DNA of 64,000 nt, taken from NCBI GenBank assembly GCA_947259335.1, contig CAMYMQ010000444.1, positions 1 to 64,000 on the forward strand, in the 5' to 3' direction. Within the stretch, counting starts at the first letter, position 1, and each line of letters opens with the position of its first letter. Position numbers and translations under genes: made by a program. This stretch comes from an uncultured Alphaproteobacteria bacterium. GTDB lineage: Bacteria > Pseudomonadota > Alphaproteobacteria > Bin65. Shown in pieces: positions 1 to 64,000 of this stretch. The notes below the pieces were generated by a model. It was not told the DNA's origin, did not search any database, and saw only the letters and a list, made by a program, of their open reading frames with translations.

Positions 1-277
1 CGCCACATTTAGGCTGCTGTTGAAGTTTCTCATGCCCATTCCATTTTGAATGGGAGGCAACACCGCTCAGATTGGAGTCGCCATGATAGTTTTTTTGGGA
101 TTCGTTGCCATCGCCGCTCAACCTCATTTAATAGATCGTGACAGTTGGTAGCTTGTGTGGCTCTGGGTTCTATCCTATTTGCTACCCGCAAATGTTGCCT
201 TGACAGAGCCCGCCAACATCAACCGAGTTGCGATTAAATTCTCTGAGCAGTCCTTCTGGCACACTTTGATGTGTTAA

Positions 278-940
278 CTAATTCTGAAAAGGCACAGGAC
301 GCAATTTTAGCATCTTTATACTATCAGTATAGACGAAGCATGAGCCTATAAGTTCGAGCCCGGCTGCCTGGACATAACTCTCCGTGTCACGGTCAAAGGC
401 GGCAGCGTAGACCAAGCGAACCCAAGGGGCCCATATGCGCATAACGAAGCGACGCCAAGGATCAGCCGAGTAGCAGTATTCGAGCAACCGGATTGTGCCG
501 TCCGGCTTGCAAATCCGCGCCAGTTCACGCAGCGCTGGCAGTTGCTGCTCCGGGGTCAGGACGCAGAATAGAAAAGTCGCGACGACATGATCAAAATAGC
601 CGTCCGGAAACTTGGTCTTTATCACGTCCATTTCATACAGATCTACGGCAATTCCAAGCTTATCGCGCCGTCGGCGCCCGCGTTCCAACATTTTTGGGCT
701 ATTATCGATCGCAATAATTTCCGCACCTTCGGGGTAAAATTCAATGTTTCTGCCGGTACCGACCCCTGCATCGAGTATTTTGCCGGCTAGGTCGGCAAAA
801 AGCTTGGATCGAATGGAGCGATAGCGTCGCCGCTCGAATGGCAGATCGAGCAGGTCATATAGCCGCGCGATACGGTTGTAGGTTTCTTTGGTTCCCATAA
901 GGATGTTAGATCGCAGGCATACGTTCGGGGAGCAAGTCAA
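278..940 (-). CDS. class I SAM-dependent methyltransferase (UbiE/PmtA-like)
   Basis: ORF with motif I ILDAGVGTGRN and overall class I methyltransferase layout; likely start at internal MGTKETYNRIARLYD. Confidence 0.75.
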   Translation of the reverse strand: MTCSPNVCLRSNILMGTKETYNRIARLYDLLDLPFERRRYRSIRSKLFADLAGKILDAGVGTGRNIEFYPEGAEIIAIDNSPKMLERGRRRRDKLGIAVDLYEMDVIKTKFPDGYFDHVVATFLFCVLTPEQQLPALRELARICKPDGTIRLLEYCYSADPWRRFVMRIWAPWVRLVYAAAFDRDTESYVQAAGLELIGSCFVYTDSIKMLKLRPVPFQN

Positions 941-1447
941 ATCGGCAACGCAATCGCAACCAATGCATCTCCATCGCCGAGCAGAATGCGTTCAATGTGG
1001 TGCGTTCAATGCTTGGTATCGATTGAGTGCTCTGGCCCAATTTTCTTGGCTGACCAGCCCCTATATCCTTTCGCCTGCTGCGAACTGAGAATTGCTCGTC
1101 CGTAGCCGCATCAGATGCAATTTGAGCCCTGAAGCCGGCCTTATACTATTTGCGTTTCCTCATTGCTGATCTCCCCTCGACGAGGGCCAGCAGACGTCCA
1201 AATGCTAGCCCGCGTCTGTATCCGATTTCTGTAGAGTAGCTCGCGATGATGTAGCCAAGGATCGCTTGTTGGCCCGACGCCACCTGCTTCACGATCTTCC
1301 TGTCGCAAGGTGCGAACAGTCGGCCCGCGAATCGTTTCGACCTCTGCTTGACCGTGGAGCCATTCGCTGATCAAACTGTTTCGCAGTTGCGGGCCGATAT
1401 TGGTCAGTGTTGTCGGACCGATCTCTAGCATTATTGGGGAGGGTACG

Positions 1448-2146
1448 ATGCGTGCTGGCGATGTCATGACTCGAAACGTCGCGACGGTGAGCCCGGAAAC
1501 CACAATCGACAAAATCGTCGAGACGTTGATGAACCGCCACATCAGCGCGGTCCCGGTCGTTGACGACACTGGCCGGGTGGTCGGTATCGTCAGCGAGGGC
1601 GACCTGGTGCGGCGCCAAGAGCTGGGTACAGAAAAGCATCCGACCTGGTGGCTCCGGCTGATCGCCACCCCCGACGCTGACGCACACGACTACCTCAAAT
1701 CCCATGGCATCCACGCCAAGAATATCATGACCAAGGACGTGGTCACGGTATCCGAGGACACAGACCTAGCGAAGGTGGCAGACCTCATCGAGAACAACAG
1801 AATCAAGAGGGTTCCGGTATTGCGCGATGGCAAGCTTCTGGGACTAGTCAGCCGCGCGGACATAATCCGCGGACTTGCGGCGCACAAGGCGCCGCTACCG
1901 GTGCCGTCCAAGGATGATGCCGCCTTGCGCGGAGCGATCGAGAAAGGGATTGGGGATGGGACCGGCGCCCGCTCTTACGCGACCAATATCATCGTCACGG
2001 AGGGGATCGTGCATCTGTGGGGCGCCGTCGATTCGGCTGAAGTGAAAGAGGCAATGAGGGTCGCTGCCGAACGGATCGCCGGGGAGGGTAAGGTCGAAGA
2101 CCACCTCGCCATCATCAGTCCGACCTATTCTTCAGGCTGGATTTAG
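1448..2146 (+). CDS. CBS domain pair protein with C-terminal BON domain
   Basis: MRAGDVMTRNVATVSPETTI...HISAVPVVDDTGRVVGIVSEGDL repeated CBS motifs; C-terminal BON-like IIVTEGIVHLWGAVDS. Confidence 0.9.
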   Translation: MRAGDVMTRNVATVSPETTIDKIVETLMNRHISAVPVVDDTGRVVGIVSEGDLVRRQELGTEKHPTWWLRLIATPDADAHDYLKSHGIHAKNIMTKDVVTVSEDTDLAKVADLIENNRIKRVPVLRDGKLLGLVSRADIIRGLAAHKAPLPVPSKDDAALRGAIEKGIGDGTGARSYATNIIVTEGIVHLWGAVDSAEVKEAMRVAAERIAGEGKVEDHLAIISPTYSSGWI

Positions 2147-2810
2147 TAAGCGCAACGTCGGCGCTTGGCGCTTCTGCATGGCCTCATTCGGCAGACCGGC
2201 AAAGGACGACGCCAAAGCGGTGTCGCCCTATCTTGTGGGCGATGTCGCGGATCAACCGACCCAGGCGGTGCGCAGAAAGCGGCGTTCGCGGTTACTCCGC
2301 TTTAACCATTTTGGCGTGAGCGCCGCGGCCGGCCCTCAGAGTATTGCGATTGGCCTCGCGAACGAAAGAACTGCCACAGCCGACCGCTGATGGCCTTGGC
2401 CTGCTCGCCTAGCTGATGGATGGCTGCGAGCATCAGTTCGATATTCCGGGGCGGATCGCGTTCTTCGGCCAAAGCAATTTGACTGTGACTTGAATCGAAG
2501 GGATTCCCAAACGGTCTCATTTGTGAATCACCTTTTCGGAGGTCGATCACGGGCAAGCATACTCGCAGGATCTTCAGGAACGGGTCGTGGCTACGGAACC
2601 GATCACTATTCGGCGGGGGCGGCCGAGCGTCTGTTCGGCATCAGCGCGGGGTCGTGCGGCTGGTATCGGCCGGGCGCCGCGCTGACGCCGAAAAGAATCC
2701 AGATCGCTGGCTTCGCGCGCCAAAATTCGAGCAACCCGCAATATCGATTAGTTGGCCAGATCGAAAAGCAACTCTGCCTCAACCGCTTGCGTGTTGCTCC
2801 CGAACATCTC

Positions 2811-3515
2811 TTACTCAGCGTACATCGTGGCGCGCACGAGATCTCCAAATACGCCAAGATGATCGACGACCTTGGCGGCACCTGCGATAGTCTCGGCGGC
2901 GACCCGGACCGCTTTCTTCTCCTGCTCGGAATCCGTCGCGCCCCAAAGGTGAACGACGCCGCCGGTAACAATCACGTTAAGAAACTCTGTTCGTGCCCCG
3001 GTCTCTTTGGCGATCACCTTGGTAACCGCATCGCCCAACGCAACGTCATCGCTGGATGGAGTCGGCAGCAACTGCTTGTGAGCGGCGAGGCCCCGTATCA
3101 GGTCAGCGCGGCTGACAATACCGACGAGCGCCCCTCCGTCGACAACCGGCATGCGCTTTACGCGGTGGCGTTCCAACAGAGTGGCAATCTCGTCGAGTGG
3201 CGTCTCCGGATTGATGGTAATAACCTTGCCCGTCATCACATCACCGGCGCGCCGTCCGTGAGACTTGACATAATCTTCAGCTTTATCTTGTGGCGTCGTC
3301 AAGAGTTGAAGCCACCAACTGCGATGCTGCTCAGTGCCGATTTCCTGCTGATGGATCAAATCGCCTTCACTGACAATACCGACGACTATACCGTTGCCAT
3401 CAACAACGGGTACCGCGCTGATATGCCGGCTCATAAGGATCTTGGCAACGTCCTCGATTGAGGTTTCTGGGACCACTGTCGCGACGTTTCGCGACATCAC
3501 ATCTTTTGCGCGCAT
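2811..3515 (-). CDS. CBS domain pair protein with C-terminal BON domain (paralogue of 1448..2146)
   Basis: MRAKDVMSRNVATVVPETSIEDVAKILMSRHISAVPVVDG; clearly paralogous to the convergent ORF. Confidence 0.9.
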   Translation of the reverse strand: MRAKDVMSRNVATVVPETSIEDVAKILMSRHISAVPVVDGNGIVVGIVSEGDLIHQQEIGTEQHRSWWLQLLTTPQDKAEDYVKSHGRRAGDVMTGKVITINPETPLDEIATLLERHRVKRMPVVDGGALVGIVSRADLIRGLAAHKQLLPTPSSDDVALGDAVTKVIAKETGARTEFLNVIVTGGVVHLWGATDSEQEKKAVRVAAETIAGAAKVVDHLGVFGDLVRATMYAE

Positions 3516-3641
3516 TCTCTGCTCCTCTCGTATAAAGTTTAGGCGATTTGACCAACGTCGCTACGGGGTCCTGTCTAGCGGTAATGCCTTGCCAGGCTCG
3601 ATTCATTGCGCAGTGCAGTTGACGCTATGGTATCGCGGCCA

Positions 3642-4583
3642 TCAAGAGCGCTTTGCCCCCTGCTTTTCTGACAATTCCCGCTCTTTGAATTGAACAAAAG
3701 AAATTCCAACAAGTACGAGGATTGCACCTGCTCCTTGCATCCATCCAAGTTTCTCCTCGAACCAAATCGCACCGATCGCCAGCCCGAATATGGGAACCAA
3801 GAATGTGAACACATTCGCCTGATTGAGTTGAACATGTTCCAGGGCGGTGAACCATAGCCAGAATGCTGCTGACGTGCCAAACACCGAAAGCGCGACAAGG
3901 ACCGTCACGAACTTCGTCGACCATGCCGTTGACGAAAAGTGCTCGGTCGACAATGACAACAGCATCAGGGGTATCGCTCCAAGCAACAGTTGAAAGCCCA
4001 TGGCCATGATGGCATCGACACGGCCGGTCAGACGTTTGATCGCAATGTTGCCGATCGCCACCCCGGTAGCTGCGAGGGCGACATATGCAATGCCAAATGT
4101 ATAACCTCGGCTGTCGCCAGAGGCGAACCCCGGCCAGGCGATAACCACGATGCCGCCGAGCCCGAGGATCAATCCGATCTTGCCGATCGACTTCAGGCGT
4201 TCTCCCAGGAAGAGATACGCCAGCATCGCGGCGACAAGCGGTTGTGCGTTTGCGACAACCGTAGCGAGGCCGGGCGACACGAATTCCGCCGCGTGAAACA
4301 TACCGAAAAAGCCCAGTGTCGTCGCACCGAGTGCAACCACCGCAATCAATCCCCACAGTCGTGCGCCTCGCGGGACCGGGCGCCGCAAGATTACGCCGAG
4401 TGCAATAAGGGAGATACCTGCGAGCGCGGCGCGCAGGGCTGCGAATGCGAGATGAGGAGCCAGGTCGAGGCCGACGGTAATAAGCGGAAAGCAGGCTGCC
4501 CAAAGGACCATTACTGCAACGAGGCGAGATGCTTCGACGATAGTCATACCGAACGCCCAAGAATGAAGCATGATCCGCGGCAA
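3642..4583 (-). CDS. EamA/DMT-family transporter
   Basis: about 10 hydrophobic segments; repeated EamA-like halves (FLGERLKSIGKIGLILGLGGIV; FEEKLGWMQGAGAILVLVG). Confidence 0.85.
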   Translation of the reverse strand: MPRIMLHSWAFGMTIVEASRLVAVMVLWAACFPLITVGLDLAPHLAFAALRAALAGISLIALGVILRRPVPRGARLWGLIAVVALGATTLGFFGMFHAAEFVSPGLATVVANAQPLVAAMLAYLFLGERLKSIGKIGLILGLGGIVVIAWPGFASGDSRGYTFGIAYVALAATGVAIGNIAIKRLTGRVDAIMAMGFQLLLGAIPLMLLSLSTEHFSSTAWSTKFVTVLVALSVFGTSAAFWLWFTALEHVQLNQANVFTFLVPIFGLAIGAIWFEEKLGWMQGAGAILVLVGISFVQFKERELSEKQGAKRS

Positions 4584-4700
4584 ATACGACTTCGACCACC
4601 CTGGAATATCACGGTTTTTTCGACATCGACTGCGCCGGCGCGACGCGTTTCAGCCAAGAAACTTCTAAACTCGATATCAAGGCCACTGTCACGACTATAA

Positions 4701-4883
4701 CTAATCCTCTTTGGCAAATATATTTTTTTGCCGGGACTGCTTTCTTGGCTCGACCGTCTCCACTGGCGCGGATACATCGTGCCTCGCAACCACGCCGACA
4801 AGTATCTGGACAATAACGAGTAACATCGCTGTGGCGACGACCCAACGTCTGGTGCGGGCTCTATATGCTATTTCGTTTTGCAT
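4701..4883 (-). CDS. small single-pass membrane protein, hypothetical
   Basis: 60 aa ORF with one TM segment between EamA and NhaA genes on the same strand. Confidence 0.4.
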   Translation of the reverse strand: MQNEIAYRARTRRWVVATAMLLVIVQILVGVVARHDVSAPVETVEPRKQSRQKNIFAKED

Positions 4884-4903
4884 GGTACCCGAGATTTTTA
4901 GTT

Positions 4904-6133
4904 TTATGCCTTATTGATCTTCGAAGCGCTGCAATCATTTTGACGGGCACGTTTGTTAGACGAAGATTGTTCTTTTTGTCTTCGGAAATGTAGATGAAGC
5001 CAAAGTAATCCGATCACAGCGGAGATCGTCGAACCCGTTAGTATTGCGAGTCTGGCCGACGCGGAGATCGCCGGATCTCGAAATGCCAACACCGAGACGA
5101 AGAGGCTCAGGGTAAAGCCAATTCCGGCAAGAGGTGCCACCGCGATCAGCGTATTCCAGGTTAAGCCAGGGGGTAAGGCTGCCACGCCCAGCCGAATGCC
5201 GATCCACGAAGCTGTGACAATTCCCAGCGGCTTGCCAACGATCAACGCCAAAGCAACGCCGATGGCGACGGGGCCCAGGGCGGTTGCCGCTGTAACCCGG
5301 TCGAACGAGATGCCCGCATTGAAGAAGGCGAAGAGTGGAACGATGAATATGGCACACCACGGATGCAGATGGCGCTCGACCACGCGAAGCGGCGATCGGT
5401 GGGAACGCCCGGAAACGCGGATCGGCACGGCCAGACCGATCACCACCCCCGCAAGCGCCGAATCGACCCCCGACTTCAACATACCGACCCACAGAACCAA
5501 ACCGATCAGGACATAGGCAGCCACCCAGGTGGCTCGCAGCCTGTTCAAGACGAGCAGAGCAAGCGTGGACCCTGCCACGACGATGAGCGGCGTGGTATGA
5601 ACGCCCTCGCCGTAGAAGACCCCGATGACGAGGACGGCGCCAATGTCGTCGAAGATCGCCAGTGCCGTCAAAAACACGCGAAGAACGACAGGCACGCGGT
5701 CGCGAAGGAGCGCGAGGATACCGATCGCGAGCACGATGTCGGTCGCGGTGGGAATCGCCCATCCACGCAGAGCTTCGGCGTTGGACCAATTGATCGATAC
5801 GTAAATGAGAGCCGGCGCCGCCATGCCTCCGATCGCGGCGATCACGGGAAGCATCGCATGGCGTGAATCCGAGAGATGGCCTTCCAGGAATTGACGTTTG
5901 ATCTCCAGGCCGACGAGCAAAAAGAAAAAGACCATGAGGCCTTGGTTTATCCATTGCGCAAGTGGCCGCTCGATGAGCAGTGGGCCAAGCCGAATATGGA
6001 TCGGCGCATGATGAAGCGCTTCATAATAAGGGGCGAGCGGGGAATTGGCGGTGATCAGGGCTAACGCGATCGCCCCGAGCATGAGAATCCCGGACGTACG
6101 TTCGTAGCGAAAGAGCTTTTTGGTCTTTGCCAA
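4904..6133 (-). CDS. nhaA: Na+/H+ antiporter NhaA
   Basis: NhaA signatures: HAMLPVIAAIGGMAAPALIY, GWAIPTATDIVLAIGILALL, ALAIFDDIGAVLVIGVFY. Confidence 0.95.
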   Translation of the reverse strand: MAKTKKLFRYERTSGILMLGAIALALITANSPLAPYYEALHHAPIHIRLGPLLIERPLAQWINQGLMVFFFLLVGLEIKRQFLEGHLSDSRHAMLPVIAAIGGMAAPALIYVSINWSNAEALRGWAIPTATDIVLAIGILALLRDRVPVVLRVFLTALAIFDDIGAVLVIGVFYGEGVHTTPLIVVAGSTLALLVLNRLRATWVAAYVLIGLVLWVGMLKSGVDSALAGVVIGLAVPIRVSGRSHRSPLRVVERHLHPWCAIFIVPLFAFFNAGISFDRVTAATALGPVAIGVALALIVGKPLGIVTASWIGIRLGVAALPPGLTWNTLIAVAPLAGIGFTLSLFVSVLAFRDPAISASARLAILTGSTISAVIGLLWLHLHFRRQKEQSSSNKRARQNDCSASKINKA

Positions 6134-6492
6134 TGAGTCAGTCTTTCCAAATACCAGAAATGGATAAGAACATACGTGTTTAGGATCGCTAGAGTCTCGA
6201 TCGTGCGATCAGATATCTCCTCCGCGCAAGTCGTGCGTTCTCAAAATTTGGTCGCACAGTATTCTTTCCCCGATCGATTCCCATGGCTTTCGATCGCCCC
6301 AAAGCAAGTGCCGCATCGGAAGTTTCCTCTATTCAATGCGACCGTTCTCAACCGACACGGCGTCTCCTTGTGCCACCGCATTCGTCGCTCTGGGGCGCGT
6401 TCGGCTTTTCGAGAGTCTCGAATGCTCGTCAACTCGCCGGTCTTAGCATTGAGTGCGGTATTGAGCTCGGGAGGTCATGGTTTCCGTTCAGA

Positions 6493-7146
6493 TTATTCGT
6501 GAGATCTTGAAGCCCGGCTAAAGCGGGGCATAAAGCCCGGAACGTCGTTCGCGTAGCGCGAATATCGAGATCCGAACTCGGCCAAGGCGTCGCGCTCCTC
6601 GTTGCGCGCAAGGCGCCAATACATCCAGACAAGAATGGGGAACATCGCGAGCGTGAGGATTGTCGGCCACTGCAGCAGGAACCCGAACATGACCAGGATG
6701 AAGCCGAGATATTGAGGGTGTCGCATCCGGGCGTAGGGACCGGATGTCGCCAACTCGTGATTTCGTTGCGCCGTATGGAGCACAGACCAGGCCGTCGCGA
6801 TCAACCAGAACCCTCCACCGATGAAAACGAAGCTCAGGAGATGAAACGGTCCGAAATGGGGGTTTGTCTTCCAACCGAAAACCATCTCGAGCAGGTGGCC
6901 GGCGTCGTGGGCGAACCAATCCACTCCGGGAAATCGACTCTGCAGCCAGCCCGAAAAGAAGTAAATCGTCAGCGGAAAGCCGTACATCTCGGTGAACAAC
7001 GCGACCAGGAAGGCGCTGAAGGCGCCGAACGAGCGCCAGTCGCGTTTTGTCTTAGGCTTGAAGAAGCTGAAGGCGAACAGGATGAAGATCACCGAATTGA
7101 CCACGACGAGGAACCAGAGGCCGTATGCGGAAACCGGTTCCGTCAT
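6493..7146 (-). CDS. isoprenylcysteine carboxyl methyltransferase (ICMT)-like membrane protein
   Basis: GPYARMRHPQYLGFILVMFGFLLQWPTILTL...RNEERDALAEFGSRYSRYANDVPGFMPR. Confidence 0.8.
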   Translation of the reverse strand: MTEPVSAYGLWFLVVVNSVIFILFAFSFFKPKTKRDWRSFGAFSAFLVALFTEMYGFPLTIYFFSGWLQSRFPGVDWFAHDAGHLLEMVFGWKTNPHFGPFHLLSFVFIGGGFWLIATAWSVLHTAQRNHELATSGPYARMRHPQYLGFILVMFGFLLQWPTILTLAMFPILVWMYWRLARNEERDALAEFGSRYSRYANDVPGFMPRFSRASRSHE

Positions 7147-7421
7147 GGATGGTCCTTCTCATCGCCTACGCGATCATCCCGGCTCGGAATGCCGCCTTGC
7201 TCCCCGCGATGCGCTCCGTGACCATGATGCATGAATATGTGCATCACAATGCAGATCAGTAGCAGTCCAACCAGCAGGCCATATTCCGTGAGGAGGTGGG
7301 CTCGGTGGTCGTATCCCACCAAAAAAGCTGCAACGATGAAAACCGCGATCAGAGCCGTGCCGATCGGCGTCTTCCAGAAATTGCCCGTCCTTTGTCGGCC
7401 ATGTCTTGAAAGATCCTTCAT
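7143..7421 (-). CDS. DUF2933-like small membrane protein
   Basis: two TM segments, His-rich C-terminus (MHIFMHHGHGAH), next to copper ATPase. Confidence 0.7.
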   Translation of the reverse strand: MKDLSRHGRQRTGNFWKTPIGTALIAVFIVAAFLVGYDHRAHLLTEYGLLVGLLLICIVMHIFMHHGHGAHRGEQGGIPSRDDRVGDEKDHP

Positions 7422-7431
7422 CGTCCCCGTC

Positions 7432-7809
7432 CTACTCGACGATCAATCGGCCGCGGAACATGCCCATGGGACAGGCGAACCCGAACTCGCCGGCCTCCTT
7501 GGGCATAAGTTCCACGGCGACGAGTTCGCCCGTGGGCAGATCGGCGCTCTTGTCGAACCCTTCGAAAATGACCTTCTCCGAGCAGGCGGCGGTCTCTTCG
7601 CGGCGAAAGTTGAGCCGAACCGGCTTGCCGCGAGCGACGATCACCGTGTCCGGCGTATAGCCACCCTTCACCAGGATCATCGCTTCCTGATAGCCGCCGC
7701 TGGTTTCGGACGCCCGCGCGCCTTTTGCGCGCTTCAGCCAGAAAAACCAGACGATGAATCCGACGAGCAAGAGCCCAACGAGCAATACGATCCAACGATC
7801 CAAGGTCAT
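7432..7809 (-). CDS. cupredoxin-domain protein, membrane anchored
   Basis: N-terminal [38 protein letters not shown]...[14 protein letters not shown] copper-site-like motif. Confidence 0.8.
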
Positions 7810-10367
7810 CCTTCGGCCCTCCTTGGCTGGAAGAAACGGAGCCTGTTGGCATTGGTCACCACGGTGACCGAGCTGAACGCCATGGCGGCCGCCGCGATCA
7901 GCGGCGACAACAGAACTCCGAGAAACGGGTAGAGAAGGCCCATGGCCACCGGGATGCCGAGCGTGTTGTAGCCGAACGCCCCCACCAGGTTTTGCCTCAC
8001 ATTGCGCATCGTGGCGCGACTGATTTCGATAGCCGTGACCACGCCCGTCAGGCTCCCTTTGATGAGCGTCACGTCGCTGGCTTCGATCGCCACATCGGTG
8101 CCGGTGCCGATCGCAAAACCGACATCCGCCTGGGCGAGCGCCGGGGCGTCGTTGATGCCGTCTCCGACCATGCCGACCGTCTTGCCTTCGAGTTGTAGTT
8201 TCTGCACTTCATGGGCTTTGTCGTCAGGAAGCACCTCGGCTAGGACGCGCTCGACGCCCACCTCGCCCGCGATCGCTCTAGCGGTGCGTTCATTGTCGCC
8301 GGTCAGCATGATGACTTCGATGCCGAGGCGCCGAAGCGCTTCGATGGCGGCTTTGGAGTCCGGCTTGACCGTGTCGGCGACGGCGACGAGCCCTGCGGCT
8401 TGGCCATCGGCCGCGACGTACATCGGGGTCTTGCCTTCGCTCGCGAGTCGCTCCCAATCTTGTGCGAGCGCGTCGATGGCAATGTCGCGGTCTCGCATCA
8501 GCTTGGCGTTGCCGAGAAGGACATTCTTGCCGCCGACGCTGCCGCTCACGCCGTGGCCAGGAATGGCGGCGAAATCCTTGGTATCGGCAAGATCAAGGTC
8601 CCGCGCGTCGGCGCCCTTGACGATGGCCTCGCCAAGGGGGTGTTCCGAGCCACGCTCGAGCGATGCCGCGAGGCGAAGGACGTCGTCATCTGACAAATCC
8701 TGAACGGCTACGACATCCGTCAATGACGGCTCGCCACGTGTGATCGTCCCGGTCTTGTCGAGGATGACCGCATCTAGCTTCTGAGATGTTTGGAGTGCAT
8801 CGCCCGAGCGGATGAGAATGCCGTTCTCAGCCCCCTTTCCGATACCGACGGTCAGCGACGTCGGGGTCGCCAGACCGAGCGCGCAGGGACAGGCGATGAT
8901 GAGGGTCGTCACGAGCACGATCGTCGCGTAAACGAAACGCGGTTCGGGACCGACCAGATACCAGGCAACGAAGGCCAACAGGGCGAGGATCATGACCGTC
9001 GGCACGAAGTAGCCCGAGACCAGGTCGACGACACGCTGGATCGGCGCTTTCGAGCCTTGTGCGTCCTTGACCATGCGAATGATGCTGGCGAGCGCCGTGT
9101 CCTTGCCGACTTTGGTCGCCTTGAACTTGAAGCTGCCGGTCTTGTTGAGCGTCGCGCCAATGATCTCGTCGCCAACCCCCTTCTCGATCGGCATTGATTC
9201 GCCCGTAATCATTGACTCGTCGACAGCGCTCGAGCCTTCGACGATCTCGCCGTCCACCGGCACTTTGTCGCCCGGGCGTACGACAACGATATCACCCGAA
9301 ACGACTTCCTCGACGGGCAGATCGATCTCCTTGCCGTCACGCATAACGCGCGCCGTCTTGGCCTGCAAGCCGATCAGCTTTTTGATCGCTTCGGAGGTGC
9401 GCCCCTTCGCTTTGAGTTCCAGCGCGAGCCCCAATACCACGAGGGCCACGACCACATCCGTCACGTCCCAGAAAACTTCCGCCAGAGCGGGATCGGGAAA
9501 GATCGACGGAAACGCGACCGCTACGATCGAATAGAGGAAGGCCGCCGTAATGCCGATCGCGATAAGCGTGTGCATGTTGGCGGAGCGATGTTTGAGCGCG
9601 TCCCACATGCCGACGAAGAACTGGGAGCCGGACCAGAGCATCACCGGGAGCGACAACACACCCAATAGTGCCCAAACGATCCGCCTCGTCTCGCTGCCCA
9701 TCGGCATCCAGTCGCGCAGGCCGGGGATGAGGTCGGGATAGCTGAGCGCCATCACCGGGACCGACACGATCGCCGCGAACCAGAACTTGCGCATCAGCTT
9801 GCGGTATTCCCGGTCACGCGCCTTCTGCTCGGGATCGGTGTCCTCATCTACCGCCGCCTTGACATCGGCTGTCTTGGGCTCTGCGATCTTGTGGCCGGCG
9901 GATTCGATCGCCCTTCGAATGGCCTCGAAATCAACTTTGCTGGGATCGTAGTCGACATCCACCGCGTTGGGACCGAGATTGGCGCGCGCCGAGAGGACGC
10001 CTGGCGTCATTTTGAGCGCGAGTTCGATCCGCGTGACGCAGGACGAACAATGCATGCTCTTGATCGGAATTCTCGTGGAGGCGGCGCCCGGCGCGTAGCC
10101 GGCAGACCGGATGACCTTCGCGATATCGATCACTTTCACCTGATCGGGATCGTATTCGACCGCCGCCAAACGGTTCGACAGATTGACGTGCGCCGAGTGG
10201 ACGCCGTCGAGCGATCTGAGTGCCTTTTCGACCGAGGGTGGGCAATGGGCGCAGGTCATCCCGCCCACGGTCAACTCGATACGGCGCCGAGCGTCGGGGG
10301 AAGGTTTCGGGGGCGCTTTCGTCCCACCGGCCGCCCTCCGGCCCTTGGTCGTTTCAGCCTTGTCCAT
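7806..10367 (-). CDS. copA: copper-translocating P1B-type ATPase
   Basis: two HMA domains ([30 protein letters not shown]), CPC motif ([15 protein letters not shown]), [25 protein letters not shown] overlap with the cupredoxin gene. Confidence 0.95.
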
Positions 10368-10560
10368 GGTCGTCCCTTTCGGTCGTCTTGGTCGACGGGA
10401 CACGGATCGCCCGTTCTCGTCCCGAAAATTGCTCTAGGCTTGCGTGGTGGAGCCCATGACATCGCTCCGAGCAGGAGAAATTGGCCCAGCGGTGATGGTC
10501 TTCGCCGACCGCCTCTTCTATATCGGCCACAGTTCCACAAACGGGGTCGATGGCGGTCAT
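10354..10560 (-). CDS. short YHS-like domain protein
   Basis: [11 protein letters not shown]...[26 protein letters not shown] resembles a divergent YHS motif; overlaps copA start. Confidence 0.5.
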
Positions 10561-10588
10561 CCTTGTCTCCTTGGCTGGTCGAAGGTTT

Positions 10589-11401
10589 TCAATGAAAGAC
10601 CATGCCTTCGATGTGGAACCCGGCATCGACATAGAGGATCTCCCCGGTAATCGCGGTCGTGTAGTCGCTGGCGAGAAGAAGCGCGGTGCGGCCGACCTCA
10701 CATGCGTCCACCGTCCGGCGCAGAGGCGCCTTGCGCGTCGTCTCGTTGATCAGCTCGTCGAAATGTTCGATTCCGGACGCCGCGCGGGTCTTGACGGCGC
10801 CAGCCGATATGGCGTTCACACGGATACCCTTGGGCCCCAGCTCGTGGGCGAGGTAGCGCACCGACGCCTCAAGCGCGGCCTTGACCGGCCCCATGACATT
10901 GTAGTGGTCGACGACCTTTTCCGCGCCGTAATAACTGAGCGTCATGACGCTGCCGCCCTGGTCCATTAGGGGCTCGGCGAGCTTTGCCATACGGATGAGC
11001 GAGTGGCAGGAGATCAGCATGGACTCGGCAAAACCGTCGGCCGAGCAGTCGGTGAGCCTGCCGTGCAGATCTTCCTTGCGCGCCCACGCGATCGAGTGAA
11101 ACAAAAAATCGAGACGTCCCCACCGCTTTTCGATCGCATTGAAGACCGACTCGAGTTGTCCAGGCACGGAGACGTCGCACGGCAGAACAATCGGGGCCGA
11201 AAGCTCCCGCGCGAGCGGTTCGACGAAGGGTCTAGCTTTCTCGTTCAGATAGGTGACTGCCAGATCGGCGCCGGCGTTTCGGAAATGCTCGGCAGACGAC
11301 CAAGCGAGGCTGTGCTCGTTGGCGATGCCGACGACCAGGCCTTTTCGGCCCGAAAGGTCGAGGACTTCCGGCTTGGTTGGCTGCTGTAAAGGACGCGTCA
11401 T
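10589..11401 (-). CDS. fabI: enoyl-[acyl-carrier-protein] reductase (FabI family)
   Basis: GIANEHSLAW, SYYGAEKVVDHYNVMGPVKAALEASVRYLAHELGPKGIRVNAISAGAVKTRAASGI. Confidence 0.92.
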   Translation of the reverse strand: MTRPLQQPTKPEVLDLSGRKGLVVGIANEHSLAWSSAEHFRNAGADLAVTYLNEKARPFVEPLARELSAPIVLPCDVSVPGQLESVFNAIEKRWGRLDFLFHSIAWARKEDLHGRLTDCSADGFAESMLISCHSLIRMAKLAEPLMDQGGSVMTLSYYGAEKVVDHYNVMGPVKAALEASVRYLAHELGPKGIRVNAISAGAVKTRAASGIEHFDELINETTRKAPLRRTVDACEVGRTALLLASDYTTAITGEILYVDAGFHIEGMVFH

Positions 11402-11414
11402 CGCTCGGTTCTCC

Positions 11415-13181
11415 TCACGGCACCAGGACGTACGCGCCAGGCGCGTCGTCCAGGACCGAGTATCCCTTGCGCGGAGCGCCAATGGCGGGCGGGGTCACCG
11501 TCTCCGAGGACTGCTTGACCAGCCATTCCTGCCAACACGGCCACCAGGAACCATCATGGTGGACGGCAGCCTGCTGCCAGGCGTCAGGGTCAACGTAATT
11601 TTCGTCCTCTCGGTGCGTGGCGATCTGATGGTGTCGGCGCGGATGACCCGGCGGGCTGACGATGCCCGCATTATGGCCGCCGTTGGACAGGACGAAGGTC
11701 ACGTCGGCGTCGGTCAACCACTGGATCTTGTAGACCGACCGCCAGGGCGCGACATGGTCGGCGATTGTGCTGACAGCGAAGACCGGAATGCGGATGTCGC
11801 GCAAGGAAACCGGCCGGCCCGTCACCTCGTAGCGGCTCTCGGCAAGGTCGTTGTCCAAGAACAGGTGCCGGAGATATTCCGAGTGCATGCGGTGAGGCAT
11901 GCGCGTGGTATCGGCATTCCAGGCCATCAGGTCGATCATCGAGCGGCGCTCGCCCTTCAGATAGGTCTGGACCATTGCCGACCAGATGAGGTCGTTCGAG
12001 CGCAGCAGCTGGAACGCACCCGCCACCTGCTTGGTGTCGAGATAGCCCTGCTCGGCCATCATATCCTCGAGGAAGCTGACCTGCGCCTCGTCGATGAACA
12101 GCATCAGCTCGCCGGCCTCGGTGAAGTCGGTCTGAGCAGCGAACAGAGTGAGGCTCTTGAGACGATCGTCGCCGTCGCGCGCCATGGCCGCGGAGGCGAT
12201 GGCGAGCAGCGTGCCGCCGAGGCAGTATCCAACAGCGTGAATGTGTCGCTTAGGGACGATAGCGGAGACGGCATCGAGGGCCGCCATGACCCCGAGCTCG
12301 CGATAGTCCGCCATCCCGAGGTCGCGGTCTTCGCCGGTCGGGTTTTTCCACGACAGGACGAACACCGTGTGACCTTGCTCGACCAGGTATTTCACCAGCG
12401 AGTTCTCGGGCGAAAGATCGAGGATGTAGTATTTCATGATCCAGGCCGGCACGATCAGGATCGGCTCGGCATGGACCTCTTCGGTTACCGGGGCGTATTG
12501 GATCAGCTCGATCAGCCGGTTGCGGAACACGATCTTGCCGGGCGTGACCGCAACGTCGCGCCCGACCTGGAAGGCCTCGACGCCGACCGGGCCATCGCCG
12601 TTCACTATGCGCCGCCAGTCCTCCCAGAAGTTGGCAGCACCGCGCGCTAAATTCTGCCCGCCTTGGGCGACCGTCGCCGCAAGCACCTCCGGATTGGTGA
12701 GCGGAAAATTGGCCGGCGAGACCGTGTCGAGAAGCTGGCGTGCGACGAAGGATACCACGTCCTCATGGTGTTTCGAGACGCCGTTCACGCCGGTCGTCGC
12801 GTTGTGCCACCATTGTTGCGTCAGCAGGAATCCCTGATAGATCGCCGCGAATGGCTGGGTCTGCCAAGCGTCTCCGGCAAACCGCTTGTCCTGCGGCAAG
12901 GCCTCGATACACGCCTCGCAACTCGGATCGGCACAGGCCCGGAGGCAGTAGTCGACATAACGCGACCATTTGCTCACGGTTTTCTCGACGAGGTCGAGCT
13001 GCTTGTCCGGCGAGAAGGCAAGATGCTGTGCCCAGTCGGTATAGGCCTGCAGCACCGCTGCCGGCGAGACACCGGCTGTGGCCTTGGCCAGGGATGCGTG
13101 CAGCGGACGGTCGAAAGAAAAGGCGCGCCTTCCCGTCGGTGGTCCTTTGCTCTTATTCAGCGATGGCGGTCTGTGCGACAT
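11415..13181 (-). CDS. phaC: class I poly(3-hydroxyalkanoate) synthase
   Basis: lipase-box-like HAVGYCLGGTLLAIASAAMA; NFPLTNPEVLAATVAQGGQNLARGA; C-terminal GHNAGIVSPPGHPRRHHQ. Confidence 0.95.
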   Translation of the reverse strand: MSHRPPSLNKSKGPPTGRRAFSFDRPLHASLAKATAGVSPAAVLQAYTDWAQHLAFSPDKQLDLVEKTVSKWSRYVDYCLRACADPSCEACIEALPQDKRFAGDAWQTQPFAAIYQGFLLTQQWWHNATTGVNGVSKHHEDVVSFVARQLLDTVSPANFPLTNPEVLAATVAQGGQNLARGAANFWEDWRRIVNGDGPVGVEAFQVGRDVAVTPGKIVFRNRLIELIQYAPVTEEVHAEPILIVPAWIMKYYILDLSPENSLVKYLVEQGHTVFVLSWKNPTGEDRDLGMADYRELGVMAALDAVSAIVPKRHIHAVGYCLGGTLLAIASAAMARDGDDRLKSLTLFAAQTDFTEAGELMLFIDEAQVSFLEDMMAEQGYLDTKQVAGAFQLLRSNDLIWSAMVQTYLKGERRSMIDLMAWNADTTRMPHRMHSEYLRHLFLDNDLAESRYEVTGRPVSLRDIRIPVFAVSTIADHVAPWRSVYKIQWLTDADVTFVLSNGGHNAGIVSPPGHPRRHHQIATHREDENYVDPDAWQQAAVHHDGSWWPCWQEWLVKQSSETVTPPAIGAPRKGYSVLDDAPGAYVLVP

Positions 13182-13183
13182 GA

Positions 13184-14188
13184 TTACCCCGGTAGCGGAC
13201 AGCAGGCATGGTCGGATTGCGGCGCCATGTGGAGACTCGACTCCGGCGCGGGCGCCTTTATCCCAGCCTTCGGCGTGCGGTGATGGATGAGTGCGGCCAC
13301 GGCGAGCGAGGCGATACGCGCCGGCGCCGGATCGGCCCGCGAGGTCAGCACGACGGGAACCGCCAGCCCAACCGCAATGCCGGCGGCGACTGCGCCCGCC
13401 AAGTACTCCAGGTTTTTTGCGAGCATGTTGCCGGACACCAGGTCCGGTACGAGCAGGATGTCGGCGTCTCCGGCGACCGCCGAGACAATGCCCTTCTCTT
13501 TCGCCGCCTGACGTGAGATGGCATTGTCCAAGGCGAGCGGCCCGTCGACCAGAGCGCCGACGATCTGCCCGCGCTGCGCCATCACGGAGAGGCACGCGGC
13601 GTCGACGGTGGAAGCGATCGCCGTATTGACGGTCTCGACCGCGGACAGCGCAGCCACCTTCGGTGTGTCGACCCCGAGGAGACGAAACAGATCGATCGCA
13701 TTCTGCAGGATCTGTGCTTTGGCATTGAGATCGGGGGCGATGTTGATCGCGGCGTCCGTTATCCCGAGCAATCTTGGGTGGGTCGGAACCTCGATCAGAA
13801 AGATATGGCTGACGCGTCTGGCCGGAATGCGGAGGCCGCGTTCCTTGTCCAGCAAGGAATGCATAAGGGCATCGGTGTGGATGTCGCCCTTCATGACGGC
13901 ATCGGCCTCGCCCCTGCGAGCCAGCTCGACCGACTTGCGGGCCGCGGCGGCATCGGTCGACGCCGGGATCACCCAGTCCGTCGGTATCTCCCACCCGATC
14001 TCCTCGCAAATCGCCGCGATCGAATATGGATCACCGACGAGGCGGGGCTCGACGAAGCCGAGCGCATGGGCCTCGCGGAGGGTTTCGATGACCACGTGCT
14101 GAGCGGCATCCGCGACCGCGACGCGGATCGGGCCGAGCGTCTTGGCCAAATCGACCAGTTGATGCAGGTTCTTGATCGCCGGGGTCAC
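13184..14188 (-). CDS. phosphate acetyl/butyryltransferase
   Basis: PTA/PTB family pattern (GEADAVMKGDIHTDALMHSLL, GPLALDNAIS, ADILLVPDLVSGNMLAKNLEYLAGA). Confidence 0.85.
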   Translation of the reverse strand: MTPAIKNLHQLVDLAKTLGPIRVAVADAAQHVVIETLREAHALGFVEPRLVGDPYSIAAICEEIGWEIPTDWVIPASTDAAAARKSVELARRGEADAVMKGDIHTDALMHSLLDKERGLRIPARRVSHIFLIEVPTHPRLLGITDAAINIAPDLNAKAQILQNAIDLFRLLGVDTPKVAALSAVETVNTAIASTVDAACLSVMAQRGQIVGALVDGPLALDNAISRQAAKEKGIVSAVAGDADILLVPDLVSGNMLAKNLEYLAGAVAAGIAVGLAVPVVLTSRADPAPARIASLAVAALIHHRTPKAGIKAPAPESSLHMAPQSDHACCPLPG

Positions 14189-14191
14189 GGT

Positions 14192-15427
14192 CTAAGCCCC
14201 CAGAGCGGCGGGGCGGATCGCCAAGGTGTCGTGGACATGGCGGGCGATGACCCACTCTTCGTCGGTCGCAAACGCCTCGATCGCGACCTTGCTATCGTCG
14301 GCAGAGATCAGCCGTTGCCCATCCCCGTTGCGCGTCGAGTCGATCGCGAGCCCGAGATAGTGCATTCCCTCGCAGATCAATGCGCGCACGGCCGCAGCGT
14401 TCGCGCCGATCCCGCCGGTGAAAACCAAACGGTCGAGACCGCCCAGAACGGCGATCAGCGCGGCCAGGTGTTGGCGACCCTGATAACAGAAAAGGTCCAC
14501 AGTTTCGCAGGCGGCCGGTTCTGTAGGCTGCGCGAGCAAGTCCTGCATATTGCGGCTCAGACCGGAGACGCCGAGCAAACCGGACTCCTCGTAGAGCAGG
14601 TGTTGAACCTGCTCGACGGTCATCCCCTTTTCGGTGAGCAGATACAGGACAATGCCTGGATCGAGGTCGCCACAGCGGGTTCCCATCGGCAAACCCGCCA
14701 ATGTGCTAAAGCCCATTGTGGTCTCGACGCTCTGCCCGCCTCTCAAGGCGCACATGGACGCGCCATTTCCGAGATGGGCCACGATGATGCGCTCGCCATC
14801 GACATCGACGCCCTGTTGGCGCAAGGCGTGGACAACATATTCGTAGGACAGGCCGTGAAAACCGTACCGACGGACGCCCTCTTCCCAGAACCGACGCGGA
14901 AGGGCCGACAGCGTCGCCAAGCGCGGAAGCGTCCTGTGGAACGCCGTATCGAAGCAAGCGACCTGCGGCAGGCCGGCACGCGCGCGCCGGATAGCGGCGA
15001 TACCGGCGAGATTGTGCGGCTGATGGAGCGGCGCGAGCGGAATGAATTGGCCTAGCTGGGCTTCGAGCGCGGCAGTCACGACGACCGGCCCATCCGCTTC
15101 CGGCCCTCCATGGACGACCCGGTGACCGACCGCGGTCAAGCGCGAACCGGCATAATGGCGCTCGACCAACTCCATCAACAGCGGCAGCGCCGCATCGTGA
15201 TTGGCGATCTGCTGCGTCTCTTCGAACACGACCGTCGCCTCGGCGTCTCTCGCACGAATATGCCCGTCCTCCAGACCGATGCGCTCGACAAGACCTGACC
15301 AAAGGCGCGACAAGGACGCGTCGCGCGCGAAGAGCGCGAACTTTACGCTCGACGACCCGCAGTTGATCACCAGGATCGCGTCCCTGGCTCCCGCTGACGC
15401 GGGACGGGATGGTCTCGGTTCAACCAT
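14192..15427 (-). CDS. ackA: acetate kinase
   Basis: ILVINCGSSSVKFALF, VAHLGNGASMCALRGGQSVETTMGFSTLAGLPMGTRCGDLDPGI, VFTGGIGANAAAVR. Confidence 0.95.
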   Translation of the reverse strand: MVEPRPSRPASAGARDAILVINCGSSSVKFALFARDASLSRLWSGLVERIGLEDGHIRARDAEATVVFEETQQIANHDAALPLLMELVERHYAGSRLTAVGHRVVHGGPEADGPVVVTAALEAQLGQFIPLAPLHQPHNLAGIAAIRRARAGLPQVACFDTAFHRTLPRLATLSALPRRFWEEGVRRYGFHGLSYEYVVHALRQQGVDVDGERIIVAHLGNGASMCALRGGQSVETTMGFSTLAGLPMGTRCGDLDPGIVLYLLTEKGMTVEQVQHLLYEESGLLGVSGLSRNMQDLLAQPTEPAACETVDLFCYQGRQHLAALIAVLGGLDRLVFTGGIGANAAAVRALICEGMHYLGLAIDSTRNGDGQRLISADDSKVAIEAFATDEEWVIARHVHDTLAIRPAALGA

Positions 15428-17273
15428 CCGAAGCGACGCCCCCAGTTGAATTGCCGTAAAGCCCGCTGAACGCTCGTTCGTAAGCGGCGTCTCGGGCCTC
15501 CCGGAGCGTTTCCAGTCCGCGCGCAACCTCGCCAAAGGATTCGCGCTCACGCTCGATCAGCGGGTGCTCTGGCGGAAGCGGGTGGCGGCTCTCGGCGACC
15601 CTGTCGGCGAGCATGGCAACACCGCCCATCCAGGGGTTGAAGGCTTCGGAAAATAGATACCGGCTGGCCCGCATTGGGTGCAGCCACTTCGCCATCTCGG
15701 CAGTCCAGGGATTTGCGAACGTCTGCACCCAGGGGCTGACGAACGTCCGATATAGCGTCTCGTTGAACTCGGACACGTGTCGCACGCGCTCGAACGCCTC
15801 TCGCGGATAATCCGCTTTCAGGTCCTCGACCTTCCGCGACTCGAAGCGGACGCTGTAGGACGGCTTGTGGCAGTCCGGGTCGCCCGAGGGGTTGTCGATC
15901 TTCATCTCGTAGAGACCCGGGGCCAGCGATTCGATCTCGTCCAGGCTTTCGAGGATCGCTCGGTGCTCGAACCTGGCCACGCCCGCCGACACGAATATGC
16001 CGAGATGACCGACATGGGGGTTGGTTAGGTAAACGATACGCTGCTGGGCCCGCACGAGATCCTCGGTGTCGCGGTAGACTGCGGGGATCCAGCCGAGCGC
16101 TTGGAGTGGCGGCGTGATGTTGTCGCCGTACGAGGCGAAGATGACGAGTGGATTGCGGATGCGTCGCAAATCGGCGAAGCAGCCTTCGCAGATGCGCATG
16201 AGGCCCTGCTCCAGCTCATTGCCGATGAACAGGTTCTCGACGATGGCGAGGATCTCTGCGCGGCTCAGAAAGTAGAAGCCGTTCCACCAGCGCTCGAATT
16301 CGAGGAAACGTTCGCGCTCAGTGTCGATATTGGCGAAGAGATGGGCGTACTTCTCCCAGACGGCCTTTTCCGGCTTGAGGTTCTCGAAATTCTGGGCGAG
16401 CCAGGCGCCGTCGAAGCGACCGTTGCCGAGATCTGCCACAAGATGGGCGAGCCAAGCGCCGCCCAGGAGCCCTCCCGCGACGCGCATCGGATTCACGCCG
16501 GCGTCCCCGGCCCAATAGGAGAGCGGGGACCCGTTGAGCACGGCTGGTCCGACAATGCCCTCGCAATCGGATGACAGCAGCGTTACCGCCCATCCCGCCT
16601 GACAATTCCCGTAAAGCACCGGCGGCGTGCTCGGATGCCGCTTCGCGACCTCTTCGACGAAACGCCGAAGCGCATGCAACACGTCGGCCAGGGTCTGGCC
16701 TTGCGCAGGCTCGGGGAAAAAGATCACGAAGTAGACCGGATGACCCTCGCGCATGGCCATTCCGACCTCCGAATCGCGCTTGAAGCCGCCAATGCCCGGG
16801 CCATGCCCGGCGCGGGGGTCCAACACGATCACCGGCGGCTTGTCGGGATCGACGCAATCGTCCCAGCAGTCCTCTCCGATCTCGGTGATCCGCAACAGCG
16901 CATAGTTGGCGGGTGCCGCGAAGTCGCGCGCGTCGAGCAGCGTCTCGTATTTGAAGTCGAGAAGCGGCGGCAAACCGGCGCGCTCGTGCTCGAGCATGTT
17001 GTTCGCCCGCTGCCGGAGCGTGTCCCAGAACAGGATCGTGCGTTCGAACACATCCCGCTGGTATTCCACTAGATCCAGAGCCGAAAGCGCGTTGTCGCCA
17101 GTCGCTGCTGCATCCGTCACGTCTTGCGAGGCCGGCGCTTGGGCACCGCGATTCGATCTGGCAGCCTTCTTTTCGATGCGGCCGTGCCGCTCGATTTGAA
17201 AAGCGCCCGCCTTTGATCGGCGTGCCGTCCCGCGTCGCACACGCGCATCGTTCGGTGACTTAGCCGCGGTCAT
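15420..17273 (-). CDS. DUF3141 domain protein (PHA-synthase-like alpha/beta hydrolase)
   Basis: LYGNCQAGWAVTLLSSDCEGIVGPAVLNGSPLSYWAG; located in PHB/ack/pta cluster. Confidence 0.85.
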   Translation of the reverse strand: MTAAKSPNDARVRRGTARRSKAGAFQIERHGRIEKKAARSNRGAQAPASQDVTDAAATGDNALSALDLVEYQRDVFERTILFWDTLRQRANNMLEHERAGLPPLLDFKYETLLDARDFAAPANYALLRITEIGEDCWDDCVDPDKPPVIVLDPRAGHGPGIGGFKRDSEVGMAMREGHPVYFVIFFPEPAQGQTLADVLHALRRFVEEVAKRHPSTPPVLYGNCQAGWAVTLLSSDCEGIVGPAVLNGSPLSYWAGDAGVNPMRVAGGLLGGAWLAHLVADLGNGRFDGAWLAQNFENLKPEKAVWEKYAHLFANIDTERERFLEFERWWNGFYFLSRAEILAIVENLFIGNELEQGLMRICEGCFADLRRIRNPLVIFASYGDNITPPLQALGWIPAVYRDTEDLVRAQQRIVYLTNPHVGHLGIFVSAGVARFEHRAILESLDEIESLAPGLYEMKIDNPSGDPDCHKPSYSVRFESRKVEDLKADYPREAFERVRHVSEFNETLYRTFVSPWVQTFANPWTAEMAKWLHPMRASRYLFSEAFNPWMGGVAMLADRVAESRHPLPPEHPLIERERESFGEVARGLETLREARDAAYERAFSGLYGNSTGGVASDG

Positions 17274-17593
17274 CTTTTCCACCATCTTGAGAACAGGTTG
17301 AATAAGGTCCCGAAGATCAAGGCGACGTACCAGCCATAGGCGAAGCTCTCGGCGAGGCCGAGCAGGAAGCTTGGCCAGGTGAGCCAGGTGAAGCCCGGCA
17401 AGAGCCTCAGCCAAGTCTGGTACATGGCCTGTCCCGGGAAGAGCAGGTCAAAGCCGACGCAGAGCGTATAGGTAACCGTAAGGAAGGCCCCCAGGCTCAT
17501 GCCGAACGCGAGCACCGGGATGCGCGGCGCCGGCGCGACGACGATGGACGTTCCGTCGCGACGACGCTGGGCCTCATGGGAGGTATCAGCCAT
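17270..17593 (-). CDS. small DUF5676-like membrane protein
   Basis: LAFGMSLGAFLTVTYTLCVGFDLLFPGQAMYQTWLRLLPGFTWLTWPSFLLGLAESFAYGWYVALIFGTLFNLF. Confidence 0.65.
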   Translation of the reverse strand: MADTSHEAQRRRDGTSIVVAPAPRIPVLAFGMSLGAFLTVTYTLCVGFDLLFPGQAMYQTWLRLLPGFTWLTWPSFLLGLAESFAYGWYVALIFGTLFNLFSRWWKR

Positions 17594-17936
17594 GGGCGTG
17601 ATCCAATCGGCCGACTTGTTCGTCAGCGTTGGGTCCGACATAGAGCTCTGGAGCGGCCTCGAATTGCTCCCGGCACTCGCGCGAGCAGAGGTAATAAACC
17701 AGACCGTCATGCACCGACGGTTTGGCCGCGTCGGTGTGGACCGTCTTTCCGCAAACCGGGTCAATGTCGGTCTCGGGCGGCACCCAACGGAGGGCCTCGG
17801 AATCGCGCGCCTCGTCGTCGCTTGTAGCCGCGCGGTGGTGGCCATGTCCGTGTCCCGGGACATGGGCGCCGCAGCCGAACCGCGTCATCAGAAAAATCAG
17901 ACCGGCCCAAAAGGCGATATAGAGCAACGTCTCCAT
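17586..17936 (-). CDS. YHS domain-containing membrane-anchored protein
   Basis: N-terminal TM, His-rich HVPGHGHGHHRA, IDPVCGKTVHTDAAKPSVHDGLVYYLCSRECREQFEAAPELYV. Confidence 0.85.
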   Translation of the reverse strand: METLLYIAFWAGLIFLMTRFGCGAHVPGHGHGHHRAATSDDEARDSEALRWVPPETDIDPVCGKTVHTDAAKPSVHDGLVYYLCSRECREQFEAAPELYVGPNADEQVGRLDHAHG

Positions 17937-17951
17937 GGCAGCACCTTTTTC

Positions 17952-18434
17952 TCAGCCTTGAGTGGACCGCTTTGTCGCCTCTTTCGCCGCCGGAGGAACT
18001 GCTTCGGATTGCGTTCTAACCGGCACGGTCTGTCCCGTTCGTTTGCCCGCTTCTTCAGCGCTCTCACGCACCATCGCCGAACAGCAGTCGTATAGCTTCT
18101 GGCTTAGGTCGGCCCAAGCGCCGGTTTGAGCAGCGAGATGCTCCATGACTCCCATGACGAGTCTCGATTGTGCGGACATGAACTCGGCCGGCTGCCGCAC
18201 ACTCAGGAGTTCCTGAAGCGCGCGGGCGTACTCCTCGTTGGCCGTTGACAACGCTTGTGCCTGACCGGATGAGGCGTCGTTGAATAGGTGGTTCAGTTCC
18301 ACGACGAGAGCGTGACACCGCTTGGTTAGCGCCTCCAACTCGCTCGGGTCGACGACATTGGGCATGCCCCACCAGGCAAGCAGGCCGTTCATTCGATCCA
18401 TTCCCGTCGGAATGCTGGGTTGTCTATCATTCAT
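17952..18434 (-). CDS. phasin-family-like protein
   Basis: helical ORF with AQALSTANEEYARALQELLSVRQPAEFMSAQSRLVMGVMEHLAAQTGAWADLSQKLYD; in PHB cluster. Confidence 0.7.
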   Translation of the reverse strand: MNDRQPSIPTGMDRMNGLLAWWGMPNVVDPSELEALTKRCHALVVELNHLFNDASSGQAQALSTANEEYARALQELLSVRQPAEFMSAQSRLVMGVMEHLAAQTGAWADLSQKLYDCCSAMVRESAEEAGKRTGQTVPVRTQSEAVPPAAKEATKRSTQG

Positions 18435-18546
18435 GATTGATCCTCCTTTTCGATATGAGAGCCGGGCATAAAACCCAGCGGTTAGTTAGACGCTTCGCAG
18501 ACTTCGTCATTACGGTTCCCATTCATTTTCGAGCTCCGTGGTTTCC

Positions 18547-19734
18547 TCATTCGACCGACTCAAGCGCCAGCGCGATGCCCTGTCCGCCGCCAATGCACAA
18601 CGTCACCAGCCCGCGGCGGAGGCCGTCACGTTGCATGGCATGTAGGAGCCGGGTCACAAGTACTGCGCCGGTCGCTCCTATTGGATGTCCGTGCGCAATG
18701 GCTCCGCCTTCGACGTTCACAATGTCCTCCGGAAGGCCGAGCTCCTGGAGGATCGCGAGAACGATTGCCGCGAACGCCTCGTTGACTTCCGCTCGCTCGA
18801 TATCGCCCAGCTTCCAGCCCGCGCGCTCAAGCGCCTGCTGGACAGCCGTCACCGGTCCAAGGCCGAACAGGCAAGGATCAACCGCGCCGACGCCATAGGC
18901 GACCAGTCGCGCCATCGGCTCAAGATTGTGTTTCTCCGCCCAGTCGGCGTCCGCGACGATCATCGCCGCGGCGCCGGAGTTAAGCCCCGGGGCGTTGCCG
19001 GCCGTTATGGTGCCGTCCTTCCGAAACGCCGGTTTCAGTTTTGCCAACGATTCCAGGGTTGTGTCGGGCCGGTTGTGCTCGTCCTTGACAAAGGCGACAG
19101 GATCTCCGCGGCTGCCTACCCCTATGGGTGCGATTTCCGGTGCGAACTTGCCGGCCGCTTGAGCCTTGCTGAACCGATTCTGCGAGCGCCTTGCCCAGCG
19201 ATCCTGGGCTTCTCGTGAGACCTGAAACTTCGATACCAGATCTTCGGTGATCCAGCCTGAATGCCTATCTGAGAAGGCGTCGTTGAGACCGTCACGCAGC
19301 ATGCTGTCATAGATCTGCGCGTCGCCCATCCGGTAGCCCCAGCGTCCACCGCCCATGAGGTATGGCGACTGATCCATATTCTCCATGCCGCCTGCGACGG
19401 CGCTCGTGACGTATCCGAGCCTCACTTCCTGAGCCGCGGTCGCAATCGCCTGAGCACCCGACCCGCAAACCCGGTTCACGGTCATTGCCGGGACTTCGAC
19501 TGGAATTTCGGCCTTGATCGCGGCCTGCCGCGCCGGGTTCATCTTCGCCCCTGCCTGAACGACCTGGCCCATGACAACGGTATCGATATTGACGCCATCA
19601 AGCTTTGCGCGCTCAAGGGACGCCCGGATCGCGGCGGCGCCGAGATCAGGCGCGGGGATGTCCTTCAGCGCTCCGCCGTAGGTACCGATTGCCGTACGTA
19701 CGGCCGCACAAAGAACGATGTTGGAATTTCTCAT
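18547..19734 (-). CDS. phaA: acetyl-CoA C-acetyltransferase (beta-ketothiolase)
   Basis: VNRVCGSGAQAIATAAQEVRLG, NVEGGAIAHGHPIGATGAVLVTRLLHAM, LCIGGGQGIALALE. Confidence 0.95.
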   Translation of the reverse strand: MRNSNIVLCAAVRTAIGTYGGALKDIPAPDLGAAAIRASLERAKLDGVNIDTVVMGQVVQAGAKMNPARQAAIKAEIPVEVPAMTVNRVCGSGAQAIATAAQEVRLGYVTSAVAGGMENMDQSPYLMGGGRWGYRMGDAQIYDSMLRDGLNDAFSDRHSGWITEDLVSKFQVSREAQDRWARRSQNRFSKAQAAGKFAPEIAPIGVGSRGDPVAFVKDEHNRPDTTLESLAKLKPAFRKDGTITAGNAPGLNSGAAAMIVADADWAEKHNLEPMARLVAYGVGAVDPCLFGLGPVTAVQQALERAGWKLGDIERAEVNEAFAAIVLAILQELGLPEDIVNVEGGAIAHGHPIGATGAVLVTRLLHAMQRDGLRRGLVTLCIGGGQGIALALESVE

Positions 19735-19849
19735 TCGACTATCTCCTGTAAGTACCAGGTGGGGCTTCCCGATACTGGAAGGTCAATGGCCGCCGCCGAC
19801 ATTTTCGAGATTTATTCGCAACCCGTCGCGACGATGTGCGTCTCTTCGC

Positions 19850-20572
19850 TCAAACCATGTATTGACCGCCATTGATGGTGAGCGTCGCTCCGGTCACGAA
19901 ACCTGCTTCATCGCTCGCGAGGAATTGCACGGCGCGCGCGATTTCCTCGGGTTGCCCAAGTCGCTCGACCGGCACGTGCCCAATGATCTTCTGCAGGATC
20001 TCTTTTGGTACCGCCGCGACCATGTCGGTCTCCACATAGCCCGGAGCGACGGCATTCACCGTGATCCCCTTCGCCGCCGTCTCGAGCGCCAACGCCTTGG
20101 TGAAGCCAATGACGCCCGCCTTGGCGGCGGCGTAGTTGGTCTGTCCGGCCTGACCCTTTTGGCCGTTGATCGAAGCGATATTGACGATTCGTCCGAACCC
20201 GCGTTCGCGCATGCCGTCGATGACCGCTCGGCACATGTTGAAGCAAGATGTCAGGTTGTTTTCGAGGACGGCATGCCACTCCTCCAGGGTCATCCGATGG
20301 AGAGCAGCGTCGCGAGTGATCCCAGCGTTGTTCACCAAGATCCCCACAGGTCCGAGTTTGCGTTCAGCCGAACGCACCCCATCCCAACACGCAGACGCGT
20401 CGGCAACGTCCCATTTGTCCACAGGAATGCCCGTCTGATCTCGAAAATCGGCGGCTGCCCGGTCGTTACCGAGATAGGTCGATACGACGGCATGTCCGTC
20501 GGCTTGCAGAACGCGCGCAATCGCTGCACCAATGCCTCGCGTTCCGCCCGTGACGATCACTACTCGTCCCAT
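19850..20572 (-). CDS. phaB: acetoacetyl-CoA reductase
   Basis: SDR: VTGGTRGIGAAIARVLQADGH, NNAGITRDAALHRMTLEEWHAVLENNL, NIASINGQKGQAGQTNYAAAKAGVIGFTKALA. Confidence 0.93.
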   Translation of the reverse strand: MGRVVIVTGGTRGIGAAIARVLQADGHAVVSTYLGNDRAAADFRDQTGIPVDKWDVADASACWDGVRSAERKLGPVGILVNNAGITRDAALHRMTLEEWHAVLENNLTSCFNMCRAVIDGMRERGFGRIVNIASINGQKGQAGQTNYAAAKAGVIGFTKALALETAAKGITVNAVAPGYVETDMVAAVPKEILQKIIGHVPVERLGQPEEIARAVQFLASDEAGFVTGATLTINGGQYMV

Positions 20573-20811
20573 GATGGATGCCTTTTGCGCCGTGGTCGGC
20601 AGCTGCGGGAATTGAAAAGCCAACCGCCAACCGAGCCTCGTTGCTCTGCGAATTGCGCGCGGAGACGTGTCCGGATCCAGTGGGAACAGTGACCCACCGC
20701 GCTATCGTTCAGAAATTGAGAAGTCCTCGACGGCCAGCATGGCGGCCTGGAACGCATCGTTAACGGGCGTCCAGGATCTCAGGCCAGTACTTGCTTAGGC
20801 CGTCGTAGAAG

Positions 20812-21225
20812 CTACGCGGAAGCTGTAACCTTGGGAGGGGGCAAATACGGCACAACGGACCGGTCTCGCGCAAACCGACTTACGGCAATCCCGACCAACA
20901 TTGCGCGGTTCGTACGAACAGCCCAAACGTCTGAGAGAATGGCAAGGGCCGCCTGTGCGGAACATTGAGTATGGTGCGAGGTATGGTGCGAACAGGGGTT
21001 TGGAGCGGGTCCACCGAAGTCCTCTCGGTGATCACCGGCCTGATGGGTGGCGACCACTTGCTTATCTGAGGCGAAACCCATCGAAGGCGACTCCAAGTGC
21101 CCAAAAAGGCCCACCAACACGATAAACACGGACGCAAGAACACTGGCCACGAAGCGCCGTCCCGCCTTGTTTCTGCGACCCGTTCTATTCTTGCGCTCAG
21201 TGTGCATCACGACCGACTCTAACAA
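20812..21225 (-). CDS. small exported/membrane Cys-His-rich protein, hypothetical
   Basis: TM/signal segment then NPCSHHTSHHTQCSAQAAL; downstream of ECF sigma gene on same strand. Confidence 0.5.
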   Translation of the reverse strand: MLESVVMHTERKNRTGRRNKAGRRFVASVLASVFIVLVGLFGHLESPSMGFASDKQVVATHQAGDHREDFGGPAPNPCSHHTSHHTQCSAQAALAILSDVWAVRTNRAMLVGIAVSRFARDRSVVPYLPPPKVTASA

Positions 21226-21610
21226 TTTTATGATTCATATATAGTTTTCGGACCCGTCGACAACCTTGATCTCAATCAAATGCTGTGCAGAGACCCGACA
21301 GGTTCCGAAATTAAGCGGATTTCTTCATGCCCCTCCACCGAAGGGCGCGACAAAGTGAGACCTGCTTTGAACGGACGCAAGACAAATCGCTCGGTCTCCT
21401 GCTGGTCGCTCGATCATTGCGAGGCTCGGCGCATGCAACGATCTGCGATCGTTTTTGACGCCAACTTCCGCCCGGTTCCATGCCTGGTCCGTTGGCTTTC
21501 ACTCTCAGAGATCGGGATCTTCCGCCGCGGGAAACCCTTTTCGGTAATGTTCCGGTCATACAGACGAAGACGACCCACCGGGCATTACAGGTCGATCAAT
21601 TCACAACTTC

Positions 21611-22222
21611 TCACGCGGTTACTGAGGTATCAGGTCGACGGATCGGCATGTCGCAAGCGCAATCGAGGAAGCCGTGCTCTGGACAGGTCTCGCACGAAAG
21701 CAGCAACGCGCGTCTGAGCGCCCGTCGTGCCCGGTGCAAGCGGACACCGAGATTGTTCGTCTTCAGCCCCAGGTGTCGAGCCACCGTTTTTCGCGGTTCG
21801 GCCAGGAGATCGACGCGCCAGACCAGCTCCGCATATTCGGGTCGAAGCGTAGGTAGTAGCGTATAGAGGCATTGGCACACCATCGCGTGCAGGTCGGTGT
21901 CAGGAGCCTCGGTCTGAATCTCTTGTTCTCGAGCAAAAGCTGCCTCGTTTCGCGAACGACGCTCACGCGACCGATAGTGATCGGCGAGGGTCGATCCCAG
22001 AACACGATACAGCCAGGCGACGATGCTTTCGTCATTCTGAATTGCGTTCGCCTTGCTGATCGCCGCAAGATAGAAATTCTGAAGAACATCATCGACGTCA
22101 TGCTCGCTGCCGAGCCGTCGCGCAAGGAAGCGCCTGAAAGCACGATGGTTTTCAGTCAAAGCCGTTTCGACCAACGGGTCCAACTCCTTTAACGCTCCAT
22201 CGAACGGAGGCTCGCCTGTCAT
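21611..22222 (-). CDS. RNA polymerase sigma factor, ECF (sigma-70 family)
   Basis: HRAFRRFLARRLGSEHDVDDVLQNFYLAAI...IVAWLYRVLGSTLADHYRSRERR; sigma4-like LLAEPRKTVARHLGLKTNNLGVRLHRARRALR. Confidence 0.88.
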   Translation of the reverse strand: MTGEPPFDGALKELDPLVETALTENHRAFRRFLARRLGSEHDVDDVLQNFYLAAISKANAIQNDESIVAWLYRVLGSTLADHYRSRERRSRNEAAFAREQEIQTEAPDTDLHAMVCQCLYTLLPTLRPEYAELVWRVDLLAEPRKTVARHLGLKTNNLGVRLHRARRALRRALLLSCETCPEHGFLDCACDMPIRRPDTSVTA

Positions 22223-22352
22223 CTACCCATCTCCCTGACCGTTGACGATCCTTTGTGGGCCTGCGTGTTTGCAACGACTGATGCTCGATCGAGCCACGAG
22301 ACACGCACGCTGATTACTAAGCCTTGCCAATCCTGATTACCGCAAGACCCTG

Positions 22353-22470
22353 TCACCCACGCTCTTCCGGCCAGGACCAGTCGCGTGTTTCGGGCATGTC
22401 TTGTCCGTTTCGTCGAATATAGGCCTCCTGCTCGATCAGCCTCTCGCGCACGATCTGCTTGATATAGTCC
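22353..22470 (-). pseudogene. remnant matching the C-terminal end of a phosphoketolase
   Basis: minus-strand DYIKQIVRERLIEQEAYIRRNGQDMPETRDWSWPEERG* resembles the conserved phosphoketolase C-terminus; in-frame stop immediately upstream, rest of gene absent. Confidence 0.55.
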
Positions 22471-23249
22471 GATTAATGCCAGCTGCCTTCGCGGACGGGC
22501 CACGAGCGGTATCTTGGCACTTATCGCGGTCTCTCTTCTGGCGGCGAGTTTCCTCGCGGTCAGAGTCGTGGGCATCGCATCGGCAAAACCTGGCCACGCC
22601 GATAAGGCGGCCAGTCCGAAACATACGCTCGACTGGCGCTGTCATGCGCCAACAGGATCGATCGAGAGATACGACTCTGGTTTTCGAGCCAAAAGCGAGA
22701 CGGAATGGCGAGGGTCAAAGTCGGCATTGGAGTCCACGAAAGCCGCGCTTCCTTCAGGGTTATCGCCGAGGCGGAGATTCTGGCGCTCACCGTGGTCGGC
22801 GATCGGGCATGTATTGCCGAACGCCTGGAGAGGATAACGCGTTAGCTTGGTGCGGTCATCGCAATGTCCAGCAACGCCCATCGCACAGCCGCGTCCGAAC
22901 CGAATTTCGAAATGCGGATACTCGGACCGCAGATGTGAGGCGCCCGGCCGAAACCCGCCGGTCAACATCTGTTTCATGCCGCATCGTCCACCGGATCAGG
23001 TTCATGGGAACGCCGCCAAGGTAACGGTGGTCGGTGGCGGGACCGCGCGGCGATCGCCGATCGTCACCTCGTCAGCGGGCAAATGCCGCATTGAAGGGCC
23101 CCATTTCAGGCGCACCAACCACAATTGACAAGGCCGTATGCCCCACTGTCACACTGGCTGCCGAGGCGCCGTTGTGCTGTCGGTTTGGATTGACGAAAAC
23201 GCGGCTCGACGTAGGTTTAAACCCGATTCAGTAATATTTGGCATTTCGG

Positions 23250-23990
23250 TCATCCGATGTTTCCGAGCACTGGAAACATCTCGAGCAGCCAATACGATAC
23301 GGCCGACAGATAGCCGGTGATCATGGCGACTCCCATGACGACAAGCAGAATGCCCGCGAGAAGCTGGAGCGACCGTCCCAGCCGGGCCATCCCTCGAAGA
23401 CGCACTGCCAAGCTGTCGGTGAACAGGGCAGCCACAAGGAATGGCAGGCCTAGGCCGAGCGAGTATATCGCCAACAGCACGATGCCCCCTTTAACCGTCG
23501 CCTGGGCGGCGCTCACCGTAAGGATGGCACCCAGTATTGGGCCGATACAGGGCGTCCATCCGAAAGCGAAAGCGAGGCCCAGGACGAAGGCCGCCGCAGG
23601 CTTTCCCCCAGGGACTTCGATTCGGAACCGGAAGTCCCTGTACAGCCATGGAATGCGGACGATCCCCATCAGGAACAAGCCAAATATGATGACGACCACG
23701 CCGGCGCCGATGTTGAACTCCCAACGATAAGACAGGAGCAACTGGCCGAGTGCCGTGGCGCTGGCGCCCAGGAGGATGAACACCGTCGAAAAGCCGAGCA
23801 CGAAGCAAATGCCGAGGCCGAACACCGGCAACCGTATGGCCAGCGCGCCGGGCGCCGTCGGATCGCCTACCGCCCGGCCGGCGATGTAGGAGAGGTAGCC
23901 GGGCACGATGGGCAGCACACACGGTGACAGGAAGGAGATCGCCCCGGCCACGAAGGCGGTGAGCAGTCCGACGTTCGATATTTCTAGCAT
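23250..23990 (-). CDS. ccdA: cytochrome c biogenesis/thiol reductase membrane protein CcdA family
   Basis: VAGAISFLSPCVLPIVPGYLSYIAGRA; AFAFGWTPCIGPILGAILTVSA. Confidence 0.92.
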   Translation of the reverse strand: MLEISNVGLLTAFVAGAISFLSPCVLPIVPGYLSYIAGRAVGDPTAPGALAIRLPVFGLGICFVLGFSTVFILLGASATALGQLLLSYRWEFNIGAGVVVIIFGLFLMGIVRIPWLYRDFRFRIEVPGGKPAAAFVLGLAFAFGWTPCIGPILGAILTVSAAQATVKGGIVLLAIYSLGLGLPFLVAALFTDSLAVRLRGMARLGRSLQLLAGILLVVMGVAMITGYLSAVSYWLLEMFPVLGNIG

Positions 23991-24008
23991 CGGATTCGAT
24001 ACCCGTGT

Positions 24009-24818
24009 CTATTTCTTGCCGAGCTCGGCCCGCGCCTTGCGGATATGGGCTTTCAAAGTCTCGAGGCCGGTCGCCCCCCGAATTATCTGGTCGCCGACGA
24101 CGAAAGCCGGCGTGCCGTTGATCCGCAACGCGCTCGCGAGGACGAGATTGCGTTGGATCGCCTTCTCGATCTCGGGATGCTTCATGTCGGCCTTGAGCCG
24201 CTCGATATCGAGGCCGATTTGTTTGGCGACGGCGAGAGCGGTGCTCTGTGTCGCCCTGCCTTTCATCTTCATCATCGCCTGATGGAAGGCGACATACTTG
24301 CCTTGACGATGCGCCGCGAGCGCCACCTTCGCGGCGAACTTCGAGCCGTCTCCGAGGATCGGGAACTCCTTGTAGACGACGCCGAGGTTGGGATCGTCGG
24401 TCCCTGCCTTCTCCAAGACCGGCGCGACGCGCCGGCAATAAGGACAATTGTAGTCGAAGAACTCGACAACGGTTACGTCGCCCTTCGGGTTGCCGGCGAC
24501 CGGGGCCGCGGGGTCGCGGAAGATCTCGTCGGCACGATCCCGGATGACCGACTGAATCTCCTTCAGGCGGGCCGCGAGCTGCCGCCCGCGCAGCTTCTGG
24601 ACCGCCTCGGCGATCACCTCCGGATTTTCAAGAAGGTAGGCACGTACCCGCCGCTCGAAGACATCCTTGGGCATATCCGCGGCGACGGTTGGCTTGTCCG
24701 ATGGCGCGCGCAAGCCCGGATCGAGCACGAACCAGGCAGCAAGCGCACCAACAGCCACCAACGCCGCAACGACCCACCCGGCCCATCGAGTCCGGCTCTT
24801 CGCTGTCTTCTCAGGCAT
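24009..24818 (-). CDS. DsbA-family thiol oxidoreductase (ScsC-like)
   Basis: N-terminal TM; VVEFFDYNCPYCRRVAPVLEKA (CPYC), INGTPAFVVGDQIIRGA cis-Pro loop. Confidence 0.9.
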   Translation of the reverse strand: MPEKTAKSRTRWAGWVVAALVAVGALAAWFVLDPGLRAPSDKPTVAADMPKDVFERRVRAYLLENPEVIAEAVQKLRGRQLAARLKEIQSVIRDRADEIFRDPAAPVAGNPKGDVTVVEFFDYNCPYCRRVAPVLEKAGTDDPNLGVVYKEFPILGDGSKFAAKVALAAHRQGKYVAFHQAMMKMKGRATQSTALAVAKQIGLDIERLKADMKHPEIEKAIQRNLVLASALRINGTPAFVVGDQIIRGATGLETLKAHIRKARAELGKK

Positions 24819-24937
24819 CGTCTTGTCTCCTCTTCAATGGACACCTGTCCCCGCAGGGCGACCTCGGTCGCTTCGACCGCCTCCCGCCGTGCATTGCGGC
24901 GAATGAGCGACGCGATGACGACCGGTCGACTGCACCG

Positions 24938-25545
24938 TCATCGCCGCCGCAACCTTCGCACCAGTGGAAGGATCTTCGTTTCGAGTACCTTGGGCGTGAC
25001 CGCCCCGACATGCTTGAAGACGATCCGGCCGCTCCGATCGACAACGAACGTCTCAGGCACGCCGTAAACGCCCCATTCGATGGCCACGCGGCCCGCGAGG
25101 TCGGCCCCGGTGCGTGTGTACGAATCCCCGAGCTGATCGAGCCAGCGGGCGGCGTCCGACGGCCGGTCCTTGTAGTTGAGGCCGTGGATCGGAACGAAGC
25201 CCCGCGCCTTGAGCGCATGAACACGAGGTGCTCGTCGCGGCAGGCGGCGCACCAGGAGGCGAACACGTTTACCAGCGAGACCTTCCCTTTGAGGTCTGCG
25301 GTCGACAAACCGAGCGTCCGCCCCTTCACCGGCGAAAGCGCGAAGGCCGGCACCGACTTGCCGAGCAGGGCTGAAGGCAGGTCGCGCGGGTTGCCGCCGA
25401 GCGCCACGGCGAGGAAGACGACGATCGCCACGAAGACAGCCGGCGCTATGAATGCAATGGCAACGCGGCGGCGCTTCGCCTTGCCGCCCCGCGTCCCGGA
25501 ACTGGCAGGCTGCGAGTGCTGTCGCGTATCGGCGGCGGCGTTCAT
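24938..25545 (-). pseudogene. TlpA/DsbE-like thioredoxin, frameshifted
   Basis: frame 1 encodes MNAAADTRQ...VNVFASWCAACRDEHLVF; the remainder HALKARGFVPIHGLNYKDRPSDAARWLDQLG...GVPETFVVDRSGRI continues in another frame (ORF 24938..25252). Confidence 0.8.
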
Positions 25546-26129
25546 TTCGTCCCGTTTCTCGATCGGCGCACTTCTGAAGCCCGGATCACCCGGCGGATCG
25601 CGCGGACGAGCGGCGGCGCGGTCCACGCATTCGGGCCGGAAAAGCGTGCAATCTCTCGTCCTTGGCGATCAATCAAAATGGATTCCGGGATGCCGTAGAC
25701 CCGCAGCCGATGCATCGCGAACCGGGTGCGGTCGAGGTAGATGCGCAGATAGCCCAGACCGAGCTTCTCAAAGAACGGCACGACCGCGTCCTTTCCCTTA
25801 CGGTCTATCGAAATCGCGACGACCTCGAACGAAGAACCGCCAAGCATGCCCTGCAGCCGGTCGAGATGCGGCATCTCTTTGCGGCAGGCGCTGCACCAGG
25901 TCGCCCAGATGTTGAGCAGAACGACCTTGCCGCGGAAGTCCCGCAGCCGGATGAACTTGGCGGCCTCCGTCTCGAACAGGAGGCCGGGCACCGGACGCGG
26001 CTTAGCGTGCATGGCAAGCGGTCGAAAGTAGGTTTCGGCCGTCGACGGAGAAGCGGTGGCCAGGAGCGCCGTCCACAAGACGAGCGCTCCCGGCCACCCC
26101 CAGATCCGCCGGGAGGGGCGGCGGACCAT
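25542..26129 (-). CDS. TlpA-family thiol-disulfide protein
   Basis: VVLLNIWATWCSACRKEMPHLDRL; IYGIPESILID-type motif (VYGIPESILIDRQGREI). Confidence 0.88.
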   Translation of the reverse strand: MVRRPSRRIWGWPGALVLWTALLATASPSTAETYFRPLAMHAKPRPVPGLLFETEAAKFIRLRDFRGKVVLLNIWATWCSACRKEMPHLDRLQGMLGGSSFEVVAISIDRKGKDAVVPFFEKLGLGYLRIYLDRTRFAMHRLRVYGIPESILIDRQGREIARFSGPNAWTAPPLVRAIRRVIRASEVRRSRNGTK

Positions 26130-26668
26130 TAGTCGACTGCGAAGGTCTTCTGCTTCCCGGGCGCGAGCTCGTAGATCATGAACGGCGCCCGCTTGGAGCC
26201 TCCCATTCCCGGAGAACCTTGCGGCATTCCCGGCAACGAGATGCCTCTGACGGCGGGGCGTTCAGCCAGCAGCCGCTCGATATGCTTTGCCGGGACGTGG
26301 CCTTCGACGACGTACTTGTCGATGACCAGCGTGTGGCAGCTTTGGAGCGCGGCCGGAACGCTGTAGCGTTCCTTGATCGAGTTGAGGTCGACCGTATCGA
26401 CCACCTTTACCTGGTAACCGAACACGCGCAGGTACTTAGCGTATTCGCCACAGCAACCGCACTGGGGATCCTTGTAGATCGTTGCGGTCTTGACGACCGG
26501 CTCTGCGTGCGACGGCATGGCAAAGCCGAGCGCGATGGGAAGCAAGACCAGGAAGGCGCCCAGCACGGCGGCCGCTTCTTTGGCAATGCTGGAAGCGAAC
26601 GAAAATCTAGACAGGCTATGGCTGGCCCGAAGACGTGCCGTGGCCCGCAGGGAAAATGCGGAAATCAT
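26129..26668 (-). CDS. DUF411 copper-associated protein
   Basis: signal/TM; TATIYKDPQCGCCGEYAKYLRVFGYQVKVVDT; LQSCHTLVIDKYVVEGHVPAKHIERLL. Confidence 0.9.
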   Translation of the reverse strand: MISAFSLRATARLRASHSLSRFSFASSIAKEAAAVLGAFLVLLPIALGFAMPSHAEPVVKTATIYKDPQCGCCGEYAKYLRVFGYQVKVVDTVDLNSIKERYSVPAALQSCHTLVIDKYVVEGHVPAKHIERLLAERPAVRGISLPGMPQGSPGMGGSKRAPFMIYELAPGKQKTFAVD

Positions 26669-26738
26669 TGTTGAATCTCCTACCGGACAAGTAACAAACC
26701 TCGTTCGGCACAGTCGTGCCGACGGGGTCAAAGGCTTG

Positions 26739-27074
26739 TCAGGCGGAGCGCGGGGGCGGCGTGAGCGGCGGCGCAGCCCAGCCGATATACCGGAACTGCG
26801 GCGAGGTGCCAGCGACTTCCGCTGGCGTAGTGAAGACCGCGATGGTCTCGGTTGCGGGGGCGAAATAGCCGATACACGGGGCCGCGCACGACCGGATGTC
26901 ATGGTGTGGATGATCGGTGCCGCCGCAGGAATCGCAGGCACTTGACACCGCCACGTGGCTCATCGCCGCAAGGGCCTTGGCGCAGGCACTGGCGGGCGCA
27001 TAGACAGCCGCGACGGCGAACCCTGCGAGGATGAAAAGCGCCAGCGGACGCAATCTGTTTCGAATGCCGCCCAT
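26739..27074 (-). CDS. small exported Cys/His-rich protein, hypothetical
   Basis: signal peptide-like N-terminus; SSACDSCGGTDHPHHDIRSCAAPC. Confidence 0.5.
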   Translation of the reverse strand: MGGIRNRLRPLALFILAGFAVAAVYAPASACAKALAAMSHVAVSSACDSCGGTDHPHHDIRSCAAPCIGYFAPATETIAVFTTPAEVAGTSPQFRYIGWAAPPLTPPPRSA

Positions 27075-27426
27075 CGATACCAGCAGCCAAATACAAGCGG
27101 ACGGGGCACCATGCCCAGTCGATGACTAAGTTAGCGTTCGCCGGCAGGCAGGCAAGCGGATTATCGCCGCACGGCACTGCCCAAGAGGCCGGTTCGATAT
27201 ATGCCCAATTCATTGCGGCGATGACTTCCGGTTCTGGAGGAAGAGCTGACTGTGTTCCGAAGTCTGTCAATTTCACCGACGAGCTAAGAGCGGACACCGG
27301 AACGGTGAAGGTTCGGCGAGCTTTGTCCAGACACGATGGTCCAAACATCGCATAGGCCAAACGGCCTTGACTCTAAAGTTCGCTTCAGGGTGTAGGCTCG
27401 CACTTGGTCATTGTGAGGTTGTGCCG

Positions 27427-27831
27427 ATGCTGAATATCGGAGAGGCCGCCCGGCAGGGCGGCGTGAGCGTCGAGGCGATGCGGTACTACGAACGGCAGGG
27501 ACTGCTCGCAGCGCCCGACCGGGACGCCAACGGCTATCGCCGCTACACGCCTGCAGCTGTTCGGCGAATCAAATTCATCAAGCGCGCCCAGGACGTGGGG
27601 TTCACCCTTAGAGATATCGGCGACCTGCTGTTTCTGAAAGTCGACCCGGGCGCGTCTTGCAGCGACGTTCGTGACCGCGCTCGGGCCAAGCTCGGCGAGA
27701 TCGACGAGAAGATCGAGGTGTTGATGCGAATGCGGTTCGCCCTCGCCGAATGGACGGACGCGTGCCCGAGCGAGGCACCGGTCAGTGAATGTCCGATTCT
27801 AGACGCCCTGGATCGAGACGATGAAACCTGA
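27427..27831 (+). CDS. MerR-family heavy-metal responsive regulator
   Basis: IGEAARQGGVSVEAMRYYERQGLLAAPDRDANGYRRYTPAAVRRIKFIKRAQDVGFTLRDIGDLL. Confidence 0.9.
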   Translation: MLNIGEAARQGGVSVEAMRYYERQGLLAAPDRDANGYRRYTPAAVRRIKFIKRAQDVGFTLRDIGDLLFLKVDPGASCSDVRDRARAKLGEIDEKIEVLMRMRFALAEWTDACPSEAPVSECPILDALDRDDET

Positions 27832-28573
27832 CGCGCCGAACGTGGAGTTCGTCTACGAGCAGACTTGTCCGTTCGTCCGCGAGGCCAGACGGCGGCTGAT
27901 CGACGGCTTTCGGTCCGCGGGCTTGACGCCGCACTGGTCTGAATGGGAGGCCTCCGATCCACGCGCACCCGAACACCTACGAGGCCTCGGCTCCCCCACC
28001 ATCCTGGTCGACGGGCGCGATATCGCAGGGACGCCGAGAGACGAGAGGGAACGGTGTTGCCGCATCTACACGCTCGACGAGGAACAGCGAGGGGTGCCGC
28101 CCCTGACAATGATCGTTGCAGCGTTGACGAGGCCCAGAAATGGATCGGATCTAGCGCCCAACATGCGCGCGTCGAGCGCTCGATCGCAAGCCGCCTTGCT
28201 CCTCACCGTTGGGCTCGCAGTACTTCCCAAGTTAACCTGCCCCGCATGCTGGCCGGCCTACGCAGGTCTGCTAAGCAGCCTCGGGATCGGATTCGTCAAC
28301 TACACCCCGTTCTTACTGCCACTGACCGCGGCGTTTCTGACTATATCCGTCTTGGCGCTCGCCTATAGGGCGACGCGCCGCCGTGGATACGGACCGTTTC
28401 TGCTCGGAACGTTCGCGGCCCTCACCGCGCTCATCGGAAAATTCGGTTTCGACAGCGACGACATCATGTGGGCGGGGTTGGGAGTTCTCGTCGTCGCTTC
28501 AATTTGGAATACCTGGCCGAAGCGGCGAGGCGATGGCGCCTGCGGTGCGCGTGCGCTTCCCGAGATCGCCTAA
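27821..28573 (+). CDS. thioredoxin-like domain fused to MerC-like membrane protein
   Basis: VEFVYEQTCPFVREARRRL N-terminal domain; GLAVLPKLTCPACWPAYAGLLSSLGIGFV membrane domain. Confidence 0.65.
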   Translation: MKPDAPNVEFVYEQTCPFVREARRRLIDGFRSAGLTPHWSEWEASDPRAPEHLRGLGSPTILVDGRDIAGTPRDERERCCRIYTLDEEQRGVPPLTMIVAALTRPRNGSDLAPNMRASSARSQAALLLTVGLAVLPKLTCPACWPAYAGLLSSLGIGFVNYTPFLLPLTAAFLTISVLALAYRATRRRGYGPFLLGTFAALTALIGKFGFDSDDIMWAGLGVLVVASIWNTWPKRRGDGACGARALPEIA

Positions 28574-28605
28574 ACATAAATCTTAGCCGGAAAAGGAAAT
28601 ACGTG

Positions 28606-28869
28606 ATGACGGACAAACGAAAGATAGAGGTATTCAGCGCCGGTTGCGGCCTGTGCGAGGACACCATCGCAATGGTGCAGAACGCCGCATGTTCATCGTG
28701 TGAAGTGGTCATCCTCGACGTAAAGGACAAGGAGACCTTGTCCCGCGCCAGGGAATTGGGCGTTCAGTCGGTGCCAGCCATTGCAATTGACGGTGTTCTC
28801 GCATCCTGCTGCGCCGAGCGCGGTGTGGACGAGAGCACCCTTCGCGCCGCTGGTTTGGGCCGTCCATAG
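28606..28869 (+). CDS. small thioredoxin/glutaredoxin-like protein
   Basis: KIEVFSAGCGLCEDTIAMVQNAAC...RARELGVQSVPAIAIDGVLASCC. Confidence 0.75.
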   Translation: MTDKRKIEVFSAGCGLCEDTIAMVQNAACSSCEVVILDVKDKETLSRARELGVQSVPAIAIDGVLASCCAERGVDESTLRAAGLGRP

Positions 28870-29081
28870 ATCTGCTTCGGCTCACTTCCAGTCCGTCGAT
28901 AGATCGGCTTCCACGACCGGTCCGGAGTGCTGATCGGATACGTCGCGATTGAATTCGACCGCAGGTGTTGCTGGAACTCCAACCGCAGCTCGAATTACGT
29001 CATCAAAACTCCAAGTAGGTCTCCAGCAATTCATCTTGCTAAGCAGCCCGCGACCGGACGTCGGGAAGAGATCGTCCAGTG

Positions 29082-30137
29082 TCAGACGGGTCCGCTTGCA
29101 TGCACCCGCGTCGCTTCATGATGCCGATGCGCCACCTGTCGCAGCGTGTCACGGGCCTGCTCACCCTCGACGACGGACAGGAGCGGCACGAGCATTTGAT
29201 TGAGCCGTGGCTCGATGTTTGGATCGGCGAGACCAGGGTCCAATCGACACCGCCCACGAATACGGAACCGGTACATGAGGAGTTTGTTGCGGAGCTCGCG
29301 CGCCTCCGCCTCATGCTCGGCCGGCAGGTTGAACGGGATGTCCTTCCTCAGCTTTCGGGATCGCATCTCCGCGGTGATGAACCGGCTGTCGAGCCCCTTG
29401 TCGTCATAGTTGCCCCGGGTGGCGACGATCTTGGGTCCGAAGACCTGGAAAGCGCGGGGCTCGAACTCGCGCTGGCGGCTTAGGTTCGCGCGCAGGACCG
29501 GCATGCCGTGGATGATCCCGTTGTTGAGGATCTTGACCATCTCTGCCTTTTCGTCCGAGAACCGGAAGTCCGCCTCGTCGATGACCAGTGTGCCGCCGAA
29601 CCGGTCGAGCATGTGGAAGACCGGTGAGATGGTAGATGCTCCGCTCGCGAACATTGGCCGGTAGCAGATCGAACCGACGGTTTGCAGGAACCGGGTCTTG
29701 CCGGTGCCGTAGTCGCCCCGGACGCGCAGATACGGCACCTCGTTGAACGCGTCGTGCAGCCAGGTGAACAGCACGTAGTAGCTGGCGAAACGCTCGAAAT
29801 CGCTGTCCAGCTCGACGTAGCGATGGATGAACGTCCGGATGTCTTCGATGAGCTGCTCCTGGCTGCCGTACTCCTCGGGCCTCGCCGCGAAGAGCACGAC
29901 CCTGTTGCGCACGAAGTCGTTGTCGAACGCATAGGCTTCCAATAGTCGGCCGGCGTCGTCCTCGATCGATTGAGATCGCTGCCAGGCGCCGTCCCACCAA
30001 ACGGCGAATGCGGTCTGCCGTTGCTCGGGATCGCAGATCATTTCGACCAAGGCTCCACCTGTCAGCACAGCCGAAACCGCCGGCACGGGGTTCGTGTCGC
30101 GCCGGCGGCCAGATTTCTGCGTCGACTTCGCGGTCAT
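29082..30137 (-). CDS. P-loop ATPase, island-type hypothetical (possibly 3'-truncated)
   Basis: Walker A VRGDYGTGKTRFLQ, Walker B FGGTLVIDEADFRFSD. Confidence 0.7.
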   Translation of the reverse strand: MTAKSTQKSGRRRDTNPVPAVSAVLTGGALVEMICDPEQRQTAFAVWWDGAWQRSQSIEDDAGRLLEAYAFDNDFVRNRVVLFAARPEEYGSQEQLIEDIRTFIHRYVELDSDFERFASYYVLFTWLHDAFNEVPYLRVRGDYGTGKTRFLQTVGSICYRPMFASGASTISPVFHMLDRFGGTLVIDEADFRFSDEKAEMVKILNNGIIHGMPVLRANLSRQREFEPRAFQVFGPKIVATRGNYDDKGLDSRFITAEMRSRKLRKDIPFNLPAEHEAEARELRNKLLMYRFRIRGRCRLDPGLADPNIEPRLNQMLVPLLSVVEGEQARDTLRQVAHRHHEATRVHASGPV

Positions 30138-30230
30138 GGCGGCATGGTACGTGCCGTCGTGGCTGCAAAGTAGACGTGGAAAATTGGCCTAACGGCCCAA
30201 ACCGCACGACTACGAATGCCCCGATGGCTC

Positions 30231-30263
30231 CGCTACCCTGTACCCATGCCGGACAGGGTAGCG
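30231..30263. repeat. perfect inverted repeat, 11-bp arms, 11-nt spacer
   Basis: cGCTACCCTGT-acccatgccgg-ACAGGGTAGCg. Confidence 0.85.
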
Positions 30264-30311
30264 AGCGGTAGACAGCGCTCGACCCCGGTTATCCCCGGCA
30301 AGGATCACGTA

Positions 30312-30479
30312 TGCTCAGCCTCAAAGAACTTCGACAAATCGAGCCCAACTTCAGAGAGATCGATGACGAAAGCCTGATCAAAATCCGAGCCAAGTTCTAT
30401 GAGCTAGTGGACCTTGCGTTGGATGCCTGCACGAAAGAAAAGTCGCCGCGGAGTCACGATTTCAATCGTCTGGGCTGAA
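30312..30479 (+). CDS. 55-aa hypothetical protein upstream of serine recombinase
   Basis: MLSLKELRQIEPNFREIDDESLIKIRAKFYELVDLALDACTKEKSPRSHDFNRLG*; not in the supplied track because it is under 60 aa. Confidence 0.55.
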
Positions 30480-30515
30480 TGTGACTCTACATACTTGAGC
30501 TAGTATAATGAGCAT

Positions 30516-32090
30516 GTGCAAAACGATAAGAACAAGAAAGCAATCATCTACTGTCGCGTATCCTCTCTCGAGCAAGTCGACGGAACGAGCCTCCAGATGC
30601 AGAAGGAGGCGTGCTTGTCGTACTGCAGGAAGTCCGGCATGCCGGTCGAACGGATATTCGTCGAGAAAGGCGAATCCGCCAAGACCGCTCAGCGCACCGA
30701 GTTCATCAAGGCCATAGACTATTGCAAGCGGTTGAGGGGGCGGGGTGGATACTTCGTGGTCTGGAAGATCGACCGTTTCGCCCGCGACGCGTCGGATCAC
30801 TTCCACGTCAAGGCGCTTCTTGCCAAGCATGGCGTATCCATACGCTCGGTGACCGAAACGATCGGTGATGACCCCCAGGGCCACCTGATGGAGACGATCC
30901 TCGCGGGGTTCGCCCAGTTCGACAACGACATACGCGCCCTAAGGTCACGCGGCGGCATGGAAGCGCGGCTCCGCCAGGGCATATGGGTCTGGCGTGCGCC
31001 GCTGGGCTACTGCCGCAAGGAAAAGGGTGCGAACCTCTCGATCGACCCCGCGACCGCCCCGCTAATCCGCGCGATCTTCGAGACATACGCCATTGGAAAC
31101 CAGACCTACGAATCGGTCGCAAGCTTGCTCGAAAGGCGCGGATACAAACTGCCCACCGGCAAGGCCCCGTACCCTCAGCTGATCGAGAAGATCCTCAGGA
31201 ACCCGATCTACTGCGGCGTGATCCGGGTCTGGGGCGCCGAGCACCAGGCCGCGTTCGAGCCCATCGTCGACAAGGACCTGTTCAACAGGTGCCAGGCCGG
31301 CTACCGAAACCGGATCAAGGTCGGCCCGCGAAAGGTCAAGAATCCAGATTTTCCGCTGCGTCGGCTTGTCATCTGCGCCGAATGCGATGCCCCGTTGACC
31401 GGAAGCGCTTCGACCGGACGGCACGGCAAGAAATACCGGTACTACCATCACCAAAAGCAGGACTGCCTGAAGGCCGCATTCATCCCGAGAGATGCCCTCG
31501 AGCAGCAGTTCGTCGCGCATCTCGGCCGATTGTCACCGAGCCTGAAGTACGAGAGAGCCTTCAAGGCGATTGTCCTCGACACCTGGAGCAATAAATACTC
31601 GATCCTCGAGGATGCCCGCCGGAGGCAGCGGGCCGAACGCGACAGCCTCGAAAAGGAACGGCAGCGCATCTTCGACGCCCACCGTGCCGGCCTATACTCG
31701 GATGCCGAGTTCCTCGACCAGAAAACCATGGTCGATCAGCGGCTCACCCGCATCGAGGTGGACAGTCCGCCCGAGCCAGACAACGACGATTTCAACGTGG
31801 AGGAGGCCCTCGACCGCTGCTTCGACCTCGTCCGCGACACTGCAGACCTATGGCAGCGGCTGGACTACCCAGGAAAGCTGCGGTTCCAAAAATTGCTCTT
31901 CGACGATGGAATTCTACCGTACGACGGATCCCGCTTTGGAACCGCGAAATTATCGCCGATCTTCGCCCTATCTGAGGAGTTTGATCAAAAAAACTCTAAC
32001 TTGGTGACCCCAATTAGAGCTATATGGAACCAGCTAATTCGAGATCTAGAGAACTGGGTTGATTTTTATAGATCAACTTTAGCGAATTAG
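30516..32090 (+). CDS. large serine recombinase (resolvase/recombinase/zinc-ribbon layout)
   Basis: AIIYCRVSSLEQVDGTSLQMQKEACL; FVVWKIDRFARDA; NPIYCGVIRVWG; zinc-ribbon-like CAECDAPLTGS...YYHHQKQDC. Confidence 0.93.
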   Translation: MQNDKNKKAIIYCRVSSLEQVDGTSLQMQKEACLSYCRKSGMPVERIFVEKGESAKTAQRTEFIKAIDYCKRLRGRGGYFVVWKIDRFARDASDHFHVKALLAKHGVSIRSVTETIGDDPQGHLMETILAGFAQFDNDIRALRSRGGMEARLRQGIWVWRAPLGYCRKEKGANLSIDPATAPLIRAIFETYAIGNQTYESVASLLERRGYKLPTGKAPYPQLIEKILRNPIYCGVIRVWGAEHQAAFEPIVDKDLFNRCQAGYRNRIKVGPRKVKNPDFPLRRLVICAECDAPLTGSASTGRHGKKYRYYHHQKQDCLKAAFIPRDALEQQFVAHLGRLSPSLKYERAFKAIVLDTWSNKYSILEDARRRQRAERDSLEKERQRIFDAHRAGLYSDAEFLDQKTMVDQRLTRIEVDSPPEPDNDDFNVEEALDRCFDLVRDTADLWQRLDYPGKLRFQKLLFDDGILPYDGSRFGTAKLSPIFALSEEFDQKNSNLVTPIRAIWNQLIRDLENWVDFYRSTLAN

Positions 32091-32450
32091 CCGGCGGGGC
32101 GGATATTCGCCCGATACCATCGCACCTCCGATCACGGTCGAACAATTATCAGATGTCGAGTCGGTATGAGATGCCTGTGCGCGTGCCTTTGGTTTGTCGG
32201 AGGTGCGCATCGAGCCTGTCGCCGAGATTAATAATCTCAGCACACACACTGTAGCGCAAGCGAGGACTAAATAGAAAGACGCGAACTCTTGTCCGCATGG
32301 CATAAAGGCAATTGCTCGGACCTGCCCAGAAGCCGCTGAGGTAGCACGCGTCAAGGTCGAGGTCGAATCACAGCGCGAAGTCAGGGTCATCGACATCACG
32401 GAGGCTGTGAAGTCGTTTTTGCCAGGTCCTTTCCTAAAAAAAAGTCCTCG

Positions 32451-34916
32451 TTACTTGGTCTTGAGGTTGATGCTGACGGTGCCGCAGTTACAGCGGAGCT
32501 GCTCTGACGGGCCCTTGCGCGGCGTGAGATAGGGATAACTGCCGCATTTCGGGTTTGAACAACGGATATGATCAAGCAATGTCTTGAAAGCGTCGGCGAC
32601 TTCCTTGAATTCGGCCTTGGTGAAATTTTCCCAATCGTTGAAGTGCACGGACTTGTTGATTGACCACTGCTCGGCGTTGGATTTCTGGATCAGCGCCTTG
32701 GCCTCCTCCAGCTTGGCCTCAAGCCCGGCTTTGGCTTCATCATGACCCCAGTGCGCTGCCGACCTGATGCCCTTGTCCAGACGGTCACGCCACCGGTTCA
32801 GCACCGATGGCAGCAAGTCACCAAGGTCGTAATTGGCGTCACCGCGATATTCGACTTGCGCGCGCAACTTGTCTGCCAGCACAGCGGAAATATATTCGAG
32901 ATACCGGCGCAACAGCGCCGCCGCGCGGGGCACGTCGTCTTTATCGAGCGCGGCGCCGATCTCCGTCCAGATATCCGTGTCGTCCCAGATACGCGGCCCG
33001 GTCTCAACGTTCCAGCCGCCGAAGAACTGGCCTCCCTTAATCAGCCCTTCGGTCTTCATATACTGGAGCCAGACGCGGTCATGCGTGGTTAGGACGAACT
33101 GGGTATCCGGAAATTTCGTCTTCAGCAGCCGGCATACTTCACGGCGATGGCCGGTATCGACCGACATCAAGACATCGTCGAGCACGGCAAAGGTGAATTT
33201 GTCGCCGAGCGTGTGCTTCATTAGGGCGAGGTAGAGGCAAAGCCCCATCCCGTCCTGATGCCCTTCACTGTGATAAGCGCCGGGTGGGAACGTCCCCCTG
33301 CCGTAAAAATCGACATTGAAGCTGAGCTTGGCGGGTTCGGCTTTCAGCTCGCCGACGAACTCGCCTTCATCATCGTTGATCGCCTTGTAGAGATCCGTGA
33401 ATTCTTTGGCGACCGCGTCATAGATATCTTCCAGGACCTTGTTGGATACACTGTTGTAATGGTCACGGATTTTCTGCGCCGTGGCGCTCCGCTTAGCCAT
33501 CGCCTTGGACGTTTTGCTGCTAGCCAGCAGCCTTTCGTACCGATCTTGAAGGACGGCGAGGAAATCGATCGCCTTGTCCTTGGCCGAGCTGTCGGGAAGA
33601 GCTTGCACGCCCTTCTGAGTATCGCCGAGCTGTGCCTGCGCATCTGACGGCAATTCCCACCATTTGACCTGAATGGCGGCAATCGCCCCTTCAATCCGCG
33701 AATAATCGTCCTGGAATGCCTTAAGCGCCGCCTTGGCGTCCTCGAGCGCCTCGGCACGGGCATCCAGCGCGTCGCGCGGCACGGCAGGATCAAGCTTGGC
33801 TGCGTATTCCGCCGCCTTCCTGATAGCACCAGCCCTCTCTTCGAGGCTGCCCATGACCGCAGTGATCGCCTTGCCAAGGTTTTCGAGCAACGTGCCCATC
33901 GCTTCGGCGCTCAAGAGTTTTGCCTTGAGGTGCGCGCGGAGCTCATATGCGTCCCACGGTGTATCGCAAAGCGGACACGCATCCTCGGTGACCAGTTCAA
34001 GACCGGTGGTGATGAAGCCGTGTGCTCGCGCCAGCGAGAGCGCCTTTTCGTCTTCCTCAAGCTTTTTCAAGTCAGAAAGCGCGCTTTCGCGGTGCCCCTT
34101 GAGGGCATTCGGTTCACCCGCCGCGACGGCGGAAGCCAACGTGGCGAGATCGGCAAGGGCGACATCCTTGGCGATGCCAGGCTTCTTATCCTCGCTGTCA
34201 TTTTCTGCTGCGCCTTCCTTGAATGACGTTGTGGGCGTGAGTTCGGTGAGCGCGGGCAAGCCAAGGACGCCGCGCTGTTCGTTGGCCTTTTCGAGCACCT
34301 TTTCCCGGTCGAGCGAATCCAGCCCAAGCGCGGTCTTGAGTTCGTTTTCGGCGGTACGCGTTGCCCGCTCCGCCTCTTCAGCATCACGCTTGCACTTATT
34401 GGCGTAGCTCACGAATGTCTTGCGAAGGTCGCCGATGTAATCAAGGCGCAGCAGGTTCTGGACATCCGTGGAGCGCTGTGCGGGTGGGGTTACGATGTAT
34501 TTAGCGATCTCGCGCCGAGAGAGCGCGAATTCCGGATGCGATTGCAGCTCGCCGATGATCGCTTCGATCTCGGCGTCAGCGGGTACGATTTCTACGGCAC
34601 GTGGATTCTTGACTGACCGCGTAACCGTGACCTCCTTCCCAAGCGAGGGTATAGCAGCGGTTATCGTGACTTTAGCCTTGTCGGGATTTTTGCTCTGATC
34701 GACATGCGGTGCATGCGCTTTGACACTAAGTTCGCCCTGGCCTTGCCCGGATAGCCTAGTGATATTACCCGTCAGACAAAATTCGATTGCATCGACAACA
34801 CCGCTTTTGCCGGTGCCGTTCGGGCCGCAAATGCCGAAATTCTCGCCGACAAGGTCAAGATCCAGCTCCCTGATGCCGCGAAACTCTTCGATGTGGATAG
34901 TCTTGATATGAATCAC
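32451..34916 (-). CDS. Rad50/SMC-like AAA ATPase with CPLC hook-like motif and C-terminal Zn ribbon
   Basis: Walker A FGICGPNGTGKSGVVDAIEFCL; central CPLCDTPWDAYELRAHL; Walker B FAVLDDVLMSVDTGHRREVCRLL; CSNPKCGSYPYL...LRCNCG tail. Confidence 0.85.
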   Translation of the reverse strand: MIHIKTIHIEEFRGIRELDLDLVGENFGICGPNGTGKSGVVDAIEFCLTGNITRLSGQGQGELSVKAHAPHVDQSKNPDKAKVTITAAIPSLGKEVTVTRSVKNPRAVEIVPADAEIEAIIGELQSHPEFALSRREIAKYIVTPPAQRSTDVQNLLRLDYIGDLRKTFVSYANKCKRDAEEAERATRTAENELKTALGLDSLDREKVLEKANEQRGVLGLPALTELTPTTSFKEGAAENDSEDKKPGIAKDVALADLATLASAVAAGEPNALKGHRESALSDLKKLEEDEKALSLARAHGFITTGLELVTEDACPLCDTPWDAYELRAHLKAKLLSAEAMGTLLENLGKAITAVMGSLEERAGAIRKAAEYAAKLDPAVPRDALDARAEALEDAKAALKAFQDDYSRIEGAIAAIQVKWWELPSDAQAQLGDTQKGVQALPDSSAKDKAIDFLAVLQDRYERLLASSKTSKAMAKRSATAQKIRDHYNSVSNKVLEDIYDAVAKEFTDLYKAINDDEGEFVGELKAEPAKLSFNVDFYGRGTFPPGAYHSEGHQDGMGLCLYLALMKHTLGDKFTFAVLDDVLMSVDTGHRREVCRLLKTKFPDTQFVLTTHDRVWLQYMKTEGLIKGGQFFGGWNVETGPRIWDDTDIWTEIGAALDKDDVPRAAALLRRYLEYISAVLADKLRAQVEYRGDANYDLGDLLPSVLNRWRDRLDKGIRSAAHWGHDEAKAGLEAKLEEAKALIQKSNAEQWSINKSVHFNDWENFTKAEFKEVADAFKTLLDHIRCSNPKCGSYPYLTPRKGPSEQLRCNCGTVSINLKTK

Positions 34917-35113
34917 TGTTTTTCGTCTTTTACGGGCGCGAAGAGCACCGCATCTATTTCCTCAGGCTTGGGAACCTTGCCGTTTCGCAAAAGTGCGTTC
35001 AGGCGATCAGCTACCTCGTTATCGATAGTATCATCAGCGTGCAGTGAGTTCAGATACTCATCGAGCACCGTTGCTACCGTCGGTGGGCGCGGCTTTTTGC
35101 TTTCGTCAGTCAT
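34913..35113 (-). CDS. 66-aa hypothetical protein coupled to the SMC-like ATPase
   Basis: ATGA overlap with ATPase start (34913..34916); charged helical sequence. Confidence 0.65.
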   Translation of the reverse strand: MTDESKKPRPPTVATVLDEYLNSLHADDTIDNEVADRLNALLRNGKVPKPEEIDAVLFAPVKDEKQ

Positions 35114-35228
35114 AGCTCACATTTTACATGAGAATGAGTTGGTGTCGCCAGGAGCGCGATGTTGGGCCGCTTCCATTCCAGAGGGGACATTATTGGCGTC
35201 CGATTCTTGTTGGCTGGTGTATGGGCGG

Positions 35229-36035
35229 CTACTGCAGTGAGTGGGCGGCCGTGCCGCATTTGTCTGTCTCGCCCGCGCCTACACGAACTGCGGGCGCGTC
35301 CAGTGGCAACATTGGCTGCCCAGAAACTTCCTTGAGCCGCGTCCTGGCGGCCTCGACGTAGGCCGCGTCCTTGTCGAATCCCAAGAATCGTCGGTCCAGG
35401 TTCAGGGCAGCAACCCCCGTCGAGCCGACCCCCATGAACGGGTCGAGGACGAGGTCACCCTCGTTCGATCCGATCTTGAGGATATGCTCGAGCACCCGCA
35501 CCGGCTTCTGGGTCGGGTGCTTCGGGTCCTTCGTGCGTTCCTTGCCCATGCAGATCGGCGTTTCGATGAAATTGTGCATCTCGTTCTGCTTGCCGAAGTT
35601 CCAGACATGCCCCTTGTTCCAGGCGCAGACGATCAGCTCGCAGCTGTTGAGGAAGCCAGCCTTGCGCAGCTTCGGCGCCGGATTGGTCTTGTGCCAGACC
35701 ATGAACTGGAAGGTGTCGAAGACGGGATCGAAAGCCTGGTGCCACGCGCCGAGCAGGTTATAGCTGGTGAAGGCGAATAGATTGCCGGTCGGCTTGAGGA
35801 TGCGGGTGAACTCGGCGACCCAGTCCGCCGGCGTGAATATATCGCGGTCCCAGTCAGCCAGGTCGTTGTTGAAGTCCGCCCGCCAGCTCATCTTGATGTT
35901 GCCGCGCGAGTAGCCGGCGAGATTGTAGGGCGGGTCGGTCAGGATGACGTCGACCGAGTGGTCGGGGATGTCCTTGATCTTGTCGAACGCGTCGGCGCAC
36001 CAGATCTCGGCCTGCTTGATGTTGTCGATATTCAT
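35229..36035 (-). CDS. DNA methyltransferase (amino-MTase, DPPY type)
   Basis: VDVILTDPPYNLAGYS catalytic motif; KHPTQKPVRVLEHILKIGSNEGDLVLDPFMGVGSTGVAAL. Confidence 0.92.
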   Translation of the reverse strand: MNIDNIKQAEIWCADAFDKIKDIPDHSVDVILTDPPYNLAGYSRGNIKMSWRADFNNDLADWDRDIFTPADWVAEFTRILKPTGNLFAFTSYNLLGAWHQAFDPVFDTFQFMVWHKTNPAPKLRKAGFLNSCELIVCAWNKGHVWNFGKQNEMHNFIETPICMGKERTKDPKHPTQKPVRVLEHILKIGSNEGDLVLDPFMGVGSTGVAALNLDRRFLGFDKDAAYVEAARTRLKEVSGQPMLPLDAPAVRVGAGETDKCGTAAHSLQ

Positions 36036-36041
36036 AGAAGG

Positions 36042-36854
36042 TTAGTGTTCCAAATAAACTCCCTTGATGTTGTTCAGCGCGTCGATGATCAGCGGCGCGT
36101 TCTTCTTGTATTCGTCGAGCACGAGGGCGTAGCCGTCGTCGCTCTTGCAGACGAAGTCCCAGAAATCGCGGCCGATCAGCAGCTCGTCGTCGGCAAAGAA
36201 CTGGCGGACGCGCTCCTGCTTCCAGGCCGCCCCTTCGCCGAAGCGGTTGTAGGCGGTGGCGAAGCGGATGAAGACCCGATGGTCGGGGCCGAGCGCGTTG
36301 CGCAGGATGGTGTACTGCTCCAACAGCGCTTCCTTCTCCGATCGGGCCTTCTTGTTGTCGAGGTCGCCGCCGATCTTGAGCTCGATCAGGTAATGATCGC
36401 CGGTCTCGGCGTCGTGAAGGTAATAGTCGCTGTCGTGGCGCGCGCTCCGTGTCTCCCCGTTGCCGAGGCCGAGCAGCGCCTCGTAGTCCGCCACCTCCGG
36501 GCGCTTGGTCCGACGCTTGTAGGCCTCGAGCAGCCGGGCGATCTCGTTGGTCTGTTCGACGGTCAGGTACCCGGTGACCTCATTGCTCACCGTGTAGGAC
36601 AGCTCGGCGATGGCGATCGCCAGCCGCTCCAGCATGTTGCCGAGCGAGCTGTCGAGCGAGCGGACGAGCGCAGTGTAATACTGGATGTCGGTGCCGAGCA
36701 CGGCGATGAAGACGTTGTGCACCTTCATGTTGATGGTGCCGTTCGGGTCGTCGACCTCGGCGACGTGCCGGGTCTCGAAGCCGCTCGCGAAGGACGAAAC
36801 CGACGCTTTGACCAGCGAACGGATCGCCTGTTCCTTGGGTATTTGTTGGGACAT
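36042..36854 (-). CDS. probable type II restriction endonuclease (possibly TdeIII-like)
   Basis: 6-nt gap to the methyltransferase gene; PD-(D/E)xK-like SDYYLHDAETGDHYLIELKIGGDLDNKKARSEK. Confidence 0.65.
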   Translation of the reverse strand: MSQQIPKEQAIRSLVKASVSSFASGFETRHVAEVDDPNGTINMKVHNVFIAVLGTDIQYYTALVRSLDSSLGNMLERLAIAIAELSYTVSNEVTGYLTVEQTNEIARLLEAYKRRTKRPEVADYEALLGLGNGETRSARHDSDYYLHDAETGDHYLIELKIGGDLDNKKARSEKEALLEQYTILRNALGPDHRVFIRFATAYNRFGEGAAWKQERVRQFFADDELLIGRDFWDFVCKSDDGYALVLDEYKKNAPLIIDALNNIKGVYLEH

Positions 36855-36991
36855 GGATCGGGGGGTAAGCACATTCTACTACACCCGACCGGATCTCGCC
36901 CGCCGCCTATCCCCAGGCGCCTGCCGCCGAACGACACTTGCAAGGAAGCCGCCTGCGCAGCTGACTGAACGGACGCGGAGAAACAAGAAAG

Positions 36992-37014
36992 AAGGGTCGC
37001 GCGGGGCGACCCTT
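36992..37014 (-). terminator. rho-independent terminator downstream of parB-like gene
   Basis: perfect stem AAGGGTCGC/GCGACCCTT, T-rich on the minus strand (TTCTTTCTTGTTTC). Confidence 0.75.
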
Positions 37015-37043
37015 TGAAGGCTTTGCTGTACGACACTTGCGGA

Positions 37044-38882
37044 CTATTGCAGGCCTTGGCGTAACGGCGCGGGCAGCCAACCCGTGGCCTTCACGAACTC
37101 CTCGGCCTTCGCCGCCATCGCCGGCTTCTTGAGCCTGGCGATATTCTCGGAAGCCTGGCTGGATTTGGCCTCGGCGACGGCCGCCAGGATCTGCTCCTTC
37201 GAAACATGATCGAAGTAGCCGTCCCGGGTCGGCTGCCACCATTGGGACATGTCGAGCGCCAGCGCCAAGGCGACCCGGTCGGCGTCCGCGAAACGCGGCG
37301 CGTCCTCCCGGTCATGCTTGCGGCGGACGGCGTCGAGCACCATCGCGACGCAGACCGCGAGCAGGCCCGACTCGTCCTCGTCCTCGAGGCGCAAGAGCCA
37401 GTCCCACAAGCCGTCCTTCGCCGGCAGACGCTCGACCCAGGCGCGCTGGCGCTCGGCCAGGACCTGCATCGCCCGGCTCTCGCCGACGCCCTCGTAGGTC
37501 GAGAGGTCCGTTGGGCCGAGCGTGACCTTGAGACAGGTCTCGTCTCCCCCAAAGAACAGCTCCACGACGAGGGTGTAGAGCAGCACCGAGAAGGCGACGT
37601 CGGGCCTGTCGACGAGCTCGGCCCGCAGGGCGGCGGTCCGGTGCGCCGAGAGGGTCTCTCGCAGCGCATCGGAGATGCCGTCCTTCGGGCGCGCCGTGCC
37701 GTTGCCCGACTTCTTACCCTTGGCTCCATCGCTCTCGCCGTCCCGGGCTTCAGGCTTGACCAGGCCGCGGACCACGTTGAGTCCGCCGTCATGGCCGACC
37801 GAGACGATCGCGCCGGCCTTCGCCTTGTCGGCGTCGGACCATTGCTCACGCTTCTTGGAGAGCGCTTCGATCTCCGCCTCCAACGCGTCCAGCGTTGCGC
37901 TCTGCTCCTTTGACGGATCCTCGTCGAGGGATTCGACGAGACCGTCATACCGGTCACAGAGCTCGGACAGCCGCGACGTCTCCTGATCGCTCAACCCGTC
38001 CGTCGGCGGCACCCGCCCGAAGCGGGCAAGCAGGCCGTAGTCGACCTCGGGCAGTGTCTCGAGCCAGGACCAGCCTTCGGCCAATATGGCCTTGGCCTGG
38101 TCCGTCAGCTTCTCCGCGACCAGCCGGTCGAGGAGCGTGCTGTCGGCCAGGTAGCCGTCGCCGTCCTCGCTGAACAGGTCGCGGATCACTTCGCCGCCGG
38201 CGGCCTCGTAGGCCGCGACGCCGACGAAGCGCACCCGGCGGTCCTGGAACCCGACCATGGCGGCCGTCAGGGCCCGCCGGATGGCGGCCGGGCTTGGATG
38301 ACCGTACGGGTTCTCGAACCAGGCCCGCGCTTGCGCCTCGGGATCGCCCGAGACCGTGAAGGCCATCAGCTGCTCGAGCGTCATGCCGTCGTTGCGGTAG
38401 ACGTCGACCAGCTTTGGGCTCACCGCGGCCAGCTTGAGCCGCTGGAGCACCAGCCGCTCGGCGATGCCGAACCGCGCGGCGATCTCGCCCGCCGACAGCC
38501 CCTCGTGATGGAGGCGATGGAAGGCGTCGAACTGGTCCGCCGCGTGCAATGGCAGCCGCTGGACATTCTCGGCCAACGACAGCTCTTCGGGCCGCTCGCC
38601 GTCGGCGAGGACCGAACACGGGACGGGAAAGTCCTTGGCGATCCGCTTGCTCTTGGCGAGCTTGCGCAGCGCCGCCAGGCGCCGGCCGCCGGCGATCACC
38701 TCGTAGCGATCGTCGGCCTTGCCGTTCGCGGCGACCGGCCGGACCGTCAGGTTCTGCAGCAGGCCATGGGCCTCGATGCTCGCGGCGAGCGACTTGACGT
38801 CGGCGTCCCGCCCCGTCTTGCGCACGTTGGCTTGGGCCCGCTGCAGCTTCGACAGCGGGATCGTCGTGAGCGTTGCGCTCAT
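37044..38882 (-). CDS. ParB/RepB/Spo0J-family partition-like protein
   Basis: IPLSKLQRAQANVRKTGRDADVKSLAASIEAHGLLQNLTVRP; YEVIAGGRRLAALRKL; ELSLAENVQRLPLHAADQFDAFHRL; HTH AGEIAARFGIAERLVLQRLKL. Confidence 0.92.
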   Translation of the reverse strand: MSATLTTIPLSKLQRAQANVRKTGRDADVKSLAASIEAHGLLQNLTVRPVAANGKADDRYEVIAGGRRLAALRKLAKSKRIAKDFPVPCSVLADGERPEELSLAENVQRLPLHAADQFDAFHRLHHEGLSAGEIAARFGIAERLVLQRLKLAAVSPKLVDVYRNDGMTLEQLMAFTVSGDPEAQARAWFENPYGHPSPAAIRRALTAAMVGFQDRRVRFVGVAAYEAAGGEVIRDLFSEDGDGYLADSTLLDRLVAEKLTDQAKAILAEGWSWLETLPEVDYGLLARFGRVPPTDGLSDQETSRLSELCDRYDGLVESLDEDPSKEQSATLDALEAEIEALSKKREQWSDADKAKAGAIVSVGHDGGLNVVRGLVKPEARDGESDGAKGKKSGNGTARPKDGISDALRETLSAHRTAALRAELVDRPDVAFSVLLYTLVVELFFGGDETCLKVTLGPTDLSTYEGVGESRAMQVLAERQRAWVERLPAKDGLWDWLLRLEDEDESGLLAVCVAMVLDAVRRKHDREDAPRFADADRVALALALDMSQWWQPTRDGYFDHVSKEQILAAVAEAKSSQASENIARLKKPAMAAKAEEFVKATGWLPAPLRQGLQ

Positions 38883-39070
38883 CTCCAGTCTCCTTTTGGG
38901 AACACGGGGTACACGCGAGCCGCACCGGCGGCTCGACGCGCACCCCAGTTGATGGGAAAGCGCATCCGGAAAGATCAGATGCTGCCCCAATGCTCCCGCG
39001 CGGAAGGGCCGGACGGTAGACGCGAGCTCGTGCCGGGGCGGCACGATGTCGGGCCTTCGAAAAAGAAGAG

Positions 39071-39090
39071 CCCCGCGCTTAGGCGGGGCA
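39071..39090 (-). terminator. rho-independent terminator downstream of DUF3768 gene
   Basis: GCCCCGC...GCGGGGC stem with TCTTCTTTTT on minus strand. Confidence 0.7.
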
Positions 39091-39104
39091 ATGACCCGTT
39101 CGGG

Positions 39105-39449
39105 TCAGTATTCTTCGGCCAGAAATACCGTGAGCACCCGGCGCGTTGCGTGCGGGTCGGAGGGATCGGACGCGCCGCCTTCGAGGAAGAGATCGTAGTA
39201 GTCGATCTTCCAGAACAGCTTGATCCCCTCGATTGTGAACGAACCGAAGTCGTGCTCGCCATACGGATCGTTGTCTTCGCCGAAGCTGTCGAAGGCCCGA
39301 ACGGCCGCGAGCGCTTCGTAAACGCCGTCGCGTCCCAGCATTTGCACGCCGGCGGTGACCAGGACGAGGCCGCCGACGAGGGTCGTGCGAAATTGGTCGT
39401 TGAGCGCGGCGATCTTCTGCGAGCGCTCGCTCGATACGGTCGTATTCAT
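39105..39449 (-). CDS. DUF3768-like protein
   Basis: IAALNDQFRTTLVGGLVLVTAGVQMLG...HDFGSFTIEGIKLFWKIDYYD. Confidence 0.8.
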   Translation of the reverse strand: MNTTVSSERSQKIAALNDQFRTTLVGGLVLVTAGVQMLGRDGVYEALAAVRAFDSFGEDNDPYGEHDFGSFTIEGIKLFWKIDYYDLFLEGGASDPSDPHATRRVLTVFLAEEY

Positions 39450-39632
39450 GAGAGTGTCCTCCGTGGCATGGCGCCAGCGCCGCCTATCGGCGCTGGCGAA
39501 CGCCACCGAGGACTGGGAGGAACAGCTGGCCTCAGCCTAGCACGCGCCCGGCGGACCGGAAGGCCCGCGTTTGCGCCGAAGCGGCACGGCCGCACGACTT
39601 TGATTCCGGTGTGGCGCTGGCAGGCTGTGAGG

Positions 39633-40814
39633 ATGGAAAAGTCACAGGAACAAGTTTCGTATTTTGCGCGCACCAACCACCGGAAGCCCGATCGGACCTT
39701 CGGCATCAAGCAACGCGATCGGCTCTCGCACATGTACGTCATCGGCAAGACGGGAACCGGCAAGACGACATTGCTGGAGACGCTGATCCGGCTGGACATC
39801 GAGGCGGGCCGCGGTTGTGCCCTGATCGACCCACACGGCGACTTCGTCGAACGGGTCGCGGCGGCCATCCCGCCGCACCGAGCGGCCGACACCGTCTATC
39901 TCGACATCCCCGACCGGTCGCAGCCCTATGGCTACAACCCGCTCGCCCGCGTCAGCGCCGGCCTGCGGCCGCTCGTCGCCTCGGGGCTGCTCGACGTGTT
40001 CAAGAAGATGTGGGACGACGCCTGGGGCGCGCGGATGGAGCATATTCTCCGCAACGCCCTGCTCGCGCTGCTCGACCAGCCGTCCGCGACCATGCCCGAC
40101 ATCCTGCTGATGCTGACCGACAAGGACTTCCGGGAGGCGGCGCTGACCAACATCGAGAACGAGCAGGTCCGGACCTTCTGGAAGTCGGAGTTCCCCAAAT
40201 ACTCCTTCCGCTACCAGGCGGACGGCATCGCCCCGATCCAGAACAAGGCTGGGGCGTTTCTGGCGGATCCGACCTTGCGCCACATCCTGACGCGCAGCGA
40301 CGGCCAACTAAGATTGCGAACGACCCTGGACGAGGGGCGGGTGCTGCTGGTCAATCTCTCCAAGGGAAAGATCGGCGCCGACAGCTCGGCGCTGTTCGGC
40401 GGCCTGCTGGTCACGTCGCTCGGCCTGGCGGCGTTCAGCCGCGCGAACGTCGAGGAAGCCGCGCGCCGACCCTTCTATGTCTATGTCGACGAGTTCCAGA
40501 ACTTTACGACCCTGGCGTTGGCGGACATGCTTTCCGAGCTCCGCAAGTTCGGCGTCGGCGCCGTGCTCGCCCATCAGTATTTGCACCAGCTCGACCCGGA
40601 CATCGCTCACGCGGTTCTCGGCAACGCGGGGACGCTGATTTCCTTTCGCCTGGGAGCCTATGACGCCGGCCTGATTGCGCGTGAATTCGAACCGGTGTTC
40701 GATCGCATCGATCTCCTGAACCTTCCGAACCACGATATCTACATCAAGCTGATGATCGACGGCACGCCGTCGCCGCCGTTCAGCGCGACGACGTTAAAAT
40801 CATTGTCGAACTGA
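39633..40814 (+). CDS. HerA/VirD4-like type IV coupling ATPase
   Basis: HMYVIGKTGTGKTTLLETLIRLDIEAGRGCALIDPHGDFVERV; FYVYVDEFQNFTTLALADMLSELRKFGVGAVLAHQYLHQL. Confidence 0.9.
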   Translation: MEKSQEQVSYFARTNHRKPDRTFGIKQRDRLSHMYVIGKTGTGKTTLLETLIRLDIEAGRGCALIDPHGDFVERVAAAIPPHRAADTVYLDIPDRSQPYGYNPLARVSAGLRPLVASGLLDVFKKMWDDAWGARMEHILRNALLALLDQPSATMPDILLMLTDKDFREAALTNIENEQVRTFWKSEFPKYSFRYQADGIAPIQNKAGAFLADPTLRHILTRSDGQLRLRTTLDEGRVLLVNLSKGKIGADSSALFGGLLVTSLGLAAFSRANVEEAARRPFYVYVDEFQNFTTLALADMLSELRKFGVGAVLAHQYLHQLDPDIAHAVLGNAGTLISFRLGAYDAGLIAREFEPVFDRIDLLNLPNHDIYIKLMIDGTPSPPFSATTLKSLSN

Positions 40815-40960
40815 AAATACTGCTCGCATCTCGAATTTTGCGACTGTATGAGTTCGCACTCGATCGGCGGTTCCCAAAGTTGACGCGCGTAACGCCTTTC
40901 TAGTCACCATCACGCCTTATATGCCCGCCCATGTTCGAGGCGATAGCGGAGATATATTCA

Positions 40961-41245
40961 ATGGCCAAGAAGCCTCTTGATCTGAAAGAACTAACCAAGG
41001 GCGAGTTGCGGAAGCTGAACGCCCTTCGCAAATCCATCGGCGACGACATCGCCGAGGAAGCCTTTGCGAAGTGGCTCGAGTCGAAGGTGAGCTCCACCGC
41101 GAACGGCGCCGACAAGAACGCCGACCGCATCCAAGCAGCGCTGCAGCCGCTGATCGAAAAGAAGAAGCTGTCGATTCCCCGCGGAGGATACCTCCTTCGT
41201 CGCGGCCGTGGACGCGTCATCGTCGAGCGGCCGTCGGGCGAATAG
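40961..41245 (+). CDS. hypothetical protein
   Basis: MAKKPLDLKELTKGELRKLNALRKSIGDDIAEEAFAKWLESKV... downstream of the coupling ATPase. Confidence 0.5.
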   Translation: MAKKPLDLKELTKGELRKLNALRKSIGDDIAEEAFAKWLESKVSSTANGADKNADRIQAALQPLIEKKKLSIPRGGYLLRRGRGRVIVERPSGE

Positions 41246-41295
41246 CCCGTCGCTCCCGCCCCGTGTGTGACGGGTCGTGCGTCACACCGTCACCG

Positions 41296-41475
41296 TCACG
41301 CCGCGCCGAGGTCGAACGGGCCATGACAGGCTCGGTCCCCCATGAGGGTCAGCACGTCGCCGGTCGGCTGCGGCGCCGGGACCATGCCGAGCTTGGGGAT
41401 GTGTCTGTAGAGGAGGTACGGGGCGCCCTTGCCCATTCTCACGGCAAGGCTTGCCGCCATCGATCCCGTTGGCGC
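41296..41475 (-). pseudogene. C-terminal remnant of a second replication-relaxation-like gene
   Basis: GAPTGSMAASLAVRMGKGAPYLLYRHIPKLGMVPAPQPTGDVLTLMGDRACHGPFDLGAA* parallels GLMAASADVTKGKGLPTILYKHMPKLGTIPPPTPTGDLLNTHWDRVGFGPINLAEAA* of 42572..43540. Confidence 0.85.
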
Positions 41476-41486
41476 TCCAAAAGAAA

Positions 41487-41505
41487 CCCCCGCTTTGAGC
41501 GGGGG
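41487..41505 (-). terminator. rho-independent terminator
   Basis: perfect stem CCCCCGCT-TTG-AGCGGGGG with TTTCTTTT on minus strand. Confidence 0.75.
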
Positions 41506-41606
41506 AATCTAATTTGCGGGTCGGACGCTATTGGGTTCACATCGAAGCCAGGGGCGCACTGGTACGGTTCGGTCGGCACACCAGGCACACGGCACTCAAC
41601 CGAACG

Positions 41607-42173
41607 TCACCAGCTCGAAGAGTAGACGATGTCGCCGGGCGTACCATTCTCACACTGGGTTATCATTTGACCTGCCCAGTCACGGGTCCGAACGACATCA
41701 TCGAGATAGTATTCGTCGTACTCTGTAGGGCCAAAGAAGAAGCCCGACCTCGTCGGGAGCAGTTTGGCGGCCACGGTTGCGTCTTCAATCACCTTGCCGG
41801 GTCTGCGCTGGACTTTCCCTTCGGGGTGATCTTTGTCACACACCGTGCCCGCGTAAACATCTCCCTCGACAAGATTCGATGATTGTATCACCGTCTCGCA
41901 CACGGCGAACAATTCACGAAGCTGGTCACAAGCGACGAAATACTCTTTGCAGTCGTCGTTCCCGTCCTGAACGTTGTCGACAAACCAGGCATGGATATGG
42001 TTCGCCTTGCGCCAGTACATCGACTCCTCTTCAATACTGGCAATACGTTCGGGTTGGATGTCGCGGTCTGGTTTACCTCCACGGGTAACCTCCACCTCGA
42101 AACGCTCCTCGTCAGGGGTGTGATCCCAATTTTTGACGTAGTGCTTCCGCATCGCATACATGTCTAGTCCCAT
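41607..42173 (-). CDS. phage/island hypothetical protein
   Basis: MGLDMYAMRKHYVKNWDHTPDEERFEVEV...YWRKANHIHAWFVDNVQDGNDDCKEYFV. Confidence 0.65.
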   Translation of the reverse strand: MGLDMYAMRKHYVKNWDHTPDEERFEVEVTRGGKPDRDIQPERIASIEEESMYWRKANHIHAWFVDNVQDGNDDCKEYFVACDQLRELFAVCETVIQSSNLVEGDVYAGTVCDKDHPEGKVQRRPGKVIEDATVAAKLLPTRSGFFFGPTEYDEYYLDDVVRTRDWAGQMITQCENGTPGDIVYSSSW

Positions 42174-42429
42174 AGTTCTTTTGCTAGGGTTTCTAATCCG
42201 ACGCCGGTTTCGTTTCGAGTTGCTCTTCAAGCTCGTGTATGCGCTCAATAAGCTCTCGCACGCCCCAGCACCAGTAATCTGGTTCCATACTCCTTTCATT
42301 GGGTTGTTAAGAGCTGGTTCGACTTCCAGCAGCCGGGAAGTAGCAGTCCGCGGTAGTCATGTAAACGTGCGCCATATTCTGATATGCCCTTGGTATTGAC
42401 CAATGTTCTGCTATGCGCGGCAAAAAAAT

Positions 42430-42446
42430 GGAGCGCCGAAGCGCCT
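42430..42446 (-). terminator. probable terminator downstream of replication-relaxation-like gene
   Basis: minus-strand GGCGC-TTC-GGCGC hairpin followed by a T7 tract. Confidence 0.55.
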
Positions 42447-42571
42447 AAGTTTGAAAGACGACCTTTATCCTGCCGTCTCTGGAAGTGCCATAGCCTCGCA
42501 GGGATTTCGCAACTTTGAGATCAGTGCCCTTGGGCCCACGGACGTAACCGAGGTGCGGCCGCGCCTGCCGT

Positions 42572-43540
42572 TCATGCTGCCTCAGCGAGATTGATCGGGC
42601 CGAAGCCTACCCGGTCCCAGTGCGTGTTCAGGAGGTCGCCGGTCGGCGTCGGCGGCGGGATCGTGCCGAGCTTGGGCATGTGCTTGTACAGGATCGTCGG
42701 CAGACCCTTGCCCTTGGTGACGTCCGCGCTCGCGGCCATGAGCCCATCCTGGACCCGCTTCGACACTGTGACGAAGAGCACGAGCATGTTGGGAAGCCCC
42801 GCCTGCTTGTAGGCGCCGCGCTCGCCGATGTCTCGATAGGCCAGGACCTCGCGGAGGTGGCTTTTCTGGTCGAGAGTCGAGCGAAGATACGGCTCGGTAT
42901 TCTGGTGCGCCTCGATCAGCAGCGCCCGGTACGCTTTTGTGCCGTGGCCGGTGTTCTCCAGCCCGGCGACGGCGTCCGGCGTGACCTCGAGCGTCTTGCA
43001 CTGTCCGTTGTGCCGGGCCGTTGCTCGCATGGAAAGACGCCCGTTCATCTTCCGATAGACCTCGCGCGGCGGCATGAACCGGACGTGGCGATGCTGCGCG
43101 GCGCCGATTTCCAGGTCCGCGATGATGTCGCAGATCTGGAGCGCGTGCGCGAGCGAGCGGATACCGTGCTTCCGTTCGCCGTGCCGAACGTCGCCGATCT
43201 CGTGATCGTAGAGCCCGGCCTTCTTGAGCTCGGCCGCCCCCTTCGGCTCCAGCTCATAGATGTCGTTGGTGTAGAGGTAGTTGTCATACTGGAACTGCTG
43301 GCGCGGCAGCTTCAGGTAAGCGTGGTGCCTGAGCAGCGCCAGCCGCGCGCGGAAGGCGACGTAATTGTGCGCCGCGCCGGTCCTGGCCTCGATCAGCCTG
43401 TGCAGGAAATTGGTTCGCAGGAACCGGTACTCCTGCAGGAGCGCGAAGACGAGTAGGTCCCGTTCCGTGATCCGCGGAACGGGCAACCCCCGTGGGTCGC
43501 GCGTCTTCTTCGGTCGCCGTTTGTGCACGCCATAGTCCAT
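42572..43540 (-). CDS. replication-relaxation-like (winged-helix) protein
   Basis: ITERDLLVFALLQEYRFLRTNFLHRLIEARTG...ARLALLRHHAYLKLPRQQFQYDNYLYTNDIYELEPKGAAELKKAG; 19 nt downstream of the HerA-like gene. Confidence 0.65.
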   Translation of the reverse strand: MDYGVHKRRPKKTRDPRGLPVPRITERDLLVFALLQEYRFLRTNFLHRLIEARTGAAHNYVAFRARLALLRHHAYLKLPRQQFQYDNYLYTNDIYELEPKGAAELKKAGLYDHEIGDVRHGERKHGIRSLAHALQICDIIADLEIGAAQHRHVRFMPPREVYRKMNGRLSMRATARHNGQCKTLEVTPDAVAGLENTGHGTKAYRALLIEAHQNTEPYLRSTLDQKSHLREVLAYRDIGERGAYKQAGLPNMLVLFVTVSKRVQDGLMAASADVTKGKGLPTILYKHMPKLGTIPPPTPTGDLLNTHWDRVGFGPINLAEAA

Positions 43541-43559
43541 GCGCGCACTGTAGGGGCTC

Positions 43560-45533
43560 CTACCAGGAAGGCGCAGGCTTTGTTGGGTCTTCTTCGGGTT
43601 CTACTGCGTCGGTATTTGGCGCGTTATGGTTCTCCATGTGCGCATCTTGCTCACGAATTTGTGAATAATGAACGGCGTACTTCCGGCGCATCTCGTCGCG
43701 GATTTCCGCGAACTGCTCGTCGGTCATGCGATCGAGGCCCTCCATGAGACCGAGCTTGGTCTTGTAGCTGAGCACCTCGCCCCTGAGCGAAATGGCGAAG
43801 CAGGCGCGCGGCTGCTTCTCGATATACTCGGGCGTGCAGCGCATTTCGGCCGCCATCGCGCGCGCGTCCCGGGCGGACACGCCGCCGGCCATCTTGATCG
43901 ACGTGTTGGCAGCAAATGCTTCCTGGAGCTTCGGAGAGAGCTGCCCCAGATACTGGTGCGCCATGATAATGCCGACGTTGTATTTCCGCGCCTGCTCCAA
44001 AATGAGCATGACGTTCTCGTCCAGGTAGTCCTGCGCCTCGTCAATATAGACGTAGCAAGGTGTCCGCTCCTCTGGTCGCAGCGCCGCCCTCTCCAAACAC
44101 GCCTGCACGATCATGGCGATAAAGAATCTCCCGAATATCTGGGAGCCGTTCTGCTTCAACAAGTCCTTGGAGGTCGAGATGAGGATCATCCGGCCTTCGT
44201 TCATCTCGGCAAATAGGTCGAGCTTGTTCCTGGGGTGAGAGAACATCCGCTCGAAGGTGCGGTTCTCCAGTATGCCCCACAGCCGCCGAAGAACCTGGCT
44301 CTTGGTCTGCTTGAACTCCCGGCTCTCGAACTCGGTCTCGAAGAAGGAGCGGGCGGTGCCGTCGAGCCGCTCGATATACGGCTTGTAGCGCTCGTAGCCG
44401 TCCGGCTCCATGAGGTTCCTGAACGTCTGGATGTTGGCATCCGGGATCTGGAGCATGAGCCGCATGATGTAGCGGAACAACGTGCCCTGCTTGGAGGTCA
44501 TCTCTGCGCCGAGCAAGGAACCGAACACGAAGTCGTACAGCTCGATGATGCCGTTAAGCATCTGCTCCTGGATGAGCTTGGAATATCCCCCGATGCGCTC
44601 ACGGTTCACGTCGAAAAGATTGAGGACGACGGGATACTCGATGTCCTTCGGCTCGATGAGGGTGAGCTTGTTCTCGAGCGCACCGTCATAGAACCAGCGC
44701 AGGCGCGAGATGTTGTTTATGAGATCACCCTGGCTGTCGATCACGATGACGCTCGCCTTGCCCTCGGCAACGGCGAGAAGATCGTAGGTGATGAAGTTCT
44801 GAATGGTCTGGGTTTTGCCCCACCCCGATCCAGCGACGATATGCTGATGCTCGAAACGCATCTGGTCGGGAACCGGGTACGGGAGGTAGGCATTAACGAT
44901 TGTCTCAAAGGGCGTGCCCCGTATCCAGAGCATCGGGTCACTTTTTTCATCCGGCATCTTCAACTTGTCGGGTCGGCTCTCCGCTTCCTGTCTGGTGATC
45001 TGCGAACCGGCAAGCGCGCCTTCGATGAGCTTTTCACGAAGCGGCTCGATAGAAGCGTCGAGTACAGGGTCGCCACGGACAAAGGTGTTGAACGCGGAGC
45101 CGTACATTAACTGCACATACTCCGGCAAATTGAGGGCATCGCCTACGGTAGTCGGGACGATTTGCGTTGTCTCTTCATTCGGGATGCGGTCAGCCAAGTC
45201 CTCGGAAAGGCTCTCGCATATAAGGTTGATGTAGGCGACAACTTCCGATTTGCGCTGGTACAGGTCATAGATGCGGTGAACGTCTTTAAGTTTTTCAGGC
45301 GGCCGGGTCAGGCCGCACAACTCGAACATCTCGCTGCGGAACTTCACGAAAAGATCGTGGAAGTGTTCAAAGGGCGGCAGGTCGTCTAGATCGAACTCGC
45401 CTATCTTCGAACGCAGCTTCTCCGGGTTGTTAGGCTTGGGAAGGATACGGTGAGGGTAGTTCTGGCGAACTTTTAGGTGGTCGAGTAAGCCGCCAAGTAT
45501 ACCGGGTACCGCATCCCAGACCTCATCGTCCAC
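43560..45533 (-). CDS. HerA/TraD-like ATPase
   Basis: EHQHIVAGSGWGKTQTIQNFITYDLL; VIVIDSQGDLINNISRL; PCYVYIDEAQDYLDENVMLILEQARKYNVGIIMAHQYLGQLSPKLQEAFAANTSIK; start could be GTG at 45533 or upstream at 45578. Confidence 0.88.
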   Translation of the reverse strand: MDDEVWDAVPGILGGLLDHLKVRQNYPHRILPKPNNPEKLRSKIGEFDLDDLPPFEHFHDLFVKFRSEMFELCGLTRPPEKLKDVHRIYDLYQRKSEVVAYINLICESLSEDLADRIPNEETTQIVPTTVGDALNLPEYVQLMYGSAFNTFVRGDPVLDASIEPLREKLIEGALAGSQITRQEAESRPDKLKMPDEKSDPMLWIRGTPFETIVNAYLPYPVPDQMRFEHQHIVAGSGWGKTQTIQNFITYDLLAVAEGKASVIVIDSQGDLINNISRLRWFYDGALENKLTLIEPKDIEYPVVLNLFDVNRERIGGYSKLIQEQMLNGIIELYDFVFGSLLGAEMTSKQGTLFRYIMRLMLQIPDANIQTFRNLMEPDGYERYKPYIERLDGTARSFFETEFESREFKQTKSQVLRRLWGILENRTFERMFSHPRNKLDLFAEMNEGRMILISTSKDLLKQNGSQIFGRFFIAMIVQACLERAALRPEERTPCYVYIDEAQDYLDENVMLILEQARKYNVGIIMAHQYLGQLSPKLQEAFAANTSIKMAGGVSARDARAMAAEMRCTPEYIEKQPRACFAISLRGEVLSYKTKLGLMEGLDRMTDEQFAEIRDEMRRKYAVHYSQIREQDAHMENHNAPNTDAVEPEEDPTKPAPSW

Positions 45534-46176
45534 GCTTGCGTCTCCAGTACCACCACGCCCAGCCCCAGAATATGGCAACCCAGATCAGGAGGCCCGTTGC
45601 TGGCGAACCAGGTTCGTTGATTGCCACCGAAATTGTCACGGCCAAACACACACCCCCAGCGACGATCAGAAAGAGCAAAAACTTGACACTGCCAGTGAAG
45701 GTTCCAATGCGCAGGGCAGCGCCGGACTGGTTCGTGATACGGTCGGCGTCCTTCGCTATCTCAATGTTGTTTGGCTCTAGCTCGGCGGCTTTCGTGGCTG
45801 CTCTCACCGCCGCCTTCTTGTTTCCGCAGCCGAGATGCAGTTGGGCCAAAGTCATGTAGAGGTTCGCATTGGTTGGGTCATAGTCTATGGCACGGTCCAG
45901 AGCCTTCAGACCTTTTTGGTGTTTACCCAACAAGCCAAGGGCTGTGCCCTCCAGACGCAAAATCTCGGCACGCAGTCTCGCGGCAGTTATTTCGCGTTCT
46001 TCACCACCCTCGTGGATGAAGTCATACTTCTCACCGTCATCCTGCACCTTCTTCATCTGCCGAGCTGCCAGCCCGACGTTCTCAAGAGCCTCGGCATAGT
46101 TGTCTACACGCATATGCTGCTGTGCTTCTTGCACGTAGGATATGGCGATCTGCACCGCCCTTTGTGCATCGGTCAT
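45523..46176 (-). CDS. TPR-repeat protein with two C-terminal TM segments
   Basis: KHQKGLKALDRAIDYDPTNANLYMTLAQLHLGCGNKKAAVRAATKAAELEPNN; VKFLLFLIVAGGVCLAVTISVAI and LLIWVAIFWGWAWWYW. Confidence 0.85.
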   Translation of the reverse strand: MTDAQRAVQIAISYVQEAQQHMRVDNYAEALENVGLAARQMKKVQDDGEKYDFIHEGGEEREITAARLRAEILRLEGTALGLLGKHQKGLKALDRAIDYDPTNANLYMTLAQLHLGCGNKKAAVRAATKAAELEPNNIEIAKDADRITNQSGAALRIGTFTGSVKFLLFLIVAGGVCLAVTISVAINEPGSPATGLLIWVAIFWGWAWWYWRRKRGR

Positions 46177-46433
46177 GGTCCCCTCTCCCCGTCTTTGGTG
46201 CTAGTGCACACGTAATAGAGGAAAGAGTCAACCAGTATCTGTTGACGGTTGGCGCCAGAGGCACGCAGGTCTTTCAGTAGTTGAGAATGAACTTCATTCA
46301 ACGTCACCGCACGACGCGGACGCTCATCCGGCGATCGGATTTTTCGAATCGTCGATCTCGGAATTTTTTCGCTGCTAGAAAATTTCGCTGCTGGCTCGTC
46401 GACGACGAGAGCGGGAGCGAAGCAGCTCAGCAT
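46173..46433 (-). CDS. small ribbon-helix-helix-like DNA-binding protein (tentative)
   Basis: RRAVTLNEVHSQLLKDLRASGANRQQILVDSFLYYV resembles an RHH core; ATGA overlap with TPR gene. Confidence 0.5.
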   Translation of the reverse strand: MLSCFAPALVVDEPAAKFSSSEKIPRSTIRKIRSPDERPRRAVTLNEVHSQLLKDLRASGANRQQILVDSFLYYVCTSTKDGERGP

Positions 46434-46706
46434 CGGTCGCTGCTGATCCAGGCGACTCGATCATGAGCATGGCGTTTGTGGCATACAGCCGGTCGTCTCG
46501 AGCCCCGGTGCACGTACGCTTGCTACTAACTCCTCCCCAACACCTTGCCTCCACCAACCAACTCTTTCCCAGTTCTCCATCGCGTCACCTCCCTCGCTCT
46601 TCAGAACAGGGGGGGGGTGGGAAGTCGCGCATGCTATTGCCCAACGTTCCTTGGCTAATGCATTGATATTACGTCTCTATTTGAGACAATGCGTCGCTCA
46701 GACCTA

Positions 46707-46721
46707 TATTTCCAGGAAATA
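46707..46721. promoter_or_regulatory. 15-bp palindrome, candidate operator
   Basis: TATTTCC-A-GGAAATA in the intergenic region upstream of the RHH-TPR-HerA operon. Confidence 0.4.
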
Positions 46722-47124
46722 GAGGTGAAACTATAGTGTCATCGACACGGACGAAGATCATTGGATTCCAACACTGCCGCTGCCGCAAGTTGTTGGAGGG
46801 CGCCGACGTCGAAGCCAAGTATAGTGACTCAACTATCTGTTTATGTTAGACTTCCGAGGTATCGGAGCGGATGTTCCCAGCGGACATAGCCTGCGGAATT
46901 GCTCGTAGCCTCGGAGGGTACCGTGAACAGCCTGAATTTGGAGATCAAGAGCCACACACCACTCCTATTGCGTAGGGCTGAAAAAATGCCCCAGGTGGGC
47001 GACAAGGAAATCACTGCCAACATGACAGTGGTGACAACTCCAAATGCTCGGCCGGAAATGCACGATCAAATTAGCGACGCAACTGCGCCCCGGCGAGACT
47101 GACGAGCTCGATCAGTATCGCGTC

Positions 47125-48117
47125 TTATAAACTCTCCAGCATCTCCGCCACCGCCTCCGGAATGCGGAGGCCGGCGTATTGCTGCAACCATTGCCATTGA
47201 CCGGCCGGATTTACTTCAAGAAACACGAAATCCTCTTCATCCGTCTCAATCATATCGATTGCCCCATAACAAAGTCCGATCTTGTCCATGAAGGAGATGA
47301 GCTTATTCTTGATGCCGGAAGGGAGATCTACTTCTTTGTGTTCAACATTATCAAAATCGTAGTGTCGCCAATCCACTTTTGTTATCTGGCTTGCTTGAGA
47401 ATCTATGCGACACGCTAAGGTCTTCTTGCCAATTATCATAACCCGATACTCGTAGCGCTTCTCGACATACTCTTGTGCAAATATCGGACAAGTTTGGATC
47501 GCCTCGTGCGCATTCGAAAGATCATCAGTTTGAAACTGTTGAGAATAGATAAAATGATCATCGCCATGACCAAGCTGTGTATGAGCAAGCGTCTTCAATA
47601 GAAGGCCGTTTCGTTCCAACGAAAACTCTATCGCGCGGCCCGCGTCATTTGTTATTAGTGTTTGTGGAACCAGCAGGCCGCAGCTCGCGGCGATCCCTTG
47701 TTGGTAAAACTTGCTAGTTTCAATGCGCTCGATCGTTTCAGAGTGGTTTACCCAATTGCATTCCAACGAATCGAGGATTGACCTGAGAGCAACAGAGGCC
47801 TCTGCGCGAGCGAAGCGGGTCTCTAGCTCACCCAAATCGGAGGCCGGGATGGGGGCGGCTGCTCTCAAATACCATGCTGTATCGAAATCTCTAAGATTCA
47901 TGATCTTGGATTTGCTTTGCCCGCTAATGAAACAGTCGACCGCTATCGAGCCAGTGATGGCGCCAGCCGAAGTCATCGCCAAGACTATGGTCTGCTCCTT
48001 TGGGAAACGTGAAGTGTCAAAGATGTGAATTCTGACAGCCCGATCTTTGCAGGCTTCAACGAATGGCTGCCAATAGTAGTTCTGGCTGGCATCCGTTATG
48101 AATAGAATGTTCTTCAC
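47125..48117 (-). CDS. ATP-grasp ligase of the MvdD/graspetide-synthetase type
   Basis: WYLRAAAPIP...E...WVNHSETIERIETSKFYQQGIAASCGLLVPQTLITND; ATP-grasp C-terminal DMIETDEEDFVFLEVNPAGQWQWLQQ. Confidence 0.8.
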   Translation of the reverse strand: MKNILFITDASQNYYWQPFVEACKDRAVRIHIFDTSRFPKEQTIVLAMTSAGAITGSIAVDCFISGQSKSKIMNLRDFDTAWYLRAAAPIPASDLGELETRFARAEASVALRSILDSLECNWVNHSETIERIETSKFYQQGIAASCGLLVPQTLITNDAGRAIEFSLERNGLLLKTLAHTQLGHGDDHFIYSQQFQTDDLSNAHEAIQTCPIFAQEYVEKRYEYRVMIIGKKTLACRIDSQASQITKVDWRHYDFDNVEHKEVDLPSGIKNKLISFMDKIGLCYGAIDMIETDEEDFVFLEVNPAGQWQWLQQYAGLRIPEAVAEMLESL

Positions 48118-48138
48118 TCACGTTTTCCCTATGTCGCA

Positions 48139-48678
48139 TCAACGAGCGTTTGTTCTGCTATCCTTCGTGAGCTGAGCTTCCATGGCCTGCAATTCTTTGA
48201 GGCAAGGTACGGAGAAGCGGGCACGTGTGCGATCGCTAGTGCGTTTGTCATAGGGAAAGAGCTTCATCTCCCAATCACTTGCCTTCTTGCTGCTTGATGA
48301 TTGCTGCACGGGCCTATACTGAGTGCCGAATTTCTGTTTCTTACCTTGCAAAACTAGCATCCGGTCAGTAGCGGCAGCGCACAACCACAATGTAGAGTCA
48401 GTCTTGTCCATTTCTGAAGCTTTGCAGGCTAAATCGCGGGCAAGAATGTTGTCCTCTTCGGCAGTTCCATGGTGCATAATCATTGCGGCATTGTAGTAGT
48501 CTTGGGTGGTAACGACGCCCCTTCTAGATAATATCGATCGGACCCGCTTTCGACGACGATTGTCGTGTTGTGTAATTCGCTCTAAATCGCTCGGCCCAAT
48601 TTGACCCTCACGTTCTTGCTGATCCTCTTTAAATAACTGAGCAAGCTCTACATTGTCGTAATTTATTCGCCCTTTCAT
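48139..48678 (-). CDS. DUF6624-like protein, operonic with ATP-grasp ligase
   Basis: VTTQDYYNAAMIMHHGTAEEDNILARDLACKASEMDKTDSTLWLCAAATDRMLVLQGKKQKFGTQYRP; 21-nt gap to ligase gene. Confidence 0.65.
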   Translation of the reverse strand: MKGRINYDNVELAQLFKEDQQEREGQIGPSDLERITQHDNRRRKRVRSILSRRGVVTTQDYYNAAMIMHHGTAEEDNILARDLACKASEMDKTDSTLWLCAAATDRMLVLQGKKQKFGTQYRPVQQSSSSKKASDWEMKLFPYDKRTSDRTRARFSVPCLKELQAMEAQLTKDSRTNAR

Positions 48679-48931
48679 AAGCCATAATAATATTGTCTAG
48701 TAGATTCACATTATACCACATTCATGCATTATGGGTAGGGTGTCAGTGATATTGGTTTGGCCTCCTTGGATGAAGGTTCTTTGAGCGATTGTGATTCTTC
48801 GGAATTTGGCAACTAGATAAATTCGAATTGTCGAAACAGCGTTTTCGATCGGCGAAATATGATTTCAGGTCCTTCTGATAGCCACTTGAAATTGGAGCCA
48901 CATCGACCTCTCCCGCGATCTTGAAGGTGAA

Positions 48932-48953
48932 GGGGCCGGATCGCTCCGGCCCC
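48932..48953 (-). terminator. hairpin, probable terminator of AlpA-like gene
   Basis: perfect 9-bp stem GGGGCCGGA-tcgc-TCCGGCCCC. Confidence 0.5.
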
Positions 48954-48959
48954 CCGCTC

Positions 48960-49178
48960 CTAAGAAGGAGTCGTTGCAACGTACGTGCGTTGCGCGATGC
49001 GGTGTTCTATCCACTCCTCTACTTCCTCCGCGACCCACGCCACCCGGCATTGGCCGAGCGTTACCCGCTGGGGGAATTTGCCTGCCTTCTCCAGGCGCGC
49101 GATGTGCTGAGGCGAGTAGGGAATGCCGTAGTCCACCACCAACTGCTTCTTAGTTACCAGTCTGCGACGCTTATCCAT
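48960..49178 (-). CDS. AlpA-like helix-turn-helix regulator
   Basis: LVTKKQLVVDYGIPYSPQHIARLEKAGKFPQRVTLGQCRVAWVAEEVEEWIEHRIAQR. Confidence 0.82.
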   Translation of the reverse strand: MDKRRRLVTKKQLVVDYGIPYSPQHIARLEKAGKFPQRVTLGQCRVAWVAEEVEEWIEHRIAQRTYVATTPS

Positions 49179-49221
49179 CACGATACTCCTTGTCGGGAGC
49201 ATCGCGATGCTCGGTTGCACA

Positions 49222-50361
49222 CTAGTGAGCAGTGCTACCGTAAGACGGGTTCTCCTCAGCGTCAATCAGGAGCTGTTCTAGCCAAGACTCATGCTCGGCA
49301 AGCGCCGCCCGCTTCTCAGCAAGACGGTCGTACCGGTCATAAATCTCGTCCAGAACGCTTGGCGCGTGATTGAGCAATACCTCTGCCGTGGCCCGATCGA
49401 CGCCGATGCGCGGCATGGTCGACCGGAACGTCCGGCGGACATCGCGTATCTGCCAGTCGGTCACCCCGGATGTCTTCTCCAGCTCACGCTTCATCTTGCC
49501 CCATGAGCCGTCATTTAGGTGCGTTTTCGGGTCGCGGCCGGGAAAGAAATACGGACCGAGATTGGGCTGTTCATCCAAGAGGGCGCGCGCCATCGGCAGG
49601 AGCGGGATCGCATGGTCGCGGCCGTTCTTGGTATGCGAGCCAGGAATCGTCAGCAGGTCGTCGGTTATCCAGTCTCGTCGGATGGCCGCCGTCTCGCCGC
49701 GTCGCGTGCCCCAGAGGATCAGCAGCTTCACCATGACACCCAAAGAACCCTCGCCTGCGTTCCAGAGCTTCACGAGTTCCATATCGGTCAGCACACGGCT
49801 CCGCTTCACGTCCTTGCCGGGCGCTTCGTATCCGTCCATCGGCGAGTGCCTGATGTAGCGGCGCGGCGATCGGATGCACCAACGCAGGAAGCAGCGGAGG
49901 ACACGATAAGCGTGGAGCTGTTCGGAGGGTCGGTCAGCGAGCTTGTCGAGCTCCCGCTCGATATCGGCGTCGGTAAGTTCGTGAAGCGGCTTGCGGTAAA
50001 GAGCGGCGAAATGCTTGTCGAGAAGACGCTTCGCCTCCTTTTTGGTTCGCGGCTTCGCGTCCCGGTAGTTCTGCTCGATGAAGCTCTCCTGAGCGTCGGC
50101 GAAAAGGATCCTTGGTTCGGCCGCTTCCGGCTTGGCGGCAAGGCGTCGCCTCGCCTCCTCTCGCGCCTCGGCGAGCTTCATCTCAGGGTAGTGACCGAGC
50201 GTGATGCGCTCGCGACTCTCGCCGCGCATCACGGTCCACGTCTTCCGGCGTTTGCCGACCCGAATGCCGAAGCCCGTCGTGGCGTCGTCCCAATAGGTCG
50301 TGCTGGTTGCGGTGGGCTTCAGGGCCCGGACCGCGATATCGGTGAGGTGCAGGCGAGGCAA
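49222..50361 (-). CDS. tyrosine recombinase/integrase (DUF4102-type arm-binding domain)
   Basis: LTDIAVRALKPTATSTTYWDDATTGFGIRVGKRRKTWTV; LLILWGTRRGETAAIRRDWI; IRDVRRTFRSTMPRIGVDRATAEVLLNHA. Confidence 0.93.
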   Translation of the reverse strand: MPRLHLTDIAVRALKPTATSTTYWDDATTGFGIRVGKRRKTWTVMRGESRERITLGHYPEMKLAEAREEARRRLAAKPEAAEPRILFADAQESFIEQNYRDAKPRTKKEAKRLLDKHFAALYRKPLHELTDADIERELDKLADRPSEQLHAYRVLRCFLRWCIRSPRRYIRHSPMDGYEAPGKDVKRSRVLTDMELVKLWNAGEGSLGVMVKLLILWGTRRGETAAIRRDWITDDLLTIPGSHTKNGRDHAIPLLPMARALLDEQPNLGPYFFPGRDPKTHLNDGSWGKMKRELEKTSGVTDWQIRDVRRTFRSTMPRIGVDRATAEVLLNHAPSVLDEIYDRYDRLAEKRAALAEHESWLEQLLIDAEENPSYGSTAH

Positions 50362-50500
50362 AATTTGTCTCTTTTTTGTCTCAGGAAACGGCAGCGTAGC
50401 GACGGATTGCCATATTCGGTTATGATGACGCTAGGCCTCAGTATATCTGATTTTTTGCGGAATTGGGAGATGGTATGAGATGAAATGTTGGGGGAGATAA

Positions 50501-50542
50501 TCAGCTTGGGAAGCTGACGTTCTACCACTGAACTACACCCGC
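50501..50542 (-). tRNA. tRNA-Gly(CCC), 5' portion only (apparently interrupted)
   Basis: minus strand GCGGGTGTAGTTCAGTGGTAGAACGTCAGCTTCCCAAGCTGA = acceptor 5' strand, D arm and anticodon arm; no T arm or 3' acceptor strand follows. Confidence 0.8.
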
Positions 50543-50644
50543 GCAGCGCTCCTTCCGGAAGCTTTGGGGAATATGGACCGGGGCTGCAAAGAGTGCAATC
50601 CGCAGGATGGCGCCAAACCGGATCGGGCCGCGCGGCAGCGCCCG

Positions 50645-52162
50645 TCACGAAGCGGCGACGGACGTCCCCAAAGGTTGGGGGGCGGCGTCACCTTCGGCCG
50701 TTTCGGCCGGGTCGACATGGCGCGCGTTGGGGAGGGTGACCTCCACCCGGGCGCCCGTGCCGGGGCAGTTCGAAATGGTGATGGCGCCGCCATGCAGTCC
50801 GACGAAAGCCGACACGAGCGCGAGGCCCAGGCCGCTGCCCTCGTGTTCGCGAGCCAGCCGCTGGTCCGCCTGGACGAAAGGTTCCGTCACCCGCTCGATG
50901 AACTCGTCCGGTATCCCGGGGCCGTCGTCGATCACCTGAAGATGGAGTTGCCCATCCTCGTCGACCCAAAGTTCGGCCTCGATCCGCCCGCCCGCGGGCG
51001 CGAACTTCACGGCGTTCGACAGCAGGTTCAGCGCGATCTGGCGAAACCGCTGCACGTCGCCGATCAATTCCACGGGCCGGTCGGGGACGATCTGGGAGAG
51101 ACGCTGCTCCTTCAGTCCGGCCGCCGGCGACAGGGCCTGGACGCAGGCGATCAGGGCTTCCACCGGATCGAATGGCGCCAGCGTGATGCTGGTCTTTCCC
51201 GCACCGTACCGGGCCATCTCCAGGACATGGTTGACGACCGACAGCAGATGCATGGCGCTGTCGTGGATGTGGCTGGAATAGCCCTTGTAGCGGTCGGGCA
51301 CCGGGCCGAACACCTCGGCGATCTGCATTTCCGAGAAGCCGATGATGGCGTTCAAAGGGGTCCGCAGTTCATGGCTCATGTTGGCGAGGAAGACCGACTT
51401 GGCGAGGTTGGCCGCCTCGGCCGCCTCGCGCGCGGCGTTGGCGCGGGCGGCCTCGCGCTGGCTGTTCCTGACTTCGAGAAGCAGCATCAGCACCATGACG
51501 ACGGCGATCAGTGCCATCGCACCCTGGAGAAGGAGGCCCGTCTCGCGCCGCTCCTCGAGACGGCCGATGAGCGACTTGATGTAGCTGCCGTTGTGAAGCT
51601 GAAGGGTGAACGCGCGCGCGGGCGTCAGGAACGGGATGAGCGCGGCTCGGATCTGACTGTGCGCCGCGCGGTCGGCGCGCTTGAGCGCCCGCACCTTCGG
51701 CTCGACGCGCCTGAGCGCCGTCTCGAGCTTCGAAAGGAAGTGACGTGCGCCCGGAACGCGCCGAAATTCCGCCGTTTGAGCACCGCGATCGAGATGCAGC
51801 AGGCGGCTCCAGAAAATGTCTAGCTGCAGGGCCAGGTCGTCATGGGACGTGCGCTCGACACCGGCGCCATACGAATCGAGCGCCGCGAGAAGGCGCACCA
51901 GTTCCAGTTCCAGTTGGCCGACAGCCCATTCGTTGACGGACAGCAGGCTAGCATAGGCGCGGCGCTCCTGGACGAGGTTGGTGCCCTGCAGGACAACCGA
52001 ACCCAGAAGGCCGAGCGCGACCGCACAAACCGCGGCCAGCTTCACCCGCGACCGTCCGAACAGCGCCCGGATCGGCGGCCACGGCCGCACGCCCGGACGC
52101 GCCGAAGGCGCCGAAGGCGCCAGGACCCGGCTTGAATCGGCAGGCGGGCACAGCGGATTCAT
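50645..52162 (-). CDS. sensor histidine kinase
   Basis: two TM segments; HisKA FLANMSHELRTPLNAIIGFSEMQ; HATPase LQVIDDGPGIPDEFIERVTEPFVQAD, GSGLGLALVSAFVGLHGG. Confidence 0.93.
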   Translation of the reverse strand: MNPLCPPADSSRVLAPSAPSARPGVRPWPPIRALFGRSRVKLAAVCAVALGLLGSVVLQGTNLVQERRAYASLLSVNEWAVGQLELELVRLLAALDSYGAGVERTSHDDLALQLDIFWSRLLHLDRGAQTAEFRRVPGARHFLSKLETALRRVEPKVRALKRADRAAHSQIRAALIPFLTPARAFTLQLHNGSYIKSLIGRLEERRETGLLLQGAMALIAVVMVLMLLLEVRNSQREAARANAAREAAEAANLAKSVFLANMSHELRTPLNAIIGFSEMQIAEVFGPVPDRYKGYSSHIHDSAMHLLSVVNHVLEMARYGAGKTSITLAPFDPVEALIACVQALSPAAGLKEQRLSQIVPDRPVELIGDVQRFRQIALNLLSNAVKFAPAGGRIEAELWVDEDGQLHLQVIDDGPGIPDEFIERVTEPFVQADQRLAREHEGSGLGLALVSAFVGLHGGAITISNCPGTGARVEVTLPNARHVDPAETAEGDAAPQPLGTSVAAS

Positions 52163-52424
52163 CGCGCGACGATGTCCTGAAAATGCCGGACCATTGTATC
52201 TCACCACTTACTGTCTGGTTTCGTTTGCGGAGGCCCCGCAGGAGCCTTCATCCAGCCGGAGCGAAGCCCGGCTTGCCGGTCCAGCCATGACCGAATTAGC
52301 TTAATATTCCGTTAGCCAGCAACGCCCTCGGCGGGCGCCGGTGACGGCATTGTGAGTGGCCGTGTGCACGGCGCGCTTCTAGTTGTGGCGGGGACCGCCG
52401 GACCTTGAGAGTCGAGGAAGCACT

Positions 52425-53393
52425 ATGAATCCTGCCGTGAAGGCGCTGCGCGAACGTAATGAGTCGCTCGATACCGGCAAGTTCGGCGATCCGGACCGGA
52501 CCGCCGACGGCCAGGTCCGCGCCCGGGTCGACCTGACGCGGCTCGAGACGCTGTGGGTGAACACCGGCACCCTGTGCAACCTCACCTGCGAGAACTGCTA
52601 CATCGAGTCGAGCCCGCGCAACGACCGGCTGGCCTATATCGGCCTCGCCGACGTTGCCGCCTATCTGGACGAAATCGTCGACGGTGACCTGGGCACCCGA
52701 ACCATCGGGCTGACCGGGGGCGAACCGTTCATGAACCCCGACATCGCTCCCATCCTGGGGCTGATCCTGGAACGCGGCCTCGAGGCCCTGGTGCTGACCA
52801 ACGCCATGAAGCCGATGCGCCGTCATCGCGAGGCTCTGCTGGACCTCCGGGGGCGCTTCGGCGACGGGCTGAGCCTGCGCGTCTCCGTCGACCACTATTC
52901 GCAGACGCTGCACGAGATGGAGCGCGGGCCGCGATCGTGGGAACCGATGATCGAGGGCCTGAGCTTCCTCGCCCGGAACGGTTTCAATGTCGACGTTGCC
53001 GGGCGCACGGTCTGGAACGAGAGCGAGGATCAGCTTCGCGCCGGTTACGCTCGGCTGTTTGCCGCCCACGGCCTGCCGCTGGATGCGCGCGATCCGGAGC
53101 AGCTGGTGCTGTTCCCCGAAATGGACGCGACCCTGGATGTCCCGGAAATCACCACCGAGTGCTGGTCGATCCTGGGGGTCCACGCCGACTCGATGATGTG
53201 CGCGACCTCGCGCATGGTGGTGAAGCGGAAGGGTGAGAAGACGCCGGTGGTCGTGCCGTGCACGCTGCTTCCCTACGATCGCCAGTTCGAGCTTGGGACC
53301 ACCCTCGCCGGGGCCGCCGGGACGGTCAGATTGAACCATCCCCACTGCGCCCGGTTCTGCGTTCTGGGCGGCGGTTCCTGCTCGACCGGCTGA
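52425..53393 (+). CDS. radical SAM protein
   Basis: LWVNTGTLCNLTCENCYIES (CxxxCxxC), IGLTGGEPFMNPDI; C-terminal Cys-rich NHPHCARFCVLGGGSCSTG. Confidence 0.88.
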   Translation: MNPAVKALRERNESLDTGKFGDPDRTADGQVRARVDLTRLETLWVNTGTLCNLTCENCYIESSPRNDRLAYIGLADVAAYLDEIVDGDLGTRTIGLTGGEPFMNPDIAPILGLILERGLEALVLTNAMKPMRRHREALLDLRGRFGDGLSLRVSVDHYSQTLHEMERGPRSWEPMIEGLSFLARNGFNVDVAGRTVWNESEDQLRAGYARLFAAHGLPLDARDPEQLVLFPEMDATLDVPEITTECWSILGVHADSMMCATSRMVVKRKGEKTPVVVPCTLLPYDRQFELGTTLAGAAGTVRLNHPHCARFCVLGGGSCSTG

Positions 53394-53450
53394 ACCGCGT
53401 CGCGCAACAGGGCTTGACCCGGGCCGCCGGAAACGGCTAAGCCCTTAATC

Positions 53451-53502
53451 AGTGGCGATTTGCTGACCGGCTTGCGGCCACTTTAAAACACTCGCTAAAA
53501 GG
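53451..53502 (+). promoter_or_regulatory. SAM-II riboswitch (metA motif)
   Basis: AGTGGCGATTTGCTGACCGGCTTGCGGCCACTTTAAAACACTCGCTAAAAGG matches the recalled SAM-II conserved core; directly upstream of metZ. Confidence 0.88.
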
Positions 53503-53521
53503 TCCCGCTCTCGTGGAGAGA

Positions 53522-53565
53522 GGCTCGACCCGCAGCGTTTTGGCGATCCGGTCGGGCCTTTTTTT
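53522..53565 (+). terminator. intrinsic terminator between SAM-II aptamer and metZ
   Basis: stem GGCTCGACC/GGTCGGGCC followed by T7; 13 nt before the metZ start. Confidence 0.75.
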
Positions 53566-53578
53566 GTGAGACGAGACC

Positions 53579-54823
53579 ATGAGCAAGACCGTGCCAGGGG
53601 CCAAGAGCCGCCCCACCGATCCGCCGACCGAGACGCCCTCCGGGGACCAGCCGCAGTGGCGACCGCAGACCCTGATGGTCCGGGGCGGCCTCAACCGCAG
53701 CGAATTCGGCGAAACCAGCGAAGCCATCTTCCTGACGTCGGGTTACATCTATGACCGGGCGGAGGACGCCGAGGCGGCCTTCAAGGGCGAGAACGACCGC
53801 TTCATCTATTCCCGCTACGGCAATCCGACCGTCGGCATGTTCGAGGAGCGTATGCGGCTGCTCGAAGGCGCGGAGGCGGTGCGGTCCACCGCCAGCGGCA
53901 TGTCGGCCGTGTTCGCGTCGCTCATGGCCCAGCTCAGCGCCGGCAGCCGGGTCGTCGCGTCGCGCGCCCTGTTCGGATCGATCCTCTACATCATCGGCGA
54001 GATCCTGCCGCGTTTCGGGGTCGAGACGGAGTTCGTCGACGGGTCCGACATGGAAGGCTGGGCAAAGGCCCTGTCGCGTCCGGCCACCTGCGTCTTTCTG
54101 GAGACACCGTCCAATCCCGGCCTCGAGGTCATCGACATCGCGGCGATCGCCGAACTCGCCCACGCCGCCGGCGCCACGCTGACCGTCGACAACGTCTTCG
54201 CCACGCCGATCCTCCAGAAGCCTTTGGAACTGGGCGCGGACATCGTCGTCTATTCCGCGACCAAACATATCGACGGCCAGGGACGCGCCCTGGGCGGCGT
54301 GATCCTGGGCTCCGCCGACTTCTGCAACGGCGACCTGATGACTTTCCTGCGCCACACCGGGCCGGCGCTCAGCCCGTTCAACGCCTGGACCCTGCTCAAG
54401 GGCATCGAGACCCTGGAAGTCAGGGTCGAACGCCAGGTCGCCAACGCCGTCAACGTCGCAACCTTTCTGGAAGACCACCCCAAGATCGGACGGGTATTGC
54501 ACCCGGACCTGCCGAGCCATCCCCAGCACGACCTCGCCCGGCGCCAGATGCGGGGCGGCGGCACCGTGATCGCCTTCGACGTGACCGGCGGCAAGGAAAC
54601 CGCCTTCCGCTTCGCCAACGCCCTGAAGCTGGTCGATATTTCGAACAATCTGGGCGATTCCAAGAGCCTTTTGACCCATCCGGCGACGACCACGCATCAG
54701 CGCCTGACCCCCGAGGACCGGGCCCGTCTCGGCATCTCCGACGAGATGGTTCGACTGTCCGTGGGGCTCGAAGACGTAGAAGACTTAAAGAATGATTTAA
54801 GGAATGCCCTAATGTTGTGTTAA
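53579..54823 (+). CDS. metZ: O-succinylhomoserine sulfhydrylase
   Basis: Cys/Met PLP family: YSRYGNPTVGMFEERMRLLEGAEAVRSTASGMSA; DIVVYSATKHIDGQGRALGGVI. Confidence 0.92.
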   Translation: MSKTVPGAKSRPTDPPTETPSGDQPQWRPQTLMVRGGLNRSEFGETSEAIFLTSGYIYDRAEDAEAAFKGENDRFIYSRYGNPTVGMFEERMRLLEGAEAVRSTASGMSAVFASLMAQLSAGSRVVASRALFGSILYIIGEILPRFGVETEFVDGSDMEGWAKALSRPATCVFLETPSNPGLEVIDIAAIAELAHAAGATLTVDNVFATPILQKPLELGADIVVYSATKHIDGQGRALGGVILGSADFCNGDLMTFLRHTGPALSPFNAWTLLKGIETLEVRVERQVANAVNVATFLEDHPKIGRVLHPDLPSHPQHDLARRQMRGGGTVIAFDVTGGKETAFRFANALKLVDISNNLGDSKSLLTHPATTTHQRLTPEDRARLGISDEMVRLSVGLEDVEDLKNDLRNALMLC

Positions 54824-54912
54824 AGAAGGTAACCAATCGTTAACAACTATCTTTCTATTTATAGATCGCCGCGTATAATGCGGCGACTTGAATAGGAGGT
54901 TTAATTAGCGGG

Positions 54913-56223
54913 ATGTTGGGAACAGACTTCTTTCCCGCGAATATTTGGCGCGCAATCATTCGCCGACGACATCAGGTTGCCGGGGCGACGGTGTTGGCTG
55001 CCGTCCTCGTTCTGGGCAGCGCCTCGCCGCATTTCGTCGCGCACCCGGACGTCCGCGCCGATGCGAAGCCCGCAAAGCTGCCGGCGAACCGCCACGCCAC
55101 GTTCGCGAAGGCGTTGAGCGACGGCTATCAGGCCTATCTGCGCACCGACGAGCAGAAATACGGCGCCGAGTTCGATCACAAGCGGTTCCGCGCCAAGATC
55201 CTCGAACTCGATATCGGCAAGCTGCCGCTCCCCTCCTCGCCCGACGACTATGGCCTGGAAGACACCGGCGCGGTCGCGCTGGCGGAAGCGCGCACCCGGC
55301 TGATGCGCGCGTTGGGCGGCACCGCCCGGGACGCCGCCCCCCTGTTCGCCGCCAAGGCCCAGGTCAGCTACGACTGCTGGACCGCGCGAGCGGGCGCCAG
55401 GTTGCCGAGCCGAGACGTCGGCGAATGCCGGGACCAATTCGGCCGGCATCTCACAGACCTCGAAAACGCGGTGCTGCCGATCCGGTCGACAAGCCCGTTC
55501 AACCGCGCCCTGGCCCGCGAATATTTGGCCTATGCAGCCTTCAAGGCCTCGGTGCGCAAGGATTTCATCGACGCCCGCCATTTCGCCCGCAAGGGTCTGC
55601 GCGCGGCACGGTCCGACGACCCCGAAATCGTACAGCCTGAAGTGCTGTCACGCTGGAACCTCAATTCCGAAAAAGCCGTGCCGCGGTTCATCCGCTGGCG
55701 CGAGAAGCTGATTGCCGCGGTTGCCCGCCATCGCTCCGGCCCCAAGGCCGCGCTCGCCGCCAAGGCCCAGGCACGGTTCGACTGCTGGGTCGAGCGGGCC
55801 TCCGAAGGCGCCCCGCCCGCCTTCATCCGCAAATGCGAGAGCGAGTTCATCGACTATGTCCGCGCGCTCAAGGGCCTCGCGCCGGCGCAGAAGAAGCTGC
55901 AGCTCGTGGTCCTGTTCCAGGACAAGCGGGCGCGGATTCCGCAGCCGCAGTTCGCGATGATCAAGAAGGCCGCGACCCTGGCCAAGCGATCGGCCGCCAA
56001 GACCGTCACCGTGATCGCCCGGACGCCCCGGCCGAACTCGGACGAATATGAGGTCCGCCTCGCCCTCCGCCGGGCAGAGGCCGTCGCCAAGGCGCTCCAG
56101 CACCAGGGCGTGCGCGGCGACCGGATCCGCACCATCTACCTGAGCGATTCGGAAGCGCCCGCCAAGACCCGTCGGCCCGCGCCCCGGATCACCAGCCAGC
56201 GGGCCGAGATCGTCATCGACTGA
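54913..56223 (+). CDS. exported protein with OmpA-like C-terminal region
   Basis: N-terminal TM; C-terminal [47 protein letters not shown]. Confidence 0.65.
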
Positions 56224-56362
56224 GCCCGTCCGGCGCCGGTGCACGCCGCCCGGCGCATCCGATCTTCCCAATTCGTCCGTATACGGAATGCTGGACAAAT
56301 CCCGGCGACCGCTTACCTTCGATCCGGTCCATATTGAACTGGGAAACGTCCCGACAGCCATC

Positions 56363-56755
56363 ATGTATAGCGAAACCACCAACGACATCGCCGTCACCGT
56401 GGAGCCGATGTTCCTCGATGATCAGTCCGCGCCCGAGGACGCCCGATATGTGTGGGCCTACCAGATCCGCATCGAGAATCAGGGCGGGCGCGTCGTCCAG
56501 CTGATCAATCGTCATTGGAAGATCACCGACGGCAGCGGCCGCCTGCAGGAAGTGGACGGCCCCGGCGTCGTCGGCGAGCAACCGGTGCTCAAGCCCGGCG
56601 AGAGCTTCGAATATGCCAGCGGCTGCCCGCTGACCACGCCGACCGGCTTCATGGTCGGCACCTACGAAATGGAATACGAGAACGGCGAGCGTTTCGACGT
56701 ACGCATTCCGATGTTTTCGCTCGACAGTCCGCACACCCCGGCCATCGTCCACTGA
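56363..56755 (+). CDS. apaG: ApaG protein
   Basis: [75 protein letters not shown]. Confidence 0.95.
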
Positions 56756-56816
56756 CGACGCGCGCCGGACGCGTGCTAGGCTCCACCGCCCGACAATAGC
56801 CTTTGGGAACGACGCC

Positions 56817-57437
56817 GTGACGGCAAATCCAGTACGACCCGACGATCCTGCCGTGGACAGCGCCCGGCCGACACGCGAAGAAGCCGAAAAGGCGGTCCGG
56901 GTTCTCCTGGGCTGGGCCGGAGACGACCCCGATCGCGAGGGGCTGCTCGACACGCCGGCGCGCGTCGTGCGCGCCTACGAGGAATTTTTCTCGGGCTACG
57001 GCGTGGACCCCGAGGAGTTCCTGAAGCGGACCTTTTCGGAGACCGAGGGGTACGATGAGGTCGTCGTCCTGCGCGATATCCGCTTCGAATCCCACTGCGA
57101 ACACCATCTGGCGCCGATCATCGGCAAGGCGCATGTGGGCTATCTGCCCAAGCGCCGCGTCGTCGGCATCAGCAAGATCGCCCGGCTCGTCGAAGTGTTC
57201 TCGAAACGCCTGCAGATCCAGGAAAAACTGACCGCACAGATCGCCAACACGATAGATCAGGTGCTGGAGCCGCGCGGCGTCGCCGTCGTCATCGAGGCCA
57301 CGCACCAGTGCATGACGACTCGCGGCATCCACAAGCCAGGCGCGAGCCTGATGACCAGCCGGATGCTGGGCGCGTTCCGCGAGGACCCGACAACCCGCCG
57401 CGAGTTTCTGGCGATGATCGGCAAGTCCGGGGTATAG
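56817..57437 (+). CDS. folE: GTP cyclohydrolase I
   Basis: [61 protein letters not shown] start. Confidence 0.96.
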
Positions 57438-57522
57438 GGCAGGGCCGCTTCCGCGCCGCCCGCGATAGCCCTATAGTCCCCAAGCCCTTCGCGGCACCCT
57501 GCGAACCAACGATCGCGCGATT

Positions 57523-58971
57523 GTGCTCGACCTCCGGCCGGTTCTCTTCATCTGCGGCGTTATCCTCACCATCCTAGCGGCGCTGATGTGCATTCCGGCG
57601 GCGGTGGATCTCGCCGCCGAAAATGCCGGATGGCGTGGCTTCCTGCGCGCCGCGGCGGTGACGCTGTTTGTCGGCGTCGCGCTGATGCTCGTCACCAAGG
57701 CCGATCAGATCCGCCTTCAGCTCCGGCAGGCCTTCGCCTTCACGACCCTCAGCTGGCTGCTGGTCGCGGCCTTCGCGGCCCTGCCCTTCATGTTCTCGAC
57801 GCCGGGCATGAGCGTCGCCGATGCCTTTTTCGAGTCGATGTCCGGGATCACGACGACGGGCGCGACGGTCATCGCCGAGCTCGACCGCTCGACCGCGGGG
57901 CTGCTTCTGTGGCGCGCCATGCTCCAATGGCTCGGCGGCATCGGCATCATCATCTTCGCGCTGGCCTTCCTGCCGATGCTGAAGGTCGGCGGCATGCAGC
58001 TGTTCCGGACCGAGGCCTTCGATACGCCCGAGAAGGTGCTGCCGCGCGCCGCCCAGCTCGCGGCCGGGATCGGCGGCATCTATGTGGGTTTCACGATCCT
58101 CATCTTCGCCGCCCTGTGGATCGCGGGCATGTCCGGCTTCGATGCCCTCTGCCACGCGCTGACCTCGATCGCCACGGGCGGCTATTCCACCCGCGACGCC
58201 TCGATCGGCGCCTTCTCCGAACCGGCGATCCACTGGATCATCGTCGTGGCCATGATCGCCGGCTGCCTGCCCTTCGTCTTTTACGTCGATGCCGTCCGCG
58301 GCAGGCTCGCCCCGATGTCGCGGGACAGCCAGGTGCGCGCCTTCCTGGCGGTGCTGGGCCTGGCGATCCTCGTCGTCGCCGTCTGGCTCTGGGCGATGCG
58401 CGACGAGCCGGGTTACATGGCGATACAGAAGGCGGCCTTCAATGTGACCTCGGTGATGACCGGAACCGGGTACGCCTCCGACAACTACGATCTGTGGGGC
58501 GGGTTCCCGGTGGTCGTTCTGTTCGCGCTGATGTTCGTCGGCGGCTGCGCGGGGTCGACCACCTGCGGGATCAAGATCTTCCGCTTTCAGGTCGCCTATG
58601 CCGTGGGCAAGGCGCAGATCAAGCGACTGATCCAGCCCCACGGCGTGTTCCTGCCCTACTACAACCACCGCCCCGTTTCGGACGACGTGGCGGCGTCGGT
58701 CATGGGCTTCTTCCTCTTCTTCGTGCTCAGCTTCGGCGCCGTGGCGCTGGCCCTGGGCGCGACCGGGCTGGACACGATCACCGCCCTGTCCTCGGCGGCG
58801 TCGGCGATCGCCAATGTCGGGCCCGGGTTCGGTCCCGTCGTCGGCCCCGCCGGCAACTTCGCTTCCTTGGAGGACACGGCGAAATGGATTATGTCGGCGG
58901 GCATGCTGGTCGGCCGCCTGGAAGTCTTTACCGTTTTCATTCTGTTCGCCCCCTCGTTCTGGCGGAGTTGA
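57523..58971 (+). CDS. TrkH-family potassium transporter subunit
   Basis: ESMSGITTTGATVI; ALTSIATGGYSTRDASIG; TSVMTGTGYAS; GGCAGSTTCGIKIFRFQV. Confidence 0.93.
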   Translation: MLDLRPVLFICGVILTILAALMCIPAAVDLAAENAGWRGFLRAAAVTLFVGVALMLVTKADQIRLQLRQAFAFTTLSWLLVAAFAALPFMFSTPGMSVADAFFESMSGITTTGATVIAELDRSTAGLLLWRAMLQWLGGIGIIIFALAFLPMLKVGGMQLFRTEAFDTPEKVLPRAAQLAAGIGGIYVGFTILIFAALWIAGMSGFDALCHALTSIATGGYSTRDASIGAFSEPAIHWIIVVAMIAGCLPFVFYVDAVRGRLAPMSRDSQVRAFLAVLGLAILVVAVWLWAMRDEPGYMAIQKAAFNVTSVMTGTGYASDNYDLWGGFPVVVLFALMFVGGCAGSTTCGIKIFRFQVAYAVGKAQIKRLIQPHGVFLPYYNHRPVSDDVAASVMGFFLFFVLSFGAVALALGATGLDTITALSSAASAIANVGPGFGPVVGPAGNFASLEDTAKWIMSAGMLVGRLEVFTVFILFAPSFWRS

Positions 58972-58975
58972 AGGG

Positions 58976-60160
58976 ATGGGCGAGCGCCTCGATGGCAGGA
59001 CGGTCCTTGAAAAGCTGATCGCGTTCGACACGACCTCGGCCAGATCGAACCTGCCCCTGATCGAGTGGGTTCGCGACTATCTGGCCGGCTGGGGGATCGA
59101 AAGCCGCCTGGTCCACGACGCGAGCGGCGAGAAGGCGAACCTGTTTGCGACGCTGGCCGGCGGGGACCGCGACGGCGGGATCGTCCTGTCGGGCCATTCC
59201 GACGTGGTGCCGGTGGCCGGCCAGGACTGGACGAGCGACCCCTTCACGCTGGTCGAGCGCGACGGCCTGCTGTTCGGCCGGGGCACCGCCGATATGAAGG
59301 GCTTCATCGCGCTCGCCCTGTCGCGGGTGCCGGACCTGGTCGCCGCCGAGCCGAAGATTCCGATCCATCTGGCGCTGTCCTTCGACGAGGAGGTCGGCTG
59401 CATCGGCGTGCCGCACCTGCTCGAGCAGATCGGCAGGGCCCTGCCCCAGCCCGCCGTCGCCATCATCGGCGAGCCGACCAGCATGCGGGTGGTCGACGCG
59501 CACAAGGGCATCTGCGCCCTGAGAACGACGGTCACGGGCCTGGAAGCCCATTCGAGCCGCCAGCACAAGTCCGTCAGCGCCGTTGTCGCCGCCGCCGCGC
59601 TGATTTCGGAAATCGGCCGGATCGTCGGAGAGCTCCGCGCGACGAAGCGGCACGAAGGCTTCGATCCGCCCTATACCACCTTCAACATCGGCCGGATCGA
59701 CGGTGGCACGGCAGTGAATATCGTGCCGCGCCGGTGCGTGTTCGACTGGGAGTTCCGCCCGGTGCCGGCGGTTGCGTTCGACGACGTACTCGGCCGCGTC
59801 GAGGCCTATGCCGAAGCGGCGCTGCTGCCGCCAATGCGAGAAATCTTCCCCGGTGCGGCGATCACCACCGAAGTCCTGGCCCAGGCGCCGCCGCTGGTGC
59901 CGAGCGACGATTCCCCCGCGTTCGCCCTGGCGATGCGGCTGACCGGCGCGAACCGGACCCACGCCGTGTCCTTCGCCGCGGAAGCGGGCCACTTCCAGGG
60001 TGCGGGCATGTCGGCCGTCATCTGCGGCCCCGGCGACATCGCCCAGGCGCATCAGCCGGACGAATTCATCAGTATGGAACAGCTCGATGCGGGCGGCGCT
60101 TTCCTCGACGGCCTGATCCGCTGGGCCGTGGAAGACGGCAGGCTCAAGCCTGGGGGCTAA
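58976..60160 (+). CDS. argE: acetylornithine deacetylase (M20 family)
   Basis: VLSGHSDVVPVAGQDWTSDPFTLVERDGLLFGRGTADMKGFIALAL; LALSFDEEVGCIGV. Confidence 0.9.
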   Translation: MGERLDGRTVLEKLIAFDTTSARSNLPLIEWVRDYLAGWGIESRLVHDASGEKANLFATLAGGDRDGGIVLSGHSDVVPVAGQDWTSDPFTLVERDGLLFGRGTADMKGFIALALSRVPDLVAAEPKIPIHLALSFDEEVGCIGVPHLLEQIGRALPQPAVAIIGEPTSMRVVDAHKGICALRTTVTGLEAHSSRQHKSVSAVVAAAALISEIGRIVGELRATKRHEGFDPPYTTFNIGRIDGGTAVNIVPRRCVFDWEFRPVPAVAFDDVLGRVEAYAEAALLPPMREIFPGAAITTEVLAQAPPLVPSDDSPAFALAMRLTGANRTHAVSFAAEAGHFQGAGMSAVICGPGDIAQAHQPDEFISMEQLDAGGAFLDGLIRWAVEDGRLKPGG

Positions 60161-61128
60161 GCCTCGTCCTCGGCGAAGACCGCTGCCAGATCGTCGTCCG
60201 AAAACCGATAGGTTTCGTTGCAGAACTGGCAGGTGACCTCGACCGCATCGTCGATCTTCATCTCCGAGACTTCGTCCCGGTCGAGCATCCGCAACGTGTT
60301 GACGACCTTCTCCCGCGAGCAGCGGCAGCGAAACGCCAGTGGGCGCGGCTCCATCACCCGGACGCCGTCCTCGTGGAACAGGCGGTAGAGAAGCTGCTCG
60401 GGGGAGACCGCCGGGTCGAGCCCCTCCTCGTTGCCGACTGTGCTGATCAGCGACGCCATGCGCAACCAGTCGTCGGCGGCTTCCTCGTCGTCCGAGGCGA
60501 TGTCCCACGAATTCTCGAAATCCGACCGCGGGCGGGGCGGCTTCTGCACCATAAGGCCATAGGCGCGCCAGCCGCCGTTCTTGTGCGCCACGCCGAGATT
60601 GAGCAGGGTCTCGAGCTGTTCCGACTGACGCAGATAATGGGAGGCGCATTCGGTCAGCGAGGCCCCGGTCAGCTCGACGATGCCCTGATAACGGTCGGTG
60701 TCCGGCCCCTGGTCGACCGTGAAGGCGAGGTGGCCGGCGCCGAGCAGCCGCGGAACCGGGTTATCGGGCAGCGACTCGCCGATGGCCGCGACCTTCTCCG
60801 CGTCCGCCTCGGCATACCCCCGAACCCCACCCGCCGAGGTCACGTCGGCGACCAGCAGCCGGACCGGGCCGTCGCCCTTGGTCTGAAGCGAAAAGATGCC
60901 CTCGAACTTGAGCGACGCGCCGAGCGTGCAGGTCAGGGCCAGCGCCTCGCCGAGCAGGGCCGCGACCGGTTGGGGGTAGTTGTGCCGGGAGAGGATCTCG
61001 TCGACCACCGGGCCCAGCCGGATGAGCCGGCCGTGCAGCCCCGTCCGCTCGATCCGAAATGGGAGGATGACATCGTCCAGCGCCGAGGCCGTGGGAGCGG
61101 CGGGCGATCGTTCGTTGCCTTCGGGCAT
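60157..61128 (-). CDS. hslO: 33 kDa chaperonin Hsp33
   Basis: Hsp33 core plus zinc-site FRCRCSREKVVNTLRMLDRDEV...VTCQFCNETYRFSDDDL. Confidence 0.93.
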   Translation of the reverse strand: MPEGNERSPAAPTASALDDVILPFRIERTGLHGRLIRLGPVVDEILSRHNYPQPVAALLGEALALTCTLGASLKFEGIFSLQTKGDGPVRLLVADVTSAGGVRGYAEADAEKVAAIGESLPDNPVPRLLGAGHLAFTVDQGPDTDRYQGIVELTGASLTECASHYLRQSEQLETLLNLGVAHKNGGWRAYGLMVQKPPRPRSDFENSWDIASDDEEAADDWLRMASLISTVGNEEGLDPAVSPEQLLYRLFHEDGVRVMEPRPLAFRCRCSREKVVNTLRMLDRDEVSEMKIDDAVEVTCQFCNETYRFSDDDLAAVFAEDEA

Positions 61129-62069
61129 CACCCGCCAGCGCCGGCGAGCATCGTCCACAGAAGGATGCCCTTCTGGGCATGCATCCGGTTCTCGGCCTCG
61201 TCCCAAACCACCGACTGCGGCCCGTCGATGACCGAGTCGGTCACTTCCTCGCCGCGATGGGCCGGCAGGCAGTGCATGAAGATGGCGTCCGCGCCCGCCG
61301 CGGCCATGACCTGGTCGTTGACCTGATAGGGCTGGAGCAGGTTGTGATGGCTGGCCGAGTCGGTGTCGCCCATCGACACCCAGACATCGGTGACGACGCA
61401 ATCGGCGCCGGAGACCGCCTCGGCGACATCGGAGGTGACGACAACCTTGGCGCCCCGGCCGGTTGCCCAGTCGACCACGTCCTTCGGCGGCGGCAGCTGT
61501 TCGGGAACGGCAAGCCGGAGCTCGAAGCCGAACTGCACGGCCGCGTGGATCCACGAGGTCGCCATGTTGTTGCCGTCGCCGCTCCAGGCGACGGCCTTGC
61601 CGGCGATCGGGCCGCGATGCTCCTCGAAGGTCATCACGTCCGCCATCAACTGGCAGGGGTGGGTGCGGTTGGTCAGCCCGTTGATGACCGGGACGGTTGC
61701 ATGCCGCGCCAGCTCCAGCAGCTTCTCTTCCTGGGTGGTGCGCAGCATGATCGCGTCGACATAACGCGACAGAACCCGGGCGGTGTCGGCGACGGTCTCG
61801 CCGCGCCCGAGCTGGCTGCTCTCCCGCTCGAGGACGATGGCTTCGCCGCCGAGCTGCTGGATGGCGCGCTCGAACGAGACCCGGGTGCGGGTCGACGGCT
61901 TCTCGAAGATCATCGCCAGGGCCCGGCCGTCGAGCGGCTTGTCGCCATAGCCGGTGTCCCGCCCCGACTTCATGGCCAGGGACAGATCGAGGATGCGGCG
62001 CAACTCGGCCGGGTCGAGCCGGTCGAGGTCGAGGAAGTGCCGCGTCCCGATCAGGCCTGTGTCAGGCAC
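61128..62069 (-). CDS. argF: ornithine carbamoyltransferase
   Basis: [59 protein letters not shown]. Confidence 0.95.
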
Positions 62070-63273
62070 GGTGAGCCTCCGCGCCGTGCCAGGCGTCGGC
62101 GGCGGCGCCGATCATCCCGACGGCTTCGTCGATATGCGACTGGTCGATGATCAGCGGCGGGGCCAGACGGACGACATTGTCGCCGGCGGCCACCGTGAGC
62201 AGGCCGACGTCGCGCAGCGCCGCGACGAAATCCCGGCTCGGGATCGCGTCGACGCATTTCAGCCCCATCATCAGGCCGACACCGCGCGCTTCCACGAAGG
62301 TCTCCGGATGCTTGGCGACCAGCGCCGCCAGCGCCGTGCCGAGCGCCGCGCCGGTCTCGGCCACGCGGTCGAGGAAGCCGGGCTCCAGGACGACGTCGAG
62401 AACTGCGTTGGCGACGGCCATGGCGAGCGGATTGCCGCCATAGGTCGAGCCGTGGGTGCCCGCGGTCATGCCCTGGGCCGCTTCTTCCTTGGCGAGGCAG
62501 GCGCCGACCGGAAAGCCGCCGCCCATGCCCTTGGCGGTGGCGACGATATCCGGCTCGATGCCTTCCAGTTCATAGGCGAACAGCTTGCCCGTCCGGCCGT
62601 TGCCGCACTGGACCTCGTCGAGCATCAGCAGCAGGCCGTATTCGTCGGCGACCTCGCGCAGGCCCTTGAGATACCCCTCCGGCGCCGGGCGGTAGCCGCC
62701 CTCGCCCTGGATCGGCTCGACCAGGATGCCGCCCGTCTCCGGCGTCACCGCCGTGCGCAACTCGTTGAGATTGCCGTAGGCGACATGGTCGAAGCCGTCG
62801 ACCGCCGGGGCGAAGCCCTCGGTATGCCGGGCCTGGCCGCCGGCATAGATGGTCGCGAGCGTCCGGCCGTGGAAGCCGCCGTTCATGCAGATGATGCGAT
62901 TCTTCTGAGGGTTGCCGGTGACGTAGTGGTAGCGGCGGATCATCTTGATGCCGCACTCCACCGCCTCCGAACCCGAGTTGCAGAAGAACACGGTGTCGGC
63001 GAAGGTCGCCGCGACCAGCCGTTCGGCCAGCCGCTCCTGCCCTGGAATCGTGAAGATGTTTGAGCAATGCCAGAACTTGTTGGCCTGCTCGGTCAGGGCC
63101 TCGATGAGGTGCGGGTGTGAGTGACCGAGCCCGGTCACCGCGATACCGCTGGCGAAGTCGAGAAATCGTCGGCCGTCGGACGCGAACAGATAGGCGCCCT
63201 CGCCCCGTTCGAAAGCGATGTCCGAACGCTGATAGGTCGGCAGAATGGCCGGGATCACGACCGTCTCCTTCAA
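62062..63273 (-). CDS. argD: acetylornithine/aspartate aminotransferase family protein
   Basis: [64 protein letters not shown]. Confidence 0.92.
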
Positions 63274-63415
63274 TTCGCTGGCCCAAAAACCCGTAGCGAC
63301 GCCCTCTTGCGAAAGCGCCGCGCCGAAACGTGTTCTGCTTGTAAGTGCCGCAGGACCGGGAAAGTATCGGCCCGGTACCCGCCGGAGTCAATCGGTGCGG
63401 GCGCCCGGGACCGCA

Positions 63416-64000
63416 CTACGCCTTGAGCTTGTAACCGCTCCGGAACATCCAGGTGCACAGGGTCCACAGGCCGACATTGAGCGTGCCGAGGACGATCACG
63501 CCGGCCCATATCGAGCTGTCCGAGTGTCCGATGAAGCCCGAACGGAAACCGTCGATCATGAAGAAGAACGGGTTGAGGTGGGCGATCTGGTTCCAGATGC
63601 CCGGAAGCCGTTCGATCGAATAGAAGGTGCCCGACAGAAAGCTGAGCGGCATGATCACGAAATTGGTGACCGCAGCGATGTGATCGTATTTCTCCGCCCA
63701 GATCGCGCCGATGAGGCCGAGCAGCGACAGGAGCATCGAAGCCATGAAGCCGAAATAGACGATCGCGAAAGGATCGACGATCCGCACCGGAACGACCACC
63801 GACATCGCGCTCATCGTCACGATGGCGACCGCGACCCCGCGGGTGGTGCTCGCCATCACATAGCCGAAGGTCAGCTCGGCCGGCGACAACGGCGGCATCA
63901 GGACGTCGACGATGTTGCCTTGCATCTTCGAGATCATCATCGACGACGACGTGTTCGCGAACGAGTTCTGGACGATCACCATCATCGCCAGTCCGGGGGC
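63416..64000 (-). CDS. ABC-2 type transporter permease (truncated by window edge)
   Basis: FAIVYFGFMASMLLSLLGLIGAIWAEKYDHIAAVTNFVIMPLSFLSGTFYSIERLPGIWNQIAHLNPFFFMIDGFRSGFIG; N-terminus lies beyond 64000. Confidence 0.85.
   Translation of the reverse strand, partial: APGLAMMVIVQNSFANTSSSMMISKMQGNIVDVLMPPLSPAELTFGYVMASTTRGVAVAIVTMSAMSVVVPVRIVDPFAIVYFGFMASMLLSLLGLIGAIWAEKYDHIAAVTNFVIMPLSFLSGTFYSIERLPGIWNQIAHLNPFFFMIDGFRSGFIGHSDSSIWAGVIVLGTLNVGLWTLCTWMFRSGYKLKA

Follow-up and report, generated by a model that had tools for sequence, protein, structure and literature searches.

Graspetide pathways of several kinds have been described, and the association of their ligases with DUF6624 proteins is already known (Carter et al. 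2026, PMC13097080). The microviridin ligases MdnB and MdnC (PDB 5IG8, 5IG9) and the chryseoviridin ligase CdnC (7MGV) have been solved, and the leaders of their precursors carry a P-hydrophobic-hydrophobic motif. Carter et al. found DUF6624 to be highly frequent in graspetide groups 18, 20, 23 and 42 and raised the possibility that it is a type of biosynthetic enzyme not yet discovered. Ligases and DUF6624-type proteins likewise occur together in the candidate-phyla branches 1 and 2 and cluster 23 of Makarova et al. (2022, PMC8939145), the last of which is probably the same family as DUF6624. Branch 1 has the core signature TxxxTx(6-10)Dx(1-4)D, and many of the candidate-phyla loci in that study had no identifiable precursor. 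Partner-dependent graspetide synthesis is also known in other systems (PMC13097080); in the rosaritide system a SurA/PpiC-like protein, MirC, stands beside the synthetase.

We analysed a 64,000-nt stretch of an uncultured alphaproteobacterial genome (the window; GenBank contig CAMYMQ010000444.1) and located a locus that very probably encodes a small pathway for a ribosomal peptide. The likely reading is a graspetide pathway of minimal size, borne by an integrative element as cargo and made up of a precursor, an ATP-grasp ligase and a DUF6624-like protein, the last a candidate partner or tailoring factor. The window ligase shares its fold, overall length and conserved ATP-grasp residues with MdnB/MdnC and CdnC, at 24-27% identity in fold alignments, and the leader motif is common to the precursors. 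The system differs from these in having its own core (TVVTT...PEMHDQ..D), a convergent precursor gene and a DUF6624-like protein. The branch 1 signature is present in the window core; however, unlike the groups of Carter et al. and Makarova et al., the window system is the cargo of an integrative element in another phylum and has a convergent precursor family. As in the rosaritide system, a second protein accompanies the synthetase, with possible partner dependence, although the candidate partner is DUF6624-like. Four proteobacterial loci (L018, L019, L023 and L024) encode homologous ligases with roughly 27-32% identity to that of the window, but in them the same-strand gene immediately upstream encodes a TKTxxQExDDD repeat precursor, a gene for a membrane protein lies downstream, and DUF6624 is absent. 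A directly upstream precursor, often with repeats of this type, is found in several proteobacterial relatives, whereas in the window the DUF6624-like gene occupies that place.

Table 1 Features of the graspetide locus and its host element (window coordinates).
Feature	Coordinates	Strand	Remarks
Mobility module	42572..45578	-	Replic_Relax protein and VirD4/TraM-like coupling ATPase; paralogues on contigs C266 and C296
Replic_Relax protein	42572-43540	-	Pfam PF13814, 6.8e-9
VirD4/TraM-like coupling ATPase	43560-45578	-	Weak PF10412 match
TPR membrane protein, element backbone	45523..46176	-	Pfam TPR_2, 5.4e-11; outside the cargo; also in both paralogous copies
Inserted cargo	46756..48929		2,174 bp, 48.6% GC; no genes besides those for precursor, ligase and DUF6624-like protein; missing in L207 and L208
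Predicted graspetide precursor, 59 aa	46923..47102	+	Leader TPLLLRRAEK, core TVVTTPNARPEMHDQISD; GTG start; longest open frame from TTG 46899
Graspetide-type ATP-grasp ligase (macrocyclase), 330 aa	47125..48117	-	GTG start, AGGGA upstream; profile, sequence and fold matches
DUF6624-like protein, 179 aa	48139..48678	-	ATG start; no obvious signal peptide; divergent; homology to DUF6624 relatives
AlpA-type excisionase/regulator of host element	48960..49265	-	Pfam PF05930, 4.1e-9
Tyrosine integrase of host element	49222..50361	-	Pfam PF13356, 1.9e-12; PF00589, 7e-7

The initial annotation had described two same-strand genes 21 nt apart, in an AT-richer patch and in an accessory slot between mobilization-like genes and an integrase. 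Both ORFs are present as described, on the minus strand, and the motifs it quoted are found in the sequence. The GC content of the cargo compares with 61% for the window, and the pair is flanked by the VirD4-like/Replic_Relax module on one side and by the AlpA and integrase genes on the other. The third gene, that of the predicted precursor, lies just beyond the region then considered and was overlooked. That the slot is an accessory one is borne out by two more copies of the element backbone in the same assembly (L207 and L208, on contigs C266 and C296), whose VirD4-like proteins are 87% identical and which both lack the graspetide cargo. The sequences flanking the cargo (window 46755 and 48930) are directly joined in L208 and lie 16 nt apart in L207, thus delimiting the insert and its three genes. 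No transporter or peptidase gene was found in the 2.2-kb cassette. The assembly is an incomplete metagenome-assembled genome (75.6% complete, 3.1% contamination), and strain mixing is therefore possible. At its integrase end (window 50501-50543) the element borders on the 5' half of a gene for tRNA-Gly(CCC). An intact gene for this tRNA occurs on contig C323 (L173, 604-678), followed by the motif TTTGTCTCTTTTTTGTCTC, which is also present beside the window integrase.

A ligase of the MvdD/graspetide type had been proposed for the downstream gene of the pair, and profile, sequence and fold comparisons agree on this point. The best NCBIfam match of the ligase is TIGR04187 (2.1e-61), followed by MvdC (1.4e-55) and MvdD (3.8e-52). 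None of the three reaches its curated cut-off: for the equivalogs, MvdC scores 188.7 of the required 425 bits and MvdD 177.5 of 475. By sequence, the closest solved relatives are graspetide ligases (5ig9 at 3.3e-33, then 7m4s, 5ig8 and 7mgv). An AlphaFold2 model built from a ten-sequence alignment (pLDDT 87.1) was used for a Foldseek search, in which MdnC, CdnC, AMdnB, PruB, MdnB and PsnB came first (5ig9 at 5e-29), with LysX and RimK later. These rankings identify the enzyme as a graspetide-type ligase, though as no equivalog of any named one. The sub-threshold profile scores, together with weaker RimK and MptN matches, would also suit a RimK-like or other amino-acid ligase that modifies a host protein or metabolite. 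We give this reading very little credence, as the graspetide ligases stand above RimK and LysX in both the sequence and the fold searches; moreover, a precursor of leader/core type is conserved alongside the ligase. In a 136-row tree the window ligase pairs with full support with a ligase from a Candidatus Paceibacterota genome (L039; Minisyncoccota), its closest relative at 46% identity over the full length. The wider placement of this pair among candidate-phylum ligases is weakly supported. The nearest relatives of the locus are very probably found in ultra-small candidate-phylum bacteria. Since the genomes were drawn from separate phylum samples, we infer that the window host belongs to a different phylum from L039.

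At L039, a small opposite-strand ORF lies just beyond the ligase stop codon, and its window homologue is the precursor ORF, which converges on the ligase and ends 22 nt past the ligase stop. The two products share 30 of 60 residues (BLASTP 2e-16), with a Smith-Waterman score of 128 against a maximum of 45 across 2,000 shuffles. Nucleotide differences fall 16/8/37 at codon positions 1/2/3, indicating that the protein is under selection. Shine-Dalgarno sites precede both starts (GGAGG before the window GTG, AAGGAGG before the L039 ATG). Two further ligases of the window type (G1026 and G906) came from the 247 genomes searched within the L039 order, each accompanied by a convergent ORF of this precursor family; in the G1026 assembly one stop codon interrupts the ligase gene. 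A convergent precursor homologue therefore accompanies 4/4 window-type ligases found, from the window and three Minisyncoccota genomes. All four precursors have the leader P-[LI]-[LM]-L-R-R, which in the window is microviridin-like, and the core M-T-[VI]-V-T-T...P-E-M-[HG]-D-Q-x-x-D, supplying the combination of leader and Thr/Ser/Lys plus Asp/Glu core expected of a graspetide precursor encoded with its ligase. In a scan of 10,911 small ORFs (with overlapping loci counted), the core pattern was confined to these four loci. A same-strand precursor was also sought in 48679-48960, where only implausible short ORFs occur. For the precursor, no match in plasmids or phages rose to significance, and scans of viral contigs for ligase, precursor and DUF6624 showed no linked system. 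The product of the convergent ORF is probably the substrate of the ligase, and would be the small unannotated ORF that the initial annotation had allowed for.

The other substrate considered there was the 179-aa protein itself, whose resemblance to DUF6624 we recover only indirectly. The window protein has no Pfam match and falls short of the gathering threshold of PF20329 (DUF6624), yet three of the relatives aligned with it do match that family (best 2.7e-21), and it retains their invariant H, DR, Q, G, Q and R positions (H70, D105, R106, Q115, G118, Q120 and R152 in a nine-sequence alignment). It thus belongs to a wider DUF6624-like superfamily. Its AlphaFold2 model (pLDDT 88.8) shows a helical repeat-like fold with a beta hairpin. 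Fold searches with this model gave no significant match; TPR proteins were among the nearest PDB matches. A binding or partner role for the protein seems slightly preferable to a catalytic one. Its gene does lie directly upstream of the ligase, the place of the precursor in many relatives, as would be expected were this protein the substrate and the small ORF incidental. However, the protein is conserved, predicted to be folded and widespread without ligases, and has no repeated Thr/acid core. At other loci DUF6624 adjoins a separate precursor-like ORF, and the small ORF is conserved with the window-type ligase across phyla. We consider it highly improbable that the DUF6624-like protein is the substrate.

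The pairing of DUF6624 with a graspetide ligase recurs elsewhere and is strong in Minisyncoccota. Across 384 genomes of this phylum, DUF6624 was found in 10/15 genomes with a strong ligase match (E below 1e-20) as compared with 19/369 others (Fisher p=2.8e-9), and 10/12 of the DUF6624 copies in those 15 genomes adjoin the ligase. The gene order varies (upstream, downstream or convergent), which favours functional linkage over simple inheritance. At several of the ligase-linked loci a precursor-like ORF adjoins DUF6624, and the linked forms have no obvious signal peptide. There is about an even chance that the window protein assists the synthetase, as its partner or as a tailoring protein. A sizeable minority probability attaches to a precursor and ligase that make the graspetide by themselves, the DUF6624-like protein serving in immunity or leader processing or being unrelated cargo. 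No DUF6624 gene was found beside the other three window-type ligases, and in L039 the DUF6624 gene accompanies a second ligase, some 3 kb away from the window-type set, so the protein may be dispensable for this subtype. In addition, numerous members of DUF6624 carry a signal peptide and lack a linked ligase (for cluster 23, probably the same family, PMC8939145), and no ligase lay next to the DUF6624-like genes seen on plasmids. Against this stand the strength and layout independence of the Minisyncoccota linkage, the absence of an obvious signal peptide from ligase-linked forms, and, in the window, the gap of 21 nt between the two genes and their joint presence in one insert.

Several loci outside the window-type set were recorded during the survey. 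The second set in L039 (1249-2980, minus strand) is unrelated and consists of a precursor-like ORF, the second ligase, DUF6624 and then a NUDIX-like ORF. In an alphaproteobacterial metagenome-assembled genome (L095:4815-6520, plus strand) a ligase is directly followed by a DUF6624 gene whose product has an apparent N-terminal signal peptide. An IMG/VR phage-like contig (L165:3035-3577, plus strand) carries a lone DUF6624-like gene adjoined by two acetyltransferase-like ORFs, with no ligase. An ORF of L193 that appeared TPR-like by eye was rejected, having neither a Pfam match nor similarity to the TPR protein of L194; a TPR neighbour is claimed for L194 only.

In the proposed mechanism, the ligase would recognise the 59-aa precursor through its leader and phosphorylate acidic side chains of the core, namely the E of PEM, the D of HDQ and the D three residues later. 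The activated acids would then be joined as esters to conserved Thr residues of TVVTT, giving up to three Thr-to-Asp/Glu crosslinks and a mass loss of at most 54 Da. In graspetide clusters generally, side-chain ester or amide macrocycles are installed on the core. The DUF6624-like protein and the ligase are probably translated from one message, and the former would most likely act in the cytosol, not as a substrate of the synthetase but as its partner or as a tailoring protein. With no transporter or peptidase gene of its own, the cassette would depend on host functions for export of the product, which may be biologically active.

The precursor family, its convergent placement and a mobile three-gene cassette spanning phyla were not found in the literature, supplementary lists aside, and appear to be undescribed. 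A precursor placed like that of the window would escape an upstream, same-strand search; given the many candidate-phyla loci with no identifiable precursor (PMC8939145), small ORFs in convergent orientation offer a definite target for such searches. A bolder and rather doubtful reading is that a convergent-precursor graspetide subtype was transferred, as a self-sufficient cassette of 2.2 kb, between candidate-phylum bacteria of ultra-small size and a larger bacterium from a different phylum, with the TPR-like DUF6624 protein as an obligate partner of the synthetase. If so, partner-dependent graspetide biosynthesis would have a second structural class. Set against two empty slots in the same assembly, the insert marks out three genes as a minimal set, one compact enough for direct tests of DUF6624 function. 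A further arrangement was seen on a Burkholderia stagnalis plasmid (L021:2367-3935, plus strand), where an M43-type metalloprotease ORF (PF05572, 8.3e-16) with C-terminal Thr/Asp-rich repeats directly precedes an MvdD-like ligase and possibly encodes a protease with a graspetide tail.
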